Part shown: positions 1 to 58,990 of the stretch, one piece after another
Numbering within the stretch: the first letter of the stretch is position 1
Layout: each line of letters opens with the position of its first letter
Assembly: GCA_023150875.1 (NCBI GenBank)
Contig: JAKLKC010000043.1
Coordinates: 1-58,990, forward strand
From: Myxococcota bacterium
GTDB lineage: Bacteria; Myxococcota_A; UBA796; UBA9615; JAKLKC01
Reading direction: 5' to 3'
Length of the DNA: 58,990 nt
Position numbers and translations under genes: made by a program
Notes under the pieces: model-generated
Seen by the model: only the letters and a program-made list of their open reading frames with translations
Database searches by the model: none
What the model was told of the DNA's origin: nothing

Positions 1-158
1 ACCCCCCCGCCCTACCGGACCTCCCGCTGGGGTGAACTTCACCGGCATTGGGCGCCAAGTGGATAGGCATGGTTTCTTCCTACCCAAGCCTTGTCTGCCG
101 CACCAAGTGTGTTGCCCCCCCTTCCCGTGGCGGCCGCGAGGGTTCAAGATCCGCGGAC

Positions 159-1529
159 GTGCGTCCCGTCGCCCTCGCCGCCGCCTCCGCTCGTCGCCAC
201 GTCCTGCCCGACGGCGCCTCCGTCGTGGTGCTGGACCACGTCCGCACCGGTGAGCGGGTCGTGCTCCGGGAGGCGGAGTTCCGCGCCCTCGGACTCGCGG
301 ACGGGGCGCTGGACCTGGACGGGATCCACCGCCGCCTCGCCGCCGAGCTGGGCGCCGCGGCCCCCGACCGGGCATCCATGGAGCGGGTGTTCCGCCGCCT
401 GGTGGACCGAGGGATGGTCCGGGACGCGGAGGGCGCCCCGGCGACGCCCCATCCGTCCCCGGCTCCGGCCGCTGCCCCGCAAGGCCCCGAGCCCGTGGAC
501 CTCGCCCCCGGCCTCCGCTTCGCGTGTGATGGCTCGGGGACCTGCTGCGCCATGTACGACGAGGTGGCGGTGGAGCCCCACGAGGCCGGTGCCCTCCTCT
601 CCGTCGTTCCCCCCGGCTGGCGCCGCCCGGCGGCGCAACTGCTGACCCCCGCCCGCCCCGGCGCGCCCGAGGCCGGCCACCACCCCGCCGCCTGGAAGGG
701 GCGCTGCGCCTTCGCCCGGGACGACGGGCGGTGCGCCGTCCACGCCGCCCTGGGGCCCGCCGCCAAGCCCATCGCCTGCCGCCTCTTTCCCCTCCACGCC
801 GTGCGCGCCGCGGGGCGACTGCGGGTGAGCCTGCGCCCCGAGTGCGCCTGCGTCTCCCGCTCCGCCACCGGCGGGACGACGCTGGCGGACCTCCTCACCC
901 CCGAGGTCCTGGGCGCCCTCGCGCCTCCCCCCGGGGAGGCTGCCCCCGGGACCGTCCACGTCGCCCCCGGGTTGGAAGAGCCCCTGGAGCGGTGGCTGGA
1001 GCGGACCGATGGGTGGATCGCCGGGATCGCCGCCGGCGCCGATCCGGTCGCGGTGATGGGCGAGGCCGCCGCCGCCCTGGGCTGGCCCGTCGCCCGCGCC
1101 CCCTTCGCGGGGCGGGGACAGCTCGGGACGCTGTCGGCGCTTCTGGACGGGGAGAGGCGACGCCTGAGGGGGCAGGTGCCCCCGGACGCGCCCCAGCACC
1201 TCGCCGCCGCCTGGGGGCACGACCTCCTGGAACGCCTGCTCGACGGCGACCCCCTCGGCCCCGCGCCGCCCCCCGGGACCGACGCCGGCCAGGCCGCCGA
1301 GCGACAGGCCGCGGTCGCCTCCCTCTTCGCCCTGGAGCCCCTGCTGGGGATCCACGCCGCCGCGGGCCTCGCCCACCTCGCCACCCTCCTCTGGCTCGCC
1401 CGGCGCGGCGCGGACCGGCTCCCCCCGGAGCGCCGGGACCCCCGGCTGGAGGCGATCTCCACCTGGCTGGTGCTGGACCGGACCCTGGGGCTCCGGGACG
1501 CCCAGGAGTTCGAGGTGATGACCTGGTGA
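159..1529 (+). CDS. PqqD-like domain fused to YkgJ-family Cys-cluster protein
   Basis: The N-terminal ~90 residues look like a PqqD-type winged-helix domain (a hydrophobic strand ending VVVLDH, then a 'LDLDGIHRRL' helix and a 'RLVDRGMV' helix). A YkgJ/CxxCxxCC-type metal-binding domain follows: a CDGSGTCC motif, a CAFARDDGRC pair, 'ACRLFPLH' and 'PECAC'. YkgJ proteins are thought to chelate Zn or an Fe-S cluster; the substrate is unknown. The C-terminal ~200 residues are helical and unassigned. The frame is open upstream with possible TTG (48) and ATG (69) starts, but those would add a low-complexity leader, so the GTG at 159 just before the PqqD-like domain is preferred. The gene converges on the ketosynthase pair, with only 31 bp between the stops. 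Confidence 0.75.
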   Translation: MRPVALAAASARRHVLPDGASVVVLDHVRTGERVVLREAEFRALGLADGALDLDGIHRRLAAELGAAAPDRASMERVFRRLVDRGMVRDAEGAPATPHPSPAPAAAPQGPEPVDLAPGLRFACDGSGTCCAMYDEVAVEPHEAGALLSVVPPGWRRPAAQLLTPARPGAPEAGHHPAAWKGRCAFARDDGRCAVHAALGPAAKPIACRLFPLHAVRAAGRLRVSLRPECACVSRSATGGTTLADLLTPEVLGALAPPPGEAAPGTVHVAPGLEEPLERWLERTDGWIAGIAAGADPVAVMGEAAAALGWPVARAPFAGRGQLGTLSALLDGERRRLRGQVPPDAPQHLAAAWGHDLLERLLDGDPLGPAPPPGTDAGQAAERQAAVASLFALEPLLGIHAAAGLAHLATLLWLARRGADRLPPERRDPRLEAISTWLVLDRTLGLRDAQEFEVMTW

Positions 1530-1560
1530 GGGCCCGGCGGGGGATCCGTCCCCGGCCCGC
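1530..1560. terminator. possible bidirectional hairpin between convergent genes
   Basis: The 31-bp gap between two convergent stop codons holds an imperfect GC-rich inverted repeat: a GGGCCCGGCGGGG arm facing a CCCCGGCCC arm around GGATCCGT. No T-tract follows on either side, so intrinsic termination is uncertain. Confidence 0.3.
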
Positions 1561-2874
1561 TCAGGCGACCGCGAGCACCAGGGCCGCGTGGGCCCCCTCG
1601 GGGGCGGCGGCCACCACCAGGGCGTGGCGGACCGGGCGGTCCTCGGCGGCGGACAGCGCTTCCTCCAGTCGCGGGAGGGGGCGCGCCGGTCGCGGCGGCG
1701 GGGGGAGGGCGCAGCGCCCGGCGAGCACCCGGACGGCGAGCCCCGCCCCCACGGCGCCGTGGGCGGCCTCGAGGAAGCCGGTGGCCGCCGTGTGGCAGGC
1801 CAGGCGGGCCCCGCCGAGCTGGGGCCCGAGGGCCTGGCGCAGGGCCTCCCACTCCAGGGCGTCCAGGGGGGCCCAGCCGCTCCCGGTGGCGAAGACCGCG
1901 TCGATCCTCGGCTCCCCCGCCGCCCGGGCGGCGCCCTCGATGGCCCGGGCGAGGGCCGAGGGGTCGCGGGAGGGGCGCCGGGGCGCCTCGGGGACTCCCC
2001 ACGCGGTCGCCCACCCCGCCACCCGGGCCAGGGGCGCGGCACCCCGGGCCAGGGCGGCCTCCCGCCTCTCCATCACCAGCACCGCCGCGCCCTCGGCGGG
2101 GACCATCCCCGGCGCGTCGACGTCGAAGGGGAGGCCCCCGGTCCCCGAGACGCTCCCCGGGGGGGCGAGGTGGCCCGAGTGGTTCCGGACCAGCAGCACG
2201 CTCTGGTTCACCCCGGAGCCCAGCCCGCCGGCGAGCATGAGGTCGGCGTCCCCGTCGGCGAGCACGTCCGCCGCCCCGCCCATCGCCTGGAGCCCCGCCG
2301 CCGCCGTCCCGATGAAGGTCTGGATCGGCCCCATGCACCGGCCCTGGATGGTGGCGTGGGCGCTGGGCATGGAGTTCATCAGCGAGAGGAACTCGAACCC
2401 GCTGAAGCGCTTCAGCTCCGCGCCGAACCGGGCGTACTCCGCCGCCCAGGCCCCCTCTTCCGCCCTCTTCCGGTCCGCCAGGGCGAGGGCGAGGCGGACG
2501 TACTTGTCGATGGGGGGGATGTTCACGTAGGAGCCGAGGTGGACCCCCCGCCGGGCGGCGCCCTCCTCGCCCAGGACGGCGTCGTCCAGGGAGACCACGC
2601 CGTCCGCCAGCGCCAGCCCCGTCGCGCCCACCGCAAGCGCGGTGTACCGGGTCATCGTCGCCGGACGCAGGGGACGTGCCCCGGGCAGCGTCCGCAGCGA
2701 CTCCCAGCCCAGGTCCACCCGGGCCGCCACGCCGGGGCCCAGGTCCTGGGCCGGCGCGTCCACCGGCGAGAGGGGAGCGCGCCCCTCCGCCAGGGCCGCG
2801 TCCAGGGCCGCGGGCTCGAAGCCGTGGGCGGTCAGCAGCCCGACCCCGGTGACGACGACGTCGGCGCCCCTCAC
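1561..2874 (-). CDS. ketosynthase-like protein lacking active-site Cys (KS-beta/CLF-like)
   Basis: Thiolase-fold protein of the 3-oxoacyl-ACP synthase II family, 437 residues. It starts with the family's 'VVVTGVGLLTAHG' and keeps the 'DADLMLAGG' segment. The nucleophile position is Ala: the canonical TAC motif reads TAA at about residue 192 (IGTAAAGLQAM). The NAHGTST His is replaced as well (FATGSGWAP). It is therefore probably not a condensing enzyme itself but a chain-length-factor-like partner of the active KS encoded just upstream. The GTG start overlaps the stop of that gene (GTGA), so the two are translationally coupled. No ACP, ketoreductase or acyltransferase gene is adjacent. Family certain; partner role inferred. 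Confidence 0.85.
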   Translation of the reverse strand: MRGADVVVTGVGLLTAHGFEPAALDAALAEGRAPLSPVDAPAQDLGPGVAARVDLGWESLRTLPGARPLRPATMTRYTALAVGATGLALADGVVSLDDAVLGEEGAARRGVHLGSYVNIPPIDKYVRLALALADRKRAEEGAWAAEYARFGAELKRFSGFEFLSLMNSMPSAHATIQGRCMGPIQTFIGTAAAGLQAMGGAADVLADGDADLMLAGGLGSGVNQSVLLVRNHSGHLAPPGSVSGTGGLPFDVDAPGMVPAEGAAVLVMERREAALARGAAPLARVAGWATAWGVPEAPRRPSRDPSALARAIEGAARAAGEPRIDAVFATGSGWAPLDALEWEALRQALGPQLGGARLACHTAATGFLEAAHGAVGAGLAVRVLAGRCALPPPPRPARPLPRLEEALSAAEDRPVRHALVVAAAPEGAHAALVLAVA

Positions 2875-4154
2875 CTCGCCCTCCCCAGCACCAGCGAGAC
2901 GTTCTGGCCCCCCAGGCCGAAGGAGTTGGACAGGGCGATCCGCACCCGCGCCTCCCGGGCGACGTGGGGCACGTAGTCCAGCGTGCAGGCGGGGTCCGGG
3001 CGGTCGAGGTTGATGGTGGGGTGGATCACGCCCCTCTCCAGGGTCAGCCCGCACACGATGGCCTCCACGAGGCCGGCGGCGTAGACGAGGTGGCCGATCA
3101 TCGACTTGGTGGCGCTCACCGGCACCTCGGGCGCGCGTCCCCCCAGGACCCGCTGGAGGGCTCGGGTCTCGGCGACGTCGTTCTGGACGGTGGAGGTGGC
3201 GTGGGCGTTGACGTAGTCCACCTGTCCCGCGTCGATCCCCGCGTCCGCGAGGGCCCGCTCCATGCACAGCGCCATGCCCCTCCCGTCGGGATCGGGGTCG
3301 GTGAGGCGCCAGGCGTCGGCGGAGACCCCCGTGCCCAGCACCTCGGCGAAGATGGGAGCCCCCCGGCGTCGCGCGCTCTCGTAGTCCTCCACCACCGCCG
3401 CCGCCGTGCCCTCCCCCACCACGAAGCCGTCCCGGTCGGCGTCGAAGGGGCGGCTGGCCCTCTCGGGGGCGTCGTTGCGGCGAGAGAGGACCCGAAGGAT
3501 CCCGAAGCCCGCCACCATCACCGGCGACAGCACGGACCCCGCGGCGGCGACGACCACCGCGTCGGCCCGGCCCCTGCGCACCATCCGGGCGGCCTCGTGG
3601 AGGGCGTGGGCCCCGCTGGCGCAGGCGGAGGCGACGTTGAAGACCTGCTCCGCCCCGGCGAGCAGGGCGATGGCCGGCGCCGCGGTGTCCAGCCAGAAGT
3701 CCTCCCCCGCCAGGGAGAGCCCGGCGCCCCCGACCCGGGCGAAGAAGGGGCGGAGGTCGGCGGTCCAGGGATCCTGGTCCAGGCCGACGGTCTCCAGGGC
3801 CTGGGGGCCGAAGGCGTCCAGGGCGGAGGAGCCGGTACCGGTGGCCACGCACACCGCGCGGCGCCGGGGATCGCCGCCCCGGGGAAGGCCCGACGCCTCC
3901 AGCGCGTCGATGGCCGACCTCAGGATGAAGCGGAGCTGCCGGTGGGTGACGCGGAAGGGCCCGACGGAATCGGGGACCTCGACGTCGTCCAGGGGGACCT
4001 CGGCCCCGATCCCGCTGGGGAGGGTGGAGGCGTCGAAGGAGCGGATCCGGGACACCGCCGACCGGCCGGCGACGAGGTTGTCGAAGAGCCCGGAGACGCT
4101 GGCCCCGAAGGGCGAGACCGCTCCGACCCCGGTGATGACGACGCGACGATGCAA
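2871..4154 (-). CDS. 3-oxoacyl-ACP synthase (FabF/KS-alpha type)
   Basis: Condensing enzyme of the FabF family, 427 residues. It would catalyse decarboxylative Claisen condensation of an acyl group with malonyl-ACP in fatty acid, aryl-polyene or type II polyketide synthesis. The complete Cys-His-His set is visible: Cys178 in SACASGAHAL, His318 in NAHATST and His355 in KSMIGHLVYAAG. The TTG start at 4154 is chosen because AGGAG lies 4 nt upstream and the family's 'RRVVITGVGAVSPFG' follows at once; the longer open frame upstream is Pro/Gly-rich. It is the first gene of a two-gene operon with the Cys-less paralogue. The nearest upstream gene (a universal stress protein) is divergent, with ~230 bp between. 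Confidence 0.88.
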   Translation of the reverse strand: MHRRVVITGVGAVSPFGASVSGLFDNLVAGRSAVSRIRSFDASTLPSGIGAEVPLDDVEVPDSVGPFRVTHRQLRFILRSAIDALEASGLPRGGDPRRRAVCVATGTGSSALDAFGPQALETVGLDQDPWTADLRPFFARVGGAGLSLAGEDFWLDTAAPAIALLAGAEQVFNVASACASGAHALHEAARMVRRGRADAVVVAAAGSVLSPVMVAGFGILRVLSRRNDAPERASRPFDADRDGFVVGEGTAAAVVEDYESARRRGAPIFAEVLGTGVSADAWRLTDPDPDGRGMALCMERALADAGIDAGQVDYVNAHATSTVQNDVAETRALQRVLGGRAPEVPVSATKSMIGHLVYAAGLVEAIVCGLTLERGVIHPTINLDRPDPACTLDYVPHVAREARVRIALSNSFGLGGQNVSLVLGRAR

Positions 4155-4386
4155 GGCGCTCCTGACCCGGAGGGCGGGGCCGAGGGGGCTCCGCGACGGA
4201 TGGGGACTCCCCGCGTCCCCCGGGGGTGGGGGCCCCGGTGCGCGCGGCGGCGCGAAGGATATCACAGACATCCGCCCCGACGGGGAGGGGGGGCGCTCCC
4301 CCTGGACCCCCCCGAGGGGTTAGGCTGTCGGTTCGGCTGGCGCGCCCCGGAGTAGGGCCGCCGGCCTGGACCCCGAGGGCCCCACG

Positions 4387-5214
4387 ATGTTCACACGGCT
4401 GCTGGTCGCCTCGGCGGCCTCCCCCCGGGCCATCCCGGTGCTGGCGGAGGCCCGCCGCCTCGCCGCCCTGTACGGAGCCCATCTCGCCGTCCTGCGGGTG
4501 GAGAAGCGGGGGGCCGCGGCGGAGGCCCGGCTGGAGGCCGACCTCTCCCAGGCGGGCTTCGCCCGGCCGCCGGACCAGGTGCTCTGGGCCGCCGGGGACC
4601 CCGCCCGGGCCATCCTGCGGGGCGCGTCGTCGTGGGAAGCGGACCTGCTGGTGGCGGGCGCGCTGGAGAAGGAGGGCCTGCTGACCTACTACGTGGGCTC
4701 CGTCGCCCGCCGCATCGCCCGGGAGGCGAAGGCGTCGGTGCTGCTGCTCACCGAGCCCCGGACCGAGACCCACGCCCTCCACCGCATCGTGGTGGACACC
4801 GACTTCGGCCTCGAAGCGGAGCGGGCCCTCAGGGTGGCCGCGGACCTGGCGCGCCGGCTGGGGGAGGGGCGCCTGTACGTGGTGCACGACGTCCTCCAGC
4901 CGGGCCTGAGCCTCGCCCTGGCCAGCTCCACCCCCGAGGAGGTGGAGCGGTCCCGCGCCCAGATCCTGGAGTCCCGGGAGGACCTGATGCGGGCCTTCCT
5001 GGCCCAGGTGTCGCTGCGGGACGTGGAGTGCGAGACCGCCGTCCTCATCGGCCGGCCGGGCTTCGCCACCGCCGAGATGGCGAGGGAGATCCACGCCGAC
5101 ATCCTGGTCTTCCCCGCCCGCCGCGGGCGCCTCGGGCTCCTGGACCGACTCTTCCCCAGCGAGGTGGAGCAGGTCCTGCGAGACATCCCCTGCGCCCTCC
5201 TCCTGGTGCGCTGA
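4387..5214 (+). CDS. tandem universal stress protein (two UspA domains)
   Basis: 275 residues forming two UspA-fold domains. Domain 1 spans about 1-120, ending 'AKASVLLL' with a 'YYVGSVARRI' loop. Domain 2 spans about 135-275, starting 'RIVVDTDFGLEAERAL' and ending 'IPCALLLVR'. The nucleotide-binding G-x9-GS signature is only partly kept in domain 1 and degenerate in domain 2, so ATP binding is uncertain. The stop is 11 bp from the GTG of the antiporter gene, and the pair is almost certainly cotranscribed. This arrangement of a Usp next to a monovalent cation/proton antiporter is common and suggests a cytosolic regulator of ion transport under stress. Confidence 0.85.
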   Translation: MFTRLLVASAASPRAIPVLAEARRLAALYGAHLAVLRVEKRGAAAEARLEADLSQAGFARPPDQVLWAAGDPARAILRGASSWEADLLVAGALEKEGLLTYYVGSVARRIAREAKASVLLLTEPRTETHALHRIVVDTDFGLEAERALRVAADLARRLGEGRLYVVHDVLQPGLSLALASSTPEEVERSRAQILESREDLMRAFLAQVSLRDVECETAVLIGRPGFATAEMAREIHADILVFPARRGRLGLLDRLFPSEVEQVLRDIPCALLLVR

Positions 5215-5225
5215 GGGGAGGCGTC

Positions 5226-6956
5226 GTGGAGAACCTCCAGTCCGCGGACGTCGTCGGCCTCTTCGTCCAGCTCGCCGCCCTCCTCGCCGCGGCCCGCCTG
5301 CTGGGGGAGGGCATGCGGATGCTCCGCCAGCCCCCTGTGGTGGGCGAGATCCTGGCGGGGATCGTGCTGGGACCGACGGTCCTGGGCCACATCGCCCCCG
5401 GCTTCCAGAAGGCCCTCTTCCCCATGGAGGGGCCCTCGTGGATCGCCGTGGACGGGATCGCCACCGTCGGCGTGGCCCTGCTGCTCTTCGTGGCGGGGCT
5501 GGAGATCGACCTGGGCGCGGTGCGGCGCCTGGGGCGGGCGGCGGTGGGGACCGGGGCGTTGGCGCTGGCGATCCCCCTCACCCTGGGCACGGCCCTGGGC
5601 TGGCTGGCGCCCGGCTTCTTCGGGGCGGTGACCAGCGCGGGGCACTCGCCCCTGACCTTCGCCCTCTTCTTCGGGGTCGCCCTCTCCATCGCCGCGATGC
5701 CGGTGATCGCCAAGACCCTCATCGACCTGGACCTGTTCAGGACCGACGTGGGCATGGTGGTGATGTCCGCCGCCACCTTCAACGACCTGGTCGGCTGGAT
5801 CGCCTTCTCCATCGTGCTGGGCATGATGGGGGGCGAGGCCCACGGCGCCAGCAGCGTGTGGGTGACCATCGCCCTGACCCTCGGCTTCACCGCCGCCTGC
5901 ATGACCCTGCTCCGGGCGGCCGTCCACGCGGTCCTCCCCTGGATCCAGTCCCGCATGAGCTGGCCGGGCGGGGTGCTGGGGTTCGTGCTGGTGCTGGCGC
6001 TGCTCGCCAGCGCGGCGACCGAGGCCATGGGGATCCACGCCATGTTCGGGGCCTTCCTGGCGGGGGTGGCGGTGGGCGACTCGGTCCACTTCCGCGAGCG
6101 GACCCGGGAGACCATCCACCAGTTCGTCACCAACGCCTTCGCCCCGATCTTCCTCGCCGCCATCGGGCTCAAGGTGGACATCCTGGCCCACTTCGACGGC
6201 CCGCTGGTGGCGACGGTGTTCGCGCTGGCCTGTGCGGGGATGATCGGCGGCGCCAGCCTCGGCGCCCGCTGGGGCGGCTTCCCCCCGCGGGAGGCCCTCG
6301 CCATCGGCCTGGGCATGAACTCCCGGGGCGCGATGGAGATCATCCTGGGCCTCCTGGCCTTCCAGGCGGGCCTGATCCGCGAGACGATGTTCGTCGCCCT
6401 GCTGCTGATGGCCGTGGGCACCTCGGTGATGAGCGGGCCCCTGATGAAGAGGGCCCTGGGCCTCGGGAACCGCAAGCAGCTCATGGACCTGCTCCGCCCC
6501 GCCCTGTACGTGAAGGACCTGGGGGCGGTGTCGTCCCGGCGGGCCATCGACGTCCTGGCCGGGCTCGCCTCCAAGGCCGCGGGCCTTCCGCCGGAGCGTA
6601 TCGCCGACGAGGTGTGGCGGCGGGAGGAGGAGGTGGGCACGGGCCTGGGGCAGGGGATCGCCCTCCCCCACGCCCGGATCCCCGGCCTGAAGCGGCCGGT
6701 GCTGGTGGTGGGTCGCTCGGCGGAGGGGATCCCCTTCTCGTCCCCCGACCAGGCGCCGAGCCACCTGGTGCTGCTGCTCCTGTCCCCCGCCGACGACCCC
6801 GTGGGGCACCTGGAGACCGTGGCCAGCCTGACCCGACGCCTCCACGACCCCGCCACCCGAGAGGCCGTCCACCGCGCCGCCACCTTCGACGAGCTCCGGG
6901 CCGCCTTCGCCACCGCGCCCGAGCACGGGGCGATGGCGAAGGTGGCGGTGTCCTAG
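5226..6956 (+). CDS. CPA2-type cation/proton antiporter fused to PTS EIIA-like domain
   Basis: About residues 1-410 are a Kef/NapA-like sodium/hydrogen exchanger membrane domain with 12 or so hydrophobic segments, including 'GEILAGIVLGPTVLG', 'LLLFVAGLEIDL' and 'NSRGAMEIILGLLAF'. About residues 430-576 are a PTS EIIA type-2 (fructose/nitrogen-like) domain with the phospho-acceptor His482 in GIALPHAR. The fusion suggests that phosphorylation or a related signal controls ion flux. The GTG at 5226 follows a GAGGGGAGG ribosome site; the long open frame upstream is a shadow of the stress-protein gene. Ion specificity (Na+ or K+) cannot be read from sequence alone. Confidence 0.88.
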   Translation: MENLQSADVVGLFVQLAALLAAARLLGEGMRMLRQPPVVGEILAGIVLGPTVLGHIAPGFQKALFPMEGPSWIAVDGIATVGVALLLFVAGLEIDLGAVRRLGRAAVGTGALALAIPLTLGTALGWLAPGFFGAVTSAGHSPLTFALFFGVALSIAAMPVIAKTLIDLDLFRTDVGMVVMSAATFNDLVGWIAFSIVLGMMGGEAHGASSVWVTIALTLGFTAACMTLLRAAVHAVLPWIQSRMSWPGGVLGFVLVLALLASAATEAMGIHAMFGAFLAGVAVGDSVHFRERTRETIHQFVTNAFAPIFLAAIGLKVDILAHFDGPLVATVFALACAGMIGGASLGARWGGFPPREALAIGLGMNSRGAMEIILGLLAFQAGLIRETMFVALLLMAVGTSVMSGPLMKRALGLGNRKQLMDLLRPALYVKDLGAVSSRRAIDVLAGLASKAAGLPPERIADEVWRREEEVGTGLGQGIALPHARIPGLKRPVLVVGRSAEGIPFSSPDQAPSHLVLLLLSPADDPVGHLETVASLTRRLHDPATREAVHRAATFDELRAAFATAPEHGAMAKVAVS

Positions 6957-7002
6957 CGGGGATCGATGGGGCCGGGTCGGGACCGCGGCGGGCGGGCGAC
7001 GC

Positions 7003-7701
7003 TTACGGGCAGCAGGCGACGCGGGCGGTCAGGACGTTGCTGAGGTAGAGGTACTGGGAGCGGGGGGAGGCGTCGCTGAGGGTGTGGTAGAGCCGGGCCT
7101 CCACCGAGAGGTTGCCGTCCACGCACTCCGCGTCCCAGGTGCCGTAGGCGTAAGCGTAGTTCACGCCCGCGCCCGCGTTCGAGACGTAGCCCGCGTAGGC
7201 GCCGTTCACGTACACGTAGGCCATCGCGGACACGTAGTCGATGGGGTTGGGGGACGAGGTGGTGATGTAGGTGGTGACCTGGTCGTAGTCGTAGTCGGAG
7301 GGGCCGGGACCGTCGTAGCGGTAGCTGTAGGCGGTGGCGCTGGCGTACCAGCTCGGGTCGCCGCCGAACATGGAGCCCGACCGGGTCCGGTCCGAGTAGG
7401 TCTTGTAGTCGTACTCGTAGCAGTAGTCCCCGACGGCGCGGGCGGCCCGCCGCGCGTTCTCGGCCTCCACCGCCGCGGGGTCCAGGGGGGGCTCCAGGTC
7501 CGAGTAGCGGACCGCCCCGCTCTCGATCAGCTCGGTGAGCAGGTGGACGCCCGGGGCGACCTGGGTGTGCTCCTCGGCGAAGTGGCCGTCGGCGAGGGAC
7601 GGCTCGAACTCGCCCGTGGCGGCGGGGATGGGAGCGGCCTCCTGGGCGCACGCGAACGGCGCCAGGGCGAGCAGGGGCAGGACGAAGGGAGAGCGGGCCA
7701 T
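7003..7701 (-). CDS. secreted Tyr-rich protein of unknown function
   Basis: 232 residues with an N-terminal signal peptide (basic MARS, hydrophobic core, likely cleavage after AFACA; a lipoprotein is also possible because a Cys sits near the end of the core). The mature protein is unusually rich in Tyr, Ser and Ala, with alternating patterns such as 'YCYEYDYKTYSD' and 'NYAYAYGTWD', which suggests beta-strands. It ends in a Cys pair (VACCP). GGAGG lies 4 nt before the ATG. Its stop faces the antiporter stop 47 bp away. I recognise no family. Confidence 0.65.
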   Translation of the reverse strand: MARSPFVLPLLALAPFACAQEAAPIPAATGEFEPSLADGHFAEEHTQVAPGVHLLTELIESGAVRYSDLEPPLDPAAVEAENARRAARAVGDYCYEYDYKTYSDRTRSGSMFGGDPSWYASATAYSYRYDGPGPSDYDYDQVTTYITTSSPNPIDYVSAMAYVYVNGAYAGYVSNAGAGVNYAYAYGTWDAECVDGNLSVEARLYHTLSDASPRSQYLYLSNVLTARVACCP

Positions 7702-7844
7702 GGGGCCTCCTTTCCGGGGGGTGGCCTACGCTACTCCGGTCGCCTTCCAGTCCGCAAGCCCCTGGAAGCGAGGGGGCGGGGCCGACGGGACGGGCAGCCC
7801 GCCCGGCACGCATCCTGCTCCGGCACTCCAATCGGAGATCCCCC

Positions 7845-8105
7845 ATGGAAGTCCTCGCCTGGGTCCTGTTCGGCCTGCTGGTCGGCGCGCTGGCCAAGCT
7901 CCTTCTGCCCGGGAAAGACCCGGGAGGCTGCGTCACGACCTCTCTGATCGGCGTCGCCGGCGCCCTCCTGGGGGGCTTCCTGGGGAGGGCGCTGGGGATC
8001 TACGGGCCCGGGCAGACCGCGGGGCTGGTGATGAGCGTCGTCGGCGCGGTCCTGCTGCTGCTGCTCTGGCGCTTCGCCGTGGGGCGGCGGATGCGGGGGG
8101 CCTGA
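7845..8105 (+). CDS. GlsB/YeaQ/YmgE-family (transglycosylase-associated) membrane protein
   Basis: 86 residues with three hydrophobic helices and the Gly-rich signature of this small stress-related inner-membrane family ('FGLLVGALAKLLLPG', 'GVAGALLGGFLGRALG'). Despite the old name there is no transglycosylase activity; the molecular role is unknown and expression is usually stress-linked. It is a single gene, 6 bp from the convergent stop of the TGT-like gene. Confidence 0.85.
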   Translation: MEVLAWVLFGLLVGALAKLLLPGKDPGGCVTTSLIGVAGALLGGFLGRALGIYGPGQTAGLVMSVVGAVLLLLLWRFAVGRRMRGA

Positions 8106-8111
8106 GGCCGG

Positions 8112-9521
8112 TCAGCCAGGACCCTGCGGGCGTCCCAGGGGCGGATCCGCGCCCCACAGGACCTGGGCGGCCGCCTGGATGCCTCGGTGGGTGGCGGCGG
8201 GAGAGCGGGTCATCCTCGCGAACGCGGACCGCGCCCACTCGACCCGCATCTGCCCGTCGGGGATGTCCCGGCCGAGCTGGTCCAACGCCCAGTGGTTGCT
8301 GGCGATCCGGGTCGCCAGCGCCTCCTGGCCCGCCCCACCCTCGGCGATGGTCAGGAGGGGGACCGCCGCCGGCAAGGGGCGCCCGGGGAGCAGGTCGGAG
8401 CGCGCGATGGCCGGATCGCCGGCTCCGTGCCACCACGAGCGGGCCTGCTCCAGGTCCGGAGGATGGGCGGCCAGGTACGGCGAGCAGAAGGGGCAGGTGC
8501 AGGGCCAGCTCCCGTCGGAGAGCACGGCCTGGGCCACCTTCGGCAGGGGCAGCCGGCCTCCGAAGTTCTGCCGGTCGTAGAGGACGTGGTCCCGGACGGC
8601 GTCGTGGAGCGGGCTGGTGCTGTCGCAGGTCAGGGCCACGTCGGGCCCCACCGCCGCCGCCAGGACCGGGAACATCGCCCCGGCGCCAAGACCCAGGGCG
8701 TGGAAGCCCTGGAGGGACCGCCCGACGTCGCGGTAGCCGGCGACGATCCCGGACGCGACCTGCGCCAGGCGGACGTAGCGCCTCGGCGCCGAGGCTGCCA
8801 GGCGCAGGACCCTGCGCCCCACCCGGTAGGTCCGCGCCGTCTCGCGGTCCAGGTTGATGGCGGCCATGCCCACCGCGACGTGGGTCACCCCCCGCGCGGC
8901 CGCCAGGCGTCCCGCGGCGCGTGCGGTGTTGAAGTCGAACCCCGAGAGCACCGCGTACACGTCCACCCCGCGGCAGCGGGGATCCCCGGCGACGCGCTCC
9001 CAGAGCTGGAGGCTCCGCCGCGCACGCCTCTCCACATCCCGGATCGACCAGCCGATCAGGGGCCGTTCGAGGTCCAGGCCGATGAGGCACGCGACGCAGA
9101 AGTCCTCCTGGGCGACGAGGCTCGTGGGCCGGAGGGAGATCTGGGCCTCCAGCAGCTCGCTCCAGTCGGTCCCCGCGACACGGGCCTCGCACGCCTCCAC
9201 GACCTCGCGGGCGAGGGCCGCCGCGGCGCTCCGGAGGCTCGGGGGGGCTCCCGACTCCCGTACTTCGCCCGGAGCGCGCGCAGCCGCCGCCTCCCGGGCG
9301 ATCTCCGCCGCCCGCTCCGAGTACCCCCGCAGGACGTCGTCGATGTGCTCCTTGGACCCGTTGTCGGCCATCAACGGGATGCCTGCCGCCCGCTCGGCGA
9401 GGGCGAGCTCGCGCGTCCGGGCGTCGATCCGGTGGGCGCTGAGGAGCCACCCCGCGGGCCTCTGCCCGGCGGCGCCGTAAGCCTCCGCGGTCCGGACTCT
9501 CAGGTTGGCGAGGAACTGCAA
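8112..9521 (-). CDS. tRNA-guanine transglycosylase superfamily protein (DpdA-like)
   Basis: 469 residues. Features typical of TGT-fold base-exchange enzymes appear in order. A 'LMADNG' motif with Asp53 matches the DSGG-type catalytic Asp. A central beta/alpha repeat is followed by 'LTCDSTSP' with Asp300 at the nucleophile position. A zinc site has Cys341, Cys343 and Cys346 (CTCPFC) plus His410 (ASNHWAL). Family members swap guanine for 7-deazaguanines in tRNA (Tgt, ArcTGT) or DNA (DpdA). The divergence from tRNA Tgt and the accessory context favour a DpdA-like or novel substrate, but none of the known dpd partner genes or queuosine genes is in this window. The TTG start follows GGAG by 6 nt. 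It is the last gene of a three-gene operon. Confidence 0.7.
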   Translation of the reverse strand: MQFLANLRVRTAEAYGAAGQRPAGWLLSAHRIDARTRELALAERAAGIPLMADNGSKEHIDDVLRGYSERAAEIAREAAAARAPGEVRESGAPPSLRSAAAALAREVVEACEARVAGTDWSELLEAQISLRPTSLVAQEDFCVACLIGLDLERPLIGWSIRDVERRARRSLQLWERVAGDPRCRGVDVYAVLSGFDFNTARAAGRLAAARGVTHVAVGMAAINLDRETARTYRVGRRVLRLAASAPRRYVRLAQVASGIVAGYRDVGRSLQGFHALGLGAGAMFPVLAAAVGPDVALTCDSTSPLHDAVRDHVLYDRQNFGGRLPLPKVAQAVLSDGSWPCTCPFCSPYLAAHPPDLEQARSWWHGAGDPAIARSDLLPGRPLPAAVPLLTIAEGGAGQEALATRIASNHWALDQLGRDIPDGQMRVEWARSAFARMTRSPAATHRGIQAAAQVLWGADPPLGRPQGPG

Positions 9522-9582
9522 CGAGGGCTCCGGGGCGGGCTGCGGCCGAGAGACCTGGGACTTCGCCCCACGGGCGGGCGCC

Positions 9583-10089
9583 CTACTCCATCCAGCTCGG
9601 GTCCTTCTGGTGGGGGTCGGGGTGGACGAGGTCCACGCAACCGAGCTCCTCCACCAGCTCCGCGTACTCCTGGAACCGGTCGCTGCCCGCCTCGATCTCC
9701 GCCTCGATCTGGTCGAGCTGCGCCACGATCACGTTCCACCGGGCGCTCAGGGCGTCGATCTCCAGCTCGAGCTCCTCGCGGCCCTTGACGCACTCGTCCA
9801 GCTCGGCTTGGAGCTCCTCGATCGTGGACTCCTCTTCGCCGCAGTCTCCCCCGCGCTCCTGGCATCGAGCGAGGGCCTGGCGCGCTGCCTCGACCAGCTC
9901 CTCCAGGTTCTCGGCGCGGGACTCCATGGCGACCAGCGTATCGTCCATGTCGTCCAGGACCGGCCAGATCTCGTCCAGCGTCGCCTCGAGCTCGGCCTGC
10001 TCCGCGAGCAGCCGGTCCGCCGCCGCCTGGTGGTCCGCCATCTGGCGGTCGAGCTCTACACACTCTCGCTCGCGCTTCTCTCCGGGCAT
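9583..10089 (-). CDS. coiled-coil protein
   Basis: 168 residues, very Glu-rich, predicted almost entirely as long coiled-coil with heptad leucines ('LLAEQAELEATLDEIW', 'TIEELQAELDECVKG'). There is no signal peptide or membrane segment. Four Cys are scattered through the chain. GGAG lies 8 nt before the ATG, and the gene starts 2 nt after the stop of the upstream unknown gene, so the two are coupled. The TGT-like gene follows after 61 nt. It may be a scaffold or oligomerisation partner; no family recognised. Confidence 0.7.
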   Translation of the reverse strand: MPGEKRERECVELDRQMADHQAAADRLLAEQAELEATLDEIWPVLDDMDDTLVAMESRAENLEELVEAARQALARCQERGGDCGEEESTIEELQAELDECVKGREELELEIDALSARWNVIVAQLDQIEAEIEAGSDRFQEYAELVEELGCVDLVHPDPHQKDPSWME

Positions 10090-10091
10090 GG

Positions 10092-11486
10092 TCAGGTCTC
10101 CGTTCCGGATCCCGGCGGGATGGCCGGCCGGGCGCGGGCGGCGCGGCGGACGCCGCTGTAGATGAGCTCACCGGCGCCTTGGGGGGCCCCCGGCGCGGTG
10201 TTCCGCTGGGCGGCCAGGGCCCACTCCATCGCCACCCCTCGGGGATGGACTTGGAACCAGGGGCGCACGGCGAGGGCCACCCGGTCGACCCAGCTCGGGG
10301 ACTCTGCGAGCGCCACGCGGGAGAGAGCGAGTGACGGCCGGCCCGAGGCCCAGGCGTGGGAAACCGAAGCTTGGCCCGTCAGCCGGACGTAGGACCCGCC
10401 CCCGAGCCCGAGGGCGGTGGGACTGAAGAAGTGCCCCCGCACCAGGATCCCCGGTCGCCGGACCTTGCCGTCGGACAAGGGGTAGACCCCGAAGGTGCTG
10501 TCGTACTTCCCGCCGGACCGCTCCTCCCGCAGTCCGCCCATGAACCCCTCGACGTCGACCCGCTTCCCCTCGAAGGCCTCCGGGGAGGCGAGGAGGGTGG
10601 GGATCTTCATGTCGACCCCGTCCTGGCGAGCCCGGGGGAAGGCCAGGCGGGACGCGAGGCCCAGCGGCGAGTCCGGCGCCGGCTCCTCGGGCCCCGCGGA
10701 GGCCTGCTCGAGCATCAGCGCCGCCGCCGCGTAGGCCGCCACGAGCCACCGGTTGGCGCGGTGCAGGCGCAGCGCCGCGTGGGCGGCGTCACCCCGCTGG
10801 GCCCCTCCGCCGGGAAGCGCGAACGGGAGATCGGGTGACCCGTAGAGCGTCGCCGCCAGGCGGGTCCACCCGAAGACCTGGTGGGGGATCTCCAGCAGTT
10901 GGGCGTGCAGGCGCGAACGGAGGTCTCCCCAGGACCGGAGGACCGCCAGGCCGTAAATGCTCCGGAACCGCTCCTCGGCGTCCTCCTCGGCGCGTGCGAC
11001 CACCGCGCCGAGACCCTCCCTGCCCAGCAGCCGGTCCCACGAGGAGGGCCGCCCCGCGAGCCTCAGGTTGAACTCCGCGTGCTGGCGCGCCAGCAGCCCG
11101 TCGACGAGGAGGGCGACGGTGTGCCCATACGCTAGGCTCGCCGGCCGGGCGAGGACGTCCCGCGCCATGCCCCCGGACCCGTCCGTCCTGGCCGCCCGGC
11201 GCGACGGGCGGGAGTCCCGGGCGGCCAGCGCCGCCCGCCGGACGCCGGAGGAGTGGAGCAGGTCCAGGAGTCCCTGGTGGGCCCGCCCCATCACGTCCCG
11301 GCCGAGCCGGCTCAGCCCGCCCCAGTCCTCTGCGAGCGCGGTGGCCCGCAGCGCCTGGGCATCGGCACCCAGGGCGGCCAAGTCGAGGTTCGGCGCGCGC
11401 ACGGGGCCGGCGGGCCGGGTCGCCACGGCGATCCGGCCGCGGAGGGTCCCCTCGTCGAGCAGGAAACGCGCTCTGGGTATGGGCAC
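10092..11486 (-). CDS. unknown protein, first gene of TGT-like operon
   Basis: 464 residues from the GTG at 11486 (GAGG 6 nt upstream). The frame stays open to a GTG at 11612, but that extension is low-complexity. The middle part (about 180-300) is helical with an Ala-rich hydrophobic helix (LVAAYAAAALML). The part around 320-420 has an OB-fold-like strand pattern ('GKRVDVEGFMGGL', 'GSYVRLTGQASVS'), which would suit nucleic-acid binding; this is inference from pattern only. There is no signal peptide. It sits 2 nt upstream of the coiled-coil gene and is divergent from a toxin-antitoxin pair. I do not recognise the family. Confidence 0.6.
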   Translation of the reverse strand: MPIPRARFLLDEGTLRGRIAVATRPAGPVRAPNLDLAALGADAQALRATALAEDWGGLSRLGRDVMGRAHQGLLDLLHSSGVRRAALAARDSRPSRRAARTDGSGGMARDVLARPASLAYGHTVALLVDGLLARQHAEFNLRLAGRPSSWDRLLGREGLGAVVARAEEDAEERFRSIYGLAVLRSWGDLRSRLHAQLLEIPHQVFGWTRLAATLYGSPDLPFALPGGGAQRGDAAHAALRLHRANRWLVAAYAAAALMLEQASAGPEEPAPDSPLGLASRLAFPRARQDGVDMKIPTLLASPEAFEGKRVDVEGFMGGLREERSGGKYDSTFGVYPLSDGKVRRPGILVRGHFFSPTALGLGGGSYVRLTGQASVSHAWASGRPSLALSRVALAESPSWVDRVALAVRPWFQVHPRGVAMEWALAAQRNTAPGAPQGAGELIYSGVRRAARARPAIPPGSGTET

Positions 11487-11649
11487 CTTGAACCTCGGGC
11501 CGGCGAGGCGGGCGCCCGACCGGGGACTTGAAGGGGGAGAGGGACCGGAACCCGCCCGGGCCGGACCCGTGGAGATCCTTCGGGCGACGGCCAACCCGCT
11601 ATCACGGGGCACCGGGCGGCGTCAACCAGACCCGGCCTCCCCCAAAGAG

Positions 11650-11847
11650 GTGGCCGGGCGCAAATGGGGCGATGCCGCCCGGGGGCTGCGGGCGAGTGCG
11701 GGGGCCGGGTGGGCGCGGAGGGCGGCCGGGGCCCGGGCGAGTACTCGGACCCTGGCCCTCCTGGAAGAGGCCGAAAGCGGCCTGGACGACCTGGAGGCGG
11801 GTCGCTTCATCGGGATCGAGGAGTTCAAGGCGAAGCACGGGCGATGA
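11650..11847 (+). CDS. putative antitoxin of ParE-type module
   Basis: A short frame (65 residues from a GTG) whose C-terminal ~30 residues ('LLEEAESGLDDLEAGRFIG' then IEEFKAKHGR) resemble the tail of small type II antitoxins with a toxin-wrapping helix. Its stop overlaps the toxin ATG (ATGA). The N-terminal part is Ala/Arg/Gly-rich and does not show a clear DNA-binding domain, so it may be degraded or the start may be wrong. Confidence 0.5.
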   Translation: MAGRKWGDAARGLRASAGAGWARRAAGARASTRTLALLEEAESGLDDLEAGRFIGIEEFKAKHGR

Positions 11848-12215
11848 ACCCGGTGTGCCGCGTCGTCGTCGCCGCGAACTTCGAACGGGATCTCTCCGAG
11901 AGCGAGTCGTTCCTTGTCGCGGCCGGCCCTCCCGAGGCGTTTCACTCCCTCGTGAGCGACCTGTTCGACCAGGTGATCCCCAACATCGAGCGATTCCCGG
12001 AGATGGGGCGCGACTTCCTCGGCAGACGAGCCCGGTCGATGCAGACCATTGCCCGCCTCTCACGGGTCCACGCGCGGGTCGCGGCGGGCGCCCGCCTACG
12101 GGAGTACTTCGCGAGCGAGTACCTGGTCCTCTACGAGGTGCGCGAGGACCGCGCCGCGCTCCTGGCGATCCGACACCACCGGCAGCTCTCCTACGACCTC
12201 CCAGGGCACTGGTGA
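11844..12215 (+). CDS. ParE/RelE-family toxin
   Basis: 123 residues with the ParE-like layout: an N-terminal strand 'RVVVAANFERDL', two helices with 'IERFPEMGRDF', and a C-terminal sheet 'YLVLYEVREDRAALLAIR' ending in 'HHRQLSY'. RelE/ParE proteins either cleave ribosome-bound mRNA or poison gyrase; sequence alone does not say which. It is slightly longer than the usual ~95 residues. Translational coupling to the small upstream frame supports a toxin-antitoxin unit. Confidence 0.75.
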   Translation: MNPVCRVVVAANFERDLSESESFLVAAGPPEAFHSLVSDLFDQVIPNIERFPEMGRDFLGRRARSMQTIARLSRVHARVAAGARLREYFASEYLVLYEVREDRAALLAIRHHRQLSYDLPGHW

Positions 12216-12254
12216 TCCCCCCGGTCGTTGCGCCGGCCTCACGGGCCCGTCCCG

Positions 12255-13775
12255 TCACGCCCCCGGCCGCTCGACGCCCACCCCCCGCCCCGGGCGGATC
12301 CGGACCTCCCCCGTGAGCAGGAGCCCCAGGGCGATGGCCGCTCCCCCCGAGGCCCAACTCAGGACCACCGGCAGGCCCGCCGCGTCCGCCGCCCACGAGG
12401 CCGCGAGGCCCGCCGACGCGGCGAGGCCGATCCGCGCGAGGCTGCCCCAGGGGAAGGTGTAGGCGAAGACGGCCCGCAGGTACAGGAGCGCCGCCCCCGC
12501 CGCCGCGCTGGCCGTCGCCAGGGTGGCCAGGGCCGCGCCCACCATCCCGAAGCGGGGGACGAGGGCGAAGCAGAGGGCGACGTCCAGGGCCACCGCCCCC
12601 ACCAGGAGGCCCAGCACCACCGCGTTGCGCTGCCCCGCCATGGCCGCGGTCGCCAGGGCCCGGAACAGGCCGAAACACATCAGTCCCGCCACCAGGGCGG
12701 GGAGGATCGGCGCCGCGGGGCGGAAGGTCTCCCCCATGGCGAAGGCCACCGTCTCCGGCGCCGTCGCCACCACCACCGCGAGGCTCGGCAGCAGGAGCAG
12801 GATGGCGAAGCGAAGCTCCCGCCGGATGTGGCCCGCCGCCTGGGAGCGGCCCTCCTCGTCCCCCCGGGCCAGGGCCGTCGCCACCATGGGCACCAGCACC
12901 GCCGCCTGGGCCGAGAGCAGGAAGTACGGCGCCTTGGCCAGTGTGGCGGCGCCCTGGTACAGGCCCACCAGCTCCCGGTCCGCCGCCGTGTGGCCCAACA
13001 CGAAGAGGTCCACCGAGAGCATCGCCTGGACGCACACCGCGAAGGCCCCCGCCGGTGCCGCCTGGCGGAGCACCTGGCGGACCGCTTCCCCCACCGCCCT
13101 CCGGGACTCGGGGCGCACCGAGCCCGACAGGCGCCACGCCGCCGGCAGGATGACCGCCAGGCCCACGACCGAGCCGACGACGTTGCCCACCAGCGCCCCC
13201 GCGACCCCGAAGCCGGTGGCGAGCAGCGCCAGCATCGCCGCCACCTTCACCGTCATGTAGACCACCGCGCAGGCGGTCCGCCTCTCGAAGGCCGAGAAGC
13301 CGTCCAGCACCCCGACGCACACGTTGTAGAGGCAGAAGGGGAGCAGGTCCATGAACGCGAGGGGGAAGAGGGGCGCGATCCCCTCGTCCCCCAGGGCGCG
13401 GGCGATGGGTCCGGCCGCGAGGCCCACGCCGCCCCACAGGGCCGCCGACGCCGCGACGATCCCGGCCCCCACCCGCAGGAGCAGGCCCCGGGCGACCCCC
13501 GGGCGGGCCGAGACCACCCTCGGGATGGCCAGCAGGAACCCGCCGTAGAGGGCGACCTCCGCCAGGAAGAGGGACTGGGCGACCAGCCCGAAGCTGCCGT
13601 AGGGCCGGGGCCCGAGGGTGCGGCCGACGAAGAGGTGGACGAGGTACCCGCCCCCCAGCAGCAGGAGCTGGCCCCCCAGGAGCAGCGCCGAGTGGCGGCG
13701 GAAGCGCGCCTGGGTAGAGGGGGCCGCCCCGGGGGTGGCGGGGACGCCCCCCCCGGCCGGCTCGGGGGCGCTCAA
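12255..13775 (-). CDS. polysaccharide flippase (MOP/MATE superfamily)
   Basis: 506 residues with about 12-14 hydrophobic helices, a Wzx/MurJ-like oligosaccharide flippase layout. It begins 'SALLLGGQLLLLGGGYLVH' followed by 'GRTLGPRPYGSFGLV', typical of the family's first two helices, and contains 'FVLGHTAADRELVGLYQGA' mid-protein. It would move undecaprenyl-linked sugars across the inner membrane. The TTG start overlaps the proS stop (TTGA), and no good ribosome site is visible, so it probably depends on coupled translation from proS. No glycosyltransferases are nearby. Confidence 0.82.
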   Translation of the reverse strand: MSAPEPAGGGVPATPGAAPSTQARFRRHSALLLGGQLLLLGGGYLVHLFVGRTLGPRPYGSFGLVAQSLFLAEVALYGGFLLAIPRVVSARPGVARGLLLRVGAGIVAASAALWGGVGLAAGPIARALGDEGIAPLFPLAFMDLLPFCLYNVCVGVLDGFSAFERRTACAVVYMTVKVAAMLALLATGFGVAGALVGNVVGSVVGLAVILPAAWRLSGSVRPESRRAVGEAVRQVLRQAAPAGAFAVCVQAMLSVDLFVLGHTAADRELVGLYQGAATLAKAPYFLLSAQAAVLVPMVATALARGDEEGRSQAAGHIRRELRFAILLLLPSLAVVVATAPETVAFAMGETFRPAAPILPALVAGLMCFGLFRALATAAMAGQRNAVVLGLLVGAVALDVALCFALVPRFGMVGAALATLATASAAAGAALLYLRAVFAYTFPWGSLARIGLAASAGLAASWAADAAGLPVVLSWASGGAAIALGLLLTGEVRIRPGRGVGVERPGA

Positions 13776-15526
13776 GAGGAGGGCAGGCCCCGGCGTTCGG
13801 CGGCGACGCGGGCGGCGATGGACCCGGCGGCGGTGTCCAGGTCGTGGAGCTCCACCTCCCCGGTGCGGCGGCTCTTGAGCTCCACCTTGCCGGTCTGCTC
13901 GAAGTTCCGCCCCACGATCACCTTGTAGGGGAAGCCGATGAGGTCGGCGTCCTTGAGCTTCACCCCGGGCTTGAGGTCGCGGTCGTCGTACATGACGTCC
14001 ACCCCCCGGGCCTGGAGGGCCTCGTAGACCCGCCGGGCGCCGCTGGCCTGAGCCTCGTTGGTGGGGTTCATCGCCGTGACCAGGACCTCGAAGGGGGCGA
14101 TGGGCAGGGGCCAGACGATCCCGTCCCCGTCGTGGTTCTGCTCCACCGCCGCCGCCGCCACCCGGGAGATCCCGATGCCGTAGCAGCCCATGACGAAGGG
14201 GCGCTCCTGGCCCTCGGCGTCCACGAACACGGCGTTCATGGGCGCCGAGTAGCGGGTCCCCAGCTTGAAGATGTGGCCGACCTCGATCCCGCGGCGGAGC
14301 TGCAGGCGATGCTCGGACACCGGCGAGAGCTCCCCCTCCCTGGCCGTGCGGAGGTCCGCGAAGAACGGCTCTGGGAAGTCCCGGCCGGGGTTGGCGTCCA
14401 GGGCGTGGCGGTCGGTGGCGTTCACCCCGCACAGCACGTTGCGCATCCCCTCCACCGTGACGTCGGCCACCACCCGGACCCCGGGAGGCAGGCCGATGGG
14501 TCCGGCGAACCCGGTCTCGGCGCCGGTGGCGGCCCGGACCTCCTCGTCCGTCGCCAGCCGCACCGAGAGGGCCCCGGTGTGGCCCGCGAGCTTGACCTCG
14601 TTGACCTCCTGGTCGCCCCGGATCAGCACCGCCCAGAGGTCCTCCCGATCGGGGTGGCGGGCGACGTAGATCAGCGTCTTGACCATGCGGTGCGGCGGGA
14701 CGCCCGGGAAGAAGCGGTGCAGCTCCGCGCAGGTGCGGACCCCCGGGGTGTCCTCCACCCGAAGGGGCCGCGGGGCCTCGTCCCTGCCCTCGGGGGCGGC
14801 GAAGCGCGAGGTCGCCTTCTCGACGTTGGCGGCGTAGAGCCCCGACGGGTCTACGAGGATGGCGTCCTCCCCCGCCGAGGCGGCGACCATGAACTCCTGG
14901 GAGCCCGATCCCCCGATGTCGCCCGGGTCCGCGTCCACGGCGAAGGCGTCCAGGCCCAGGCGCCGGAAGATGCGGAAGTAGGCGTCCCGCATCTGCCGGT
15001 AGGACACGTCCAGCCCCGCCTCGTCCACGTCGAAGGAGTAGGCGTCCTTCATGACGAACTCCTTGACCCGGAGGAGCCCGAAGCGGGGGCGGATCTCGTC
15101 GCGGAACTTGGTGTTCTGCTGGAAGAGGCAGAGGGGGAGCTGGCGGTAGGACCGGGCGGAGGTCCGTGCGTAATCGCACACGACCTCCTCCGCGGTGGGG
15201 GCGAGGCCGTAGGTGGTGCCCTTGCGGTCCTCGGTGACGAAGAGGGTGCGGGAGTCGACGTAGCGGGCCCAGCGGCCGGACTCCTCCCACAGGCGCCTCT
15301 CCTGGAGGATCGGCATCTGGATCTCCAGGGCGCCGATCCTCGAGAGCTCCTCCGAGACGATCGCCTGGACCTTCCGCAGCACCCGCCACAGCAGGGGCCC
15401 GTACACGTACACCCCCGATCCGGTCTTGTGGATCAGTCCCGCCCGGGCCATCAGCCGGTGGCTGACGACCTCGGCGTCCGCGGGGTCGTCGCGGTAGGTG
15501 ACGATGTGGGCCTTCGAGGCGAGCAT
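13772..15526 (-). CDS. proS: prolyl-tRNA synthetase (bacterial type with editing domain)
   Basis: 584 residues, class II aminoacyl-tRNA synthetase. Motif 1 and 2 regions are present ('GPLLWRVLRKVQAIVSEEL', 'KFRDEIRPRFGLLRVKEF'). A central YbaK/INS-type editing domain that clears Ala-tRNA(Pro) follows ('MVKTLIYVARHP', 'VKLAGHTGA'). Motif 3 ('GCYGIGISRVAAAAVEQ') and the C-terminal anticodon-binding domain ('YDDRDLKPGVKLKDADLIG') complete it. The ATG at 15526 begins 'MLASKAHIVTYRDDP'; an upstream in-frame extension is unlikely. It leads the proS-flippase pair. Confidence 0.97.
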   Translation of the reverse strand: MLASKAHIVTYRDDPADAEVVSHRLMARAGLIHKTGSGVYVYGPLLWRVLRKVQAIVSEELSRIGALEIQMPILQERRLWEESGRWARYVDSRTLFVTEDRKGTTYGLAPTAEEVVCDYARTSARSYRQLPLCLFQQNTKFRDEIRPRFGLLRVKEFVMKDAYSFDVDEAGLDVSYRQMRDAYFRIFRRLGLDAFAVDADPGDIGGSGSQEFMVAASAGEDAILVDPSGLYAANVEKATSRFAAPEGRDEAPRPLRVEDTPGVRTCAELHRFFPGVPPHRMVKTLIYVARHPDREDLWAVLIRGDQEVNEVKLAGHTGALSVRLATDEEVRAATGAETGFAGPIGLPPGVRVVADVTVEGMRNVLCGVNATDRHALDANPGRDFPEPFFADLRTAREGELSPVSEHRLQLRRGIEVGHIFKLGTRYSAPMNAVFVDAEGQERPFVMGCYGIGISRVAAAAVEQNHDGDGIVWPLPIAPFEVLVTAMNPTNEAQASGARRVYEALQARGVDVMYDDRDLKPGVKLKDADLIGFPYKVIVGRNFEQTGKVELKSRRTGEVELHDLDTAAGSIAARVAAERRGLPSS

Positions 15527-15622
15527 GGTCGGGTCCGGGTGGGCGCCGGGTTGGGGGGCGCGCGCGGCGCAGTTATAAAGCCCGGCGCCGGGGGAGTCCA
15601 CGCGGCCGGCGCTGCGCGGAGC

Positions 15623-17143
15623 TCAGGGGGCGAGGAAGGCGGCGGAGAGGCGCTGGCTCAGCTCGGCGTTGGGGGCCATCCCCGCGAGGCCGTATGTCCC
15701 GAGCTTCCGGACCAGCTCCTCCTGGGAGTCGTGGCAGACGTCGGCCCTCTCCCAGCCGGATCCGTCTTCGAAGTCCCGGTAGACCCCCCATGCGGTGCGG
15801 GACCCCCACAGCTCCCGGTCCCAGGGGTCGTCGACCCTCTTCCAGGTCCACATGGACCAGGACCAGCCCCGCTCGGCGAAGAGGCCGGTGAGAAGGTCGA
15901 AGGCGTCGTAGGCCCAGGCCTCGTCCCGCATGGTGCTGAAGGAGCCGATGAAGTAGGGGACCCCCTGCTCCCCCTGCGATGCGTCGAAGAGGGTGCCGTA
16001 CAGCTCCGCCAGGGCCTGGTAATCGGCCAGGTCCTCCGCGCCCCATTCGAAGAGGTGGGTGGAGTAGACCACCCCCGTCCAGCCCAGGTCCCCGGGGACG
16101 GGGAGCTCCCACATGCCCCGGAAGCCGTCGTGGACCACCAGCAGGTGCTCGTCGCCGGTGGCCCGGACGGCGTCGTGGAGGCGGTCGTACATGTCGACCA
16201 TCGCCTCGGTGCTGGGGGCGCTCATGGGCTCGGCCAGCAGCGACCACGCGGCGACCTCGGGCCGGTCCTTGAACCGGGACGCGATCTCCGCCCACAGGGC
16301 GACGGTGGCCTCCTGCATCTCCGGGTCCTCGTAGAGGGTCCCCTCGCCGGAGTAGTCGTTGTGCCCCCCCGGCGACTCCTGGAGGTCCACCACCGCGTAG
16401 ACCCCGTGGGCGGCGCACGCGTCCAGCAGCCGGGACAGGGCGTCGAAGGTCTCCTCACGGAAGGTCAGGGGCAGGGTGATGGGGTCGCCGTCGCTCCCGG
16501 CCAGGTAGGGGCGGTAGCCCGTGGGGACCCGGACCACGTTGCCCCCCAGGGCGGCGACGGCGGCGACGTCGTCCTCGGTGATCCAGGTGGCGGTGAAGGC
16601 GTCCAGGACGGCGTCGCGCCCCGAGACCCCGAAGCGGGACTCCAGGGCCGCCCGCAGGGGAAGGTCGCTGTCGTCGTGGACGTCGGGGCAGGCCAGGGCC
16701 GCCTCCCGGGTCGCTCCCCAGGCGTCCGCGTCCACGCCGGGGTCCAGGGCCGCCTCCACCTCGTCCAGCCACTCCTCGCTCCACCCCTCCTGCTCCCCGG
16801 CGGCGGCCACGGCATCCCTCACGGCGGCGCCGATCCCCTCCCGCTCCCCCTCGACGATCGTCCGGCCATGGAAGGGGTGGTCGATGGCGCTGATCCACGT
16901 CTCGTGGTAGAGCCAGGCTCCGAGGTTGACCCCCCGGAGCACCACCGGGGCGCCGGCCTCGTCGACGATCCGCGGCCCGTCGGCGGACAGGAACGGGAGC
17001 CCCGGGGGGGCGGAATCGTCGTCGGCGGCGGCGTCGTCGTCCGGGGGTGCCCCGGGATCGCAGGCCGGGCCCGAGGCCAGGGCGATGAGGGCGGAGGCGA
17101 GCCAGGGGAAGGACGGGCGGGTGATGGGAGTTCTCGCGGGCAT
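15623..17143 (-). CDS. GH5-like (cellulase family) lipoprotein lacking the nucleophile
   Basis: 506 residues. The lipoprotein signal has Cys28 in 'ASGPAC', followed by an Asp-rich linker. A TIM-barrel domain of glycoside hydrolase family 5 follows: 'VVLRGVNLGAWLYHE', 'NVVRVPTGY', 'GVYAVVDLQESPGGHND', 'YSTHLFEW' and 'WSMWTWKR'. The acid/base Glu305 is kept but in AEP rather than NEP. At the nucleophile position (canonical GEF) the protein reads GSF with Ser401. Classical retaining hydrolysis is therefore unlikely, and it may bind glycans instead. The start ATG shares the tetramer CATG with the ATG of the divergent HtrA gene. Confidence 0.8.
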   Translation of the reverse strand: MPARTPITRPSFPWLASALIALASGPACDPGAPPDDDAAADDDSAPPGLPFLSADGPRIVDEAGAPVVLRGVNLGAWLYHETWISAIDHPFHGRTIVEGEREGIGAAVRDAVAAAGEQEGWSEEWLDEVEAALDPGVDADAWGATREAALACPDVHDDSDLPLRAALESRFGVSGRDAVLDAFTATWITEDDVAAVAALGGNVVRVPTGYRPYLAGSDGDPITLPLTFREETFDALSRLLDACAAHGVYAVVDLQESPGGHNDYSGEGTLYEDPEMQEATVALWAEIASRFKDRPEVAAWSLLAEPMSAPSTEAMVDMYDRLHDAVRATGDEHLLVVHDGFRGMWELPVPGDLGWTGVVYSTHLFEWGAEDLADYQALAELYGTLFDASQGEQGVPYFIGSFSTMRDEAWAYDAFDLLTGLFAERGWSWSMWTWKRVDDPWDRELWGSRTAWGVYRDFEDGSGWERADVCHDSQEELVRKLGTYGLAGMAPNAELSQRLSAAFLAP

Positions 17144-18527
17144 GGCCGGAAGCGTGAATCGACGGGCGGACGCTGTCAACGCGGGCGGATTCGCCTCCCC
17201 CGGGGGCGCGCTCGGCCGGGTCCTCGCCCTGGCGGCGACCGTCACCCTGGCCGTGTCGGCGGTGGTCGCCGGAGCGCCCCCCGTCCGGGCGGGGACCATC
17301 GCGTTCCAGGGCTCCCTCGCCGACCTGGTGGACGGCGTCAAGGACGCGGTGGTGAACGTCCGCACCCGGCGCGCGCCCCAGCGGCCGGACTTCGCCGATC
17401 CCTTCGCCTGGTTCTTCGGGGGAGATCCCCGCAGCAGGGCCGACCGGACCAGCCTGGGCTCGGGCTTCATCGTGGACGATGACGGCCACATCCTCACCAA
17501 CCACCACGTCGTCGCGGGGGCGGACGAGATCGCCGTGCTCTTCGCCGACGGCCACGAGGCCCGGGCGACCCTGGTGGGGGCCGACGAGGCGACGGACATC
17601 GCCGTGCTCCGGATCGACCCCTTCCCGGGCATGAAGGCGGTCCGCCTCGGGGACTCGGACGCGCTGAGGGTGGGGGATCCCGTCGCCGCCATCGGCAACC
17701 CCTTCGGTTACGGCCACACCGTCACCGCGGGGATCGTGTCGGCCAAGGGGAGGGTGCTGGGCTTCGGCCCCTACGACGCCTTCATCCAGACCGACGCCTC
17801 CATCAACCCGGGGAACTCCGGCGGGCCCCTGTTCGACCTGAAAGGCCGCGTGGTGGGCATCAACACGGCGGTGAGCTCCCGGGGGCAGGGCCTGGGGTTC
17901 GCCGTCCCCGCCGCCACCGCCCTCCAGGTCTTCCCGCAGCTCGTGGCCCGGGGAACGGTGACGAGGGGCTGGGCGGGGTGGAGGGTCGCCGACCACGACG
18001 GCACGCCGGTCCTGGAGGCGGTGTGGAGGGACGGCCCCGCCTTCCGCGCCGGCCTGGTGGCGGGAGACCGGCTGCTGGCCGTCGGCGGGGCCGACGTCCG
18101 GGCGGCCGGGGACGTGCCGCGGGCCCTCGGGGCGACGCCCCCCGGGGCCGAGGTGGGAGTGAGGGTGGAGAGGGAGGGCCGCCCCCTGGACGCCTCCCTG
18201 GTGCTGGACGACCGGGACGCGTGGGCGGAGCGGGCGGCGGGGCCGGCGGTGGCGGTGCCGGCCCTCGGCATCACCGTCCGGGCCCTGCCCCCAGACCGGG
18301 CCGAGCGGGGAGCCCGCGGCCTGGAGGTCTTCGCCGTCGCCTCGGACGCCCCCGCCCGGGGGTGGTTCGAGGAGGGGGACGTCCTCCTGGCCCTGGGCGG
18401 CGTCCCCCTGGAGCGCCCCGACGACCTGCTCCGCGTCACCCGGGGGCTGGGGCGGGGAGATCCCCTGGCCATCGACCTGGTCCGGGGGGGGCGCCGGGTG
18501 CGGGCCCGGGTGGTCCTTCCCCGCTAG
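17142..18527 (+). CDS. HtrA/DegP-type periplasmic serine protease with PDZ domains
   Basis: 461 residues from the ATG at 17142; a GTG at 17154 is an alternative. Signal peptide or anchor: 'RVLALAATVTLAVSAVVAG', cleavage likely near VRA. The trypsin-like domain has His122 (NHHVV), Asp152 (EATDIAVL) and Ser226 (NPGNSGGPL), a full catalytic triad. At least one PDZ domain ('GPAFRAGLVAGDRLLAV') is followed by a second degenerate one ('DAPARGWFEEGDVLLAL'). Role: envelope protein quality control. Its TAG overlaps the stop of the convergent TPR gene in CTAG. Confidence 0.92.
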   Translation: MAGSVNRRADAVNAGGFASPGGALGRVLALAATVTLAVSAVVAGAPPVRAGTIAFQGSLADLVDGVKDAVVNVRTRRAPQRPDFADPFAWFFGGDPRSRADRTSLGSGFIVDDDGHILTNHHVVAGADEIAVLFADGHEARATLVGADEATDIAVLRIDPFPGMKAVRLGDSDALRVGDPVAAIGNPFGYGHTVTAGIVSAKGRVLGFGPYDAFIQTDASINPGNSGGPLFDLKGRVVGINTAVSSRGQGLGFAVPAATALQVFPQLVARGTVTRGWAGWRVADHDGTPVLEAVWRDGPAFRAGLVAGDRLLAVGGADVRAAGDVPRALGATPPGAEVGVRVEREGRPLDASLVLDDRDAWAERAAGPAVAVPALGITVRALPPDRAERGARGLEVFAVASDAPARGWFEEGDVLLALGGVPLERPDDLLRVTRGLGRGDPLAIDLVRGGRRVRARVVLPR

Positions 18528-19153
18528 GGCCCCTTCGCCGCGGCCCGGGAGGCGCGGGCACGCTCCAGGGAGGCCTCGGCCTGGGGGCCGGCTCCCAGGG
18601 CGACGGCGTGCTCCAGCAGCCCCACCGCCCCCTCCACGTCCCCCGAGCGCAGCCGGCACTCCCCCTCGGCCAGCACCGCCTCCCGGTCCTGGGGATGGCT
18701 GAGCCGATAGTCGAAGATCCACGTCAGGGGCTGCCTGAAGTCCCCCGCCGCGCACAGGCACCGCTGGCGGTACAGGTCCACCTTCGGGCTCCGGTTCTCC
18801 CGCAGGACCTCGCCGTACTCCGCCGCCGCCTCGGCCCACTTCCCCTGGGCCTCCAGGGAGGTCCCCAGGTTCAGTCGGAGGGTGTGCTGGGTGGGACGCA
18901 GGTCCAGCGCGGCCCGGAACGCCCCCTCGGCGCCGGCGAAGTCCCCGGTCCGCAGGGCCTCGGCCCCCCTCTGGTTCAGGCGCAGGAACTCCTGCTGGCG
19001 GTAGCCCCACACGGCCGTCCCCACCAGCACCGCCAGGGCGGCCAGGGCCAGCAGGTTCCGGCCGGCCGCCCCGCGGCGGGACGGAGGCGGACCCGGGGTG
19101 GGGGGAACGACGGGGGGGCGGGCCTCCCCGGGCGCCGAGTCGGGTGGGGTCAT
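18524..19153 (-). CDS. membrane-anchored TPR protein
   Basis: 209 residues. A Pro-rich cytosolic N-terminus of about 35 residues, one membrane helix (LLALAALAVLVGTAVWGY), then tetratricopeptide repeats ('NQRGAEALRTGDFAGAEGAF', 'RLNLGTSLEAQGKWAEAAAE', 'GECRLRSGDVEGAVGLLEHA'). TPRs mediate protein-protein contacts. It has no enzymatic domain. The stop codon shares CTAG with the HtrA stop, so the two genes are tail to tail with no terminator between them. Confidence 0.8.
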   Translation of the reverse strand: MTPPDSAPGEARPPVVPPTPGPPPSRRGAAGRNLLALAALAVLVGTAVWGYRQQEFLRLNQRGAEALRTGDFAGAEGAFRAALDLRPTQHTLRLNLGTSLEAQGKWAEAAAEYGEVLRENRSPKVDLYRQRCLCAAGDFRQPLTWIFDYRLSHPQDREAVLAEGECRLRSGDVEGAVGLLEHAVALGAGPQAEASLERARASRAAAKGP

Positions 19154-19205
19154 GGGGCGGCGATTATAGGCGCCCCGCCGGTGCCGGGCACGGGAGGGCC
19201 TCCAC

Positions 19206-20294
19206 TCACGGGAGCCCTCCTCCCAGGCCGTCGAAGGCCTGCCCTCCCGAGGCCGCCGTCGCTCGCGGCGGGGTGCCCGGGGGCGGCGGCGGGGCGGCGG
19301 GGGGCGCGGCCACCGGCAGGGGCGGCCCCCCCGACAGCGAGAAGCGCAGGGGCCAGGTGACCGACGCGCCGGAGCCGCCCACCGGGAAGAGCATCCCCAG
19401 GAACTGGCGCCGGACGCAGCCCAGGAGAGCGGGGTCGTCCAGGGTCCCCCACGCGGCGGCGGCCTCACGCACGTGCCCCCCCGGCAGGACGTCGAAGCGG
19501 AAGACCACGTCCCCCTGGAGGTCGGCGCGGACCTTCAGGGCCTCCCCGTAGCAGAACTGGAGCAGGGGCACGTATCCCTCCACCACCCGGCGGACGTGGT
19601 CGGGCTCCAGGTCCCCCACCACGGTGGCGCTGGGGAAGGGGTCCAGCCACGGCGAGGCCACCGGGGGCGGGGGATCCGAGGTGAAGACCGGCCCCGACTC
19701 CGCCACGAAGAGCAGCACGCCGGTACCGGGCCGGTCGGTCTCGGTGTAGCTGGAGCCCTGGAGCTTCGCCCACCAGGCGACCCGGAACTCCCCGTCGAAG
19801 GTCCGGCGATCCCCGATCCGCAGGTCGGCGTAGGAGTCGCCGGTGTCGTGCTCGATCACGTAGTGGACCGCATCGCCTCCGTCCAGGCCGCACCGGACGT
19901 AGGTGAAGTCCACGTCCCGCACCACGCAGGGCCACCGGAAGTCGAACCCCGAGCGGGCGGCGTGGGCCGAGAGGGAGTCGGATCCCCCCCACACCCCTCC
20001 CCCGCCGGGCTCGATGCGGTTCCACGAGAGGTGCCAGTCGATCTCCCCGTCGCGCCGCCGCGCGTCCAGCCGCTGGCGGGCGAGGGTGGTGAGGCGTCCG
20101 TCGTCGCTTTCGGCCCGGGGCCACCGCTCGTCCCGGAGACGCTCCAGGGCCCCGAGCTGGGCCAGGGCCTCGGCGGGTCCGACGAGGCGCGGCGCGGCGG
20201 GCGCCGGGGCGGCGGTGGACAGGATGGCGGCCGCGACGGCGGCCAGGGCGAGGAGGTCCCGGCGCGGGGATCCCGCGGGGCGCGTCGAAGGCAT
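19206..20294 (-). CDS. exported protein with AgmX/PglI-type C-terminal domain
   Basis: 362 residues. An RR-containing N-terminus followed by 'LLALAAVAAAILSTAAPA' looks like a Tat or Sec signal. Residues ~30-220 are an unassigned domain. About 225-310 match the AgmX/PglI C-terminal (TonB-like) domain seen widely in myxobacteria: 'VVEGYVPLLQFCYGEALKV', 'GDVVFRFDVLPGGHV' and 'LLGCVRRQFLGMLFP', with its two conserved Cys. The tail is Pro/Ala-rich. The function of the domain is unproven; in Myxococcus, agm/pgl genes were linked to gliding. Confidence 0.7.
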   Translation of the reverse strand: MPSTRPAGSPRRDLLALAAVAAAILSTAAPAPAAPRLVGPAEALAQLGALERLRDERWPRAESDDGRLTTLARQRLDARRRDGEIDWHLSWNRIEPGGGGVWGGSDSLSAHAARSGFDFRWPCVVRDVDFTYVRCGLDGGDAVHYVIEHDTGDSYADLRIGDRRTFDGEFRVAWWAKLQGSSYTETDRPGTGVLLFVAESGPVFTSDPPPPVASPWLDPFPSATVVGDLEPDHVRRVVEGYVPLLQFCYGEALKVRADLQGDVVFRFDVLPGGHVREAAAAWGTLDDPALLGCVRRQFLGMLFPVGGSGASVTWPLRFSLSGGPPLPVAAPPAAPPPPPGTPPRATAASGGQAFDGLGGGLP

Positions 20295-20417
20295 GTCGTG
20301 AGGCCCTCCCCCAGGGCGTCTGGGTCGGAGGGTGGCGTAGCCCGGCCTCCCGCCCCCGCAAGCAGCGGCCCGACGGGGACGCCCGAGCGGACGCCCGGAG
20401 CTACTCCCACGCCAAGA

Positions 20418-21002
20418 TCAGCGGTCGCGCCGCCAGAGGGACTCGGCCTCGCCCGTGGACCGGGAGTACCACCGGGCGGCGACGAAGAGCAGGTCCGACA
20501 GCCGGTTCAGGTACTTCAGGGCGCCCCCCTCGCCCAGGTCCTCGCCCCGGGCGAGGGCCACGGCCTCGCGCTCGGCGCGGCGGCACACGCAGCGGGCGAC
20601 GTGCAGCGTGGAGGCGACGACGCCCCCCGCGGGGAGGATGAACTCCTCCAGGGGGGGGACGAGGTCGTTGAGCTCGTCGATGGTGGCCTCCAGGGCCCGG
20701 ACCTCCGCCTCCCCCACCGTCTTCATGCCCTCCCACCGGTCCTCGGGCCGGGTGGCGAGGTCGGCGCCCAGGTCGAACAGCTCGTTCTGGACGCGGACCA
20801 GCAGCGCCTCCAGGCGCTCGCGGACCTCTTCGTGGCCGGCCTCCCGGGCGGCGAAGCCCCTGGCCTGGCCCAGCACCGAGTTGAGCTCGTCCACGGTGCC
20901 GTACGCGCCGATCCGAGGGTGGTCCTTGGGGACGGACTGTCCGCCGACGAGGCGGGTGTGCCCCTTGTCGCCGGACCTGGTGTAGACCTTGGTGATGCGC
21001 AT
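20418..21002 (-). CDS. PduO-type ATP:cob(I)alamin adenosyltransferase
   Basis: 194 residues, about the usual family length. It transfers the adenosyl group of ATP to cob(I)alamin, producing coenzyme B12. Family signatures are present: N-terminal 'KVYTRSGDKGHTRLVGG' (ATP-binding), 'AYGTVDELNSVLG', 'RCVCRRAEREAVALA' and 'LNRLSDLLFVAARW'. It is a single gene; no cobalamin riboswitch is visible upstream, where instead a palindromic element starts ~100 bp away. Confidence 0.92.
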   Translation of the reverse strand: MRITKVYTRSGDKGHTRLVGGQSVPKDHPRIGAYGTVDELNSVLGQARGFAAREAGHEEVRERLEALLVRVQNELFDLGADLATRPEDRWEGMKTVGEAEVRALEATIDELNDLVPPLEEFILPAGGVVASTLHVARCVCRRAEREAVALARGEDLGEGGALKYLNRLSDLLFVAARWYSRSTGEAESLWRRDR

Positions 21003-21103
21003 CGGTCCTCCGCCCCGGGCGGTGGGGCCGAGGGGATCTTCGGGCCGAAGCGCGGGGGCGTCAACGAAGCTCCGGCGGGCTCCGTCCCAGGCGCCCGGGA
21101 CGG

Positions 21104-21289
21104 TTCAACCCGGGTTATTCGCCAGACCCCGTGGCGAGCGGGCGGAGACCGCGAGCGAGGTCGGGACTCGCAGCCTGGAGCGAGGGAAGCTGTGGTGAAC
21201 CACAGCGACCGAGCGGAAGGCGAGCAGACCGGCCGCAGCCGCGGTATCGGCACGCGCAGCAGGGCGGATGGTGAATGACCCGGGTTCAA
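21104..21289. mobile_element. MITE-like palindromic element with 5-bp target duplication
   Basis: A 176-bp non-coding element (21109-21284) is flanked by TTCAA on both sides (21104-21108 and 21285-21289). Its ends are inverted: CCCGGGTTATTCGCC on the left and GGTGAATGACCCGGG on the right. The dyad continues inward imperfectly to a perfect hairpin, CTGTGG-TGAA-CCACAG at 21190-21205, almost exactly at the centre. It contains no transposase, so it would have to be mobilised in trans. The right duplication contains the TGA stop of the neighbouring secreted-protein gene. Confidence 0.65.
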
Positions 21290-21978
21290 TCCCCCAGGCC
21301 CACCGCGTCGCGGGGGACGGCGCATGCGGGCACCCCACCCAGCCCCCAGGCCAGCAGCCCGGCCAGGGAGGGCGCGGGGAAGTCCGGGGGCCCGTGGACG
21401 GCGTCCCCGGCGGCGCCGGAGACCACCACCACCCCGAGCAGGGGCGATCCCCCCTGCCAGGACAGCGACGCGCCCCGCCGTCCCCCGGCCCCCAGGAGGT
21501 GCACCTGGTCCAGTTGGCTCTCCTCGGCCCGGGAGCCCCTCTCGAAGCGCACACCGTCCCAGCTCCCCGGTCCAGCCCCCGCCCGGCCCGCCAGGACCAC
21601 CGGCGACCAGGGCTCCCCCCGGGCTAGGAGCAGGCCGCCGGGGCCGAGGATCAGCCCCGCCCCGGGACCGAACTCCACCCGGACCCCCGGCCCCAACTCC
21701 AGCCGCGCGTCCACCACGGTGAGGCGGCAGTCCACGCGCCGCGGGCCGTCGGCCACCGTCCACCGGGCGTCCTCCAGCAGCGGAGGGCAGACGGGGGCGC
21801 GGGGTCCGCCCCCCTCCGGGGCGTCGGGAAAGGAGCAGGCGGGCAGCTCCACGTGCGGTGAAGGCCCCGCCCGCGGCTCGGTCCGAGCGGCGCGGGGAGG
21901 ATCCGGGGCCGGTGAAGGGGACGCGCCCGGGGAGGGGCGTAGGGAGAGGGCGAGGACGAGGGCGAGAAGGCGGGGCAT
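21286..21978 (-). CDS. secreted protein, possible beta-helix fold
   Basis: 230 residues from the ATG at 21978. Signal peptide 'MPRLLALVLALSLRPSPGAS', then a Pro-rich stretch. The body is rich in short repeated strands and turns such as 'VEFGPGAGLILGPGGLLLARG' and 'LLGVVVVSGAAGD', which suggests a right-handed beta-helix. No catalytic signature was recognised. The C-terminus lies at the edge of the palindromic element, so it may have been altered by that insertion. Confidence 0.6.
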   Translation of the reverse strand: MPRLLALVLALSLRPSPGASPSPAPDPPRAARTEPRAGPSPHVELPACSFPDAPEGGGPRAPVCPPLLEDARWTVADGPRRVDCRLTVVDARLELGPGVRVEFGPGAGLILGPGGLLLARGEPWSPVVLAGRAGAGPGSWDGVRFERGSRAEESQLDQVHLLGAGGRRGASLSWQGGSPLLGVVVVSGAAGDAVHGPPDFPAPSLAGLLAWGLGGVPACAVPRDAVGLGD

Positions 21979-22111
21979 GGACCTCCCTTCGGCGACACCC
22001 GTTCCGAGCCCCCCACCTCGGGTGGCCACGGGCGACGCGCCACGGAGGCAAGGTGCAACCGAGCGGCGCGGAGCGGGAGGCCCGCACCATTACGCGCCAT
22101 TACAGGACGCG

Positions 22112-23941
22112 TCAGGGCCGCGCCGGAGGCGGCTCCACCGCCGGTGCGACTCCCGGCTCCCCCGCGTCCGCCGGCCTCTTCGGGACCGGCGGTCCTCCCG
22201 GCGGGGGGGGGCCCCGGGGCCCGGGCGCGCCCTCCGGCGGCGGCGGGCCTCGGGGAGACGCCGGGTCGGCCTCCCCTCGCCGGTCCGCCTCGGTCGCCTC
22301 GGGGGGGGCGTCACCCTCCGGGGGCGGCGCCGGTCCCCCCTCGCCCTCCGGGGCGGGCTCCTCCTGCTGTTCCACGAGGGTGACCTCCCCCGCCTCGTCC
22401 AGGGTGTCCAGAGCCACCTGCCGGGTGTCGGCGTCCTCGCAGCAGACCTGGAAGCCGCTGGCCCAGAACCGGCCCGCCGGATCGAACCGCGATCCCAGGC
22501 GCGAGGAGGGGATGACCACGTCCACGACGCGATCGTACATCGCGTAGGAGTCCGGGATCTGCACCCGCTCCCCTTCCGCGCCGTCGACGGGGGTGAGCTG
22601 GACCACGGACCGCGCGTTGTCGAGCTTGACCTCGACGGTGCTCATGACCGGGCCCTGCTCGATCCAGAACCGGAGGTCCTTGGGGGCGCCGATCTCGCCC
22701 GCGAACACGTAGCGGATGAAGATGTCGTTCCGGTCGCTGGAGCCGGCGACGGCCAGGATGTCGTGACCCGGCTCGCCGTCCTTCACGTCCAGAGAGGGGT
22801 CCCGGAGCATCCACCGGGGGCGGACCAGGGAGTGGGCGGACCGGGCGACCCGGGAGTGGGCCACCACCGCGTTCCGGGGCTCGCCGAGCATGATGGTCTC
22901 GCCGCCTCCGGGGATCACCACCTTGCCCTCGATGCCGGTCGGCGCCGCGCTCGCCGCGTCCTCCGCCCCCGACCAGGTGATCGTGGGGATCAGGGAGCCG
23001 GGGACCAGGGGGCGGACGCTCATCCACGCGACGGCCGCCAGCACCGCCACGAGGGCCGCCGCCGGGAGGGAGCGCGGGACGCGGGCCGCGCCCGAAGGCG
23101 CCACCCGCCTGGCTCGCCTCCCCGGGACCTTGGCCCCCGCCTCCACCAGGAGGTCCGCGAGGGCGTCGTCGAGGCCGACCACCCGCCGGAAGCTGGCCCG
23201 GCGCAGCGAGCCCCCCTCCACCCGCAGGCCGCCCACCTGGGCGCCGTCGAGCACCGCCGCCGAGACGTCGCAGCGGTCCAGGACGGTGTCCCGGAGGTCA
23301 CCGCGGGACAGGTCGATCTCCGCGATGTCGCACTCGGCGAGGACCGCCGCCCGCAGGTCCACCCCCGAGGCGTCCGTGGCGGCGAGGGCGCAGCGGGTCC
23401 ACACCGACGTGTCGGCCGAGGCGTGCTCCAGCACCGCCTCCGCGACATGGACGTCCACCAGGACCGCCTCGGCGAGGATCGCCTCCCGGAGGGAGATCCG
23501 GTCCCAGTTCCCGCCCTCCGCACGCACCCCCCGCAGGTCCGCGCCGTCCGCCGAGGCGTCCTGGAGGCTCGCCTCGGCCAGGTGAGCCCCCCGCAGCCGG
23601 GCTCCATCGAGACGCGCCCGGTCCAGGTGGGCTCCGTCCAGGCGGGCGCCCTCCAGGATCGCCCCCCGCATGTCCGCCCTCCGCAGGTCCGCCCGGGACA
23701 GGTCGGCCCCCGTCAGGTCGGCGTCCCGCAGGTTGGCCCCCCGGAGGTCCGCCTCGGCCAGCTCCGCTCCGGCGAGGCGAGCACCGGCCAGCCGCGCCCC
23801 CGACAGCGCCGCTCCCCGCGCGGCCCACCCCCTCAAGTCGGCGCCCTCCGCGCCGCGGCGGCGGACGTGCTCGACGTCCGGCGCGGGAGGGGGCGCCGCC
23901 TCGGGGGCGGCGGGGGATCGGGGAGCTTCTCTCTCGGCCAT
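22112..23941 (-). CDS. pentapeptide-repeat membrane protein with extracytoplasmic domain
   Basis: 609 residues from the ATG at 23941. About residues 35-245 are pentapeptide repeats of the A(D/N)LXX type ('ADLRGANLRDADLTGADLSR', 'ARLDGAHLDRARLDGARL'), forming a quadrilateral beta-helix. A basic stretch (PGRRARR) and one membrane helix near 300 ('SLPAAALVAVLAAVAWMSV') follow. An outer domain of ~200 residues has 'FIRYVFAGEIGAPKDLRF' and a CC pair. The last ~70 residues are a Pro/Glu/Gly-rich tail. Pentapeptide-repeat proteins often act as DNA mimics or scaffolds; here the repeats would be cytosolic and tethered to an envelope sensor-like domain. Function unknown. Confidence 0.78.
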   Translation of the reverse strand: MAEREAPRSPAAPEAAPPPAPDVEHVRRRGAEGADLRGWAARGAALSGARLAGARLAGAELAEADLRGANLRDADLTGADLSRADLRRADMRGAILEGARLDGAHLDRARLDGARLRGAHLAEASLQDASADGADLRGVRAEGGNWDRISLREAILAEAVLVDVHVAEAVLEHASADTSVWTRCALAATDASGVDLRAAVLAECDIAEIDLSRGDLRDTVLDRCDVSAAVLDGAQVGGLRVEGGSLRRASFRRVVGLDDALADLLVEAGAKVPGRRARRVAPSGAARVPRSLPAAALVAVLAAVAWMSVRPLVPGSLIPTITWSGAEDAASAAPTGIEGKVVIPGGGETIMLGEPRNAVVAHSRVARSAHSLVRPRWMLRDPSLDVKDGEPGHDILAVAGSSDRNDIFIRYVFAGEIGAPKDLRFWIEQGPVMSTVEVKLDNARSVVQLTPVDGAEGERVQIPDSYAMYDRVVDVVIPSSRLGSRFDPAGRFWASGFQVCCEDADTRQVALDTLDEAGEVTLVEQQEEPAPEGEGGPAPPPEGDAPPEATEADRRGEADPASPRGPPPPEGAPGPRGPPPPGGPPVPKRPADAGEPGVAPAVEPPPARP

Positions 23942-24090
23942 CGGGGCGCGGGTCACGGTGGGAGCCGCCACACCCGCACGCGGCGCGGGAGACGTCCCGA
24001 AGGAGTCCGGGTGGCGATCCCGGGGGGAGGCCCCGGCAATCTAGCATGCCTGCCGGCACTTTTCCGCGCCGCCGCGGCGACAATGGCCCC

Positions 24091-24120
24091 TTGAACCCTG
24101 GGCATGCCCGCGGCTATCAT
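24091..24120 (+). promoter_or_regulatory. sigma70-like promoter of VWA lipoprotein gene
   Basis: TTGAAC at 24091-24096, an 18-bp spacer, then TATCAT at 24115-24120 (five of six matches to TATAAT). The expected transcript start is near 24127, leaving a ~65-nt leader that carries GAGGAGGGG before the GTG at 24193. Confidence 0.5.
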
Positions 24121-24192
24121 GCTTCGCCGGCTTCCGGCTACGGCGCGGCAGCACCGCGCCGGGTCAGGAGCCGCAGACGCGAGGAGGGGCCC

Positions 24193-26151
24193 GTGAGGTC
24201 CGAATTCGGCAAGTGGACTGGGGTCGCCGTGCTGGCGCTGGCGCTCGGCGCCGGCTGCGGATCGAGCTTCGACTCCCACGACGGGCAGAGCCGGGACGAC
24301 GACTCGGACGACGACTCCGCCCCCCAGGACGACGACTCCTCCCCCGGGGACGACGACACCCCCATCGAGGGATACGACGACGACGGCGACGGGATCCCGA
24401 ACTCGGTGGAGGGAGAGGGAGACACCGACGGCGACGGCTTCCCCGACGCCGAGGACACCGACAGCGACGGCGACGGCATCCCCGACTCCCTGGAGGCCGG
24501 CGACGACCCCGAGGAGCCCCGGGACTCCGATGGCGACGGGACGCCCGACTACCTGGACCTGGACTCCGACGGCAACGGGATCCTCGACGCGGTCGAGGGG
24601 GGAGGCGACCACGACGGCGACGGCGAGGTCGACGCCAACGACGTCGACGACGACGGCGACGGGATCCCCGACTCGGTGGAGATGGGCGGCGATCCCTCCA
24701 CGCCGGTGGACTCCGACGGCGACCTGACCCCGGACTACCTGGACATGGACTCCGACGGCGACGGAGTGCTCGACGTCGACGAAGGTGGGGACGACTACGA
24801 CGGCGACGGCACCCCCAACTACCTGGACCTGGACGCCGACGGCGACGGCATCCTCGACCTCGAGGACGGCGCCACCGACGTCGACGGCGACGGCAGGCCG
24901 AACTTCCTCGACACCGACAGCGACAACGACGGCATCTCCGACCCTTCGGACCCCAACCGCAACGACCGCGACACCGACGGCGACGGGTTCACCGACCTGG
25001 CCGAGCAGACCATCGGGACCTCCCCCACCAACGCGGGGAGCCACCCCGGCAGCGACGTGTTCTACGCGGAGCTCACCACCCGCTCCGACACCGCCGTCGT
25101 GGTCCCCTTCACCCCCGAGATCCGCTACGGCGACGTGCTGTTCGTGCTGGACACGACCTGCTCCATGGGGGGCGTGCTCAGCACGATGTCGAACTACTTC
25201 AGCCAGGCCGTGACCCAGGCGTCGGCGCTGATCCCCGACCTCACCTACGGGGTGGCCACCTTCAACGACTACAACTACTCGGGGTACGGCAGCGGCAGCG
25301 ACAAGCCCTTCTGGCTCAAGCAGCAGCAGACCACCAACACCTCCCAGGTCCAGAGCACCCTCAGCGGCCTCACCTACTTCGGCGGAGCCGACGGCCCGGA
25401 GTCGTCGATGGAGGCGATCTACCAGGCGGCGACCGGCTACGGCTTCGACCAGGACTGCGACAACGGTTACGACAGCGGCGACGACGTCTACCCCTTCCGG
25501 AACACCGGCGCGGACGCCTTCGGCGGCTCGGTCACGGGGGTGTACAACGCGGCGGTCCCCGGCACCGGCAACCTCGGCGGATCGGGCTTCCGCTCCGGGG
25601 CGGTGCCCATCATCGTGGTGACGACGGACAACGAGATGCGGGACGCCGACGCCGGCGCGGTGCCCCCCTCGTGCTCGAACCCCGCGGGCCTGTCGGGGAC
25701 CGCGTCGGCCCTCAACGCCCTCGGCGCCAAGCTGATCGGGATCGGCACCACGAGCCTGCCCATCTCGAAGATGACCTCCCTCGCCAACCTGACCGGGTCC
25801 ACCGCCGACCTCAACGGCGACGGCCTCCCCGATCCCCTCGTCTTCCAGACCACCGCGGGCGACGTGGTCACGCGGCTGGTGGAGGGGATCACGGCGCTGA
25901 CCAACTCCGTCACCTACGACCTCTCCCTCGACGTCGACGACCCCAGCGGGTACGGGTTCGTCACCTCCATCGATCCCCCGGTCCACACCGCGGTGGCGGC
26001 GGGGACGCCGGTGGACTTCACGCTGACGGTGAGCACCGCGGTGACCCCCACCGAGAGCGACCAGGTCTTCGTCCTCCAGCTCACCGTGCTGGGCAACGGC
26101 ACGGTGGTCCTGGACGAGCTGACCCTGCTCCTGGTGGTGCTGGGGATCTGA
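24193..26151 (+). CDS. VWA-domain lipoprotein with thrombospondin type-3 repeats
   Basis: 652 residues. Lipobox 'LGAGC' near residue 22, an Asp/Ser-rich linker, then about 12 Ca-binding DxDGDGxxD loops typical of thrombospondin type-3 repeats (residues ~55-280). A von Willebrand A domain (from ~310) has the degenerate MIDAS 'DTTCSMGG' (DxTxS form) and 'GVATFNDYNY'. The C-terminal ~90 residues form a beta-sandwich-like tail. Such proteins are displayed on the cell surface and bind ligands in a Ca-dependent way; the ligand is unknown. The GTG start fits the GAGGAGGGG ribosome site 2-3 nt upstream better than the longer frame. Codon use is locally biased by GAC repeats. Confidence 0.87.
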   Translation: MRSEFGKWTGVAVLALALGAGCGSSFDSHDGQSRDDDSDDDSAPQDDDSSPGDDDTPIEGYDDDGDGIPNSVEGEGDTDGDGFPDAEDTDSDGDGIPDSLEAGDDPEEPRDSDGDGTPDYLDLDSDGNGILDAVEGGGDHDGDGEVDANDVDDDGDGIPDSVEMGGDPSTPVDSDGDLTPDYLDMDSDGDGVLDVDEGGDDYDGDGTPNYLDLDADGDGILDLEDGATDVDGDGRPNFLDTDSDNDGISDPSDPNRNDRDTDGDGFTDLAEQTIGTSPTNAGSHPGSDVFYAELTTRSDTAVVVPFTPEIRYGDVLFVLDTTCSMGGVLSTMSNYFSQAVTQASALIPDLTYGVATFNDYNYSGYGSGSDKPFWLKQQQTTNTSQVQSTLSGLTYFGGADGPESSMEAIYQAATGYGFDQDCDNGYDSGDDVYPFRNTGADAFGGSVTGVYNAAVPGTGNLGGSGFRSGAVPIIVVTTDNEMRDADAGAVPPSCSNPAGLSGTASALNALGAKLIGIGTTSLPISKMTSLANLTGSTADLNGDGLPDPLVFQTTAGDVVTRLVEGITALTNSVTYDLSLDVDDPSGYGFVTSIDPPVHTAVAAGTPVDFTLTVSTAVTPTESDQVFVLQLTVLGNGTVVLDELTLLLVVLGI

Positions 26152-26177
26152 TCGCCCGGTGAAGGCCGTGCCCGGGG

Positions 26178-27929
26178 TCAGCCCCGGAGGACCGCCGGGA
26201 ACTCCCTGGCGTGGGCGGGGGGCAGGGGCGTCGGTGCCAGGCGGTCGAGCTTCTCCATGCGCACGATCCCTCCCTGGTTCAGCACCACCCGCAGGCGGTG
26301 GAGCTGCTCCCACCCCGGCGCCCCCGCAACCTCGTGGCGGAGCCGGATCACCAGGTTCAGGTGGTAGACCTTCGGCAGGCGCGCCCGGACGAAGAGGCCG
26401 GTGGCGCGGTCGAAGTAGCGCACGTCGTCCATGGGGTCGTCGAGGCGCACCAGGAAGTGGCGGACGTTCAGGCGCAGGATGTCCAGGAGCCGGCAGTCGT
26501 CCAGGATCCCGTCCCCGTCGGGGCGCGAACGCAGCTCCATCTGCTTGACGTAGGCGATGACCTCCTCCTCCCCGACGTCGGCGTGCCCGACGGTGCGCTG
26601 GGCGAAGCGGAGGTCCCGGACGTCCTCGGGCAGGTCCTCCGCCCGGAAGCCCATGGACTCCCGGACCCGCGCCCGCAGGGCCCCGAGCCCCACCGCCGCC
26701 ACCGACGCTCCCGAGACCCAGAACGTGTGGTCGAAGCGCCGCAGGCGCCGGTAGAGGTACTCGTGGGTCAGCGCCTTGATCCGGTCCTTGAGGACGTAGG
26801 CCCCTACCGCCGCCATGAAGAACGCGATCTGGGTGCGGGCGGGGAGGCCGGTCACGTTGGGCGGGATCTGGGTCGCCAGGGCAAAGGCCCAGATCGCCGC
26901 CAGCGCCGCCCCCACCGCGGCGGTGGCGTTGCGGGTCAGGCGATCCCCCGGCGCCTCCCGGGGGTCCAGGTAGAGGGCCTGGTGGACGGTCTTCTTGAGG
27001 AGGGACGAGCGGTAGGTGCAGTACTCCCCCACCTCGGGATCCGCCTCCGCCCCGTCCAGGGTGAGGTAGCCGCGGCGCAGCCGGTACCCGGCCTCGGCCC
27101 GGGCCAGGGCGGCGACGCGCGCCTCCACCCGGGCCGACAGGTCCGAGTCCTCCCAGGCGCCGATCTCCTCGAAGTCCCCCACCAGCCTCGCCAGCGCTTC
27201 CTCCAGCGACAGGCTCATGAACTCGTCGGCGGACGCGAAGGCGTCGGGCAGGCCCCGGTGGGCCAGCGCCTCGTAGGGGCGGAACGCCTCCCGCATCCAG
27301 CGGAACGCCCGCAGCGCCTCGTCCATGCCCCCGAGGGCGTCGTCCAGGTCCTCCAGGAACGCCGCCCGCGCCGCCGCGTCGCCCGGGACCACCCTCCGCG
27401 CCGCGCGGCGCAGGCGCTTGCCCTCCCCCCGCACCCCCTCGGCGAACAGGAAGGCGAAGAGGCGCGCGTGGGCGATCACCCCCGAGGTGGGCGGAGGCCG
27501 GGGGGAGTCCCGCAGCCCCGCCAGGGCCTCGGCGAGGGCCCGCAGCGGGGACGACGCCCCCGCCGGGTCCGCCAGGAGGCGGGGGGGAAGGGGGGGCGCG
27601 TGCAGGCGCATCATCGACGTCACGTCCCCGTAGAACTGGGCCCGGGAGTAGTTCCCGGCGTGGACTCCCACGTTGCGGGGCACGAAGACGTGGGCCTCCA
27701 CCGTCAGGCGCTGGGGCGCGGCGCTGGACCCCACGTCATACTTGCAGCGCACCTCGATCTGGTGCTGGTCGTGGACCACGGCCCGGAGCCGGGGGCGGGA
27801 TGGCCCCCCCGGGCCGGAGGCTTCCTCCGGCTCCACCGTCACCGGAGGAGGCGGCGAGGGCAGCACCCCCGGAGCCCCCTGCCCGCCCCGCGCGCCCCCG
27901 GGGGCTCCCTTCACCTGGGGGAGGCTCAC
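26178..27929 (-). CDS. membrane protein of unknown function
   Basis: 583 residues. Pro-rich N-terminus, then a beta-rich segment ('QIEVRCKYDVGSSA', 'LTVEAHVFVPRNVG'), a helical region, and two or three hydrophobic helices around 345-400 ('AAVGAALAAIWAFALA', 'IAFFMAAVGAYVLKDRI'). A C-terminal cytosolic domain follows ('KVYHLNLVIRL'). No motif for catalysis was recognised. The GTG start lies 4 nt after the stop of the sensor-like gene, so the two form an operon and may act together at the membrane. Confidence 0.7.
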   Translation of the reverse strand: MSLPQVKGAPGGARGGQGAPGVLPSPPPPVTVEPEEASGPGGPSRPRLRAVVHDQHQIEVRCKYDVGSSAAPQRLTVEAHVFVPRNVGVHAGNYSRAQFYGDVTSMMRLHAPPLPPRLLADPAGASSPLRALAEALAGLRDSPRPPPTSGVIAHARLFAFLFAEGVRGEGKRLRRAARRVVPGDAAARAAFLEDLDDALGGMDEALRAFRWMREAFRPYEALAHRGLPDAFASADEFMSLSLEEALARLVGDFEEIGAWEDSDLSARVEARVAALARAEAGYRLRRGYLTLDGAEADPEVGEYCTYRSSLLKKTVHQALYLDPREAPGDRLTRNATAAVGAALAAIWAFALATQIPPNVTGLPARTQIAFFMAAVGAYVLKDRIKALTHEYLYRRLRRFDHTFWVSGASVAAVGLGALRARVRESMGFRAEDLPEDVRDLRFAQRTVGHADVGEEEVIAYVKQMELRSRPDGDGILDDCRLLDILRLNVRHFLVRLDDPMDDVRYFDRATGLFVRARLPKVYHLNLVIRLRHEVAGAPGWEQLHRLRVVLNQGGIVRMEKLDRLAPTPLPPAHAREFPAVLRG

Positions 27930-27933
27930 CGCC

Positions 27934-29046
27934 TCAAGTCCTCGGCACGTCGAGCCACGCCTCGGCCGCGCCCCCGACCCGCACGCCGCTCGGATCCCGG
28001 CCCAGCACCAGCGCCAGGGACGTGCCGCCCCCGGCATCAGGGAGCGGGATCCACAGCCCCGCCAGCACCCGGTCCCGATCCCACGGCAGGGGCACGGCGA
28101 CCTCGACGGGGGCGCCCTCGCAGGCGGCCCGGGTGGCGGCCTCCCGGACCTCCCTCTCGGCGCGGAGCTCGGCGATCCGGGCCTCCTCCCGCAGCGGCGT
28201 CAGCCCGCAGATCTCCCGGGCCACCCCGTTCACCACCACCGGCCCGCCCTCGGGACCGAAGAGCATCACCCCCAGGGGGAGCCCCTCCACCAGCGACAGC
28301 AGCGACGCCCGGTCCGCGCCCGCGGCCCGGAGGCGCCCCCGGAGCTGGGCGGCGAGGTCGGTGAGCGCCAGGGCCAGCTCCCCCAGCTCGTCGTCGGGGA
28401 CCGAGGGCACGGGGTGGCCCAGGTCCCCCGCCGCGAAGGCGCGGGCCGCGTCCGCCATGCGCCGCAGGGGCCGGCTGATCCGCCGGGCCGCGAAGAGGCT
28501 CAGCAGCGCCGCCAGGGACAGGGAGACCGCGGCGATCCGGACCACGAAGCGGGCCGCCCCCTCCCCGGTGGCGTCGGCCTGGCGGGTGGAGATGGACACC
28601 CGGACCACTCCCTCGGGGTGCGCCCCTTCGGGATAGGCCACGGCGGCGTACATCAGGACCTCCCCCAGGGTCTCGCTGGGACGGACGGCGAAGCCGCGCC
28701 CGGTGGCGAGGGCGTCCCGCACCTCCGGCCGATCCCCGTGATCGGGCATCCGCGCGGCGTCCCGGGACGAGTCGGCGAGCACCGTCCCCCCGGCGTCCAC
28801 CACCGTAAGCCGCCCGGGATAGATCCGGGACAGGAGCCGGATGGTCTCGCCCCGCTGCTCGGGGGTGGCGCCGGCGATCCTGTCCCGGATCCGGACGACG
28901 TCGCTCTCGATCTGGGCGCGGACGCTCCGCTGGAGCTCCTGGCGCAGCGTCCACCGGACGTAGACCAGGGTCGGCAGCAGGACCAGCCCGGCCACCGCGA
29001 AGTAGCTCAACATCACCTTCACGTGGAGCGAGAGGCGCACCTTCAT
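27934..29046 (-). CDS. PhoR-like sensor (periplasmic domain, HAMP, PAS) without kinase domain
   Basis: 370 residues. TM1 ('VMLSYFAVAGLVLLPTLVYV'), a periplasmic PhoR/CACHE-like domain (~35-150, 'GRLTVVDAGGTVLADS'), TM2 ('FVVRIAAVSLSLAALLSLFA'), HAMP ('RRISRPLRRMADAARAFAAG'), then a PAS-like domain ('LLSLVEGLPLGVMLFGPEGG'). The chain stops there: no HisKA His-box and no HATPase N/G boxes. It could be a degenerate kinase or a sensor that signals through its cotranscribed membrane-protein partner. The ATG at 29046 gives 'MKVRLSLHVKV', a normal start for this class. Confidence 0.8.
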   Translation of the reverse strand: MKVRLSLHVKVMLSYFAVAGLVLLPTLVYVRWTLRQELQRSVRAQIESDVVRIRDRIAGATPEQRGETIRLLSRIYPGRLTVVDAGGTVLADSSRDAARMPDHGDRPEVRDALATGRGFAVRPSETLGEVLMYAAVAYPEGAHPEGVVRVSISTRQADATGEGAARFVVRIAAVSLSLAALLSLFAARRISRPLRRMADAARAFAAGDLGHPVPSVPDDELGELALALTDLAAQLRGRLRAAGADRASLLSLVEGLPLGVMLFGPEGGPVVVNGVAREICGLTPLREEARIAELRAEREVREAATRAACEGAPVEVAVPLPWDRDRVLAGLWIPLPDAGGGTSLALVLGRDPSGVRVGGAAEAWLDVPRT

Positions 29047-29171
29047 GGTGGATCGGCGTCCTTGGGCCGGTGCCGCGGCGGGGAGGAGCCCGCGCTCCAC
29101 GGCGTCACACGAATGTCACAGGGACGCACTCCTGGCAAGGGCGGCGGCGTCCGGGACGGGGGAGATCCCGG

Positions 29172-31952
29172 TCAGTCCGCCTCCCGATGCGCCGGCTCGG
29201 TGGGCAGGCGACCCAGCCAGGCCCGTACCTTGTCTCCCGCCTCCTCCAGCAGCGCGCGCACCCACGCGCGCTCCGGGGCGGCGAGGCGGGCGTATGGGCG
29301 CACCGACGTCGGCAGAGCGAGGATGGCGCGGGGCACGGCGACGGCCTCACCGAGGGGGATGAGGGGGTCCAGGAGGTCGACCAGTTCCGCGAGGCGCGCC
29401 CGGCGGCCGTCGTCGGCCACGGCGTGCGGGACGACCCGCGCCAGGGCGTCGGCGAGCTCGACGGACCAGGACGGGTGGACGGGGGGGCGGAAGGCCGCAC
29501 GGAGGACCTGGGTGGTGCCCTCCCGGTCCGACTCGAAGCGCTTCTCGGTCCCCGCCCACCACGGGATCAGGGCCAAGCTGAATCCCTGGGGGGCCTCCCG
29601 GGCTCCCAGCGCGGGCGCCGCCTCGGCCTCGGGATCCAGGGAGTCGACGACGGCCCGCGCGAGGGACCCGTGCCGCCAACCCGGCGCATCCGCGGCCACG
29701 GCTCGCGCCTCGTCGAGGTTGCCCGTCACCAGTTGGACCTCGAACAGGCGCGCCCTCGCGCCGGCATGGAGGGGATCGATCTCCAGGCACTTGCGCAGGG
29801 GCTCCACCGCTTGGGCGGTCGTCCCCCGGAGCATCCGCGCCCGCGCCAGCCGGTACCACGCTTCCGCATCGCGCGATCGCCGACGGACCAGCCACTGGGC
29901 GTGTCGGAGGGCGTCCGCGGCGCGACGTGCCTGGACCGTCACCTCGGCGGCGAGCCCCCGGATCTCCTCGTCCTCAGGCCATTTGGCCACCGCCTGTTCA
30001 GCCAGGTCCGCGGCCAGGTCGGCGTCGGAGAGCTCAAGCTGCACGCGGATCCTCAACTCGGCGAGCACTCGAGGATCCTCGATGCCGGCCTCTACCTCGG
30101 GCAGGGCGGCCCGGGCCGTGTCGGCGGCACCGTCGGCGACCATGGCCCGAACGACGAGCGCGCGCTCGTCGGTGGTGAGGTGGCTCCACCCCTGGGCCTC
30201 GGCGAGGCGACGCGCCCAGCGGTGGCGTCCGCGATGGACGAGGGCCAAGAGGGTGAAGGCCCCAAGGCTGCGCCTGGCACTCCCCTCCGCTCGGACCCGG
30301 GCGACGCGCTCGTCGCACAGCGCGTCCAGGACTCCGTCCTCCAGCTCACCGGCGCTCAACAGCGTCTCGATGGCATAGTCGCGGAACGGATCCTCGCCAG
30401 GAACCCCCAGGAAGTCCACCTGGATCTCGTCTCGAAGCGAGGCGACCACCTCCGATTTCGGGCGATGAACCAGGGCCAGGATAGGCTGCCCCACCCTTCC
30501 CCCGAATCGGCGATATGCGTCCACCGCGACGTCGCCCAGGTCATCATCCCGATGGATCGACGACAGGACGGCCATCAGGTGGATCACCGCGCCGATGTGA
30601 CCCGTCCGCGCGTACCACCTCCGCGCGAGGTCTGCCGCCCCCTCCTCCTGGTGTTCGGCCATGAGGCGCCGTACCTCGGCGCCGCAGGACTGGTCGTACT
30701 CCGTGAACTCGTCTGCCACGCTCATCGCGAGGGTCCAGACGTCGGCCTCCCCCGGCTCCTCCCGGTGGCGTCGCCACTGCTCCTCGATCTCACGCTCGGT
30801 GTACCAGCAGCGGAGCACCCGGGCGAAGACCGCAGGCGCGCCGTCGGGACGCTTCATCGCCCGGGCGATGCGGTGCAGGGGCTCGGTCACCTCGTAGAAC
30901 CGCTCCCGGCCCACCGTGAGGGCGTCTGCGAGGCGGTCCCGGCCGAGGTAGCGCAGGTTGGACGACGTGGCCTGGTGGGACGTAAGCGTCAGGCGGGCCA
31001 GCTCGCCGACGGACAAGGGTCGCCAGCTCTCGGCGAGGTGCTCCAGCAGGGGGCGCTGGCCGGGAGGGAGCCGGGCCACCTGCTCCTGGAAGTAGGGGGT
31101 CAGCTCGTCGGCGAGGTCGAAGAAGGCGGCCTCCAGGTCTTCGAGGGTCCGCCGGGAGAGGTAGGGGTAGATCAGCGCCATCGCCCGAGGGCTGCCGCCG
31201 GCGAGGTGCTGGATAGTGCGCACGCGGGCGAGCCCCTCGGGGGTCTCGAGCTCCCGCCGGAGCGCGGGGTCCCCTTGCACCTCCGCGAGTCGCACCAGGA
31301 GCGCGCGACACTGGACCGAGTCCAGCGGATGGAGGGGGCGGTGGACGAAGCTGCGGAAGAAGGGGCTGCCGGTGCGGGTGAAGGGGGCGCCGAACGTCCT
31401 GGACGTCGCCACCACCGACCAGCGGGGGTGGGACTGGAGGACGTTTCGCAGGACCGACTGCCCCTCCTTCCGGATCGCCTGGAAGACGAGGTCGAGGTTC
31501 TCGACGACGATCACCAGCGCCCGGTCCCCGACCCGGCCCTCGATGAACCGGACCACCCTCCCCATGCCATCCCGATGGGGCGCGTCGAGGATGCTCCCAA
31601 CCTGCGTGGCGGTGGGCGGCAGGCCCGGCTCCTCGGGCATGGCCCTCAGGATCCGCACGAGGAGGTCCAGGAGCGACGCGACGTTCTCCTCCTCACCCAG
31701 GGCGGCCAGGAGCATCCCACCGGCGAGTTCGGGGCGGCCCTTGAGGCGGTGCTTCAGCAGCGCCATGAGGTGGGACTTGCCCGCCCCGCGGGGCCCGACG
31801 ATCAGCTCGTACCGTGCGCCCCCCGCGAGGGCCGTGGCGGCGACGTCCTCCGTGAGCCCCTTCAGGAGCTGCTCCCGGCCGACGAAGGTGCGCTCCAGGT
31901 CGGCGGGGTCGACGACGTCGGGGGAGAACCGGGAGGAACGGGGTCGGGTCAT
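29172..31952 (-). CDS. STAND-like AAA ATPase with C-terminal TPR region
   Basis: 926 residues. The N-terminal ATPase has Walker A 'GPRGAGKS' at 53-60, Walker B 'ALVIVVENLD' near 145, and a sensor-like 'WSVVATSR'. A winged-helix-like segment follows (~300-360, 'RPLSVGELARLTL'). The C-terminal half is alpha-helical repeats including TPR-like 'AEAWYRLARARMLRGTTAQA' and 'PLRKCLEIDPLHAGARARL'. STAND NTPases act as ligand-triggered switches, often in defence or regulation. The ATG overlaps the stop of the upstream ATPase (ATGA), so the two are made together. No effector nuclease or protease domain is visible. Confidence 0.78.
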   Translation of the reverse strand: MTRPRSSRFSPDVVDPADLERTFVGREQLLKGLTEDVAATALAGGARYELIVGPRGAGKSHLMALLKHRLKGRPELAGGMLLAALGEEENVASLLDLLVRILRAMPEEPGLPPTATQVGSILDAPHRDGMGRVVRFIEGRVGDRALVIVVENLDLVFQAIRKEGQSVLRNVLQSHPRWSVVATSRTFGAPFTRTGSPFFRSFVHRPLHPLDSVQCRALLVRLAEVQGDPALRRELETPEGLARVRTIQHLAGGSPRAMALIYPYLSRRTLEDLEAAFFDLADELTPYFQEQVARLPPGQRPLLEHLAESWRPLSVGELARLTLTSHQATSSNLRYLGRDRLADALTVGRERFYEVTEPLHRIARAMKRPDGAPAVFARVLRCWYTEREIEEQWRRHREEPGEADVWTLAMSVADEFTEYDQSCGAEVRRLMAEHQEEGAADLARRWYARTGHIGAVIHLMAVLSSIHRDDDLGDVAVDAYRRFGGRVGQPILALVHRPKSEVVASLRDEIQVDFLGVPGEDPFRDYAIETLLSAGELEDGVLDALCDERVARVRAEGSARRSLGAFTLLALVHRGRHRWARRLAEAQGWSHLTTDERALVVRAMVADGAADTARAALPEVEAGIEDPRVLAELRIRVQLELSDADLAADLAEQAVAKWPEDEEIRGLAAEVTVQARRAADALRHAQWLVRRRSRDAEAWYRLARARMLRGTTAQAVEPLRKCLEIDPLHAGARARLFEVQLVTGNLDEARAVAADAPGWRHGSLARAVVDSLDPEAEAAPALGAREAPQGFSLALIPWWAGTEKRFESDREGTTQVLRAAFRPPVHPSWSVELADALARVVPHAVADDGRRARLAELVDLLDPLIPLGEAVAVPRAILALPTSVRPYARLAAPERAWVRALLEEAGDKVRAWLGRLPTEPAHREAD

Positions 31953-33139
31953 CCCGCCTCCACCAGGGCTCGCTCAAGGAGCCAGTACCGCCGCAGGAAT
32001 TCCAGCCGGAACCGGTGGCGCCCGTCTACGCGGTCCAGGTAGAGGTCGCGCCTCAGCGCCTGGAGGGCATACAGAAGGCGCTCCCGGTCGATCTCGATCG
32101 CGGCGGCGGCGAGCTCGTCCATGCTCAGGCCGGATGGCGCGGTGGCGATGGCGTCGAGCAGTGCGAGGACGGCGACCCGCTCCCCTTCCCCGAAGTAGAA
32201 GCCGATCCGTTCGACGTAATGGCTCAGGTCCAGGGGGTCGCTGGAGTCGTCGAGCAGGGCTTCCAATGCCCGGTCCGCGGCGTCGGTCGTCGCCTGGCGT
32301 TCCGTCTTGAGCACCTGGGCGACGTGCTGGATGAGGTAGGGATGGCCTTCGGCGATGCGGGCGACGTGCGCCGCCAGCCCCTCGAGCTCCGCTCCAGCCG
32401 GCAGCACGTTCCCCGTCAGGAGGCCCCGGGCGGCGTCGAGTGCCTCGGCCGCCGTAAAGAGGGGCACGGTCAGCTTGCGCACGTCGTTGATGGGATCGTT
32501 GCCGTAGCCCTGGCGCCTCAGCCCGCGGATCACCTCGTCGAGCCCGATGGATCCGGTGAGCACCATGCGGACCTTCGAGTATTTCTGGCGGGCAGCCCGG
32601 AGGCGGTCCAGGAGGACCATGGCCTCCCGCCCACAGCCGGTCCCGTCCATGTCCTTGAGGAACCAGGTGAACTCATCCCAGAAGAGCACGATCAGGCGGT
32701 CCTGGCTCGCTGCGTGGTGGTCGAGATCGTGGAGGACCGCGTCGAGCAGGTCGCGCCAGTCCTGTTCCGCGATCTGGAGCTTGAATCCCGTGACCTCCAC
32801 ACTCCCGGTGAGCTTCTCCATCAGGCCCCGCGCCCGGCGTTCGAACTTCGTGCTCCCGGGAAGCAGCTCCTCCACGTCGCCGTAGAGCGCCTTCACGAAC
32901 TCGCTCGCACGTTGCATCCCCTCCAGGTCACGGAGCCGCGCGATGAACGTCGGCGGTGGCTCGGCGACCATCTTCCGGCCGATGCTGGTCTTGCCGACCC
33001 GCCTCGGCGCGAGCAGGGCGATGCTCTGGACAGAGAGTGCCTCCCAGTAGCGGGCGATGACGGCGTCACGGCTGAGCACCTGGTCAGGCGGGAGTGTGCC
33101 TCCGGGATTGATGGGTAGGACGGAAGGCGTGGGACTCAC
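31949..33139 (-). CDS. AAA ATPase (archaeal-type/AAA_16-like)
   Basis: 396 residues. Walker A 'APRRVGKT' at 44-51, Walker B-like 'LIVLFWDEFTWFLKD' near 150, and 'KVRMVLTGSIGLDEVI' as the sensor strand. A C-terminal winged-helix ('GLSMDELAAAAIEIDRERLL') ends in 'FRLEFLRRYWLLERALVE', typical of archaeal-type P-loop ATPases that pair with other proteins. The GTG start has GGAGAG 6-7 nt upstream. It heads the two-ATPase operon; its promoter overlaps an array of four CGTACG boxes. Role unknown; defence, partition or regulation are all possible. Confidence 0.78.
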   Translation of the reverse strand: MSPTPSVLPINPGGTLPPDQVLSRDAVIARYWEALSVQSIALLAPRRVGKTSIGRKMVAEPPPTFIARLRDLEGMQRASEFVKALYGDVEELLPGSTKFERRARGLMEKLTGSVEVTGFKLQIAEQDWRDLLDAVLHDLDHHAASQDRLIVLFWDEFTWFLKDMDGTGCGREAMVLLDRLRAARQKYSKVRMVLTGSIGLDEVIRGLRRQGYGNDPINDVRKLTVPLFTAAEALDAARGLLTGNVLPAGAELEGLAAHVARIAEGHPYLIQHVAQVLKTERQATTDAADRALEALLDDSSDPLDLSHYVERIGFYFGEGERVAVLALLDAIATAPSGLSMDELAAAAIEIDRERLLYALQALRRDLYLDRVDGRHRFRLEFLRRYWLLERALVEAG

Positions 33140-33163
33140 GGTGACTCTCCGGACGACCCGGCC

Positions 33164-33192
33164 ACTCTACTTGAATACCCAACGTACGTCAA
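33164..33192 (-). promoter_or_regulatory. sigma70-like promoter of two-ATPase operon
   Basis: Reading on the minus strand: TTGACG (33192-33187), a 17-bp spacer, TAGAGT (33169-33164). The predicted start near 33157 leaves a short ~17-nt leader that contains the GGAGAG ribosome site before the GTG at 33139. The -35 box overlaps the first CGTACG of the box array. Confidence 0.6.
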
Positions 33193-33236
33193 TTTTATCG
33201 TACGATGATTCTATCGTACGTCAATTTTATCGTACG
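33183..33236. repeat. four CGTACG boxes at 16-bp period (operator or iteron array)
   Basis: Self-complementary CGTACG occurs at 33183-33188, 33199-33204, 33215-33220 and 33231-33236. Each pair is separated by exactly 10 bp. Spacers 1 and 3 are identical (TCAATTTTAT); spacer 2 is ATGATTCTAT. The stretch is strikingly AT-rich in a GC-rich genome. Overlap with the -35 box suggests binding of a dimeric repressor or activator. The 16-bp period places alternate boxes at ~32 bp, close to three helical turns. Confidence 0.75.
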
Positions 33237-33383
33237 TTGTCCACGAAGAGAGTTCCTGTCCCCCTCTCTGCCCGCCGGCCGCCCACCCCGGGGCTGTCTC
33301 CGTCGGTCCGCCGCGCTATGCTCACCACCCCTCGCCGCGCACGGCGGGGGGAGCGGCCCGCGTCCGGGGCCCCGGAGATCCCC

Positions 33384-34160
33384 ATGGCCGTCCTCGCCCA
33401 CCTGGTCGCCGGGCAGGGTCCCCGCGACACGATGATGCTCCACGGTTTCCTGGGCTCGGGGCGGAACCTCTGGGGCCTCGCCCGGCGCTGGGCGGCGGCG
33501 GACCCCTCCCGGCGCCTGGTCCTGCCGGACCTGACGGGCCACGGCGCCTCCCCTCCCCTTCCCCCGGGCGCCGACCTCTCCACCCTCGCCGCCGACGTGC
33601 TGGAGACGGCCCGCTCCCTGGGCCTCCGGGAGCCCCTGTCCCTGGTGGGTCACTCCCTGGGGGGGCGGGTGGCACTGGCGGCGGTGCTGCTCGCGGGGGA
33701 TCGCGTGTCCGACGTCACCCTCCTGGACATCTCCCCGGGGCCGATCCCGCCCGGGGCGGCGGAGAGCGGGCGCGTGCTGGACGCGGTGCGCCGGATGCCG
33801 GAACGGGCCGACTCCCGGGACGAGGTCCGCGCGCTCCTCCTGGGTGAGGGCCTCTCCGGGGCGATGGCGGACTGGCTGCTGATGAACCTCGTGTCCAGCG
33901 GGGTGGGCTACCGCTGGCGGATCGACCGCGAGGCGCTGTCCCGGGCCGCGCCGAGGGTGAACGCCGCCGACCTGTGGCCCGCCCTGTCGGTGCCCGGCGT
34001 ATCGGTGCGCTGCGTCCGGGGCGCCCTCTCGGCCTACGTCCCGGGTCCCGACGCCTCCCGCATGGAGTCCCTGGACTGCCCGGTGACCACCGTGGCCGGC
34101 GCGGGCCACTTCCTCCACGTCGACGCCCCCGACGCCGTCCTGGCGGCGCTGGCGGGCTGA
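33384..34160 (+). CDS. alpha/beta-hydrolase (YbfF/esterase-like)
   Basis: 258 residues. Oxyanion-side 'LHGFLGSGRNLWGL', nucleophile elbow 'GHSLGGRVAL' (Ser), and the catalytic His in 'GAGHFLHVDAP' near the end. A cap of ~70 residues lies between strands 6 and 7. Likely a cytosolic esterase or thioesterase with an unknown substrate. The ATG at 33384 has GGAG 6 nt upstream; an earlier ATG at 33318 would add a basic unstructured leader. It is followed 12 bp later by the SGNH-hydrolase gene. Confidence 0.82.
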   Translation: MAVLAHLVAGQGPRDTMMLHGFLGSGRNLWGLARRWAAADPSRRLVLPDLTGHGASPPLPPGADLSTLAADVLETARSLGLREPLSLVGHSLGGRVALAAVLLAGDRVSDVTLLDISPGPIPPGAAESGRVLDAVRRMPERADSRDEVRALLLGEGLSGAMADWLLMNLVSSGVGYRWRIDREALSRAAPRVNAADLWPALSVPGVSVRCVRGALSAYVPGPDASRMESLDCPVTTVAGAGHFLHVDAPDAVLAALAG

Positions 34161-34172
34161 GCCGCGGCCGAC

Positions 34173-35936
34173 GTGCGCCCCCGGGGCACGCTCCGCCGGG
34201 CGGTCCTCGCCGCCCTCGCCACGGTCATGTTCCTGGCGGGGCTGGAGGGCGCCATGCGCCTGGCGGGGTGGGTCGTGCTGGCCGGGTGGCACGGCGCGCC
34301 GGGGCCGGGGCCGGGGCCGGGGCCGGGGGAAGGCACCGTCGCTTGCGTGGGGGACTCCTTCACCTTCGGCCTGGGGGCTCCGGACGCTTCTTCTTCCTAC
34401 CCCTCCCGCCTCCAGGGGATCCTCGACGCCCGGCGCCCCGGGCTGGGGGCCCGGATCGAGAACCACGGCGTGCCCGGCGCCACCTCCTACGACGCCGAAG
34501 CGTCGCTCCGGGAGCTGCTCCGGCGGCCCGACCCTCCCCGGACCGTCCTCTGGCTCGCGGGCCTCAACGACGGGGGGGACCTCGCCGCCCTGGGCCCCGT
34601 CATGGACCTCGGGGCGGGGGCGCCGGACTGGGTGCGCTCCCTCGGGGCCTCCCTGGACCGCCTGCGGACCTACCGGCTGGTGCGCTGGTCCCTGGGCGCC
34701 TCGGGGATCCTCCAGGGGGCCCGACGCCCGGTGGACCCTGCCCCCGTCGCCGCGGGCTGGTCGGCCCTGGGCTGGCAGGACGACCCCCGGGCCCTCGCCG
34801 CCTTCCGCGCCGCCGAGGCCGCCCACGGCGCCACCTTCTGGACCGACCTGGGCCTGGGACTCGCCCTGGCGCGCCGGGGGGCCTACGCCGACGCCCTCCC
34901 GCGCCTGGACCGAGCCCGGGCCGCCTCCCCGGGGCCGTCGTGGCGCTCCGAGGCGGACTTCCACCGGGCCCAGTGCCTTCGCCGCCTGGGGCGGAGGGGC
35001 GAGGCCCTCGCCGCCCTGGACGCCGCCTCCCCGGAGGACGGCCGCGGGGAGGCCGTCGACCTGCTCCGCGCTTGGATCCGCGTGGACGGCGCCGGCCCCG
35101 AGCCGTCCTCCCTCCCTACTCCCGCCGAGGGATCCTCCGGGATCCCCACGGACCTCCACGGCGCCTACGCCCTGGACACCCGGGCCTGGCTCACCCTGTC
35201 CGCCGGCCGCGCCGCCGAGGCGGAAGCCGCCTTCCGCGCCGTGGACGCCGCCCCCTTCTTCCTGCGGGGAGGGCTGGGCCGCGCCCTCTCGCTGGCTTCC
35301 CTCGGGCGCTGCGACGACGCCCGCGCCGCGGTGGAGGCCCGCAAGCTGGCGGACGCCCGCGCCGCCCCCTGGTTCGAGGCCGTCCTCGCCGTCTGCGACG
35401 CCGCCCGGGGGGACCGGGACTCCGCCGCCGCCGGCCTCGCCCGGGCCCGGTCCCTGGCCCCCCGCCCCGCGGACCTGGACCCCCTCGCCCGTGCCCTAGC
35501 CGAGCCCGGACCCCTGCCCGCCCGGGACGGCGTCCTGGACGTCCTCGCCCTGGGCTTCCCTCCGCTTCCCCCCTACGACCTGGACCTCGTCCACCACGAC
35601 GTCGGCCCCACGGGGGCGTGGAGGCGGGCCACCACCTTGCGCTACGCCTCCCTTGCCGCCGCGGCCCGTGGGGAGGGAGTCCGCCTGGTGGCCATGACCT
35701 ACCCCGCCCCGGACCCGGCCGTCCGCCGCTTCGTCAACGACGGGATCCGCGCCGCTGCCCGCTCCGCCGGCCTCCCCCTGGTGGACCACGAGGGGTGGAG
35801 CCTCGCCGCTCCCCCCGCCGAGCGGGACTCCCTCTTCGTCCCCGACGGCGTGCCCCACCCCAGCGCCGAGGGCTACCGCCGCATGGCCGAGCGGATCTGG
35901 GAGGCGGAGGCGTCGCTCCACTGGCGTTCCCGCTGA
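34173..35936 (+). CDS. membrane-anchored SGNH hydrolase with internal repeat insertion
   Basis: 587 residues. One N-terminal membrane helix ('AVLAALATVMFLAGLEGAM'), a (GP)4 linker, then an SGNH/GDSL-type esterase. Block I is 'CVGDSFTFGLGA' (Ser), block III is 'WLAGLNDGG' (Asn), and block V Asp/His are in 'DGVPHPSAEGYRRMAE'. Between the SGNH blocks (about 200-430) lies a TPR-like helical insertion ('FHRAQCLRRLGRRGEALAAL'). Such anchored esterases act on O-acyl groups of envelope glycans. The linker is encoded by a (GGGGCC)4 hexanucleotide repeat at 34301-34324. The GTG start is close behind the upstream hydrolase. Confidence 0.82.
   Translation: MRPRGTLRRAVLAALATVMFLAGLEGAMRLAGWVVLAGWHGAPGPGPGPGPGEGTVACVGDSFTFGLGAPDASSSYPSRLQGILDARRPGLGARIENHGVPGATSYDAEASLRELLRRPDPPRTVLWLAGLNDGGDLAALGPVMDLGAGAPDWVRSLGASLDRLRTYRLVRWSLGASGILQGARRPVDPAPVAAGWSALGWQDDPRALAAFRAAEAAHGATFWTDLGLGLALARRGAYADALPRLDRARAASPGPSWRSEADFHRAQCLRRLGRRGEALAALDAASPEDGRGEAVDLLRAWIRVDGAGPEPSSLPTPAEGSSGIPTDLHGAYALDTRAWLTLSAGRAAEAEAAFRAVDAAPFFLRGGLGRALSLASLGRCDDARAAVEARKLADARAAPWFEAVLAVCDAARGDRDSAAAGLARARSLAPRPADLDPLARALAEPGPLPARDGVLDVLALGFPPLPPYDLDLVHHDVGPTGAWRRATTLRYASLAAAARGEGVRLVAMTYPAPDPAVRRFVNDGIRAAARSAGLPLVDHEGWSLAAPPAERDSLFVPDGVPHPSAEGYRRMAERIWEAEASLHWRSR
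34301..34324 (+). repeat. (GGGGCC)4 coding hexanucleotide repeat
   Basis: Four perfect GGGGCC units followed by another GGGGG run, encoding the Gly-Pro linker of the SGNH hydrolase. Five closely spaced G-runs could form a G-quadruplex on the coding strand, and copy number changes of six bases would keep the frame. Confidence 0.8.
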
Positions 35937-36050
35937 TCCCCGCTGATCCCTGTCCCCCTGCGCCAGGCCCCGCGGATCCCCCCCAGGCCGACGCCCGCTC
36001 CGAAAGTTTCTTCTCGGAACGGGACCTGGATATCCCGATCCGAGGGGGGA

Positions 36051-36079
36051 TTGATGACTCCGTTCACGTCGCGTAATCT
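36051..36079 (+). promoter_or_regulatory. sigma70-like promoter
   Basis: TTGATG at 36051-36056, a 17-bp spacer, TAATCT at 36074-36079. It lies 50 bp upstream of the ATG at 36129, whose AAGGAG ribosome site is at the right distance. The surrounding ~190-bp gap contains nothing else I can identify apart from a short direct repeat of GCTGATCCC at its left end. Confidence 0.45.
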
Positions 36080-36128
36080 CGTGGGCCGGCACCGCGTGCG
36101 GCGGTAGCGAGCAGAAGGAGCGCGGGTC

Positions 36129-37916
36129 ATGGGCGAGCACGCGATGTCGAAGGGGCATCTGGTCACCTCGAAGGGGAGTGCGTGGGTCTTCGTCGCCGAC
36201 GGCGCCGGGGAGGACGAGGCGCTGGAGTGGGCCTACATGGCGGTGGAAGGGGACTTCAACGACACGCTGCGCGATGCACCCGCCGCGGATCCCCCGGATC
36301 ACCACCGCGCCTGGCGGGCAGCGGGGAGGGGCTCCAAGAGCCGCGAGATCAAGTTCGAGCACGCGACGCCCCACTGGGTCCGCGTGCGCCGCGCCGCGCC
36401 GTCAGTCGCCGGGGAGGGCATCGCCGAACACGCTGAGGTCGAGGCGGTGGGGAGAACCATCATCGTGTTCCCGGGGATGGTGCGTAGCGACTATCCGACC
36501 AACCCCAAGGTCCTCGCCCCGCACTCGGAAGGGTGCATACCGGTCATGTTCCGCGTGTACGGCTGGGGGAGCGCCGTGTGGATTGCCGAACCGTCCCCCT
36601 ACGACTCCAGCGCTGTGTACTGCACCGTCGACGCTGGCGAGGCGGGAAAGGCTTACATGGAGGCCCCCTCCGCCTACAATTCGTCCGATGGCACGAACCC
36701 GGACCAGATCCGCCCGACTGCCAACGGCAGCGGCACGTGCTACTCGATGTACCTGTGCCCCGATCAGATGACGCGCCTCGGGAACGTGGGCGACCTGCTG
36801 AGCGTCGAGCAGATCTCGACCGTGATGACTCGCCTGCGGGCTCGCCCGGCGGACTCGCGAGTGCCGCAAGACGTCAATGCCGAGCTGTACTTCGATTACG
36901 TGGGCTTCGACCTCTACGTGAACCCCCGATGCGCACTGATACACCGGGGACAGGCGAGGAAGGACATGGCGATGTGCCTCCCCGACGGGGGAGCCTACGA
37001 CGGTGAGGCATCCATCGTCCAGCAACCCGCGGGGACGGTACTGCCGACCGACGAGACGCCGACCTCGCTGACCGACGCATCTGACGTGTTTCGCATCGTG
37101 AACAACTACGACCAGGAGCGCACTTTCGTCGAGCTGGCCGTCGAGCTGAACGACAACGCCGGAGGGCAGTGGTCCTGGACCTATCTGGAGGTGACGATCG
37201 ACAAGGTGTCCCGCGAACGGGGCTTCGCCACCTACTACGAGCTGGAGGGCAGGAACCCGGACGCGGCCTTCCTGAGGACCCGCCACGGAGTGATGTCACC
37301 CAGGGAGGAGTTGAAGGTCGCCATGCGCAGGCGGTGTCTCGTGGCCGACACCGACACCGACGTGAGCGTCGACGTCTTCGGTCGGACGCTGTCGGGAATC
37401 TCCACGGCGCACGTCTCCCTGGCGGGGTACAACCCCAACGCGCCCGACGGCCCGCCCGGGTGGATGGTCCCCGTAGGCGCCGGTGCGGGCGCCGCGGGCA
37501 GCGTCGTCGCAATCATTCCGGGAGCGTCCCTCGCCGGCCCCGTGGGCTGGGTCGCCGCCGGGCTCATCCTGTCGGGGCTGGTCATCGTGCTGATCGCCGA
37601 GGGCTACGACAGCACCCTTCCCGACCATCACGCCACCGGTACCATCCTCTCGAGCTCGGCGGTCTTCCGCCCCGACGGCAAGGCGATCAGCGACATGCAC
37701 ATCGGGCCACCGATGAAATTCGAGAAGGACATGGACAAGGAGCGGATCGAGGGACCGACCTACGTGAAGTCGTGGGACACCAACGTGGGCGACGTCATCC
37801 GCGTGAGCCAGGTGTACAAGCTCTACGCCCTGCTCGCGGAGGAGGAAGACGACCGGGCCTTCATCGAGGTGAACCGGTACGGCTACGACAAGGCGCTCAA
37901 GGTCGAGGTGCGATAG
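36129..37916 (+). CDS. unknown protein with C-terminal Gly-rich hydrophobic segment
   Basis: 595 residues with no signal peptide. The first ~430 residues are soluble, with repeated beta-like stretches ('VFRVYGWGSAVWIAEP', 'ELYFDYVGFDLYVNP', 'WSWTYLEVTIDKV'). At about 450-495 a long Gly/Ala-rich hydrophobic segment ('VGAGAGAAGSVVAIIPGASL', then 'GWVAAGLILSGLVIVLIAEG') could form one or two membrane helices. The tail is charged. Codon usage is less GC-extreme than in its neighbours. No family recognised; the layout would be compatible with a membrane-inserting or surface protein, but that is speculation. Confidence 0.7.
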   Translation: MGEHAMSKGHLVTSKGSAWVFVADGAGEDEALEWAYMAVEGDFNDTLRDAPAADPPDHHRAWRAAGRGSKSREIKFEHATPHWVRVRRAAPSVAGEGIAEHAEVEAVGRTIIVFPGMVRSDYPTNPKVLAPHSEGCIPVMFRVYGWGSAVWIAEPSPYDSSAVYCTVDAGEAGKAYMEAPSAYNSSDGTNPDQIRPTANGSGTCYSMYLCPDQMTRLGNVGDLLSVEQISTVMTRLRARPADSRVPQDVNAELYFDYVGFDLYVNPRCALIHRGQARKDMAMCLPDGGAYDGEASIVQQPAGTVLPTDETPTSLTDASDVFRIVNNYDQERTFVELAVELNDNAGGQWSWTYLEVTIDKVSRERGFATYYELEGRNPDAAFLRTRHGVMSPREELKVAMRRRCLVADTDTDVSVDVFGRTLSGISTAHVSLAGYNPNAPDGPPGWMVPVGAGAGAAGSVVAIIPGASLAGPVGWVAAGLILSGLVIVLIAEGYDSTLPDHHATGTILSSSAVFRPDGKAISDMHIGPPMKFEKDMDKERIEGPTYVKSWDTNVGDVIRVSQVYKLYALLAEEEDDRAFIEVNRYGYDKALKVEVR

Positions 37917-38134
37917 GCCTGCTCGCCCGGGCTGCGCGTCCCGCGGCGCGGGTGCTCGGGGGGAAGCGGGGGGCGCACGAAGGGGCCGGCATGGATCCCT
38001 CTCGTCGCCGGACACCGCCGTGCCGGAAGGACTGCCCTCGGCGCGCGGAAGTCCGGCGATAGGAGGGTGCTCCGGAACGTGACGGTGCACTGCCGCCAAC
38101 CCACGCTTCCCCGGAGATGGGCCCCACCCCACCG

Positions 38135-38164
38135 TTGACACCCTCCAGAACGCTCGCCTATCCT
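38135..38164 (+). promoter_or_regulatory. sigma70-like promoter giving a near-leaderless transcript
   Basis: Perfect TTGACA at 38135-38140, an 18-bp spacer, TATCCT at 38159-38164. The expected start near 38171 falls only ~2 nt before the ATG at 38173, and no Shine-Dalgarno is present. The rest of the 256-bp gap upstream shows nothing I can identify. Confidence 0.55.
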
Positions 38165-38172
38165 CGGCACCC

Positions 38173-39009
38173 ATGAGGATCGAAGCGGGAGGTCTGGTGG
38201 GCGGGAACGGACAGGGACTGTTGTCGCTGGTGGCGGCGGTTGCCCTCGCCACCGGGGCATGTCTCGCTCCTCCCGTAGGAGTGGGCGCCGACGACGAGAC
38301 GGACGCGGACGACGACAGCGCGGCCCTTCCCGACGACGACACGTGCCTTGCCGTGGACGACTCGGGCGAGGCGGTACACGAGGACGGTGACGTCTACTTC
38401 TCGCTCTGGTTGGTTCTCTGGCCCGAGTGGTCGGGGGACGAGATCCGGCGCTACGCGGGCTATCTCACCCTGTACTTCGCGTCGTGGGAGGCCGATGAGG
38501 GTGCCTTCGGGGACTCCTGGGGGGGCCAGGACTTCGGGTTCTCCGCGGACGCCACGCCCCTGGACGGAGCGGCGTGTCCCGGTTGCATGGTCGAGTTGGG
38601 GGACATCCAGTTCGAGATATCGTATGAGTGGTACAAGACGCCGCTGGAAGACGTGTTTGCAGAGGCGAAGTTCGAGCGGGAGGAGATCGAGGGGTTGGGA
38701 CTCCGGCTCCAGGTCTCCGACGTGCTCATGACCTGCGACCCGATCCTGGCGGACTGGGCCGACGAGTACGAGGACGACGGGTGGGACGTCCCCTTCGAGG
38801 TCTACTCGCCCCTCGACTGCGAGGGCAGACCGTCCCTGTCGCCCCGACCCTTCGGAATCACCCTCGCCCTGCCGGGGACATGGTCCAGCAACTTCAGCCT
38901 GGTGGAGCGCGCGCCGGACCACTCGCCCGAGATCCCCACGGGCGACTACGCCGTCCCCGACGCGACCTACCAGGTCGCCCCCTTTTGCGCCTACCCACGG
39001 GATGGGTGA
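38173..39009 (+). CDS. lipoprotein with Asp-rich linker, unknown function
   Basis: 278 residues. Signal sequence with lipobox 'ATGAC' (Cys near residue 30), followed by an Asp/Glu linker. The mature domain (~85-278) is beta-rich with many Trp/Tyr and acidic residues, 'VYFSLWLVLWPEW' and several Cys that could form disulfides. The same acidic linker style is seen in the GH5-like and VWA lipoproteins of this window. No family recognised. Probably outer-membrane or surface displayed. Confidence 0.7.
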   Translation: MRIEAGGLVGGNGQGLLSLVAAVALATGACLAPPVGVGADDETDADDDSAALPDDDTCLAVDDSGEAVHEDGDVYFSLWLVLWPEWSGDEIRRYAGYLTLYFASWEADEGAFGDSWGGQDFGFSADATPLDGAACPGCMVELGDIQFEISYEWYKTPLEDVFAEAKFEREEIEGLGLRLQVSDVLMTCDPILADWADEYEDDGWDVPFEVYSPLDCEGRPSLSPRPFGITLALPGTWSSNFSLVERAPDHSPEIPTGDYAVPDATYQVAPFCAYPRDG

Positions 39010-39063
39010 GCCCCAGGTCCCCGCCTCGCCCGTGGGGCCATCCACGGCGTGAACAGGCTCCCA

Positions 39064-39086
39064 CACCAGCCTCTCATCCGCTGGTG
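39064..39086. terminator. hairpin between convergent genes
   Basis: Perfect 7-bp stem CACCAGC / GCTGGTG with a 9-nt loop, placed between the stops of the plus-strand lipoprotein (39009) and the minus-strand beta-barrel gene (39108). No T-tract follows, so Rho-independent function is uncertain. Confidence 0.4.
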
Positions 39087-39107
39087 AGACCCCGGGTGCC
39101 CGCTCGA

Positions 39108-40454
39108 CTAGAAGTAGAACCTCACCTGCCCGAAGAACGCGTGGGGGTACGTCCCGAACTCGCTGGCGGGCCTAGGGTACAGCAGCCCCTCCTCGGGCCT
39201 CTTCCCCAGCGCGATCATCGCCCCGGCGGTGAAGTCCGCCTCGTCGGAGATGGAGTAGCCCACCGTGGGGGTCAGCAGGACCGAGCCGTCGGAGAGGGAG
39301 AACATCCCGGCGAGCTTCAGGTCGACCACCGGGATGGGGCTCCACTGCACCAGGGCCCCCAGGAGGTGGCGGGAGAGGTTCTGGACCTCCCCGGCCATCA
39401 AGCGAAGCCCCGCGGCGACGGGATCGGGGTCTCCTGCGCCGTTGTAGGCGTACTCCAGGGCCACGTACACCTCCTCGCCGAAGCGGCGGTCCAGCCCGGC
39501 GACGACGTCCAGGTGGTCCGGCACCAGGGTGACGTCGTACACGTCGCCGTCGGGGCCGATCACCGTCACCGGCTCCGCCCCCTCGGCCTCCTCGTCGGCG
39601 AAGAGGTAGGCGATCTCCCCCCTCACCCCCACCGTCAGCACCTCCCCCGCGAAGCCGCCCCCCACCTGCGCCCCGCCGTAGACCTTCCCCCCCTGCACCG
39701 CCAGGTCGAAGGGCCCGGCGGTGGCGTAGATCCGCCCCAGCAGCGCCGATCCGTACCACGTCGCGTCCCAGGCCCCCTCGCCGGCCCGGACCTCCTGGGC
39801 CAGCACGTCCAACTCCAGGGTCCGCCCCAGCGCGTACACCACGTCCAACCCCGCGGTGGGAGCGAAGGCCAGCGAGGCGCGGGCGGCGTCCACGCCGGGC
39901 TTGTACTCCCGGTCGAAGGCCCGGGGGTCGAAGGGCAGGAAGACGTCCAGGGGGTTCCAGAAGTACGCCTTCGAGAAGTTCACCGCCTGGCGCCCGACGA
40001 CAATATCCAACCGGGGCAAGGAGATCCGGACGTTCAGCCGGTCCGCGGAGAGGGTCGCCGAGACGTCGTCCTCCGCCGCCTGCTCCCAGCTCAGGTCCAG
40101 GGCCCGCAGCCGGGACGGCGCGGCCCCGGGCGGCGCCGAGAAGCCCATCCCCCCCAGCGCCCCGGCTCCCCCGCCTCCGAAGGAGAGGTCCTGCACCCCG
40201 TGGACCTCGTAGCGGAACGCCGGGCCGAAGCGCCCCGTGAGCGTGAGGCGGAGCTGGCTCTGGGAGAGGCCGTCCACCTCGTTCCCCTCCCCGAACAGGG
40301 GGGACTCGTAGTACCGCAGCGCCCCGAAGGTGGTCCGCACGCTGCCCCCCAGGTCCACCGCCACCTTTTCGGACTCGTAGGAGGCGACGGCCCCGGCGAG
40401 CCCCGGCCAGCCCAGCCCGGCGATCCCCAACGCCACGGCCGCGGCGCGCCGCAC
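39108..40454 (-). CDS. outer-membrane beta-barrel protein, DUF1302-like
   Basis: 448 residues. Signal peptide 'MRRAAAVALGIAGLGWPG' ending AGA, then amphipathic strands throughout and a C-terminal Phe (QVRFYF), the BAM recognition signal. A segment 'VVGRQAVNFSKAYFWNPLDV' and 'FDREYKPGVDAARA' resembles outer-membrane proteins that accompany LolA-like/RND exporters. The GTG start lies 3 nt after the stop of the ABC ATPase gene, so it is the last gene of the five-gene operon. It could be the outer-membrane end of the transport route. Confidence 0.8.
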   Translation of the reverse strand: MRRAAAVALGIAGLGWPGLAGAVASYESEKVAVDLGGSVRTTFGALRYYESPLFGEGNEVDGLSQSQLRLTLTGRFGPAFRYEVHGVQDLSFGGGGAGALGGMGFSAPPGAAPSRLRALDLSWEQAAEDDVSATLSADRLNVRISLPRLDIVVGRQAVNFSKAYFWNPLDVFLPFDPRAFDREYKPGVDAARASLAFAPTAGLDVVYALGRTLELDVLAQEVRAGEGAWDATWYGSALLGRIYATAGPFDLAVQGGKVYGGAQVGGGFAGEVLTVGVRGEIAYLFADEEAEGAEPVTVIGPDGDVYDVTLVPDHLDVVAGLDRRFGEEVYVALEYAYNGAGDPDPVAAGLRLMAGEVQNLSRHLLGALVQWSPIPVVDLKLAGMFSLSDGSVLLTPTVGYSISDEADFTAGAMIALGKRPEEGLLYPRPASEFGTYPHAFFGQVRFYF

Positions 40455-40457
40455 CCC

Positions 40458-41204
40458 TCAGCTCCTCGCCCGGGCCGCCGGCGCGCGGACCTCGTCGGCC
40501 TCCACCACCCCGTCCCGGAGCCGCACCACCCGCCGCGCCCGGGACATCACCTCGGGATCGTGGGTCGAGAACAGGAAGGTCACCCCCTTGTCCTCGTTCA
40601 GCCCCACCATCAGGTCCAGCAAGGCCCCGGCGGTGCGGGTGTCCAGGTTCGCGGTGGGCTCGTCCGCCAGCACCAGGGCGGGCTCGGCGGCGATGGCCCG
40701 GGCGATGGCCACCCGCTGCTGCTGCCCCCCCGACAGCTCCCGGGGGAAGCGCCGCTCCAACCCCGCCAGGCCCACCACCTCCAGCACCGCCATCACCCGC
40801 TCCCGCCGCTCCGCCGCCGGCCGCCCCTGGAGCATCAGCACGTACTCCGCGTTCTCGAACGCCGTCAGCACCGGGATCAGGTTGTAGGTCTGGAACACGA
40901 AGCCGATCCGGTCCCTCCGGAGCCGGCTCGTCCCCGCGGGGCTCAGGGTCCCGGTGTCCACCCCGTCCACCACCACCCTCCCCACCGTGGGCCGGTCCAG
41001 CACCGCCACCAGGTTGAGCAAGGTGCTCTTGCCCGAGCCCGAGGGCCCCGCCAGGGCGGCCAGCTCGCCGGAGCGGACCGCCAGGTCCACCCCCCGCAGG
41101 GCGTGGACCGAGAGGTCCCCGGCGCCGTAGCTCCGGCCCACCCCTTCGAGCTTCACGATCTCCGCCCGGGGCACGGGCGTCGGGTTCTTCGGCGTCGCGT
41201 TCAC
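40458..41204 (-). CDS. ABC transporter ATP-binding protein (LolD/MacB type)
   Basis: 248 residues. Walker A 'GPSGSGKST', Q-loop 'VFQTYNLIPVLTAFEN', ABC signature 'LSGGQQQRVAIARA', Walker B 'ALVLADEPTANLD' and H-loop 'FLFSTHD'. The 'NLIPVLTAFEN' and 'DEPTANLD' wording is typical of the LolD/MacB/FtsE (MEX) class that drives periplasmic lipoprotein or envelope work rather than substrate passage. The GTG start overlaps the stop of the permease (GTGA). Confidence 0.93.
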   Translation of the reverse strand: MNATPKNPTPVPRAEIVKLEGVGRSYGAGDLSVHALRGVDLAVRSGELAALAGPSGSGKSTLLNLVAVLDRPTVGRVVVDGVDTGTLSPAGTSRLRRDRIGFVFQTYNLIPVLTAFENAEYVLMLQGRPAAERRERVMAVLEVVGLAGLERRFPRELSGGQQQRVAIARAIAAEPALVLADEPTANLDTRTAGALLDLMVGLNEDKGVTFLFSTHDPEVMSRARRVVRLRDGVVEADEVRAPAARARS

Positions 41205-42451
41205 CGGGTCCTCAGCAGGTCGGCGACCGGCACCGCGGTCGACCGCCAGGTCGGGTACAGGCCGATCCCCACCGTCAGCCCGAACACCAGCAGCGTGTGG
41301 GCCCCCACCTGCTCCGGGGTCAGCCAGCAGCGGAGCACGGGCGAGATCATGAAGCCCCCCACGGTGACGCCCGAGGCGCCCTCCTCCCGGGACAGGAACA
41401 GCGACAGGTCGATCCCGTGGGCCTGCACCCAACCCGACACCGCCGCCCCCAGCGCCGCCCCCGCCATCGTCCCCAGCGCGGCCAGCAGCAACGTCTCCGC
41501 CAGCACCTGGGCCCGGAGCATCCGTGGCGGCGTGCCCAGGGCGAGGCACACCGCGAATTCCCTCCCCCTCTCCAGGACGCTCATCAGGATGGTGTTGAGG
41601 ATCGTGGAGCCCACAAGGAAGATCACGAAGACCCGCAGCAGCCGGTTCGCCCGGGTGTCCAGCTCGATCCAGGCGGCGACCTTGGGGATCGCCTCCCTCC
41701 ACGTCCGCACCGCGGCGACTCCGGGATCGACCCGCCCCGACAGCGCCGCCGCCACCCCGGGGAGGTCGTCGGGATCCCCGAGGATCACCCCCACCTGGGA
41801 GGCCGCGCCCTCGGGCAGCCCCCAGGCCCTCCGGGCGAGCCCGATGGGCACCTGCACCAGGAAGACGTCGCTCTCCTCGGACCCGGTCTGGAACACCCCC
41901 ACCACCTTCAGCAGCTCGCTGGTCATCTCGCCCCGGGCGTCGGTGGTGGTGAGTACCGCCTTCTTGCCCGGCTCCAGCTTCAGGCGGCGGGCGAGGGCGG
42001 TCCCCACCACCGCCCCCCGGACGTCCCCCTCCTCCAGGTAGCGCCCCAGGACCACCCGCTCGGGGAAGGGCGAGGCCCCGATCTCCGCCTCCGGCTCGAC
42101 CCCCATCACGCCCACCCCCACCGAGCCCGCCGCCGTCGCCACCACCGCCTGTCCCACCACCAGGGGCCGGACGGTCTCCACCCCGGGCAGCCCGCGGGCC
42201 GCGGCGACGACCTCGGTGGCCGCCAGCGCGTGGGCCGGCGAGGGATCGTGCCGGAACTCGGGGTGCTCCACCACCAGGTGCCCCGCCTGCATCCGGACCG
42301 CCCCCTCGCTGGCCTGCCGGTAAACGCCCGCCCCCAGGCTGGCCATGAAGATCGTCAGCGCCAGCCCCAGGGCGATGGACGTCAGGGTGATCAGCGTGCG
42401 GCGCCGGTTGCGCCACAGGCTCCGCCAGGCGAGCTTGAGGACCGCGTTCAT
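41201..42451 (-). CDS. FtsX/LolE-family ABC permease 1
   Basis: 416 residues. One N-terminal helix after 'WRSLWRNRRRTLITLTSIALG', a large periplasmic MacB-PCD-like domain (~45-270), then three C-terminal helices ('VFVIFLVGSTILNTILMSVLE', 'LLLAALGTMAGAALGAAVSG', 'LLVFGLTVGIGLYP'). This is the LolC/LolE/MacB topology. It is paired with a second permease 7 bp upstream, so the transporter is probably a heterodimer, as in LolCDE. Confidence 0.9.
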   Translation of the reverse strand: MNAVLKLAWRSLWRNRRRTLITLTSIALGLALTIFMASLGAGVYRQASEGAVRMQAGHLVVEHPEFRHDPSPAHALAATEVVAAARGLPGVETVRPLVVGQAVVATAAGSVGVGVMGVEPEAEIGASPFPERVVLGRYLEEGDVRGAVVGTALARRLKLEPGKKAVLTTTDARGEMTSELLKVVGVFQTGSEESDVFLVQVPIGLARRAWGLPEGAASQVGVILGDPDDLPGVAAALSGRVDPGVAAVRTWREAIPKVAAWIELDTRANRLLRVFVIFLVGSTILNTILMSVLERGREFAVCLALGTPPRMLRAQVLAETLLLAALGTMAGAALGAAVSGWVQAHGIDLSLFLSREEGASGVTVGGFMISPVLRCWLTPEQVGAHTLLVFGLTVGIGLYPTWRSTAVPVADLLRTR

Positions 42452-42458
42452 GGGACGG

Positions 42459-43679
42459 TCACACGTGCCCCAGGGCCTGGACCGGGTCCAGGCGGGACGC
42501 CCGCACCGCCGGGTACAGGGCGGCGAGCAGGGTGACCCCGAGGGTCACGATCACCGGCTGCACCACCGCCCCGGGGGTCAGGTGGGCCCTCCACGTCGTC
42601 TCCAGCGTGACCCCGGCGATGGAGAGGTTCCCGGCCCCGAGGCCCGACAGGTCGATCCCGTGGACCTGGGCCCAGGTCGCCACGCCCACCCCCAGGGCCG
42701 CGCCGATCCCGGCGCTGAAGGCCCCCAGCAGCAGGGCCTCGGTGGCGACGTCCAGCACCACCCGCCCCGGCGTCGCCCCGAGCGCCCTTACCAGCCCCAG
42801 CTCGGGGGTGCGCTCGAAGGTCGCCATCAGCATGGTGTTCAGCACCCCCAGGCCGGCGGCGACGACGAAGATCAGCGAGATCATCCACCTCGCCACGGTC
42901 CAGATGTTCAGCATGTTCACCATGACCGGCAGCAGCTCCCGCCAGCTCCGCACGTCCAGCCCCGGGGCGGCCTCCCGCGCCGCCGCGGCCAGGGCCCCCG
43001 CCTCCACCTTCCCCTGGGAGGACAGCACCACCTCGTGGACCCTCCCCTCGGCGACGAAGAGGGCGTCGAAGTCCCGCCGGTCCACCAGGGCCACCGACCG
43101 GTCCATCCCCTCGGAGATCCCCTCCAGCACCCCCACCACCCGCAGGACCACGTTGCCCATGGACCCGTCCGCCGCCTGCACCACCGCCACCAGCTCCGCC
43201 CCCGGCTCGGCCCCGAGGGTCCGGGCGAGCCCGGCGCCCAGGACCACCCTCCCCGCCGCCTCCCCCGGCAGCCACTCCCCCCGGGCCAGGTGCTGGGGCA
43301 GCTGCCCCACCCTCCCCTCCGCCCCGGGGTCCACTCCCCAGATCTGCACCCCCGCCGAGCGCGGCCCCGACGAGAGGAGCCCGAAGCCCATGGACCGCGC
43401 CGCCGCGGCGGCCCCCAGGCCCGCGGCGGCCTCCAGGACCCGCTCCGGCGCCTCGATGGCCTGGTAGATCGACCTCTCCGCCAGCCAGCCCGGGGCGTGG
43501 ACCTGCGCCTCCCCCACCGCCAGCTCGGTGGCGTTCCGCTCCATCGCCCTCATGCTGCCGTCCAGCAGCGCGAAGGTGAAGATCAGCACCGCCGTGCTCA
43601 CGGCGATGGCGCTGGCGTTGATCGCGGTGCGGCGCCCGTTGCGCCACAGGTTGCGCCAGGCGTGGATCAGGGTGAGCAT
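42459..43679 (-). CDS. FtsX/LolC-family ABC permease 2
   Basis: 406 residues with the same topology as its neighbour: 'AWRNLWRNGRRTAINASAIA' start, a periplasmic domain, then three helices ('MISLIFVVAAGLGVLNTMLM', 'LLLGAFSAGIGAALGVGVAT', 'VIVTLGVTLLAALYPAVRAS'). Both permeases carry 'VHGIDLS' or 'AHGIDLS' before the last helix. The ATG at 43679 lies 14 bp after the stop of the LolA-like gene. Confidence 0.9.
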   Translation of the reverse strand: MLTLIHAWRNLWRNGRRTAINASAIAVSTAVLIFTFALLDGSMRAMERNATELAVGEAQVHAPGWLAERSIYQAIEAPERVLEAAAGLGAAAAARSMGFGLLSSGPRSAGVQIWGVDPGAEGRVGQLPQHLARGEWLPGEAAGRVVLGAGLARTLGAEPGAELVAVVQAADGSMGNVVLRVVGVLEGISEGMDRSVALVDRRDFDALFVAEGRVHEVVLSSQGKVEAGALAAAAREAAPGLDVRSWRELLPVMVNMLNIWTVARWMISLIFVVAAGLGVLNTMLMATFERTPELGLVRALGATPGRVVLDVATEALLLGAFSAGIGAALGVGVATWAQVHGIDLSGLGAGNLSIAGVTLETTWRAHLTPGAVVQPVIVTLGVTLLAALYPAVRASRLDPVQALGHV

Positions 43680-43693
43680 CCCGTCCGCGGCCC

Positions 43694-44452
43694 TCAGCGC
43701 TGGAGGTTCTGGAGGGAGAAGAACCCGTCGTCCAGGGAGACGTCGAACTCCAGGGAGTGATACACGATCTCCGTGGACTCCCCCGGGGCGCCCGCGGGCG
43801 TGACCGTCCACCGGACCGGCACCGCGCGCCCGCCGACGTCCTTGAAGTCCGAGAAGACCATGGTGCGGGCGAGGGCCCCGTCCTCGTCGTGATACACGAT
43901 CTCCACCGGCAGCAGGTCCGATCCCCGCGCCACCACCACCACCTTCCCCCACACCACCGCCGCGTCGGGCTTCGGCTTCAGCGTGACCTCCACGACGTCC
44001 CGCCCGCCCCGAGCCCCCTCGAAGGTCGTCTCGTAGGTGAAGTCGTCGGCCATGCGACTCTGCTTCACCAGGTCGTCGTGGGTGAAGTGGCTCCCCATCC
44101 ACGAGCCGCCCATGAGGGAGCTGGGCACCTTCACCACCCGCTGCACGTTCGGCAGCCAGTTCCACACGTTCTCCGCCGAACGCAGGGTCGCCGTGCCCTT
44201 CTCCTTCTGGGGGGCGAGGATCCGCACCAGGGAGAGGTCCTTGCCCTTGCTCCACGCCTCCAGGGTCATCTCCCGGGCGTAGTTCGCCGTCTTCACCTTC
44301 ATGGTGAGGCGCCCGTGGCTCGACCGGCCCCGGAACAGGTCGTCGGCCCGGTCGAGGACCTCCCGGGCGCTCCGCCCCTCCCCGGCCCAGGACGGGCCGG
44401 GCAGGAGGCCCGAGGCGAGCAGGACGAAGAGCAAGGCGGCGAGGGGGCGCAC
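43694..44452 (-). CDS. LolA-like outer-membrane lipoprotein-sorting protein
   Basis: 252 residues. Signal peptide 'LAALLFVLLASGLLPGPSWA', then a LolA-like half-barrel: 'LTMKVKTANYAREMTLEAW', 'NVWNWLPNVQRVVKV', 'MADDFTYETTFEG', 'LPVEIVYHDEDGALARTMVF'. The fold has a hydrophobic cavity and carries acyl chains through the periplasm. The GTG start is preceded by AGGAG. First gene of the operon, followed by two FtsX-type permeases, the ATPase and the beta-barrel; together these would span both membranes. Confidence 0.88.
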   Translation of the reverse strand: MRPLAALLFVLLASGLLPGPSWAGEGRSAREVLDRADDLFRGRSSHGRLTMKVKTANYAREMTLEAWSKGKDLSLVRILAPQKEKGTATLRSAENVWNWLPNVQRVVKVPSSLMGGSWMGSHFTHDDLVKQSRMADDFTYETTFEGARGGRDVVEVTLKPKPDAAVVWGKVVVVARGSDLLPVEIVYHDEDGALARTMVFSDFKDVGGRAVPVRWTVTPAGAPGESTEIVYHSLEFDVSLDDGFFSLQNLQR

Positions 44453-44680
44453 GGGGCTCCTCCGGAGGAGGGGGGCAAGCGGCGTCGGGAACGACGGCAG
44501 GATCCGCCAGGTGCCCGACGCGCGCAAGCCGGCGACCGGTCGGCCCGGAGTGTCCGTCGGCACGCCGCAGTGCCATCCGACACGCACTCCCCCCGGTGGG
44601 GGCAGCCCCTTGGCCGGGAGGTGCCCAACCGCGCTTCCGCCGGGGCTGGCCCGACGCCACGGGCTGGACGACCCTGTCAT

Positions 44681-44694
44681 TTCAATGAGTTGAA
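44681..44694. promoter_or_regulatory. dyad TTCAA-N4-TTGAA upstream of nirK
   Basis: Perfect 5-4-5 inverted repeat, TTCAA TGAG TTGAA, in a locally AT-richer patch, ~100 bp upstream of the inferred transcript start of nirK. The 14-bp size matches the dimer sites of CRP/FNR-type regulators although the half-site is not the classical TTGAT. It could equally be an upstream site for a sigma-54 activator. Confidence 0.4.
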
Positions 44695-44754
44695 TCGATC
44701 GATCCCGGCCTCCCCTCCTTCGGTCCGCACTCGGGCCCGCCGGCTTGGGATGCC

Positions 44755-44769
44755 GGGCACACCCGTTGC
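44755..44769 (+). promoter_or_regulatory. sigma-54 (-24/-12) type promoter of nirK
   Basis: GGGCAC (44755-44760), ACCCG, TTGC (44766-44769). Nine of the ten consensus positions of TGGCAC-N5-TTGC match, with the invariant GG and GC spaced by 10 bp. The predicted start near 44781 gives a ~37-nt leader with GAGGAGG just before the GTG at 44818. Sigma-54 control would require an enhancer-binding protein, for example one sensing NO or nitrate. Confidence 0.55.
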
Positions 44770-44817
44770 AGTCCCGCCGCGCGGCCGCTGAGACCGGTCC
44801 CGCGACGAGGAGGTCAA

Positions 44818-46302
44818 GTGCTGATTCCCAGGTGGTTTGCCCCGTTCGCCATCGCCCTCGCGGCGGCGTGTTCCACGGGCTCGGACGACAAGGCCGTCCA
44901 GCCCGCCGCCCTGTTCGACGCCGCGGCGGCTGTTCCCCAGGGCCAGCCCATCGAGGCGGTCCTCACCGACGCCCCCCACGTGCCCCCCCCCATCGACCGG
45001 AAGACGCCGGCGAAGGTGGTGGTGAAGCTCGAGGTCATCGAGAAGGTCATGGAGATCTCCGAGGGCGTCGAGTACACTTTCTGGACCTACGGCGGCGGGG
45101 TCCCGGGCAAGTTCATCCGGGTGCGGCAGGGGGACACGGTGGAGTTCCACCTGCAGAACCGCGCCGACAGCAAGATGCCCCACAACATCGACCTGCACGC
45201 GGTGACGGGCCCCGGCGGCGGCGCGACCAGCTCGTTCACGGCGCCGGGCCACGAGTCGCAGTTCACGTTCAAGGCGCTGAACGCGGGCCTCTACGTGTAT
45301 CACTGCGCCACGGCGCCGGTGGGCATGCACGTCGCCAACGGGATGTACGGCCTGATCCTCGTCGAGCCCCCCGAGGGCCTGCCCAAGGTGGACCGCGAGT
45401 TCTACGTGATGCAGGGCGACTTCTACACGGTGGGCAAGTACCGCGAGAAGGGCCTCCAGCCCTTCGACATGCAGAAGGCCATCGAGGAGAACGCGACCTA
45501 CGTGGTGTTCAACGGCGCCGAGGGCGCGCTGGTGGGCGACAAGGCCATCACCGCCAAGAAGGGCGAGAGGATCCGGGTGTACATGGGCAACGGCGGCCCG
45601 AACCTGGTGAGCAGCTTCCACGTCATCGGCGAGATCTTCGACCGCGTCTACACCGAGGGGGGCACCCGCTTCCAGGAGAACGTCCAGACGACGCTGGTCC
45701 CCGCGGGGGGCTCCGCCATCGTGGAGTTCGTCGCCGAGGTGCCCGGCACGATGATCCTGGTGGACCACTCGATCTTCCGCGCCTTCAACAAGGGCGCCCT
45801 GGGGATGCTCAAGATCGAGGGGGACGACAGCAAGGACCTGTACTCGGGCAAGGAGGTGGACTCGGTCTACATCTCGGACAAGGCCCTCTCCTCGGCGCCC
45901 ATCTCGGCGGCGGCGGCGGGGCTGAAGAGCGGCAAGCTCTCCAAGGCGGAGCAGGTCGAGGCCGGGAAGGTCCTGTACGCCGGCAACTGCGCCACCTGCC
46001 ACCAGGCCGACGGCAAGGGCCTCCCGGGGATCTTCCCGCCCCTGGCCGGATCGGACTACCTCATGGCGGACAAGCGCCGCTCCATCGAGATCGCCCTCAA
46101 CGGGCTCTCGGGCAAGGTGGTGGTGAACGGCAAGGACTACAACTCGGTCATGCCGCCCATGAGCCAGCTCAACGACGACGAGGTGGCGAACATCCTGTCC
46201 TACGTCCGCGACTCCTGGGGCAACCGCGGGGACGCGGTGTCCCCTGCCGAGGTCGCCGCCGCCCGCGCCTCCACGCCCCGCCCGCCGGGAGCCGCGGAGT
46301 GA
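44818..46302 (+). CDS. nirK: copper nitrite reductase fused to C-terminal cytochrome c
   Basis: 494 residues. It reduces nitrite to nitric oxide. Lipoprotein-type signal (AAC near residue 18). The two cupredoxin domains keep the copper ligands: '[12 protein letters not shown]' (type-1 His, catalytic Asp, type-2 His), '[20 protein letters not shown]' (type-2 His, type-1 Cys/His/Met), '[10 protein letters not shown]' and '[12 protein letters not shown]' (type-2 His). After ~370 a class I cytochrome c domain has C391-x2-C394-H395 and an 'MPPMSQL' axial Met. The fused heme domain can deliver electrons directly. GTG start with a strong GAGGAGG. Coupled by GTGA to nirV. Confidence 0.95.
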
Positions 46303-47102
46303 GGTCCGGCCGGGCCGCCGCCCTGCTCGCGGCGGGGCTGCTGCTGGCCATCGTCCCGTCCGTCGCGTCGACCGGCGCGGCGGCGGGAGGTCCGGCGATG
46401 GCCCGGGTGGAGGGGGGGCGGCTGCCCCTCTTCTACCCGCCCCCCGGGGGAGCGGCCGAGGTGGCGGTCCCCCCCTTCCTGCTGGACGTGCGCCCCGTGA
46501 CCCAAGGGGAGTTCCTGGCCTTCGTGACCCGCCGCCCCGAGTGGCGCCGCGGTCGGGTTCCGGCCCTGTTCGCCGACCGCAACTACCTCGGCCGCTGGGC
46601 CGGTCCGACGGACCTGGGGGCGGGGACGCGGGCGACCCAGCCCGTCACCCAGGTCAGTTGGTTCGCCGCCCGGGCGTACTGCGAGGAGCGGGGCGGCCGC
46701 CTGCCCACCGAGGCGGAGTGGGAGTACGCTGCCCGGGCCAACGAGGTCCGCCCCGACGCCGGGGCCGATCCGGAGCGGGTCCGGATGCTCCTGGAGTGGT
46801 ACTCCCGCCCCACCCCCAAGGACCTCCCGGACGTCGGCTCCGGTCGCCCGGACGTCCACGGGGTCCACGACCTGCACGGCCTGGTGTGGGAGTGGGTCCT
46901 GGACTTCAACAGCACCATGGCCGCGGGGGACTCCCGGGAGGCGGGGGACGCGGAGCGGACGCGGTTCTGCGGGGCGGGGGCGCTGACCGCCGCCGACGCC
47001 CGGGACTACGCCAGCTTCATGCGCTTCGCCTTCCGCGCCTCCCTGGTGGCGGCGGCGACCACGCCCAACCTGGGGTTCCGGTGTGCGGCCGACGCGGAGT
47101 GA
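46299..47102 (+). CDS. nirV: NirV-like FGE-sulfatase (SUMF1) domain protein
   Basis: 267 residues. Signal peptide '[18 protein letters not shown]', then an FGE/SUMF1-type domain: '[18 protein letters not shown]', '[20 protein letters not shown]', '[16 protein letters not shown]', '[19 protein letters not shown]', '[11 protein letters not shown]'. NirV is the classical partner encoded behind nirK; its role in nitrite reductase maturation is not settled. The GTG overlaps the nirK stop, and the SCO-like gene begins 7 bp after it. Confidence 0.88.
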
Positions 47103-47109
47103 GACTCGG

Positions 47110-47955
47110 ATGAAGCTCGCCCCCTGCCTCCTCGTGCCGTCCCTGGCCCTAGTACGTCGTTCCAGAGCGAGTTCCCCAGTTTCTGAGTCCGCCTTCCAGT
47201 TCATCGGCGTCGCGGTCCCGCGAACGGGAGGCCCCGTAGGGCGGGGGCTGGTCCCCCGCCGAAGCCCCGCGGCGGGGGACAAGCCCCCGCCCTACGTTCC
47301 GGATCGGGTGGGCCTGGGAACGGAGAAACTGGGGAGGAACCTTCGGAACGTGGTACTAGCCCTCGCCCTCGGGGGCTGCTCCCTGAGCTCCGATCCGCCG
47401 CTGGCCCCGGACCCCGGCGCCCCCACCGCCGGCGACGCCGCCCCGGACGCCGCCCCGGACCTGGGCGCCTCCATCTACCAGCTCGCCGCCCCGCTGACGG
47501 ACCAGTCGGGCGCCGAGGTGGGCCTGGACGCCTTCCGAGGCCACCCGGTGCTGATCAGCATGTTCTACGCCTCGTGCCCCGCGGCGTGCCCCATGCTGAT
47601 CCGCGACATCCAGTCCATCGAGGCGGCCGTCCCCCCCGAGGCGCGGGCGGACCTGAGGGTGCTGCTGATCTCCCTGGACCCGGATCGGGACACCCCCCCG
47701 GCCCTCGCCGCCCTGGCGGAGCGCCACCGCGTGGACCCCACCCGCTGGAAGGTGACCCGCACCCCCCAGGACCGGGTCCGGGAGATCGCCGCCGTCTTGG
47801 GGATCCAGTACCGCTTCCTGCCCGACGGCGAGCTGAACCACTCCTCCGTGATCACCCTCCTGGACCCCCAAGGGATCCCCCTCCACCGCGCCGAGGGCCT
47901 CGGCCGCCCCCAGGACGACATGGTGGCCCGGATCGCGGCGCTCCCCCGGCGCTGA
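47110..47955 (+). CDS. SCO1/SenC-type copper chaperone lipoprotein, signal peptide interrupted by element
   Basis: 281 residues as an open frame from the ATG at 47110. The mature domain has the thioredoxin fold with the copper-binding CxxxC ('YASCPAACPML') and the distal His ('LNHSSVITLLDP'), as in SCO proteins that load CuA or other copper sites; here it probably serves nirK. The N-terminus starts 'MKLAPCLLVPSLAL' and the lipobox 'LALALGGC' lies 69 residues further on. The stretch between is encoded by a 203-bp palindromic element plus a CTAG duplication; removing them rejoins a normal lipoprotein signal. A GTG at 47308 inside the element would give a short alternative signal peptide ending at the same Cys. 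Confidence 0.88.
   Translation: MKLAPCLLVPSLALVRRSRASSPVSESAFQFIGVAVPRTGGPVGRGLVPRRSPAAGDKPPPYVPDRVGLGTEKLGRNLRNVVLALALGGCSLSSDPPLAPDPGAPTAGDAAPDAAPDLGASIYQLAAPLTDQSGAEVGLDAFRGHPVLISMFYASCPAACPMLIRDIQSIEAAVPPEARADLRVLLISLDPDRDTPPALAALAERHRVDPTRWKVTRTPQDRVREIAAVLGIQYRFLPDGELNHSSVITLLDPQGIPLHRAEGLGRPQDDMVARIAALPRR
47149..47359. mobile_element. MITE-like palindromic element with CTAG target duplication inside SCO gene
   Basis: Element 47153-47355 (203 bp), flanked by CTAG at 47149-47152 and 47356-47359. The inverted ends read TACGTCGTTCC on the left and TACCACGTTCC from the right, and further in both arms carry CCCCAGTTTCT. The centre is a very strong hairpin (47236-47295): GTAGGGCGGGGGCT pairs with AGCCCCCGCCCTAC and TCCCCCGCC with GGCGGGGGA. 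203 plus 4 bp is 207, so the host frame is kept. There is no transposase inside. Confidence 0.85.
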
Positions 47956-47961
47956 CCCCTC

Positions 47962-49155
47962 CTACTCCCCCCCCGCCGTCGCCCGCCTGTCCCCCAGGTC
48001 CCCGAGGCGCCCCAGGCCCATCAGGAGGGCGAGGACGAAGCAGACCAGGGCGACCTCCGAGAGGAGCATGAAGCCCACGGCGTAGGCGCCGGTGGCGTCG
48101 CGGACGAAGCCCATCACCAGGGGGGGGAAGAAGCCGCCCAGGGCCCCGGCGGTGGACACCAGGCCGCCGGCGGCGCCGGTGTCGCGGGGGAAGAGCTCGG
48201 GCACCAGCTTGAAGACCGCGCCGTTGCCCAGCCCCAGCAGGAAGGCGGTCCCCAGGAACGCCGCCGTCGCCACCTCGATCCCCGGCCCGAAGGCCAGGAC
48301 CACCGCCAGCGCCGCCACCCCCGGGAAGGTCCGGTCCAGGGTCCAGATCCCCCCGCGGCGGTCGGCGAGAAGCCCCCCCAGGGGGCGCGCCAGGGTCGCC
48401 AGCAGGACGAAGCCCCCCGCCCGGGCCCCCGCGTCCTGGCGGTCCAGCCCGAACTCCAGCACCAGGTAGGTGGGCAGGTAGGCCCCCAGCGCCACGAAGC
48501 CGCCGAAGGTGACGAAGTAGAAGAGGGACAGCAGCCACGCCGCGGGGCGCCGGGCGAGGGACCGCGCCGGGATCCCTCGGGCCCGGGGCGCCGGGGCGTC
48601 CCGCTCCACGGCCCAGAAGAGGAGCGCCGCCGCCGCCAGGAGGGGGATCAGGGCCAGGAAGGGGGCCCGCCACCCCCACCGGGCGGCCACGGCCGGCACC
48701 ACCAGGGCGGCGATCCCCGTGCCGGCGTTGCCCATCCCGTAGATCCCCAGGGCGATCCCCTGCCGGCGCCGGGAGGTCCACCGGGACACGAAGGGCACCC
48801 CCACCGCGAAGGACGCCCCCGCCAGGCCCAGGAGCGCCGACGCCGCCAGCAGGCCGGCGAACGATCCCGTGAGGGGGACCACGCCCACCGGCACCACCAG
48901 GGCCAGCAGCAGCCCCGCGAACACCCGCCTCCCCCCGAAGCGGTCCGCGAGCATCCCCAGCGGGATCCGCCCCAGCGCCCCCAGCAGGACCGGCGCCGCC
49001 ACCAGCGTCCCCGCCTGGGTCTGGCTCAGCCCGTACTCCTCGGCGAAGAGGGGGGCGAGGGGGGCGATGGAGCCCCACGCGACGAAGCACAGCAGCAGGG
49101 CCAGCGTCGCCCCCACCAGGGCCCGCCCGGCCCCCGGGTCAGGCGGCGGGGCCAC
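47962..49155 (-). CDS. narK: nitrate/nitrite transporter, NarK/NasA type MFS
   Basis: 397 residues, 12 hydrophobic helices, major facilitator superfamily. The nitrate-signature Gly-rich helices are present: 'GLAGASFAVGVPFVSRW' and 'GLGNGAVFKLVPELFP', together with 'GIYGMGNAGTGIAALVVP'. The MFS loop motif is 'LGMLADRFGGRRV'. Likely nitrate uptake or nitrate/nitrite exchange for the adjacent molybdoenzyme. The start overlaps the preceding small membrane-protein gene by 17 bp. Its stop is 6 bp from the SCO stop. Confidence 0.9.
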   Translation of the reverse strand: MAPPPDPGAGRALVGATLALLLCFVAWGSIAPLAPLFAEEYGLSQTQAGTLVAAPVLLGALGRIPLGMLADRFGGRRVFAGLLLALVVPVGVVPLTGSFAGLLAASALLGLAGASFAVGVPFVSRWTSRRRQGIALGIYGMGNAGTGIAALVVPAVAARWGWRAPFLALIPLLAAAALLFWAVERDAPAPRARGIPARSLARRPAAWLLSLFYFVTFGGFVALGAYLPTYLVLEFGLDRQDAGARAGGFVLLATLARPLGGLLADRRGGIWTLDRTFPGVAALAVVLAFGPGIEVATAAFLGTAFLLGLGNGAVFKLVPELFPRDTGAAGGLVSTAGALGGFFPPLVMGFVRDATGAYAVGFMLLSEVALVCFVLALLMGLGRLGDLGDRRATAGGE

Positions 49156-49417
49156 CCGAGCCTCCCCCGCTCGCCGGCGGGCGGCGGACCCGGGGGCGGC
49201 GCCCCAGGGCCCACAGGATCAGCAGCCCCCCGCCGAACACCCCCGCCGACGCCGCGGCGAGTCCCCACACCGCTTCGCCCTGCCCCCCCAGGTACAGGTC
49301 CAGGGCGACGGTGAGGATCCAGAGTTGGAGGCCCAGCATGAGGGCGCCGATGGTCAGGCCCGCCGAGAGCACCGCGTCCTGGCCCGGCGGGGGCGGGCGG
49401 ACGTCCCCGTCCTTCAC
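49139..49417 (-). CDS. small membrane protein of the nitrate reductase operon
   Basis: 92 residues with two hydrophobic helices ('SAGLTIGALMLGLQLWILTV' and 'GLAAASAGVFGGGLLILWAL') and a basic, Pro/Gly-rich tail. The GTG start overlaps the stop of the Rieske gene (GTGA) and the end overlaps the narK start, so it is tightly embedded in the operon. It may be a membrane anchor or assembly factor; function unknown. Confidence 0.75.
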   Translation of the reverse strand: MKDGDVRPPPPGQDAVLSAGLTIGALMLGLQLWILTVALDLYLGGQGEAVWGLAAASAGVFGGGLLILWALGRRPRVRRPPASGGGSGGPAA

Positions 49418-49965
49418 GGCGTCATCCCGATGGCGAAGATCGTGTCGGCCTCGCGCCGCAGCAGGATCCGCGGAAGCCGCCGCCGGGGCGGGCCCGCCAC
49501 CGGATCCCCCGTCAGCGGGTTGAACACCCCCTCGTGGCAGGGGCAGTAGAGGCGGTCCCGCTCGGGTTGGAACAGCACCGAGCACGACAGGTGGGTACAC
49601 CGCTGGCTGTAAGCGACGAAGCGCCCGCCGGGGAGGTGCAGCAGCACCGCCTCGTCCTCGGGGCCGGGGTAGCCGAAGTAGAGCGCCCCCCCCTCGGGCA
49701 CGTCGGAGGCCCGGGCCACCGCCCGCACCGCCGCGCTCCCCGGGGGCCGCAGCCGTCCGAGCGCCGCGATGGCGAGCGTCCCGGCGAACAGCGCCCCCGA
49801 GGCGTACACCGCCCACTCCAGGAGCCGCCGCCGGGACGCCAGGTCGTCGGCGTCCCAGCGGTAGGGGAACTCCGCGCCCCAGCGGGGCTCCGGGACCGCC
49901 AGCGCCTCGTCCCCGGCGCCGCCCCCGTCGTTGGCCTTCCCGTCCGGATCGCTCACAGGACCCAT
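49414..49965 (-). CDS. Rieske [2Fe-2S] protein
   Basis: 183 residues from the ATG at 49965; a GTG at 49956 in GTGA overlap is an alternative. One N-terminal membrane helix ('LLEWAVYASGALFAGTLAIA') anchors a Rieske domain. Cluster ligands are visible: 'CTHLSC' (Cys, His) and 'CPCHEG' (Cys, His), with the extra Cys pair for the disulfide, and 'GVFNPLTGDPVAGPPRR' after it. It would pass electrons from quinol to the neighbouring Fe-S and molybdenum subunits. Confidence 0.88.
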   Translation of the reverse strand: MGPVSDPDGKANDGGGAGDEALAVPEPRWGAEFPYRWDADDLASRRRLLEWAVYASGALFAGTLAIAALGRLRPPGSAAVRAVARASDVPEGGALYFGYPGPEDEAVLLHLPGGRFVAYSQRCTHLSCSVLFQPERDRLYCPCHEGVFNPLTGDPVAGPPRRRLPRILLRREADTIFAIGMTP

Positions 49966-50570
49966 GCCTCCTCCTCCGGGGCCGCGCCCACCTCCCGCCG
50001 CGCCTCCCCCAGCAGGGAGGCGACGTCCAGGCTGGGTGCCTCCTCCGGCAGGACGTGGAACACGCGGGTGACCACCCGCTGGGTGCCGAACCACGTCGTC
50101 CGCACCGCCCGCCCCTGGCGGTGGGCGACGAACTCCTCGTAGTCCCCGTACCACAGCGCCTGGGTCGGGCACGCCTGGGCGCACCACGGTTGGAGCCCCT
50201 GGGAGGTCCGGTCGTAGCACAGGTTGCACTTCTTCATCAGCCGCGCCGACAGGTCCATCTTGGGCACCCCGAAGGGGCAGGCGTACACGCAGTTCCGGCA
50301 GGCGATACACCGGGAGGGGTCCGCCTGCTGCACCACCCCGTCCGGGGTGATGGGGATCGCCAGCGCGGGACACACCTGGGCGCAGGGGGCCACGGGATCG
50401 GCGCAGTGCATACAGACCGTCGGCTGGGTGGCGACGCTGCTCCCCCGGTCCACGAAGTCCACCATGACCATGCTCTCCCCCTTGTGGGAGTCGCACTCGC
50501 GGCAGGCGGCCTCGCACGCGCGACAGCCGATGCATCGGGACGGGTCCACGAACAGGGTCTTGGAGATCAC
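49953..50570 (-). CDS. four-cluster 4Fe-4S ferredoxin subunit (NarH/DmsB-like)
   Basis: 205 residues. Cys motifs for four [4Fe-4S] clusters: 'CIGCRACEAACREC', 'CMHCADPVAPCAQVCP', 'CIACRNCVYACPFG' and 'CNLCYDRTSQGLQPWCAQAC'. It is the electron-transfer subunit of a molybdopterin oxidoreductase complex. The GTG at 50570 (GGAG 5 nt upstream) fits because the first cluster motif then begins ~10 residues in; a TTG at 50621 would only add an odd leader. It is separated from the catalytic subunit by a repeat-rich 390-bp gap, unusual for such operons. Confidence 0.88.
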   Translation of the reverse strand: MISKTLFVDPSRCIGCRACEAACRECDSHKGESMVMVDFVDRGSSVATQPTVCMHCADPVAPCAQVCPALAIPITPDGVVQQADPSRCIACRNCVYACPFGVPKMDLSARLMKKCNLCYDRTSQGLQPWCAQACPTQALWYGDYEEFVAHRQGRAVRTTWFGTQRVVTRVFHVLPEEAPSLDVASLLGEARREVGAAPEEEAWVL

Positions 50571-50633
50571 CGTCGCTCCATCTGCCGGGGCGGTCCCGGC
50601 GCCTCTTCCGCTCCTATTCAACTATCCCTTAAT

Positions 50634-50715
50634 CCCGTGCCCGTGCCCGCGCCCGCGCCCGCGCCCGTGCCCGTGCCCGCGCCCGCGCCCGCGCCCGTGC
50701 CCGCGCCCCTGCCCG
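50634..50715. repeat. (GCCCGY)n hexanucleotide array
   Basis: About 13 tandem six-base units, GCCCGT or GCCCGC, with a higher-order pattern: two GCCCGT then three GCCCGC, repeated, giving a 30-bp super-unit. The G-rich complementary strand has regular GGG runs. It lies in a non-coding gap upstream of the ferredoxin gene on the minus strand. Confidence 0.9.
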
Positions 50716-50898
50716 AACCCTGGTGGGCCGCGGCACCGTGATTGGACGCCCCAGCCGGGCAAGGGCACGGGCACCGGCCTTCGGCCTGGGCACGGGCACG
50801 AAGAAGCGCCGACTGGCCCCGCGGCAGGACCGGTTGGGCCCCTTCGGACGTTCGGCACCCCGACGCCCTGAACAAGGGGGGCGGAAATGTAAATGTGT

Positions 50899-50947
50899 AG
50901 GTGCCTGACACCCTCTGCTGACACGCTCTGCCACTGACACCCTCTGC
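50899..50947. repeat. REP-like motif and three 13-bp direct repeats
   Basis: AGGTGCCTGACACC (50899-50912) contains a GGTG/CACC stem and matches the kind of motif often found as scattered REP elements. It leads into TGACACCCTCTGC (50906-50918), TGACACGCTCTGC (50919-50931) and TGACACCCTCTGC (50935-50947). It sits just downstream of the molybdoenzyme stop codon on the minus strand. Confidence 0.6.
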
Positions 50948-50960
50948 CAACGAAGCCGCG

Positions 50961-53255
50961 TCAATACGCCTTCCCCTCTTCCTCCTCCGCGGACCTCCCC
51001 TCCCCCGAGGCGTAGGGGAACATGTCCGGCCGGGTGTCGGCGGTGAAGTTCCGGCGCGGCCCCCGATCGGTCCGGGGGGACGCTCCCAACGGGTCCAGAC
51101 GGGCGGCGCACACCTTGTACTCGGGGATCTTCACCTTGGGCTCCACGGCGGGGAGGGTGAGCCGGTTCACCGACGCCGCGCCGCCGTAGTGGTAGGGCAC
51201 GAAGAGGGTGTCCGGGCGGACGGTGGGCGCCACCAGCGCCTCCAGCTCCATCGAGCCCCGGCGGGTGGTCAGCCTCACCCGGTCGCCGCCCCGGATCCCC
51301 AGGCCCTCCGCCGCCCGGGGGTGGACCTCCACCCAGGGCTCGGGGGCCTGGCTGTTCAGGAACTCCAATCGGCGCGTCTGGGTGCCGCTCAGGTAGTGAT
51401 ACACCGTCCGGCCGGTCGCCAGGCGGAACGGGAAGTCCCCGTCGGGCTCCTCGGCGGGGGGCAGGTAGGTCAGGGGGGTGAAGCGCGCCCTCCCGTCCGG
51501 GTGGCCGAACCGCTCGGTGAACAGCCGCGGGGTCCCGGGGTGGTCCTCCCCGGGGCAGGGCCAGAACACCCCGCCCTCGGCGTCGATCCGCTCCCAGGTG
51601 ATCCCGGAGTAGTCCGCCACCCCTCCGCGGCTCACCCGTCGCAGCTCGTCCCAGATCTGCCGGGCGGTGCGATGCGGGAACCACGCCCCGCGGCCGAGCC
51701 TCGCCGCGAGGTCGCACAGGATCTCCCAGTCCCGGCGCGCCTCCCCGGGGGGTTCGGCGGCGGACCGCACCCGCAGCACCCTCCCCTCCATGTTGGTGGT
51801 GGTCCCCTCGTCCTCGCACCACACGGTGCCCGGCAGGACCACGTCGGCCCTCTCGGCGGTCTCCGACAGGAAGAAGTCCACCACCACCAGGGGGTCCAGG
51901 CGGGCCAGCGCCCTCTCCACCTGGGCGAGGTCCGGCAGGGAGACCAGCGGGTTCGAGCACATGAAGAGGCAGCTCCGGATCCGCCCCGCCTCCATGAGCC
52001 CCACCATCTCCGTGGCCGCCGCCCCCTCCCCGGGCAGCTCCTCCTCGGGGATCCCCCACGCCTCCGCCACCACGCGGCGGTCCTCGGGCGCGTCGATGTG
52101 CCGGTATCCGGGGAGCTGGTTGGCCTTCTGCCCGTGCTCCCGGCCCCCCTGGCCGTTGCCCTGGCCGGTCAGCATGGTGGTGCCGCCGCCGGGCTTGCCC
52201 ACCTGGCCCCGGGCCAGGGCGAGGTTGATGCACGCCAGGCAGGCGTCCACCCCGTGGGTGCTGTGCTCGATCCCCCGGGCGTGGAGGATCAGCGAAGGGT
52301 CAGCCCCGCCGTAGAGCCTCGCCGCCGCCACCACCCGGGCGGCGGGGACCCCCGAGATCCGCTCCGCCTCCTCGGGGGTGAAGGGCTCGGCGGCGGCCCG
52401 AGCCTCCTCCCATCCCACCGTCCGCTCCCGCACGTACCCCTCGTCCACCCTCCCGTCGTGGACGACCTGCCGGAGGATCGCGGACAGCAGCGCCACGTCG
52501 GTCCCGGGGCGGGGGGCCAGCCAGAGGTCGGCGGTTCGGGCGGTGGGGGTCTCCCGGGGGTCGACGACGATCAGCCTGGCCCCCCGGTCCCGGGCCGCCC
52601 ACAGCCAGCGGGTGAGGATTGGAAAGCACTCCGCGATGTTGGAACCCACCACCAGGATGCACCGGGCGAGGGGGATGTCGGTCATGGGCAGGGGCGAGCG
52701 GTCGATCCCGAAGGCCCGGGCGTAGGCCGACGCCGACGACGACATGCAGAGCCGGCCGTTGTAGTCGACGTGCCGAGTGCGGAGCCCCACCCGGGCGAAC
52801 TTCCCCACGAGGTAGCACTTCTCGTTGGTCATGGAGGACCCGCCGTACACCGCCACCGCGTCCCGGCCGTGCTCGGCCTGGATCCCCTTCCAACGGTCCA
52901 CCACGTAGCCCAGGGCCTCGTCCCACGACGCCCGCTGGAGCTGCCCCCCCTTCCCGCCGCGGCGGACCATCGGGTGGAGCAGCCGCTGGGGGTGCCCCAC
53001 CTGCTGGTAGGCGACCACCCCCTTGGGGCACAGGGAGCCGCGGTTGTGGGGGAAGTCCCGGGGCTCCACCCCCACGACCTTCCCGCCCCGGACCCGGAGG
53101 AACATGCCGCACTGCACGCCGCAGAAGCAGCAGTGGGTGGGCACCATGGCGCCCGGGAGCCGGGCCGCCTGGGCCCATCCCCCTTCGGGGGCCCCCGACT
53201 CCTGGAAGTCCCGGTTGAAGTCCCGCTCCGCGAAGAAGTCCCGATTGACGCTCAT
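50961..53255 (-). CDS. molybdopterin oxidoreductase, nitrate reductase-like (NarB/NasC group)
   Basis: 764 residues. An N-terminal [4Fe-4S] motif ('THCCFCGVQCGMFLRV' with 'GSLCPKG') and Mo-bis-MGD domains. The 'NGRLCMSSSASAY' segment places a Cys at the Mo-ligand position, as in assimilatory and periplasmic nitrate reductases. MGD-binding wording: 'VGSNIAECFPIL', 'KPGGGTTMLTGQGNGQGGRE', 'FPFRLATGRTVYHYLSGTQT'. There is no Tat signal, so the catalytic site is probably cytoplasmic. The partners (Rieske, ferredoxin, b-type membrane protein, NarK) suggest quinol-linked nitrate reduction. A formate-dehydrogenase-like activity cannot be excluded by sequence alone. The ATG overlaps the stop of the upstream membrane protein. 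Confidence 0.85.
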   Translation of the reverse strand: MSVNRDFFAERDFNRDFQESGAPEGGWAQAARLPGAMVPTHCCFCGVQCGMFLRVRGGKVVGVEPRDFPHNRGSLCPKGVVAYQQVGHPQRLLHPMVRRGGKGGQLQRASWDEALGYVVDRWKGIQAEHGRDAVAVYGGSSMTNEKCYLVGKFARVGLRTRHVDYNGRLCMSSSASAYARAFGIDRSPLPMTDIPLARCILVVGSNIAECFPILTRWLWAARDRGARLIVVDPRETPTARTADLWLAPRPGTDVALLSAILRQVVHDGRVDEGYVRERTVGWEEARAAAEPFTPEEAERISGVPAARVVAAARLYGGADPSLILHARGIEHSTHGVDACLACINLALARGQVGKPGGGTTMLTGQGNGQGGREHGQKANQLPGYRHIDAPEDRRVVAEAWGIPEEELPGEGAAATEMVGLMEAGRIRSCLFMCSNPLVSLPDLAQVERALARLDPLVVVDFFLSETAERADVVLPGTVWCEDEGTTTNMEGRVLRVRSAAEPPGEARRDWEILCDLAARLGRGAWFPHRTARQIWDELRRVSRGGVADYSGITWERIDAEGGVFWPCPGEDHPGTPRLFTERFGHPDGRARFTPLTYLPPAEEPDGDFPFRLATGRTVYHYLSGTQTRRLEFLNSQAPEPWVEVHPRAAEGLGIRGGDRVRLTTRRGSMELEALVAPTVRPDTLFVPYHYGGAASVNRLTLPAVEPKVKIPEYKVCAARLDPLGASPRTDRGPRRNFTADTRPDMFPYASGEGRSAEEEEGKAY

Positions 53256-54304
53256 CAGACGAAGCGCTTTCCCAGGAGCCCGTAGTACGCCTGCCCCCGC
53301 ACCACCCGCTTGCACGAGGGGCAGAGGTCCTGGAGGGACGCGCCGCCCCCCATGTCGTAGTCCTGGTGGAGGTCCCGCAGGGTGTCCTTGAGGTCCCGGA
53401 CGAACTGGGCCGAGGGCAGGGATCGGCCGCAGCGGCGGCACGGCATCGGCTGGGGCGACGCCCCCTCCCCCTCGATCCCCTGCCCCACCTGCTGGTAGAG
53501 GGTCACGCCCACGCTCGCCGGGCGCTGGACGATGTGGAAGAACTTGCCGAAGGGGATCGAGAGCAGCCAGGCGACCACCGCCACCTGGTGGGTCAGGGAC
53601 ACGAACCAATAGAAGCGCCCCTCCCACCACAGGGTGGACGCCGTGAGGGCCATCCCGGTGACGGCGATGGCGAACAGCAGCACCAGGGGCAGCAGGTCGA
53701 ACCCGAACCGCTGGGTGGTCAGGTTCCCCACGTCCAGCAGCCGCCGCCACAGCGCCATCGCCACGCCGACGATGAGCAGGGCCGCGGTGACGTTCAGGGC
53801 GTGGAAGACCGCGAAGCCGGTGCCGGCCTCGACGGGGAAGCGGAGGATCGGCAGGCCCACCAGCCAGAGCTGATAGGTGGCCGGTGGGACGAGGGTGAAG
53901 CGGATCCACCCGAAGGTGAGGGGCAGGGTGATCAGCAGCGAGACCACCACCCCCCAGAAGATCAGCGCGTGGGTGACCCAGCGGGTGGCGCCCCGCCTCA
54001 TGATGAAGGTCTGGGCGAAGATGTCCCGCCACAACGCCGTCGGGACCAGGGTGGCGTACCGCCGGAAGTTGCGAAAGGAAAGGAAGCGCGTCCACCCCGC
54101 CCGGAAGTACCTCCAGGTGGGCGGGCGCGAGATCCACCGGGTGTAGCGCCCCGCCAGCGCCGCGGCCGCGAAGACCGTGGCGACGGCGTAGCCCACCAGC
54201 GCCGAGTCGAAGTCCCGCAACCCCCGGGACCCGAAGTAGATCGCCGCCACGAGCAGGACGGCGACGGCGACCGCCACCGCCGCGGCCGGAAGCTCCCTTC
54301 GCAT
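53255..54304 (-). CDS. polytopic membrane protein, NarI/HdrC-like with zinc-ribbon-type tail
   Basis: 349 residues. About six hydrophobic helices with several His in or near them ('VTHALIFWGVVVSLLITLPL', 'FHALNVTAALLIVGVAMAL', 'LTHQVAVVAWLLSIPFG', 'KFFHIVQRP') suit heme b binding and quinol oxidation. The C-terminal ~80 residues carry two CxxC pairs ('CRRCGRSL' and 'CPSCKRVV') that could bind Zn or a redox centre. It is the first gene of the molybdoenzyme operon and would link the quinone pool to the catalytic subunit. Confidence 0.78.
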   Translation of the reverse strand: MRRELPAAAVAVAVAVLLVAAIYFGSRGLRDFDSALVGYAVATVFAAAALAGRYTRWISRPPTWRYFRAGWTRFLSFRNFRRYATLVPTALWRDIFAQTFIMRRGATRWVTHALIFWGVVVSLLITLPLTFGWIRFTLVPPATYQLWLVGLPILRFPVEAGTGFAVFHALNVTAALLIVGVAMALWRRLLDVGNLTTQRFGFDLLPLVLLFAIAVTGMALTASTLWWEGRFYWFVSLTHQVAVVAWLLSIPFGKFFHIVQRPASVGVTLYQQVGQGIEGEGASPQPMPCRRCGRSLPSAQFVRDLKDTLRDLHQDYDMGGGASLQDLCPSCKRVVRGQAYYGLLGKRFV

Positions 54305-54436
54305 GGGGGGAAACTACCGGGGGCCCCGGGGCTGGCCAGGGTCGCCCCCCGGAGGGGAGGGTCACCGCCCGACCGCGGCGGCCGGGCCCGCCCGGAACCC
54401 TCCCCGCCCCCGGGCGCCCCTCGCGGGGACCGGGGA

Positions 54437-54550
54437 TCAGGGGCAGTCGGTGGCCTGGACCGAGCTCGACGCGGTGGAGTAGCGCCCGACGGCGCCGTAG
54501 TTGTCGTCCGTGGCGAACATGTCGCCCCCGGCCCTCAGCACCTCGCCCCC
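54437..54550 (-). pseudogene. C-terminal fragment of a protein cut off at a toxin-antitoxin module
   Basis: The last ~35 codons of a minus-strand frame ('GGDMFATDDNYGAVGRYST', ending ATDCP and a TGA) look like a genuine protein C-terminus. No plausible upstream part exists: the composition changes abruptly at about 54550, where the HigBA promoter begins. I infer a gene broken by insertion of the module; the parent family was not recognised. Confidence 0.4.
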
Positions 54551-54564
54551 GTGCTTTCTTCTCC

Positions 54565-54593
54565 TTGACCACATGCCTCGGAAGGCATATTCT
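54565..54593 (+). promoter_or_regulatory. higBA promoter with operator in the spacer
   Basis: TTGACC at 54565-54570, a 17-bp spacer, TATTCT at 54588-54593. The spacer holds a perfect inverted repeat, ATGCCT-CGGA-AGGCAT (54573-54588), that reaches the -10 box and fits an autoregulatory site for the Xre-type antitoxin. The expected start (~54600) is next to the ATG at 54601, so the transcript would be leaderless. Confidence 0.65.
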
Positions 54594-54600
54594 CCACGGC

Positions 54601-54934
54601 ATGGCTGGTCTGATCGTCGTCTTCTTTCGGACAGCCCGCGGCACATGCCCCGTACTCGACCATCTCGGGGGGCTTGCCGACGAAGAGGCCGACCGGGTGT
54701 TTGCCGACCTCGCGCTCCTGGAGAGAGAGGCTGGCAGCGGCGGTCACGACCCGGCACATCGACGGGGCACTGTGGGAGATCAAGTCGTCACAGCAGCGGG
54801 TGTTCTGCGCCGTCGTGATCGCCGGAAAGCTGATACTCCTTCACGCCTACAAGAAGCAAGGGCAGAAGGCGCCGCCCAACGAGATCCGCATCGCGAGGAA
54901 GCGGCTCGGAACCTACCTGGAGGGACTGGAGTGA
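54601..54934 (+). pseudogene. higB: HigB-type (Gp49-like) toxin, frameshifted at a GA repeat
   Basis: The first 43 codons from the ATG ('MAGLIVVFFRTARG' to 'FADLALLERE') and the +1 frame after about 54722 ('VTTRHIDGALWEIKSSQQRV' to 'RLGTYLEGLE') are the two halves of one HigB/phage Gp49-like RelE-fold toxin. They are joined at GAGAGAGAG (54721-54729). Adding one GA unit would restore a single reading frame of ~112 residues. It is either a real off-state from slippage, an inactivated toxin, or an assembly error. The toxin TGA overlaps the GTG of the antitoxin. Confidence 0.75.
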
Positions 54935-55224
54935 AAGCGCGCAAGCATCCCCACGAGGGCCCGACGCTCCAGCAGGTCATCGCACGGTGGCGGGAGGAAC
55001 GCCCAGGCTTCTCCGAACGCTTCGACCGAGCCATGCTCGCCGCTGAAGTCCGACAGGCCCGCAAGGACGCCGGGATCACTCAGACTGAGCTCGCCGTCGC
55101 CGCGCACACACAGCCGGCGGTCATCTCCCGCCTGGAACGGGGTCGCTCCCTGCCAAGCCTCGACACGCTGCAGAAGGTCGCGACGGCCCTCAACCGGCGC
55201 CTGGAGATCCGGCTCGCCGAGTGA
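54931..55224 (+). CDS. higA: HigA-type antitoxin (Xre-family HTH)
   Basis: 97 residues. A helix-turn-helix of the Cro/CI type spans ~38-90: 'VRQARKDAGITQTELAVAAH', 'TQPAVISRLERGRSLPSLDT', 'LQKVATALNRRLEIRL'. It neutralises HigB and represses its own promoter, probably through the ATGCCT/AGGCAT dyad. The GTG start is in GTGA overlap with the toxin frame. The intact antitoxin beside a broken toxin is what would be left after a toxin-off mutation. Confidence 0.88.
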   Translation: MKARKHPHEGPTLQQVIARWREERPGFSERFDRAMLAAEVRQARKDAGITQTELAVAAHTQPAVISRLERGRSLPSLDTLQKVATALNRRLEIRLAE

Positions 55225-55717
55225 AACGCGCCGCGGCAGGCCCCCGGGCCGCATCCAGTGTCGCCGCGGCGTCCCCGGGTAGGGGCTCGGAGCGCGTGGT
55301 TCGGTTCCCTGCCCACCTCCGGGAGCAGCTCGTCCTCGTCGTTGGCGCCCAGGGCGCGGCGGTAGTAAGGACGGGTGCGAGAGGGTGGGGAGGGGGACGG
55401 CTCCGCTCCGGACCCGTCCACTTCGGTGCGGTGCCCCCACGAATGAGGGGCGCGACGGGGACGGGGACGGGGACGGGGACGGGGACGGGGACGCTTCTAT
55501 CACAACTGGCTGATTTGTTGGGGGTTTTCGATGCCATCGCGGGGGAGACGGGGCCGTGGTGCGAGGGCGGCCCCTTCCTTCCGCCCGCCTGAACCGAGCG
55601 ACGAGCGACCCCGAGCGCTTCGTGGGGGCGATCCTGTGGTCACGTCGCCGCTCCCGACCGGGTGGACTCCGGTGGAGCGGCAGGCGCGGGACTCAAACCT
55701 CGCAGGGAGATTGCAAC
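55225..55717. other. non-coding region with hexanucleotide repeat
   Basis: 493 bp between higA and the next small gene. It contains six ACGGGG units (55455-55490) and otherwise only low-complexity frames on both strands. GGGAG at 55706-55710 serves the downstream gene. No promoter was convincing. Confidence 0.5.
55455..55490. repeat. (ACGGGG)6 hexanucleotide repeat
   Basis: Six perfect ACGGGG units. The regular G4 runs could form a G-quadruplex. This is the third hexamer array in the window with a G-run core, after the GGGGCC array at 34301 and the GCCCGY array at 50634. Confidence 0.9.
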
Positions 55718-56143
55718 GTGACCACTCCGACGATCATGGTGTTCGAAGACGAGGTCCGGCCGAGCAACATCGACGGCACGACACGCGTCTACTATTCCTC
55801 CACACGCATCGGCCCGGCGCTGGAAGCGATCGCCTCGGCCTCGAAGACCCTCCTCTTCGGCATCAAATTCCGGGACTTCACCCAGACCAGCGGCGGACCC
55901 GTGCAGTTCCAGCTCGAGCTCGAACACTCGAACGACGGCATCACCTGGGACGCCCTGACGGTCCCGGTGGTGCTCTTCACGGCCGGGGTCGCCGGCACGT
56001 ACCAGGGGAAGTTCAAGATGGTCCCCTACTCGGAGTCCTTCGGCAACAAGATCCGGGCGAAGCTCAGCATCAGGGACAGCAACCAAACCCCCGCCCAGGC
56101 CTCCATCGCCGGTGGTGTGTCCCTCAGCGGCAAGCCTTTCTGA
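55718..56143 (+). CDS. small beta-rich protein of unknown function
   Basis: 141 residues from the GTG at 55718 (GGGAG ribosome site 7 nt upstream). No signal peptide. Alternating hydrophobic pattern ('LLFGIKFRDFTQTSGG', 'VQFQLELEHSNDGITWDAL', 'FGNKIRAKLSIRDSNQ') suggests a beta-sandwich. It precedes the glycosidase-like gene by ~90 bp on the same strand. No family recognised. Confidence 0.65.
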   Translation: MTTPTIMVFEDEVRPSNIDGTTRVYYSSTRIGPALEAIASASKTLLFGIKFRDFTQTSGGPVQFQLELEHSNDGITWDALTVPVVLFTAGVAGTYQGKFKMVPYSESFGNKIRAKLSIRDSNQTPAQASIAGGVSLSGKPF

Positions 56144-56231
56144 TCCATGACGGTGTCCCGGCACCCCGCTCCCGCCGGGGCGGCGGGGTGCTGGGGCACC
56201 GTGCCATACTGGCGACGGAGGGCGAGGTCCG

Positions 56232-58990
56232 ATGGGATGCGGCAGGGGTAGGGGGACGGGAGCCGGTCCATGCGGGTCCGCCGCACTCTCGGTGGGGAGC
56301 TGCGGGTGCGGGCCATTCGGTGGCGGGGTCCATGCGCCCTGCGAACGACCACGGCGCGCGGCCCCGCCGGCCTCGGTCCGTGCCGGCCTCGCGCGGAGAT
56401 CCGCGAAGCGATGGGTACCCAGCCCTCCGGAGGTCGATCGCGCGCGGCTCGGGAACCTCATGCCCTGGCTCCGGCCCGCCTTCGCCTCCGCGAGCGCCGT
56501 CCTGGGGAGCGGAGGGAGGCGGTTCGTGGATGCCCCCGGCGACGCCGGGGCCGGACGTGCCGGCTCGGAACAGCCACTCCACGAGCACTCCCGTCGCATC
56601 GTCGCGGCGATGCCCTGGCTGAAGGGGGCGTTGAGCGCGCTGGACGGTTTCCCGCATCCGGGGGCCCCTCCCCCGTTCCAGGCTCCCCCGTCCCAGGCTC
56701 CCTCGGCGCGCGCCCCGTCTCGCCGCTCCAACCCCCGCCGCCAGGGCGGGGTTCGCCTGTCGCCCTCGGACGAGCGGATCGCACGGGCGCTACCCTGGCT
56801 TCGCTCCGTCCTGGAGCACCGGGCGGCCTGGTCCCCCGCTTGCGGCTGTGCCTCGACCGTGGGCCCGCTGGCAACCCTTTCCAACCCGATCATGGGCCGG
56901 CGGCCCCAGCCATCACTTGCAATGATCCGGCTCCTGGAGGCCCAGGCCCGGGCCTGGCGGGAGTTCACGCCGGAGTCCTTCCGCCTCTGGACGCAGGAGG
57001 GGGCAGCCGGCCCCTTCGTTGGCACCGTGGCGGTGGCGGTCCCGCCGAGCCAGCCATCCAAGCCCGTGCATGGGAAGGATCCGTCGACCCCGCTCGGGAA
57101 GCAGCCCCAAGGCGTTCCGTGGAGCAAGGATCCCCCACCGGACGATGGCGGTCTCACCCTCGACGATCCCTGGGACGAACCCCGGACGGGGGTGTCCCAC
57201 TGGGAGTTCTCGGTCATGGCCAACGGGCTGGCGGGCGTAGACATCCTGAACGAGCGGCGAAGGGAGCACGGCACGGCGGCGGAGCTGCTAAGGGACGCGG
57301 AGCGCCTCGGGATCGGGTGGCTCCGGCAGCTCGGAGACGCGGACGCGCATCTCGACACGATGTGGAAGGGGTGCTGGGCTTACGCGGACCTCGATTCGGC
57401 GGACAACTACTGGCGCCTGTGGAGTGACGACGACGAGGCTGACGTCATTGAACCGGGCTGGCGTTGCCCGCCGGGCACGGCCCCGACGCCCGCGGTCTGG
57501 TCGCCACCCGCCGCGTTGCCGGGATGCTCGGATCCGCCCCCCGACGTCTGCCCGACCACGGGAGGGCCCACGTTCTGCGCCGTCCCAGCCCAGTCGCCGG
57601 CGGTCATGTCCGACGCCCTGATGGACGTCGCCGTTGCCGCGGAGGACCGGGGGATCGCGGGGGTCCTGCCCGTCCTCATCGGCCACGGGGACCGCGGGGA
57701 GAGGGAGGAGGATCCGTGTGTCAGCCTGCGATACTACGATTGGGAGTATGTCAACGAAGGTGGGTTCCGCCAGACTGGCCCGGCTGTGGCCCTCTTCGAG
57801 CTCCACCCCGTCGACGACCTCCTCGCCCTCACGGGTGGGGTCAACGAGGACGTTCTCCTCGCTGAGTTCATGCGACAGCTCATCGGCAACCGCCCGGGAC
57901 GGTGGGGGACGGGGACCTCCCTTCGCTACGTCCAACTCGGCAACGAGATGGTGGGTACCACCTGCGGGGCTGCCCTGGGGTGGCTCATCCTCCGGCTGAG
58001 CGAGCTGGCGGACCGGTGCGAGCCCAGCCTCGTCCGCGTCTTCCCGGGCCTGGCCAGCCCCAGCAACCGCCCCGACCACCCCACCGATCCCGTGGTGGAC
58101 GTCATGTACCTGCGCCGCACCGAGGACGACCTGAACGAGGTCTTCTACCACGTCGTGCGCGCCGCCCTCCTGGTCCGGGTCGAGTCCGGAGTCGCCGCCG
58201 ATGCGACCCGCTTCGAAACGGCGATGCCGGGGATCGAGCGCGCATGGACCGCGGACCCCAGCACCTCCCTCTGGGGATACATCAACCATCAGCTCTACAC
58301 CGTATACACGGAGGCCGATCTCCCGAGCACCATCTTCCCCATCGACATCGCAAGCCTCTCCGACGCCCTGCTCACCACCCTCAAGGAGTGGTGCGCGGTG
58401 AACCTTCAGGCCCCCTTCCAGGTCATGGACTTCCACTGGTACAACAGCCGCGGGGGGCCCGGCGCGTTCCTCTACCTCCACACCCTGCCCCTCCTGCTGA
58501 ATCGGATCCGGTTCGTGATGGGAAGCTGGTGGGATGGCGGCGGGGTCATCCCCGTCTGGTGTACCGAGACGGGGATCTCCAGCGACCGCAACCCCACCCA
58601 CGTCGCCGCGAGGCGCGCGGCGGCCGAGGACGGGGCGGGGGACTTCTTCACCTGCTACGCCCACGTCCCGAGCTGCGCCAACCACGGCCCCCTCGGCGGC
58701 GGACCCGAGCCCCCGGACCCCATGGGGGCGGACGCGGCGGCCTTCGAGTACCGCATCGACCCCGCGCTCGTGCAGGCCCTCGCGGACCTGGGTGATCCCG
58801 CAGACGCCTTCCCAGACCCGCCCGAGCACTGGCCGGAGTGGGTGTTCACCTCCGAGTTCGAGCAGGCCATCCAGATCTGGACCCGCTTCGCCATGCTCGC
58901 TGGGAGTGGCGTCGAGAAGACCTGGTGGTACGCCAACGTCGTGTCCGAGACGGACCAGACGGAGCTCCCCACGGAGTTCTACAGCTTCGG
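56232..58990 (+). CDS. clan GH-A-like glycoside hydrolase with repeated N-terminal motif (partial)
   Basis: The frame is open from before 56232 to the window end (~920 codons, no stop), so the gene is truncated on the right. The start is uncertain; the ATG at 56232 is the most upstream, and no signal peptide is visible. Three copies of a short helix motif (MPWLRP at 56460, AMPWLKGAL at 56610, ALPWLRSVL at 56790) lie in the N-terminal ~200 residues. The C-terminal half looks like a TIM-barrel glycosidase: 'YVQLGNEMVG' (Glu572 as acid/base) and 'WCTETGISSD' (Glu779 as nucleophile), with 'VMDFHWYNSRG' between them. Substrate unknown. Confidence 0.65.
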   Translation, partial: MGCGRGRGTGAGPCGSAALSVGSCGCGPFGGGVHAPCERPRRAAPPASVRAGLARRSAKRWVPSPPEVDRARLGNLMPWLRPAFASASAVLGSGGRRFVDAPGDAGAGRAGSEQPLHEHSRRIVAAMPWLKGALSALDGFPHPGAPPPFQAPPSQAPSARAPSRRSNPRRQGGVRLSPSDERIARALPWLRSVLEHRAAWSPACGCASTVGPLATLSNPIMGRRPQPSLAMIRLLEAQARAWREFTPESFRLWTQEGAAGPFVGTVAVAVPPSQPSKPVHGKDPSTPLGKQPQGVPWSKDPPPDDGGLTLDDPWDEPRTGVSHWEFSVMANGLAGVDILNERRREHGTAAELLRDAERLGIGWLRQLGDADAHLDTMWKGCWAYADLDSADNYWRLWSDDDEADVIEPGWRCPPGTAPTPAVWSPPAALPGCSDPPPDVCPTTGGPTFCAVPAQSPAVMSDALMDVAVAAEDRGIAGVLPVLIGHGDRGEREEDPCVSLRYYDWEYVNEGGFRQTGPAVALFELHPVDDLLALTGGVNEDVLLAEFMRQLIGNRPGRWGTGTSLRYVQLGNEMVGTTCGAALGWLILRLSELADRCEPSLVRVFPGLASPSNRPDHPTDPVVDVMYLRRTEDDLNEVFYHVVRAALLVRVESGVAADATRFETAMPGIERAWTADPSTSLWGYINHQLYTVYTEADLPSTIFPIDIASLSDALLTTLKEWCAVNLQAPFQVMDFHWYNSRGGPGAFLYLHTLPLLLNRIRFVMGSWWDGGGVIPVWCTETGISSDRNPTHVAARRAAAEDGAGDFFTCYAHVPSCANHGPLGGGPEPPDPMGADAAAFEYRIDPALVQALADLGDPADAFPDPPEHWPEWVFTSEFEQAIQIWTRFAMLAGSGVEKTWWYANVVSETDQTELPTEFYSF

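Follow-up and report, generated by a model that had tools for sequence, protein, structure and literature searches.

The window, that is, the whole 58,990-nucleotide stretch of DNA that was analysed, carries at 44818-50621 a denitrification-type gene cluster. The cluster encodes NirK fused to cytochrome c, an FGE-like protein, an SCO protein, a putative NarK-like MFS transporter, and Fe-S and Rieske-like proteins, the latter named from sequence only. Clusters of nirK with an FGE-like (NirV-like) protein and SCO are of a known kind. Relatives and several named MAGs conserve the order NirK (NCBIfam TIGR02376), FGE-like, SCO that is seen at the locus studied here; the peculiarity of this genome is an insertion in the SCO gene. 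The features of the gene and of the insertion are as follows.

47096..47099, forward strand: GGAG ribosome-binding site for the native ATG 47110 (duplex energy -6.7, at least as strong as at 64% of ATG starts in the genome)
47110..47955, forward strand: SCO1/SenC-family copper chaperone gene, open frame of 281 codons including a 69-codon insertion (Pfam SCO1-SenC PF02630, E=1.3e-18)
47110..47148, forward strand: 5' half of the split lipoprotein signal peptide (MKLAPCLLVPSLA), from the joined translation and the PROSITE rule; orthologues have a comparable short signal
47149..47152, no strand: CTAG, left target copy (CTAG flanks both sides in 23/23 complete copies)
47149..47184, forward strand: left terminal inverted repeat, CTAG included (inverted-repeat search)
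47153..47355, forward strand: MITE-like element, 203 bp (copies 97-99% identical elsewhere in the genome)
47235..47296, no strand: central palindrome of two inverted GTAG-type REP hairpins, GTAG outward, a head-to-head dimer (repeat search, 96%; identical hairpin arrayed beside a RAYT gene, G000 C139)
47308..47310, forward strand: GTG, the start put forward in the preliminary description (ribosome-site energy -3.3; product MGLGTEKLGRNLRNVVLALALGGC)
47324..47359, reverse strand: right terminal inverted repeat, CTAG included (inverted-repeat search)
47350..47352, forward strand: second in-frame GTG within the element, after GGGGAGG at 47331-47337
47356..47359, no strand: CTAG, right target copy (the same both-sided rule, 23/23 complete copies)
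47377..47379, forward strand: lipobox cysteine codon (LGGC), from the translation

The frame is open through the element, with a product of 290 aa if read from GTG 47083 or 281 aa if read from ATG 47110, and the SCO domain downstream is intact, with the CxxxC motif (CPAAC) and the histidine (NHSS) present in the translation. Joining the flanks on a single CTAG yields MKLAPCLLVPSLALALALGGCSLSS, which passes the PROSITE lipoprotein pattern PS51257, a rule that asks for a Lys or Arg among the first seven residues and a lipobox Cys at 15-35; here the Cys is residue 21. The corresponding empty-site reconstruction, MKLAPCLLVPSLALALALGGC, is consistent with the relatives, whose SCO genes start close behind FGE and encode a short signal (a lipoprotein signal in many) without an insert. 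The nearest relatives compared are members of the same order, and within the class the closest SCO matches found reach only about 43-59% identity; among relatives with the NirK-FGE-SCO cluster, only this genome has the insertion. Because the relatives have short signals and the joined flanks restore one, the 69 residues are an insertion. The preliminary description had read the joined flanks as a lipoprotein signal and had calculated that 203 + 4 bp preserves the frame. Both points hold, with a 21-residue signal and a frame open over 69 added codons, and the comparison with orthologous SCO genes that it suggested also bears it out, as these lack the 69-residue stretch.

Read directly, 47149-47359 consists of CTAG, 203 bp and CTAG. 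The outer arms of the element form an imperfect inverted repeat (36 nt, 75% complementary), and its centre forms a 27-bp stem that is 96% complementary; the predicted RNA fold of the element strand reaches -135 kcal/mol, with z = -7.3 relative to shuffled sequence. The earlier picture of a 203-bp element with inverted ends and a strong central hairpin is thus confirmed. In the family as a whole, the outer arms start with CTAGTAC[GC][TA]CGTTCC, and the centre is GTAGGGCGGGGGCTTGTCCCCCGCC followed by its own inverted copy, with one base altered in the first REP hairpin of the SCO-locus copy. The element has no transposase gene of its own, an Rfam search gave no match near the gathering score, and no intrinsic terminator pattern was found in the region. 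On the preliminary reading the element was bracketed by CTAG duplications. CTAG does stand on both sides, which fits target duplication, but because CTAG is itself palindromic, a 4-bp CTAG duplication looks the same as a TA duplication within a fixed CTAG.

The element belongs to a family. Within its own genome (6.9 Mb, 180 contigs), 25 near-full-length copies were detected, of which 23 have both ends and are 88-100% identical; the length including both CTAGs is exactly 211 bp in 22 of these 23. The end-pattern search of the same genome returned 82 ends, which corresponds to about 40 copies. Many of these ends lie at contig ends and share a stretch of about 77 bp, the usual effect of a repeat on short-read assembly. 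In the main subfamily, 18 copies show 0 to 4 differences from its consensus, four of them being identical to it, and this low divergence indicates a recent burst; a second subfamily departs from the main one in the left half only. The SCO copy differs from the family consensus at two bases, and it is judged recent because just one of the changes, a synonymous one, is private. The further copies in the genome for which the preliminary description had proposed to look are plentiful (23 complete and many at contig ends), and the recurrence of a 211-bp unit in complete copies always having CTAG on both sides rules out chance.

Two further arrangements were seen in this genome. At G000 C92:221726-222005 (L113), a complete copy runs straight into a degenerate second left end, the two having one CTAG in common, which looks like one element inserted at another's end. 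At G000 C125:114722-114751 (L105:3723-3752) there is a lone, divergent end of this type whose inner sequence differs, perhaps a remnant of an older element or of a lost parent.

Outside this genome, the end pattern was not found in the remaining 70 genomes of the class, and no match to the family was found in a collection of 84,980 named species (from which the own genome may have been left out), in viral contigs or in plasmids. A wider phylum sample of 379 genomes yielded single matches to a short end pattern in three further genomes, and the two matches that were read looked incidental. The family appears to be private to the lineage and, with no match in the collections searched, seemingly undescribed.

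The target, CTAG, is very rare in this genome: it occurs 51 times in 459 kb, where base composition predicts 1077 occurrences (so that the count is about 20-fold too low) and a Markov estimate predicts 392. Among complete copies, 16 of 23 are inserted on the TAG stop codon of a flanking gene, compared with 15 of 50 native CTAGs (about 30%; Fisher p=0.002). The gene calls behind these counts come from a simple purpose-written codon-usage caller, and other gene-calling thresholds give p=0.005-0.02. The one-sided copies at contig ends behave similarly: in 12 the adjoining gene terminates at TAG, and in one a gene continues into the element. At L018 and L021, two convergent genes end at the same CTAG, and each retains its own TAG stop. 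Most copies thus leave genes intact because the flanking CTAG contains the stop of the gene. We dropped the suggestion that the element's own CTAG truncates genes, since abutting genes meet TAG in frame nearly always, unlike what random insertion would give. The excess over native sites can reflect selection against harmful insertions and is by itself no proof of an enzyme preference. Elsewhere in the window, the native CTAG at 18524 is apparently the stop codon of two convergent genes, like the sites at L018 and L021.

Only two of the 23 complete copies, the SCO copy among them, are situated within called genes, and one of the two has a stop. The copy at L016 breaks a gene outright, and joining its flanks across one CTAG restores that gene, as it restores SCO. 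The SCO copy is the only firm case of an in-frame open insertion. A possible second one, in a metalloprotease-like gene at L022 (G000 C28:2307-2519), is provisional, as homologues did not span the junction. Most coding CTAGs of this genome (9 of 12 phase calls) are in phase CTA-G, and the main subfamily is open in this phase in the orientation of the SCO copy. Since 207 is divisible by three and this prevailing phase is also the open phase of the main subfamily, the frame was kept. An argument from the open frame to selection was abandoned: by rough base-composition arithmetic, a given frame with this length and composition has about a one in four chance to be open, and the family has a fixed net length.

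The enzyme that moved the family is a separate matter. No autonomous partner with matching ends was found in this assembly in searches for the domains DDE_3, DDE_5 and DDE_Tnp_1. IS630 (DDE_3) and IS701 (DDE_5) were rejected as parents as no such domains were found, and DDE_Tnp_1 was rejected because its sole gene sits in an IS4-like element with unrelated ends. A partner missing from the genome is still compatible with MITE status. Because none with matching ends was found, we can only infer that a DDE transposase was the mover. The central REP dimer suggests another route, in which the 203-bp unit is a REP/BIME-type repeat spread by a RAYT (Y1, HUH) and the CTAGs are part of the cleavage signals. 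The genome does contain a RAYT gene, at G000 C139:12437-13180 (L149:3438-4181; NCBIfam NF047646, E=7e-29, which passes the cut-off), flanked by an array of GTAG hairpins identical to the centre of the element, and GTAG dimers nested in longer palindromes have already been described (PMC3733652). The likeness to GTAG-type REPs, namely a hairpin preceded by GTAG and shared with a RAYT locus, is confined to the central dimer. The REPs at C139 are without the outer arms, the mobile unit is bounded by outer inverted repeats and CTAG rather than by GTAG, and CTAG on both sides at L018 and L021, with convergent genes keeping their TAG stops, fits target duplication. Given these boundaries of the copies, we take the REP pair as nested in a unit moved by another enzyme and regard mobilisation by the RAYT as unlikely. 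Two direct copies of GGTGTCAGGCACCAACACATTTACATTTACG precede a second Y1 transposase gene, at G000 C114:122241-122564 (L183), and GGTGTCAGGCACCAACA recurs behind the stop of that gene; this is possibly another repeat-transposase pair.

Several starts are available for translation of the SCO gene. The preliminary description had suggested that the element may supply a new start, GTG 47308, and a charged n-region, and would then be domesticated as part of a signal peptide. On this reading, SCO would be a 215-aa precursor exported by a partly element-encoded lipoprotein signal. The GTG and the Lys/Arg codons behind it are indeed present, the product passes PS51257 (Cys at 24, Lys at 7), and the downstream SCO domain is undamaged. 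The ribosome site at this GTG, however, is poor: it is weaker than those of 72% of ATG starts (only 28% are as weak or weaker), with 45% of internal GTGs as weak or weaker, and the codon sits about 12 nt past the end of the very stable hairpin. The native ATG and its ribosome site are unharmed, and the insertion is too recent for visible selection. The other in-element start, GTG 47350, has a strong ribosome site (-10.4, at least as strong as at 92% of ATG starts), but the spacing is long, and its product, MVLALALGGC, has no charged n-region. By the same pattern test, the full read-through form from ATG 47110 does not conform to PS51257, as its lipobox Cys lies at residue 90. A new start supplied by the element is thus not supported, and we consider domestication very improbable. 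Loss of SCO export, or tolerated read-through, is at least as likely.

A far more serious candidate is inactivation, in which the split signal peptide no longer allows useful export of SCO and the gene is becoming a pseudogene. The hydrophobic core is split, with Arg-Arg-Ser-Arg directly behind its first half, and the added fold, being very stable, could block expression. At least one other copy, that at L016, breaks its gene, and a loss could be tolerable given two further SCO-like matches in the genome, at C95 and C107. On the other hand, the frame is open, the SCO domain is undamaged, and the second hydrophobic half, its basic flank and the lipobox are all intact. We rate inactivation as a substantial possibility, though somewhat short of even. 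It bears solely on what becomes of the protein, and there is overlap with the explanation that we prefer, which spans the element, its insertion and the read-through.

That explanation, which we hold to be probable, is the recent insertion of a non-autonomous, lineage-private, MITE-like element in the SCO signal peptide, read through from ATG 47110. The element would have moved in trans, most likely by the action of a DDE transposase cutting at CTAG and duplicating CTAG or the inner TA. With CTAG very rare and a large share of its occurrences being TAG stops, most insertions fall on stops, where duplication would regenerate the stop and the gene would survive. In the SCO gene the CTAG lay within signal-peptide codons in phase CTA-G, and the net insertion of 207 bp, open in this phase, added the 69 codons. 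Translation most probably still starts at the native ATG and reads through, which would give peptides from VRRSRASSPVSES. The second half of the split core (KLGRNLRN-VVLALALGG-C) may act as an internal lipoprotein signal, or export may be impaired. The original proposal that the SCO signal peptide contains an in-frame insertion of a mobile, non-coding element is accordingly upheld by the copies and by orthologues without the stretch. Its extension to domestication is not, given that the copy is recent with one private synonymous change, and that the frame follows from the fixed net length.

Events of this type are already on record for two groups of palindromic repeats that are read in frame within protein genes, often close to the N terminus, namely Rickettsia palindromic elements (RPE) and intragenic REPs (PMC10969869, PMC3733652), as well as for MITEs that target CTAG (PMC3189936). 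The likeness to RPEs is one of description only, a palindromic repeat in frame inside a protein gene; RPEs insert in frame frequently, whereas here most copies are on stop codons. MITEPsy1 of Pseudomonas syringae (100 nt, CTAG target, YTAA also used) is likewise short and non-coding, with terminal inverted repeats and CTAG duplicated at its sites (PMC3189936), but the present element is longer, has other ends and a REP dimer inside, and its CTAG is invariant. With GTAG-type REP dimers (BIMEs) it shares the central head-to-head dimer, identical to the REPs beside the RAYT gene of its own genome; unlike in BIMEs, that dimer lies within a larger unit, which has inverted ends of its own and is flanked by CTAG. 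REP ends that supply TAG stops to flanking genes have also been described (PMC3733652).

What is new here is a lineage-private MITE family with a nested REP dimer. The stop-codon distribution of this family is the more general result: an element that requires CTAG can do almost no harm in a genome where this site is rare and in many cases a stop, each insertion regenerating TAG. The SCO insertion is a natural experiment on the tolerance of signal peptides and, if the SCO protein is exported, would clearly exemplify the extension of a signal peptide by a mobile element.
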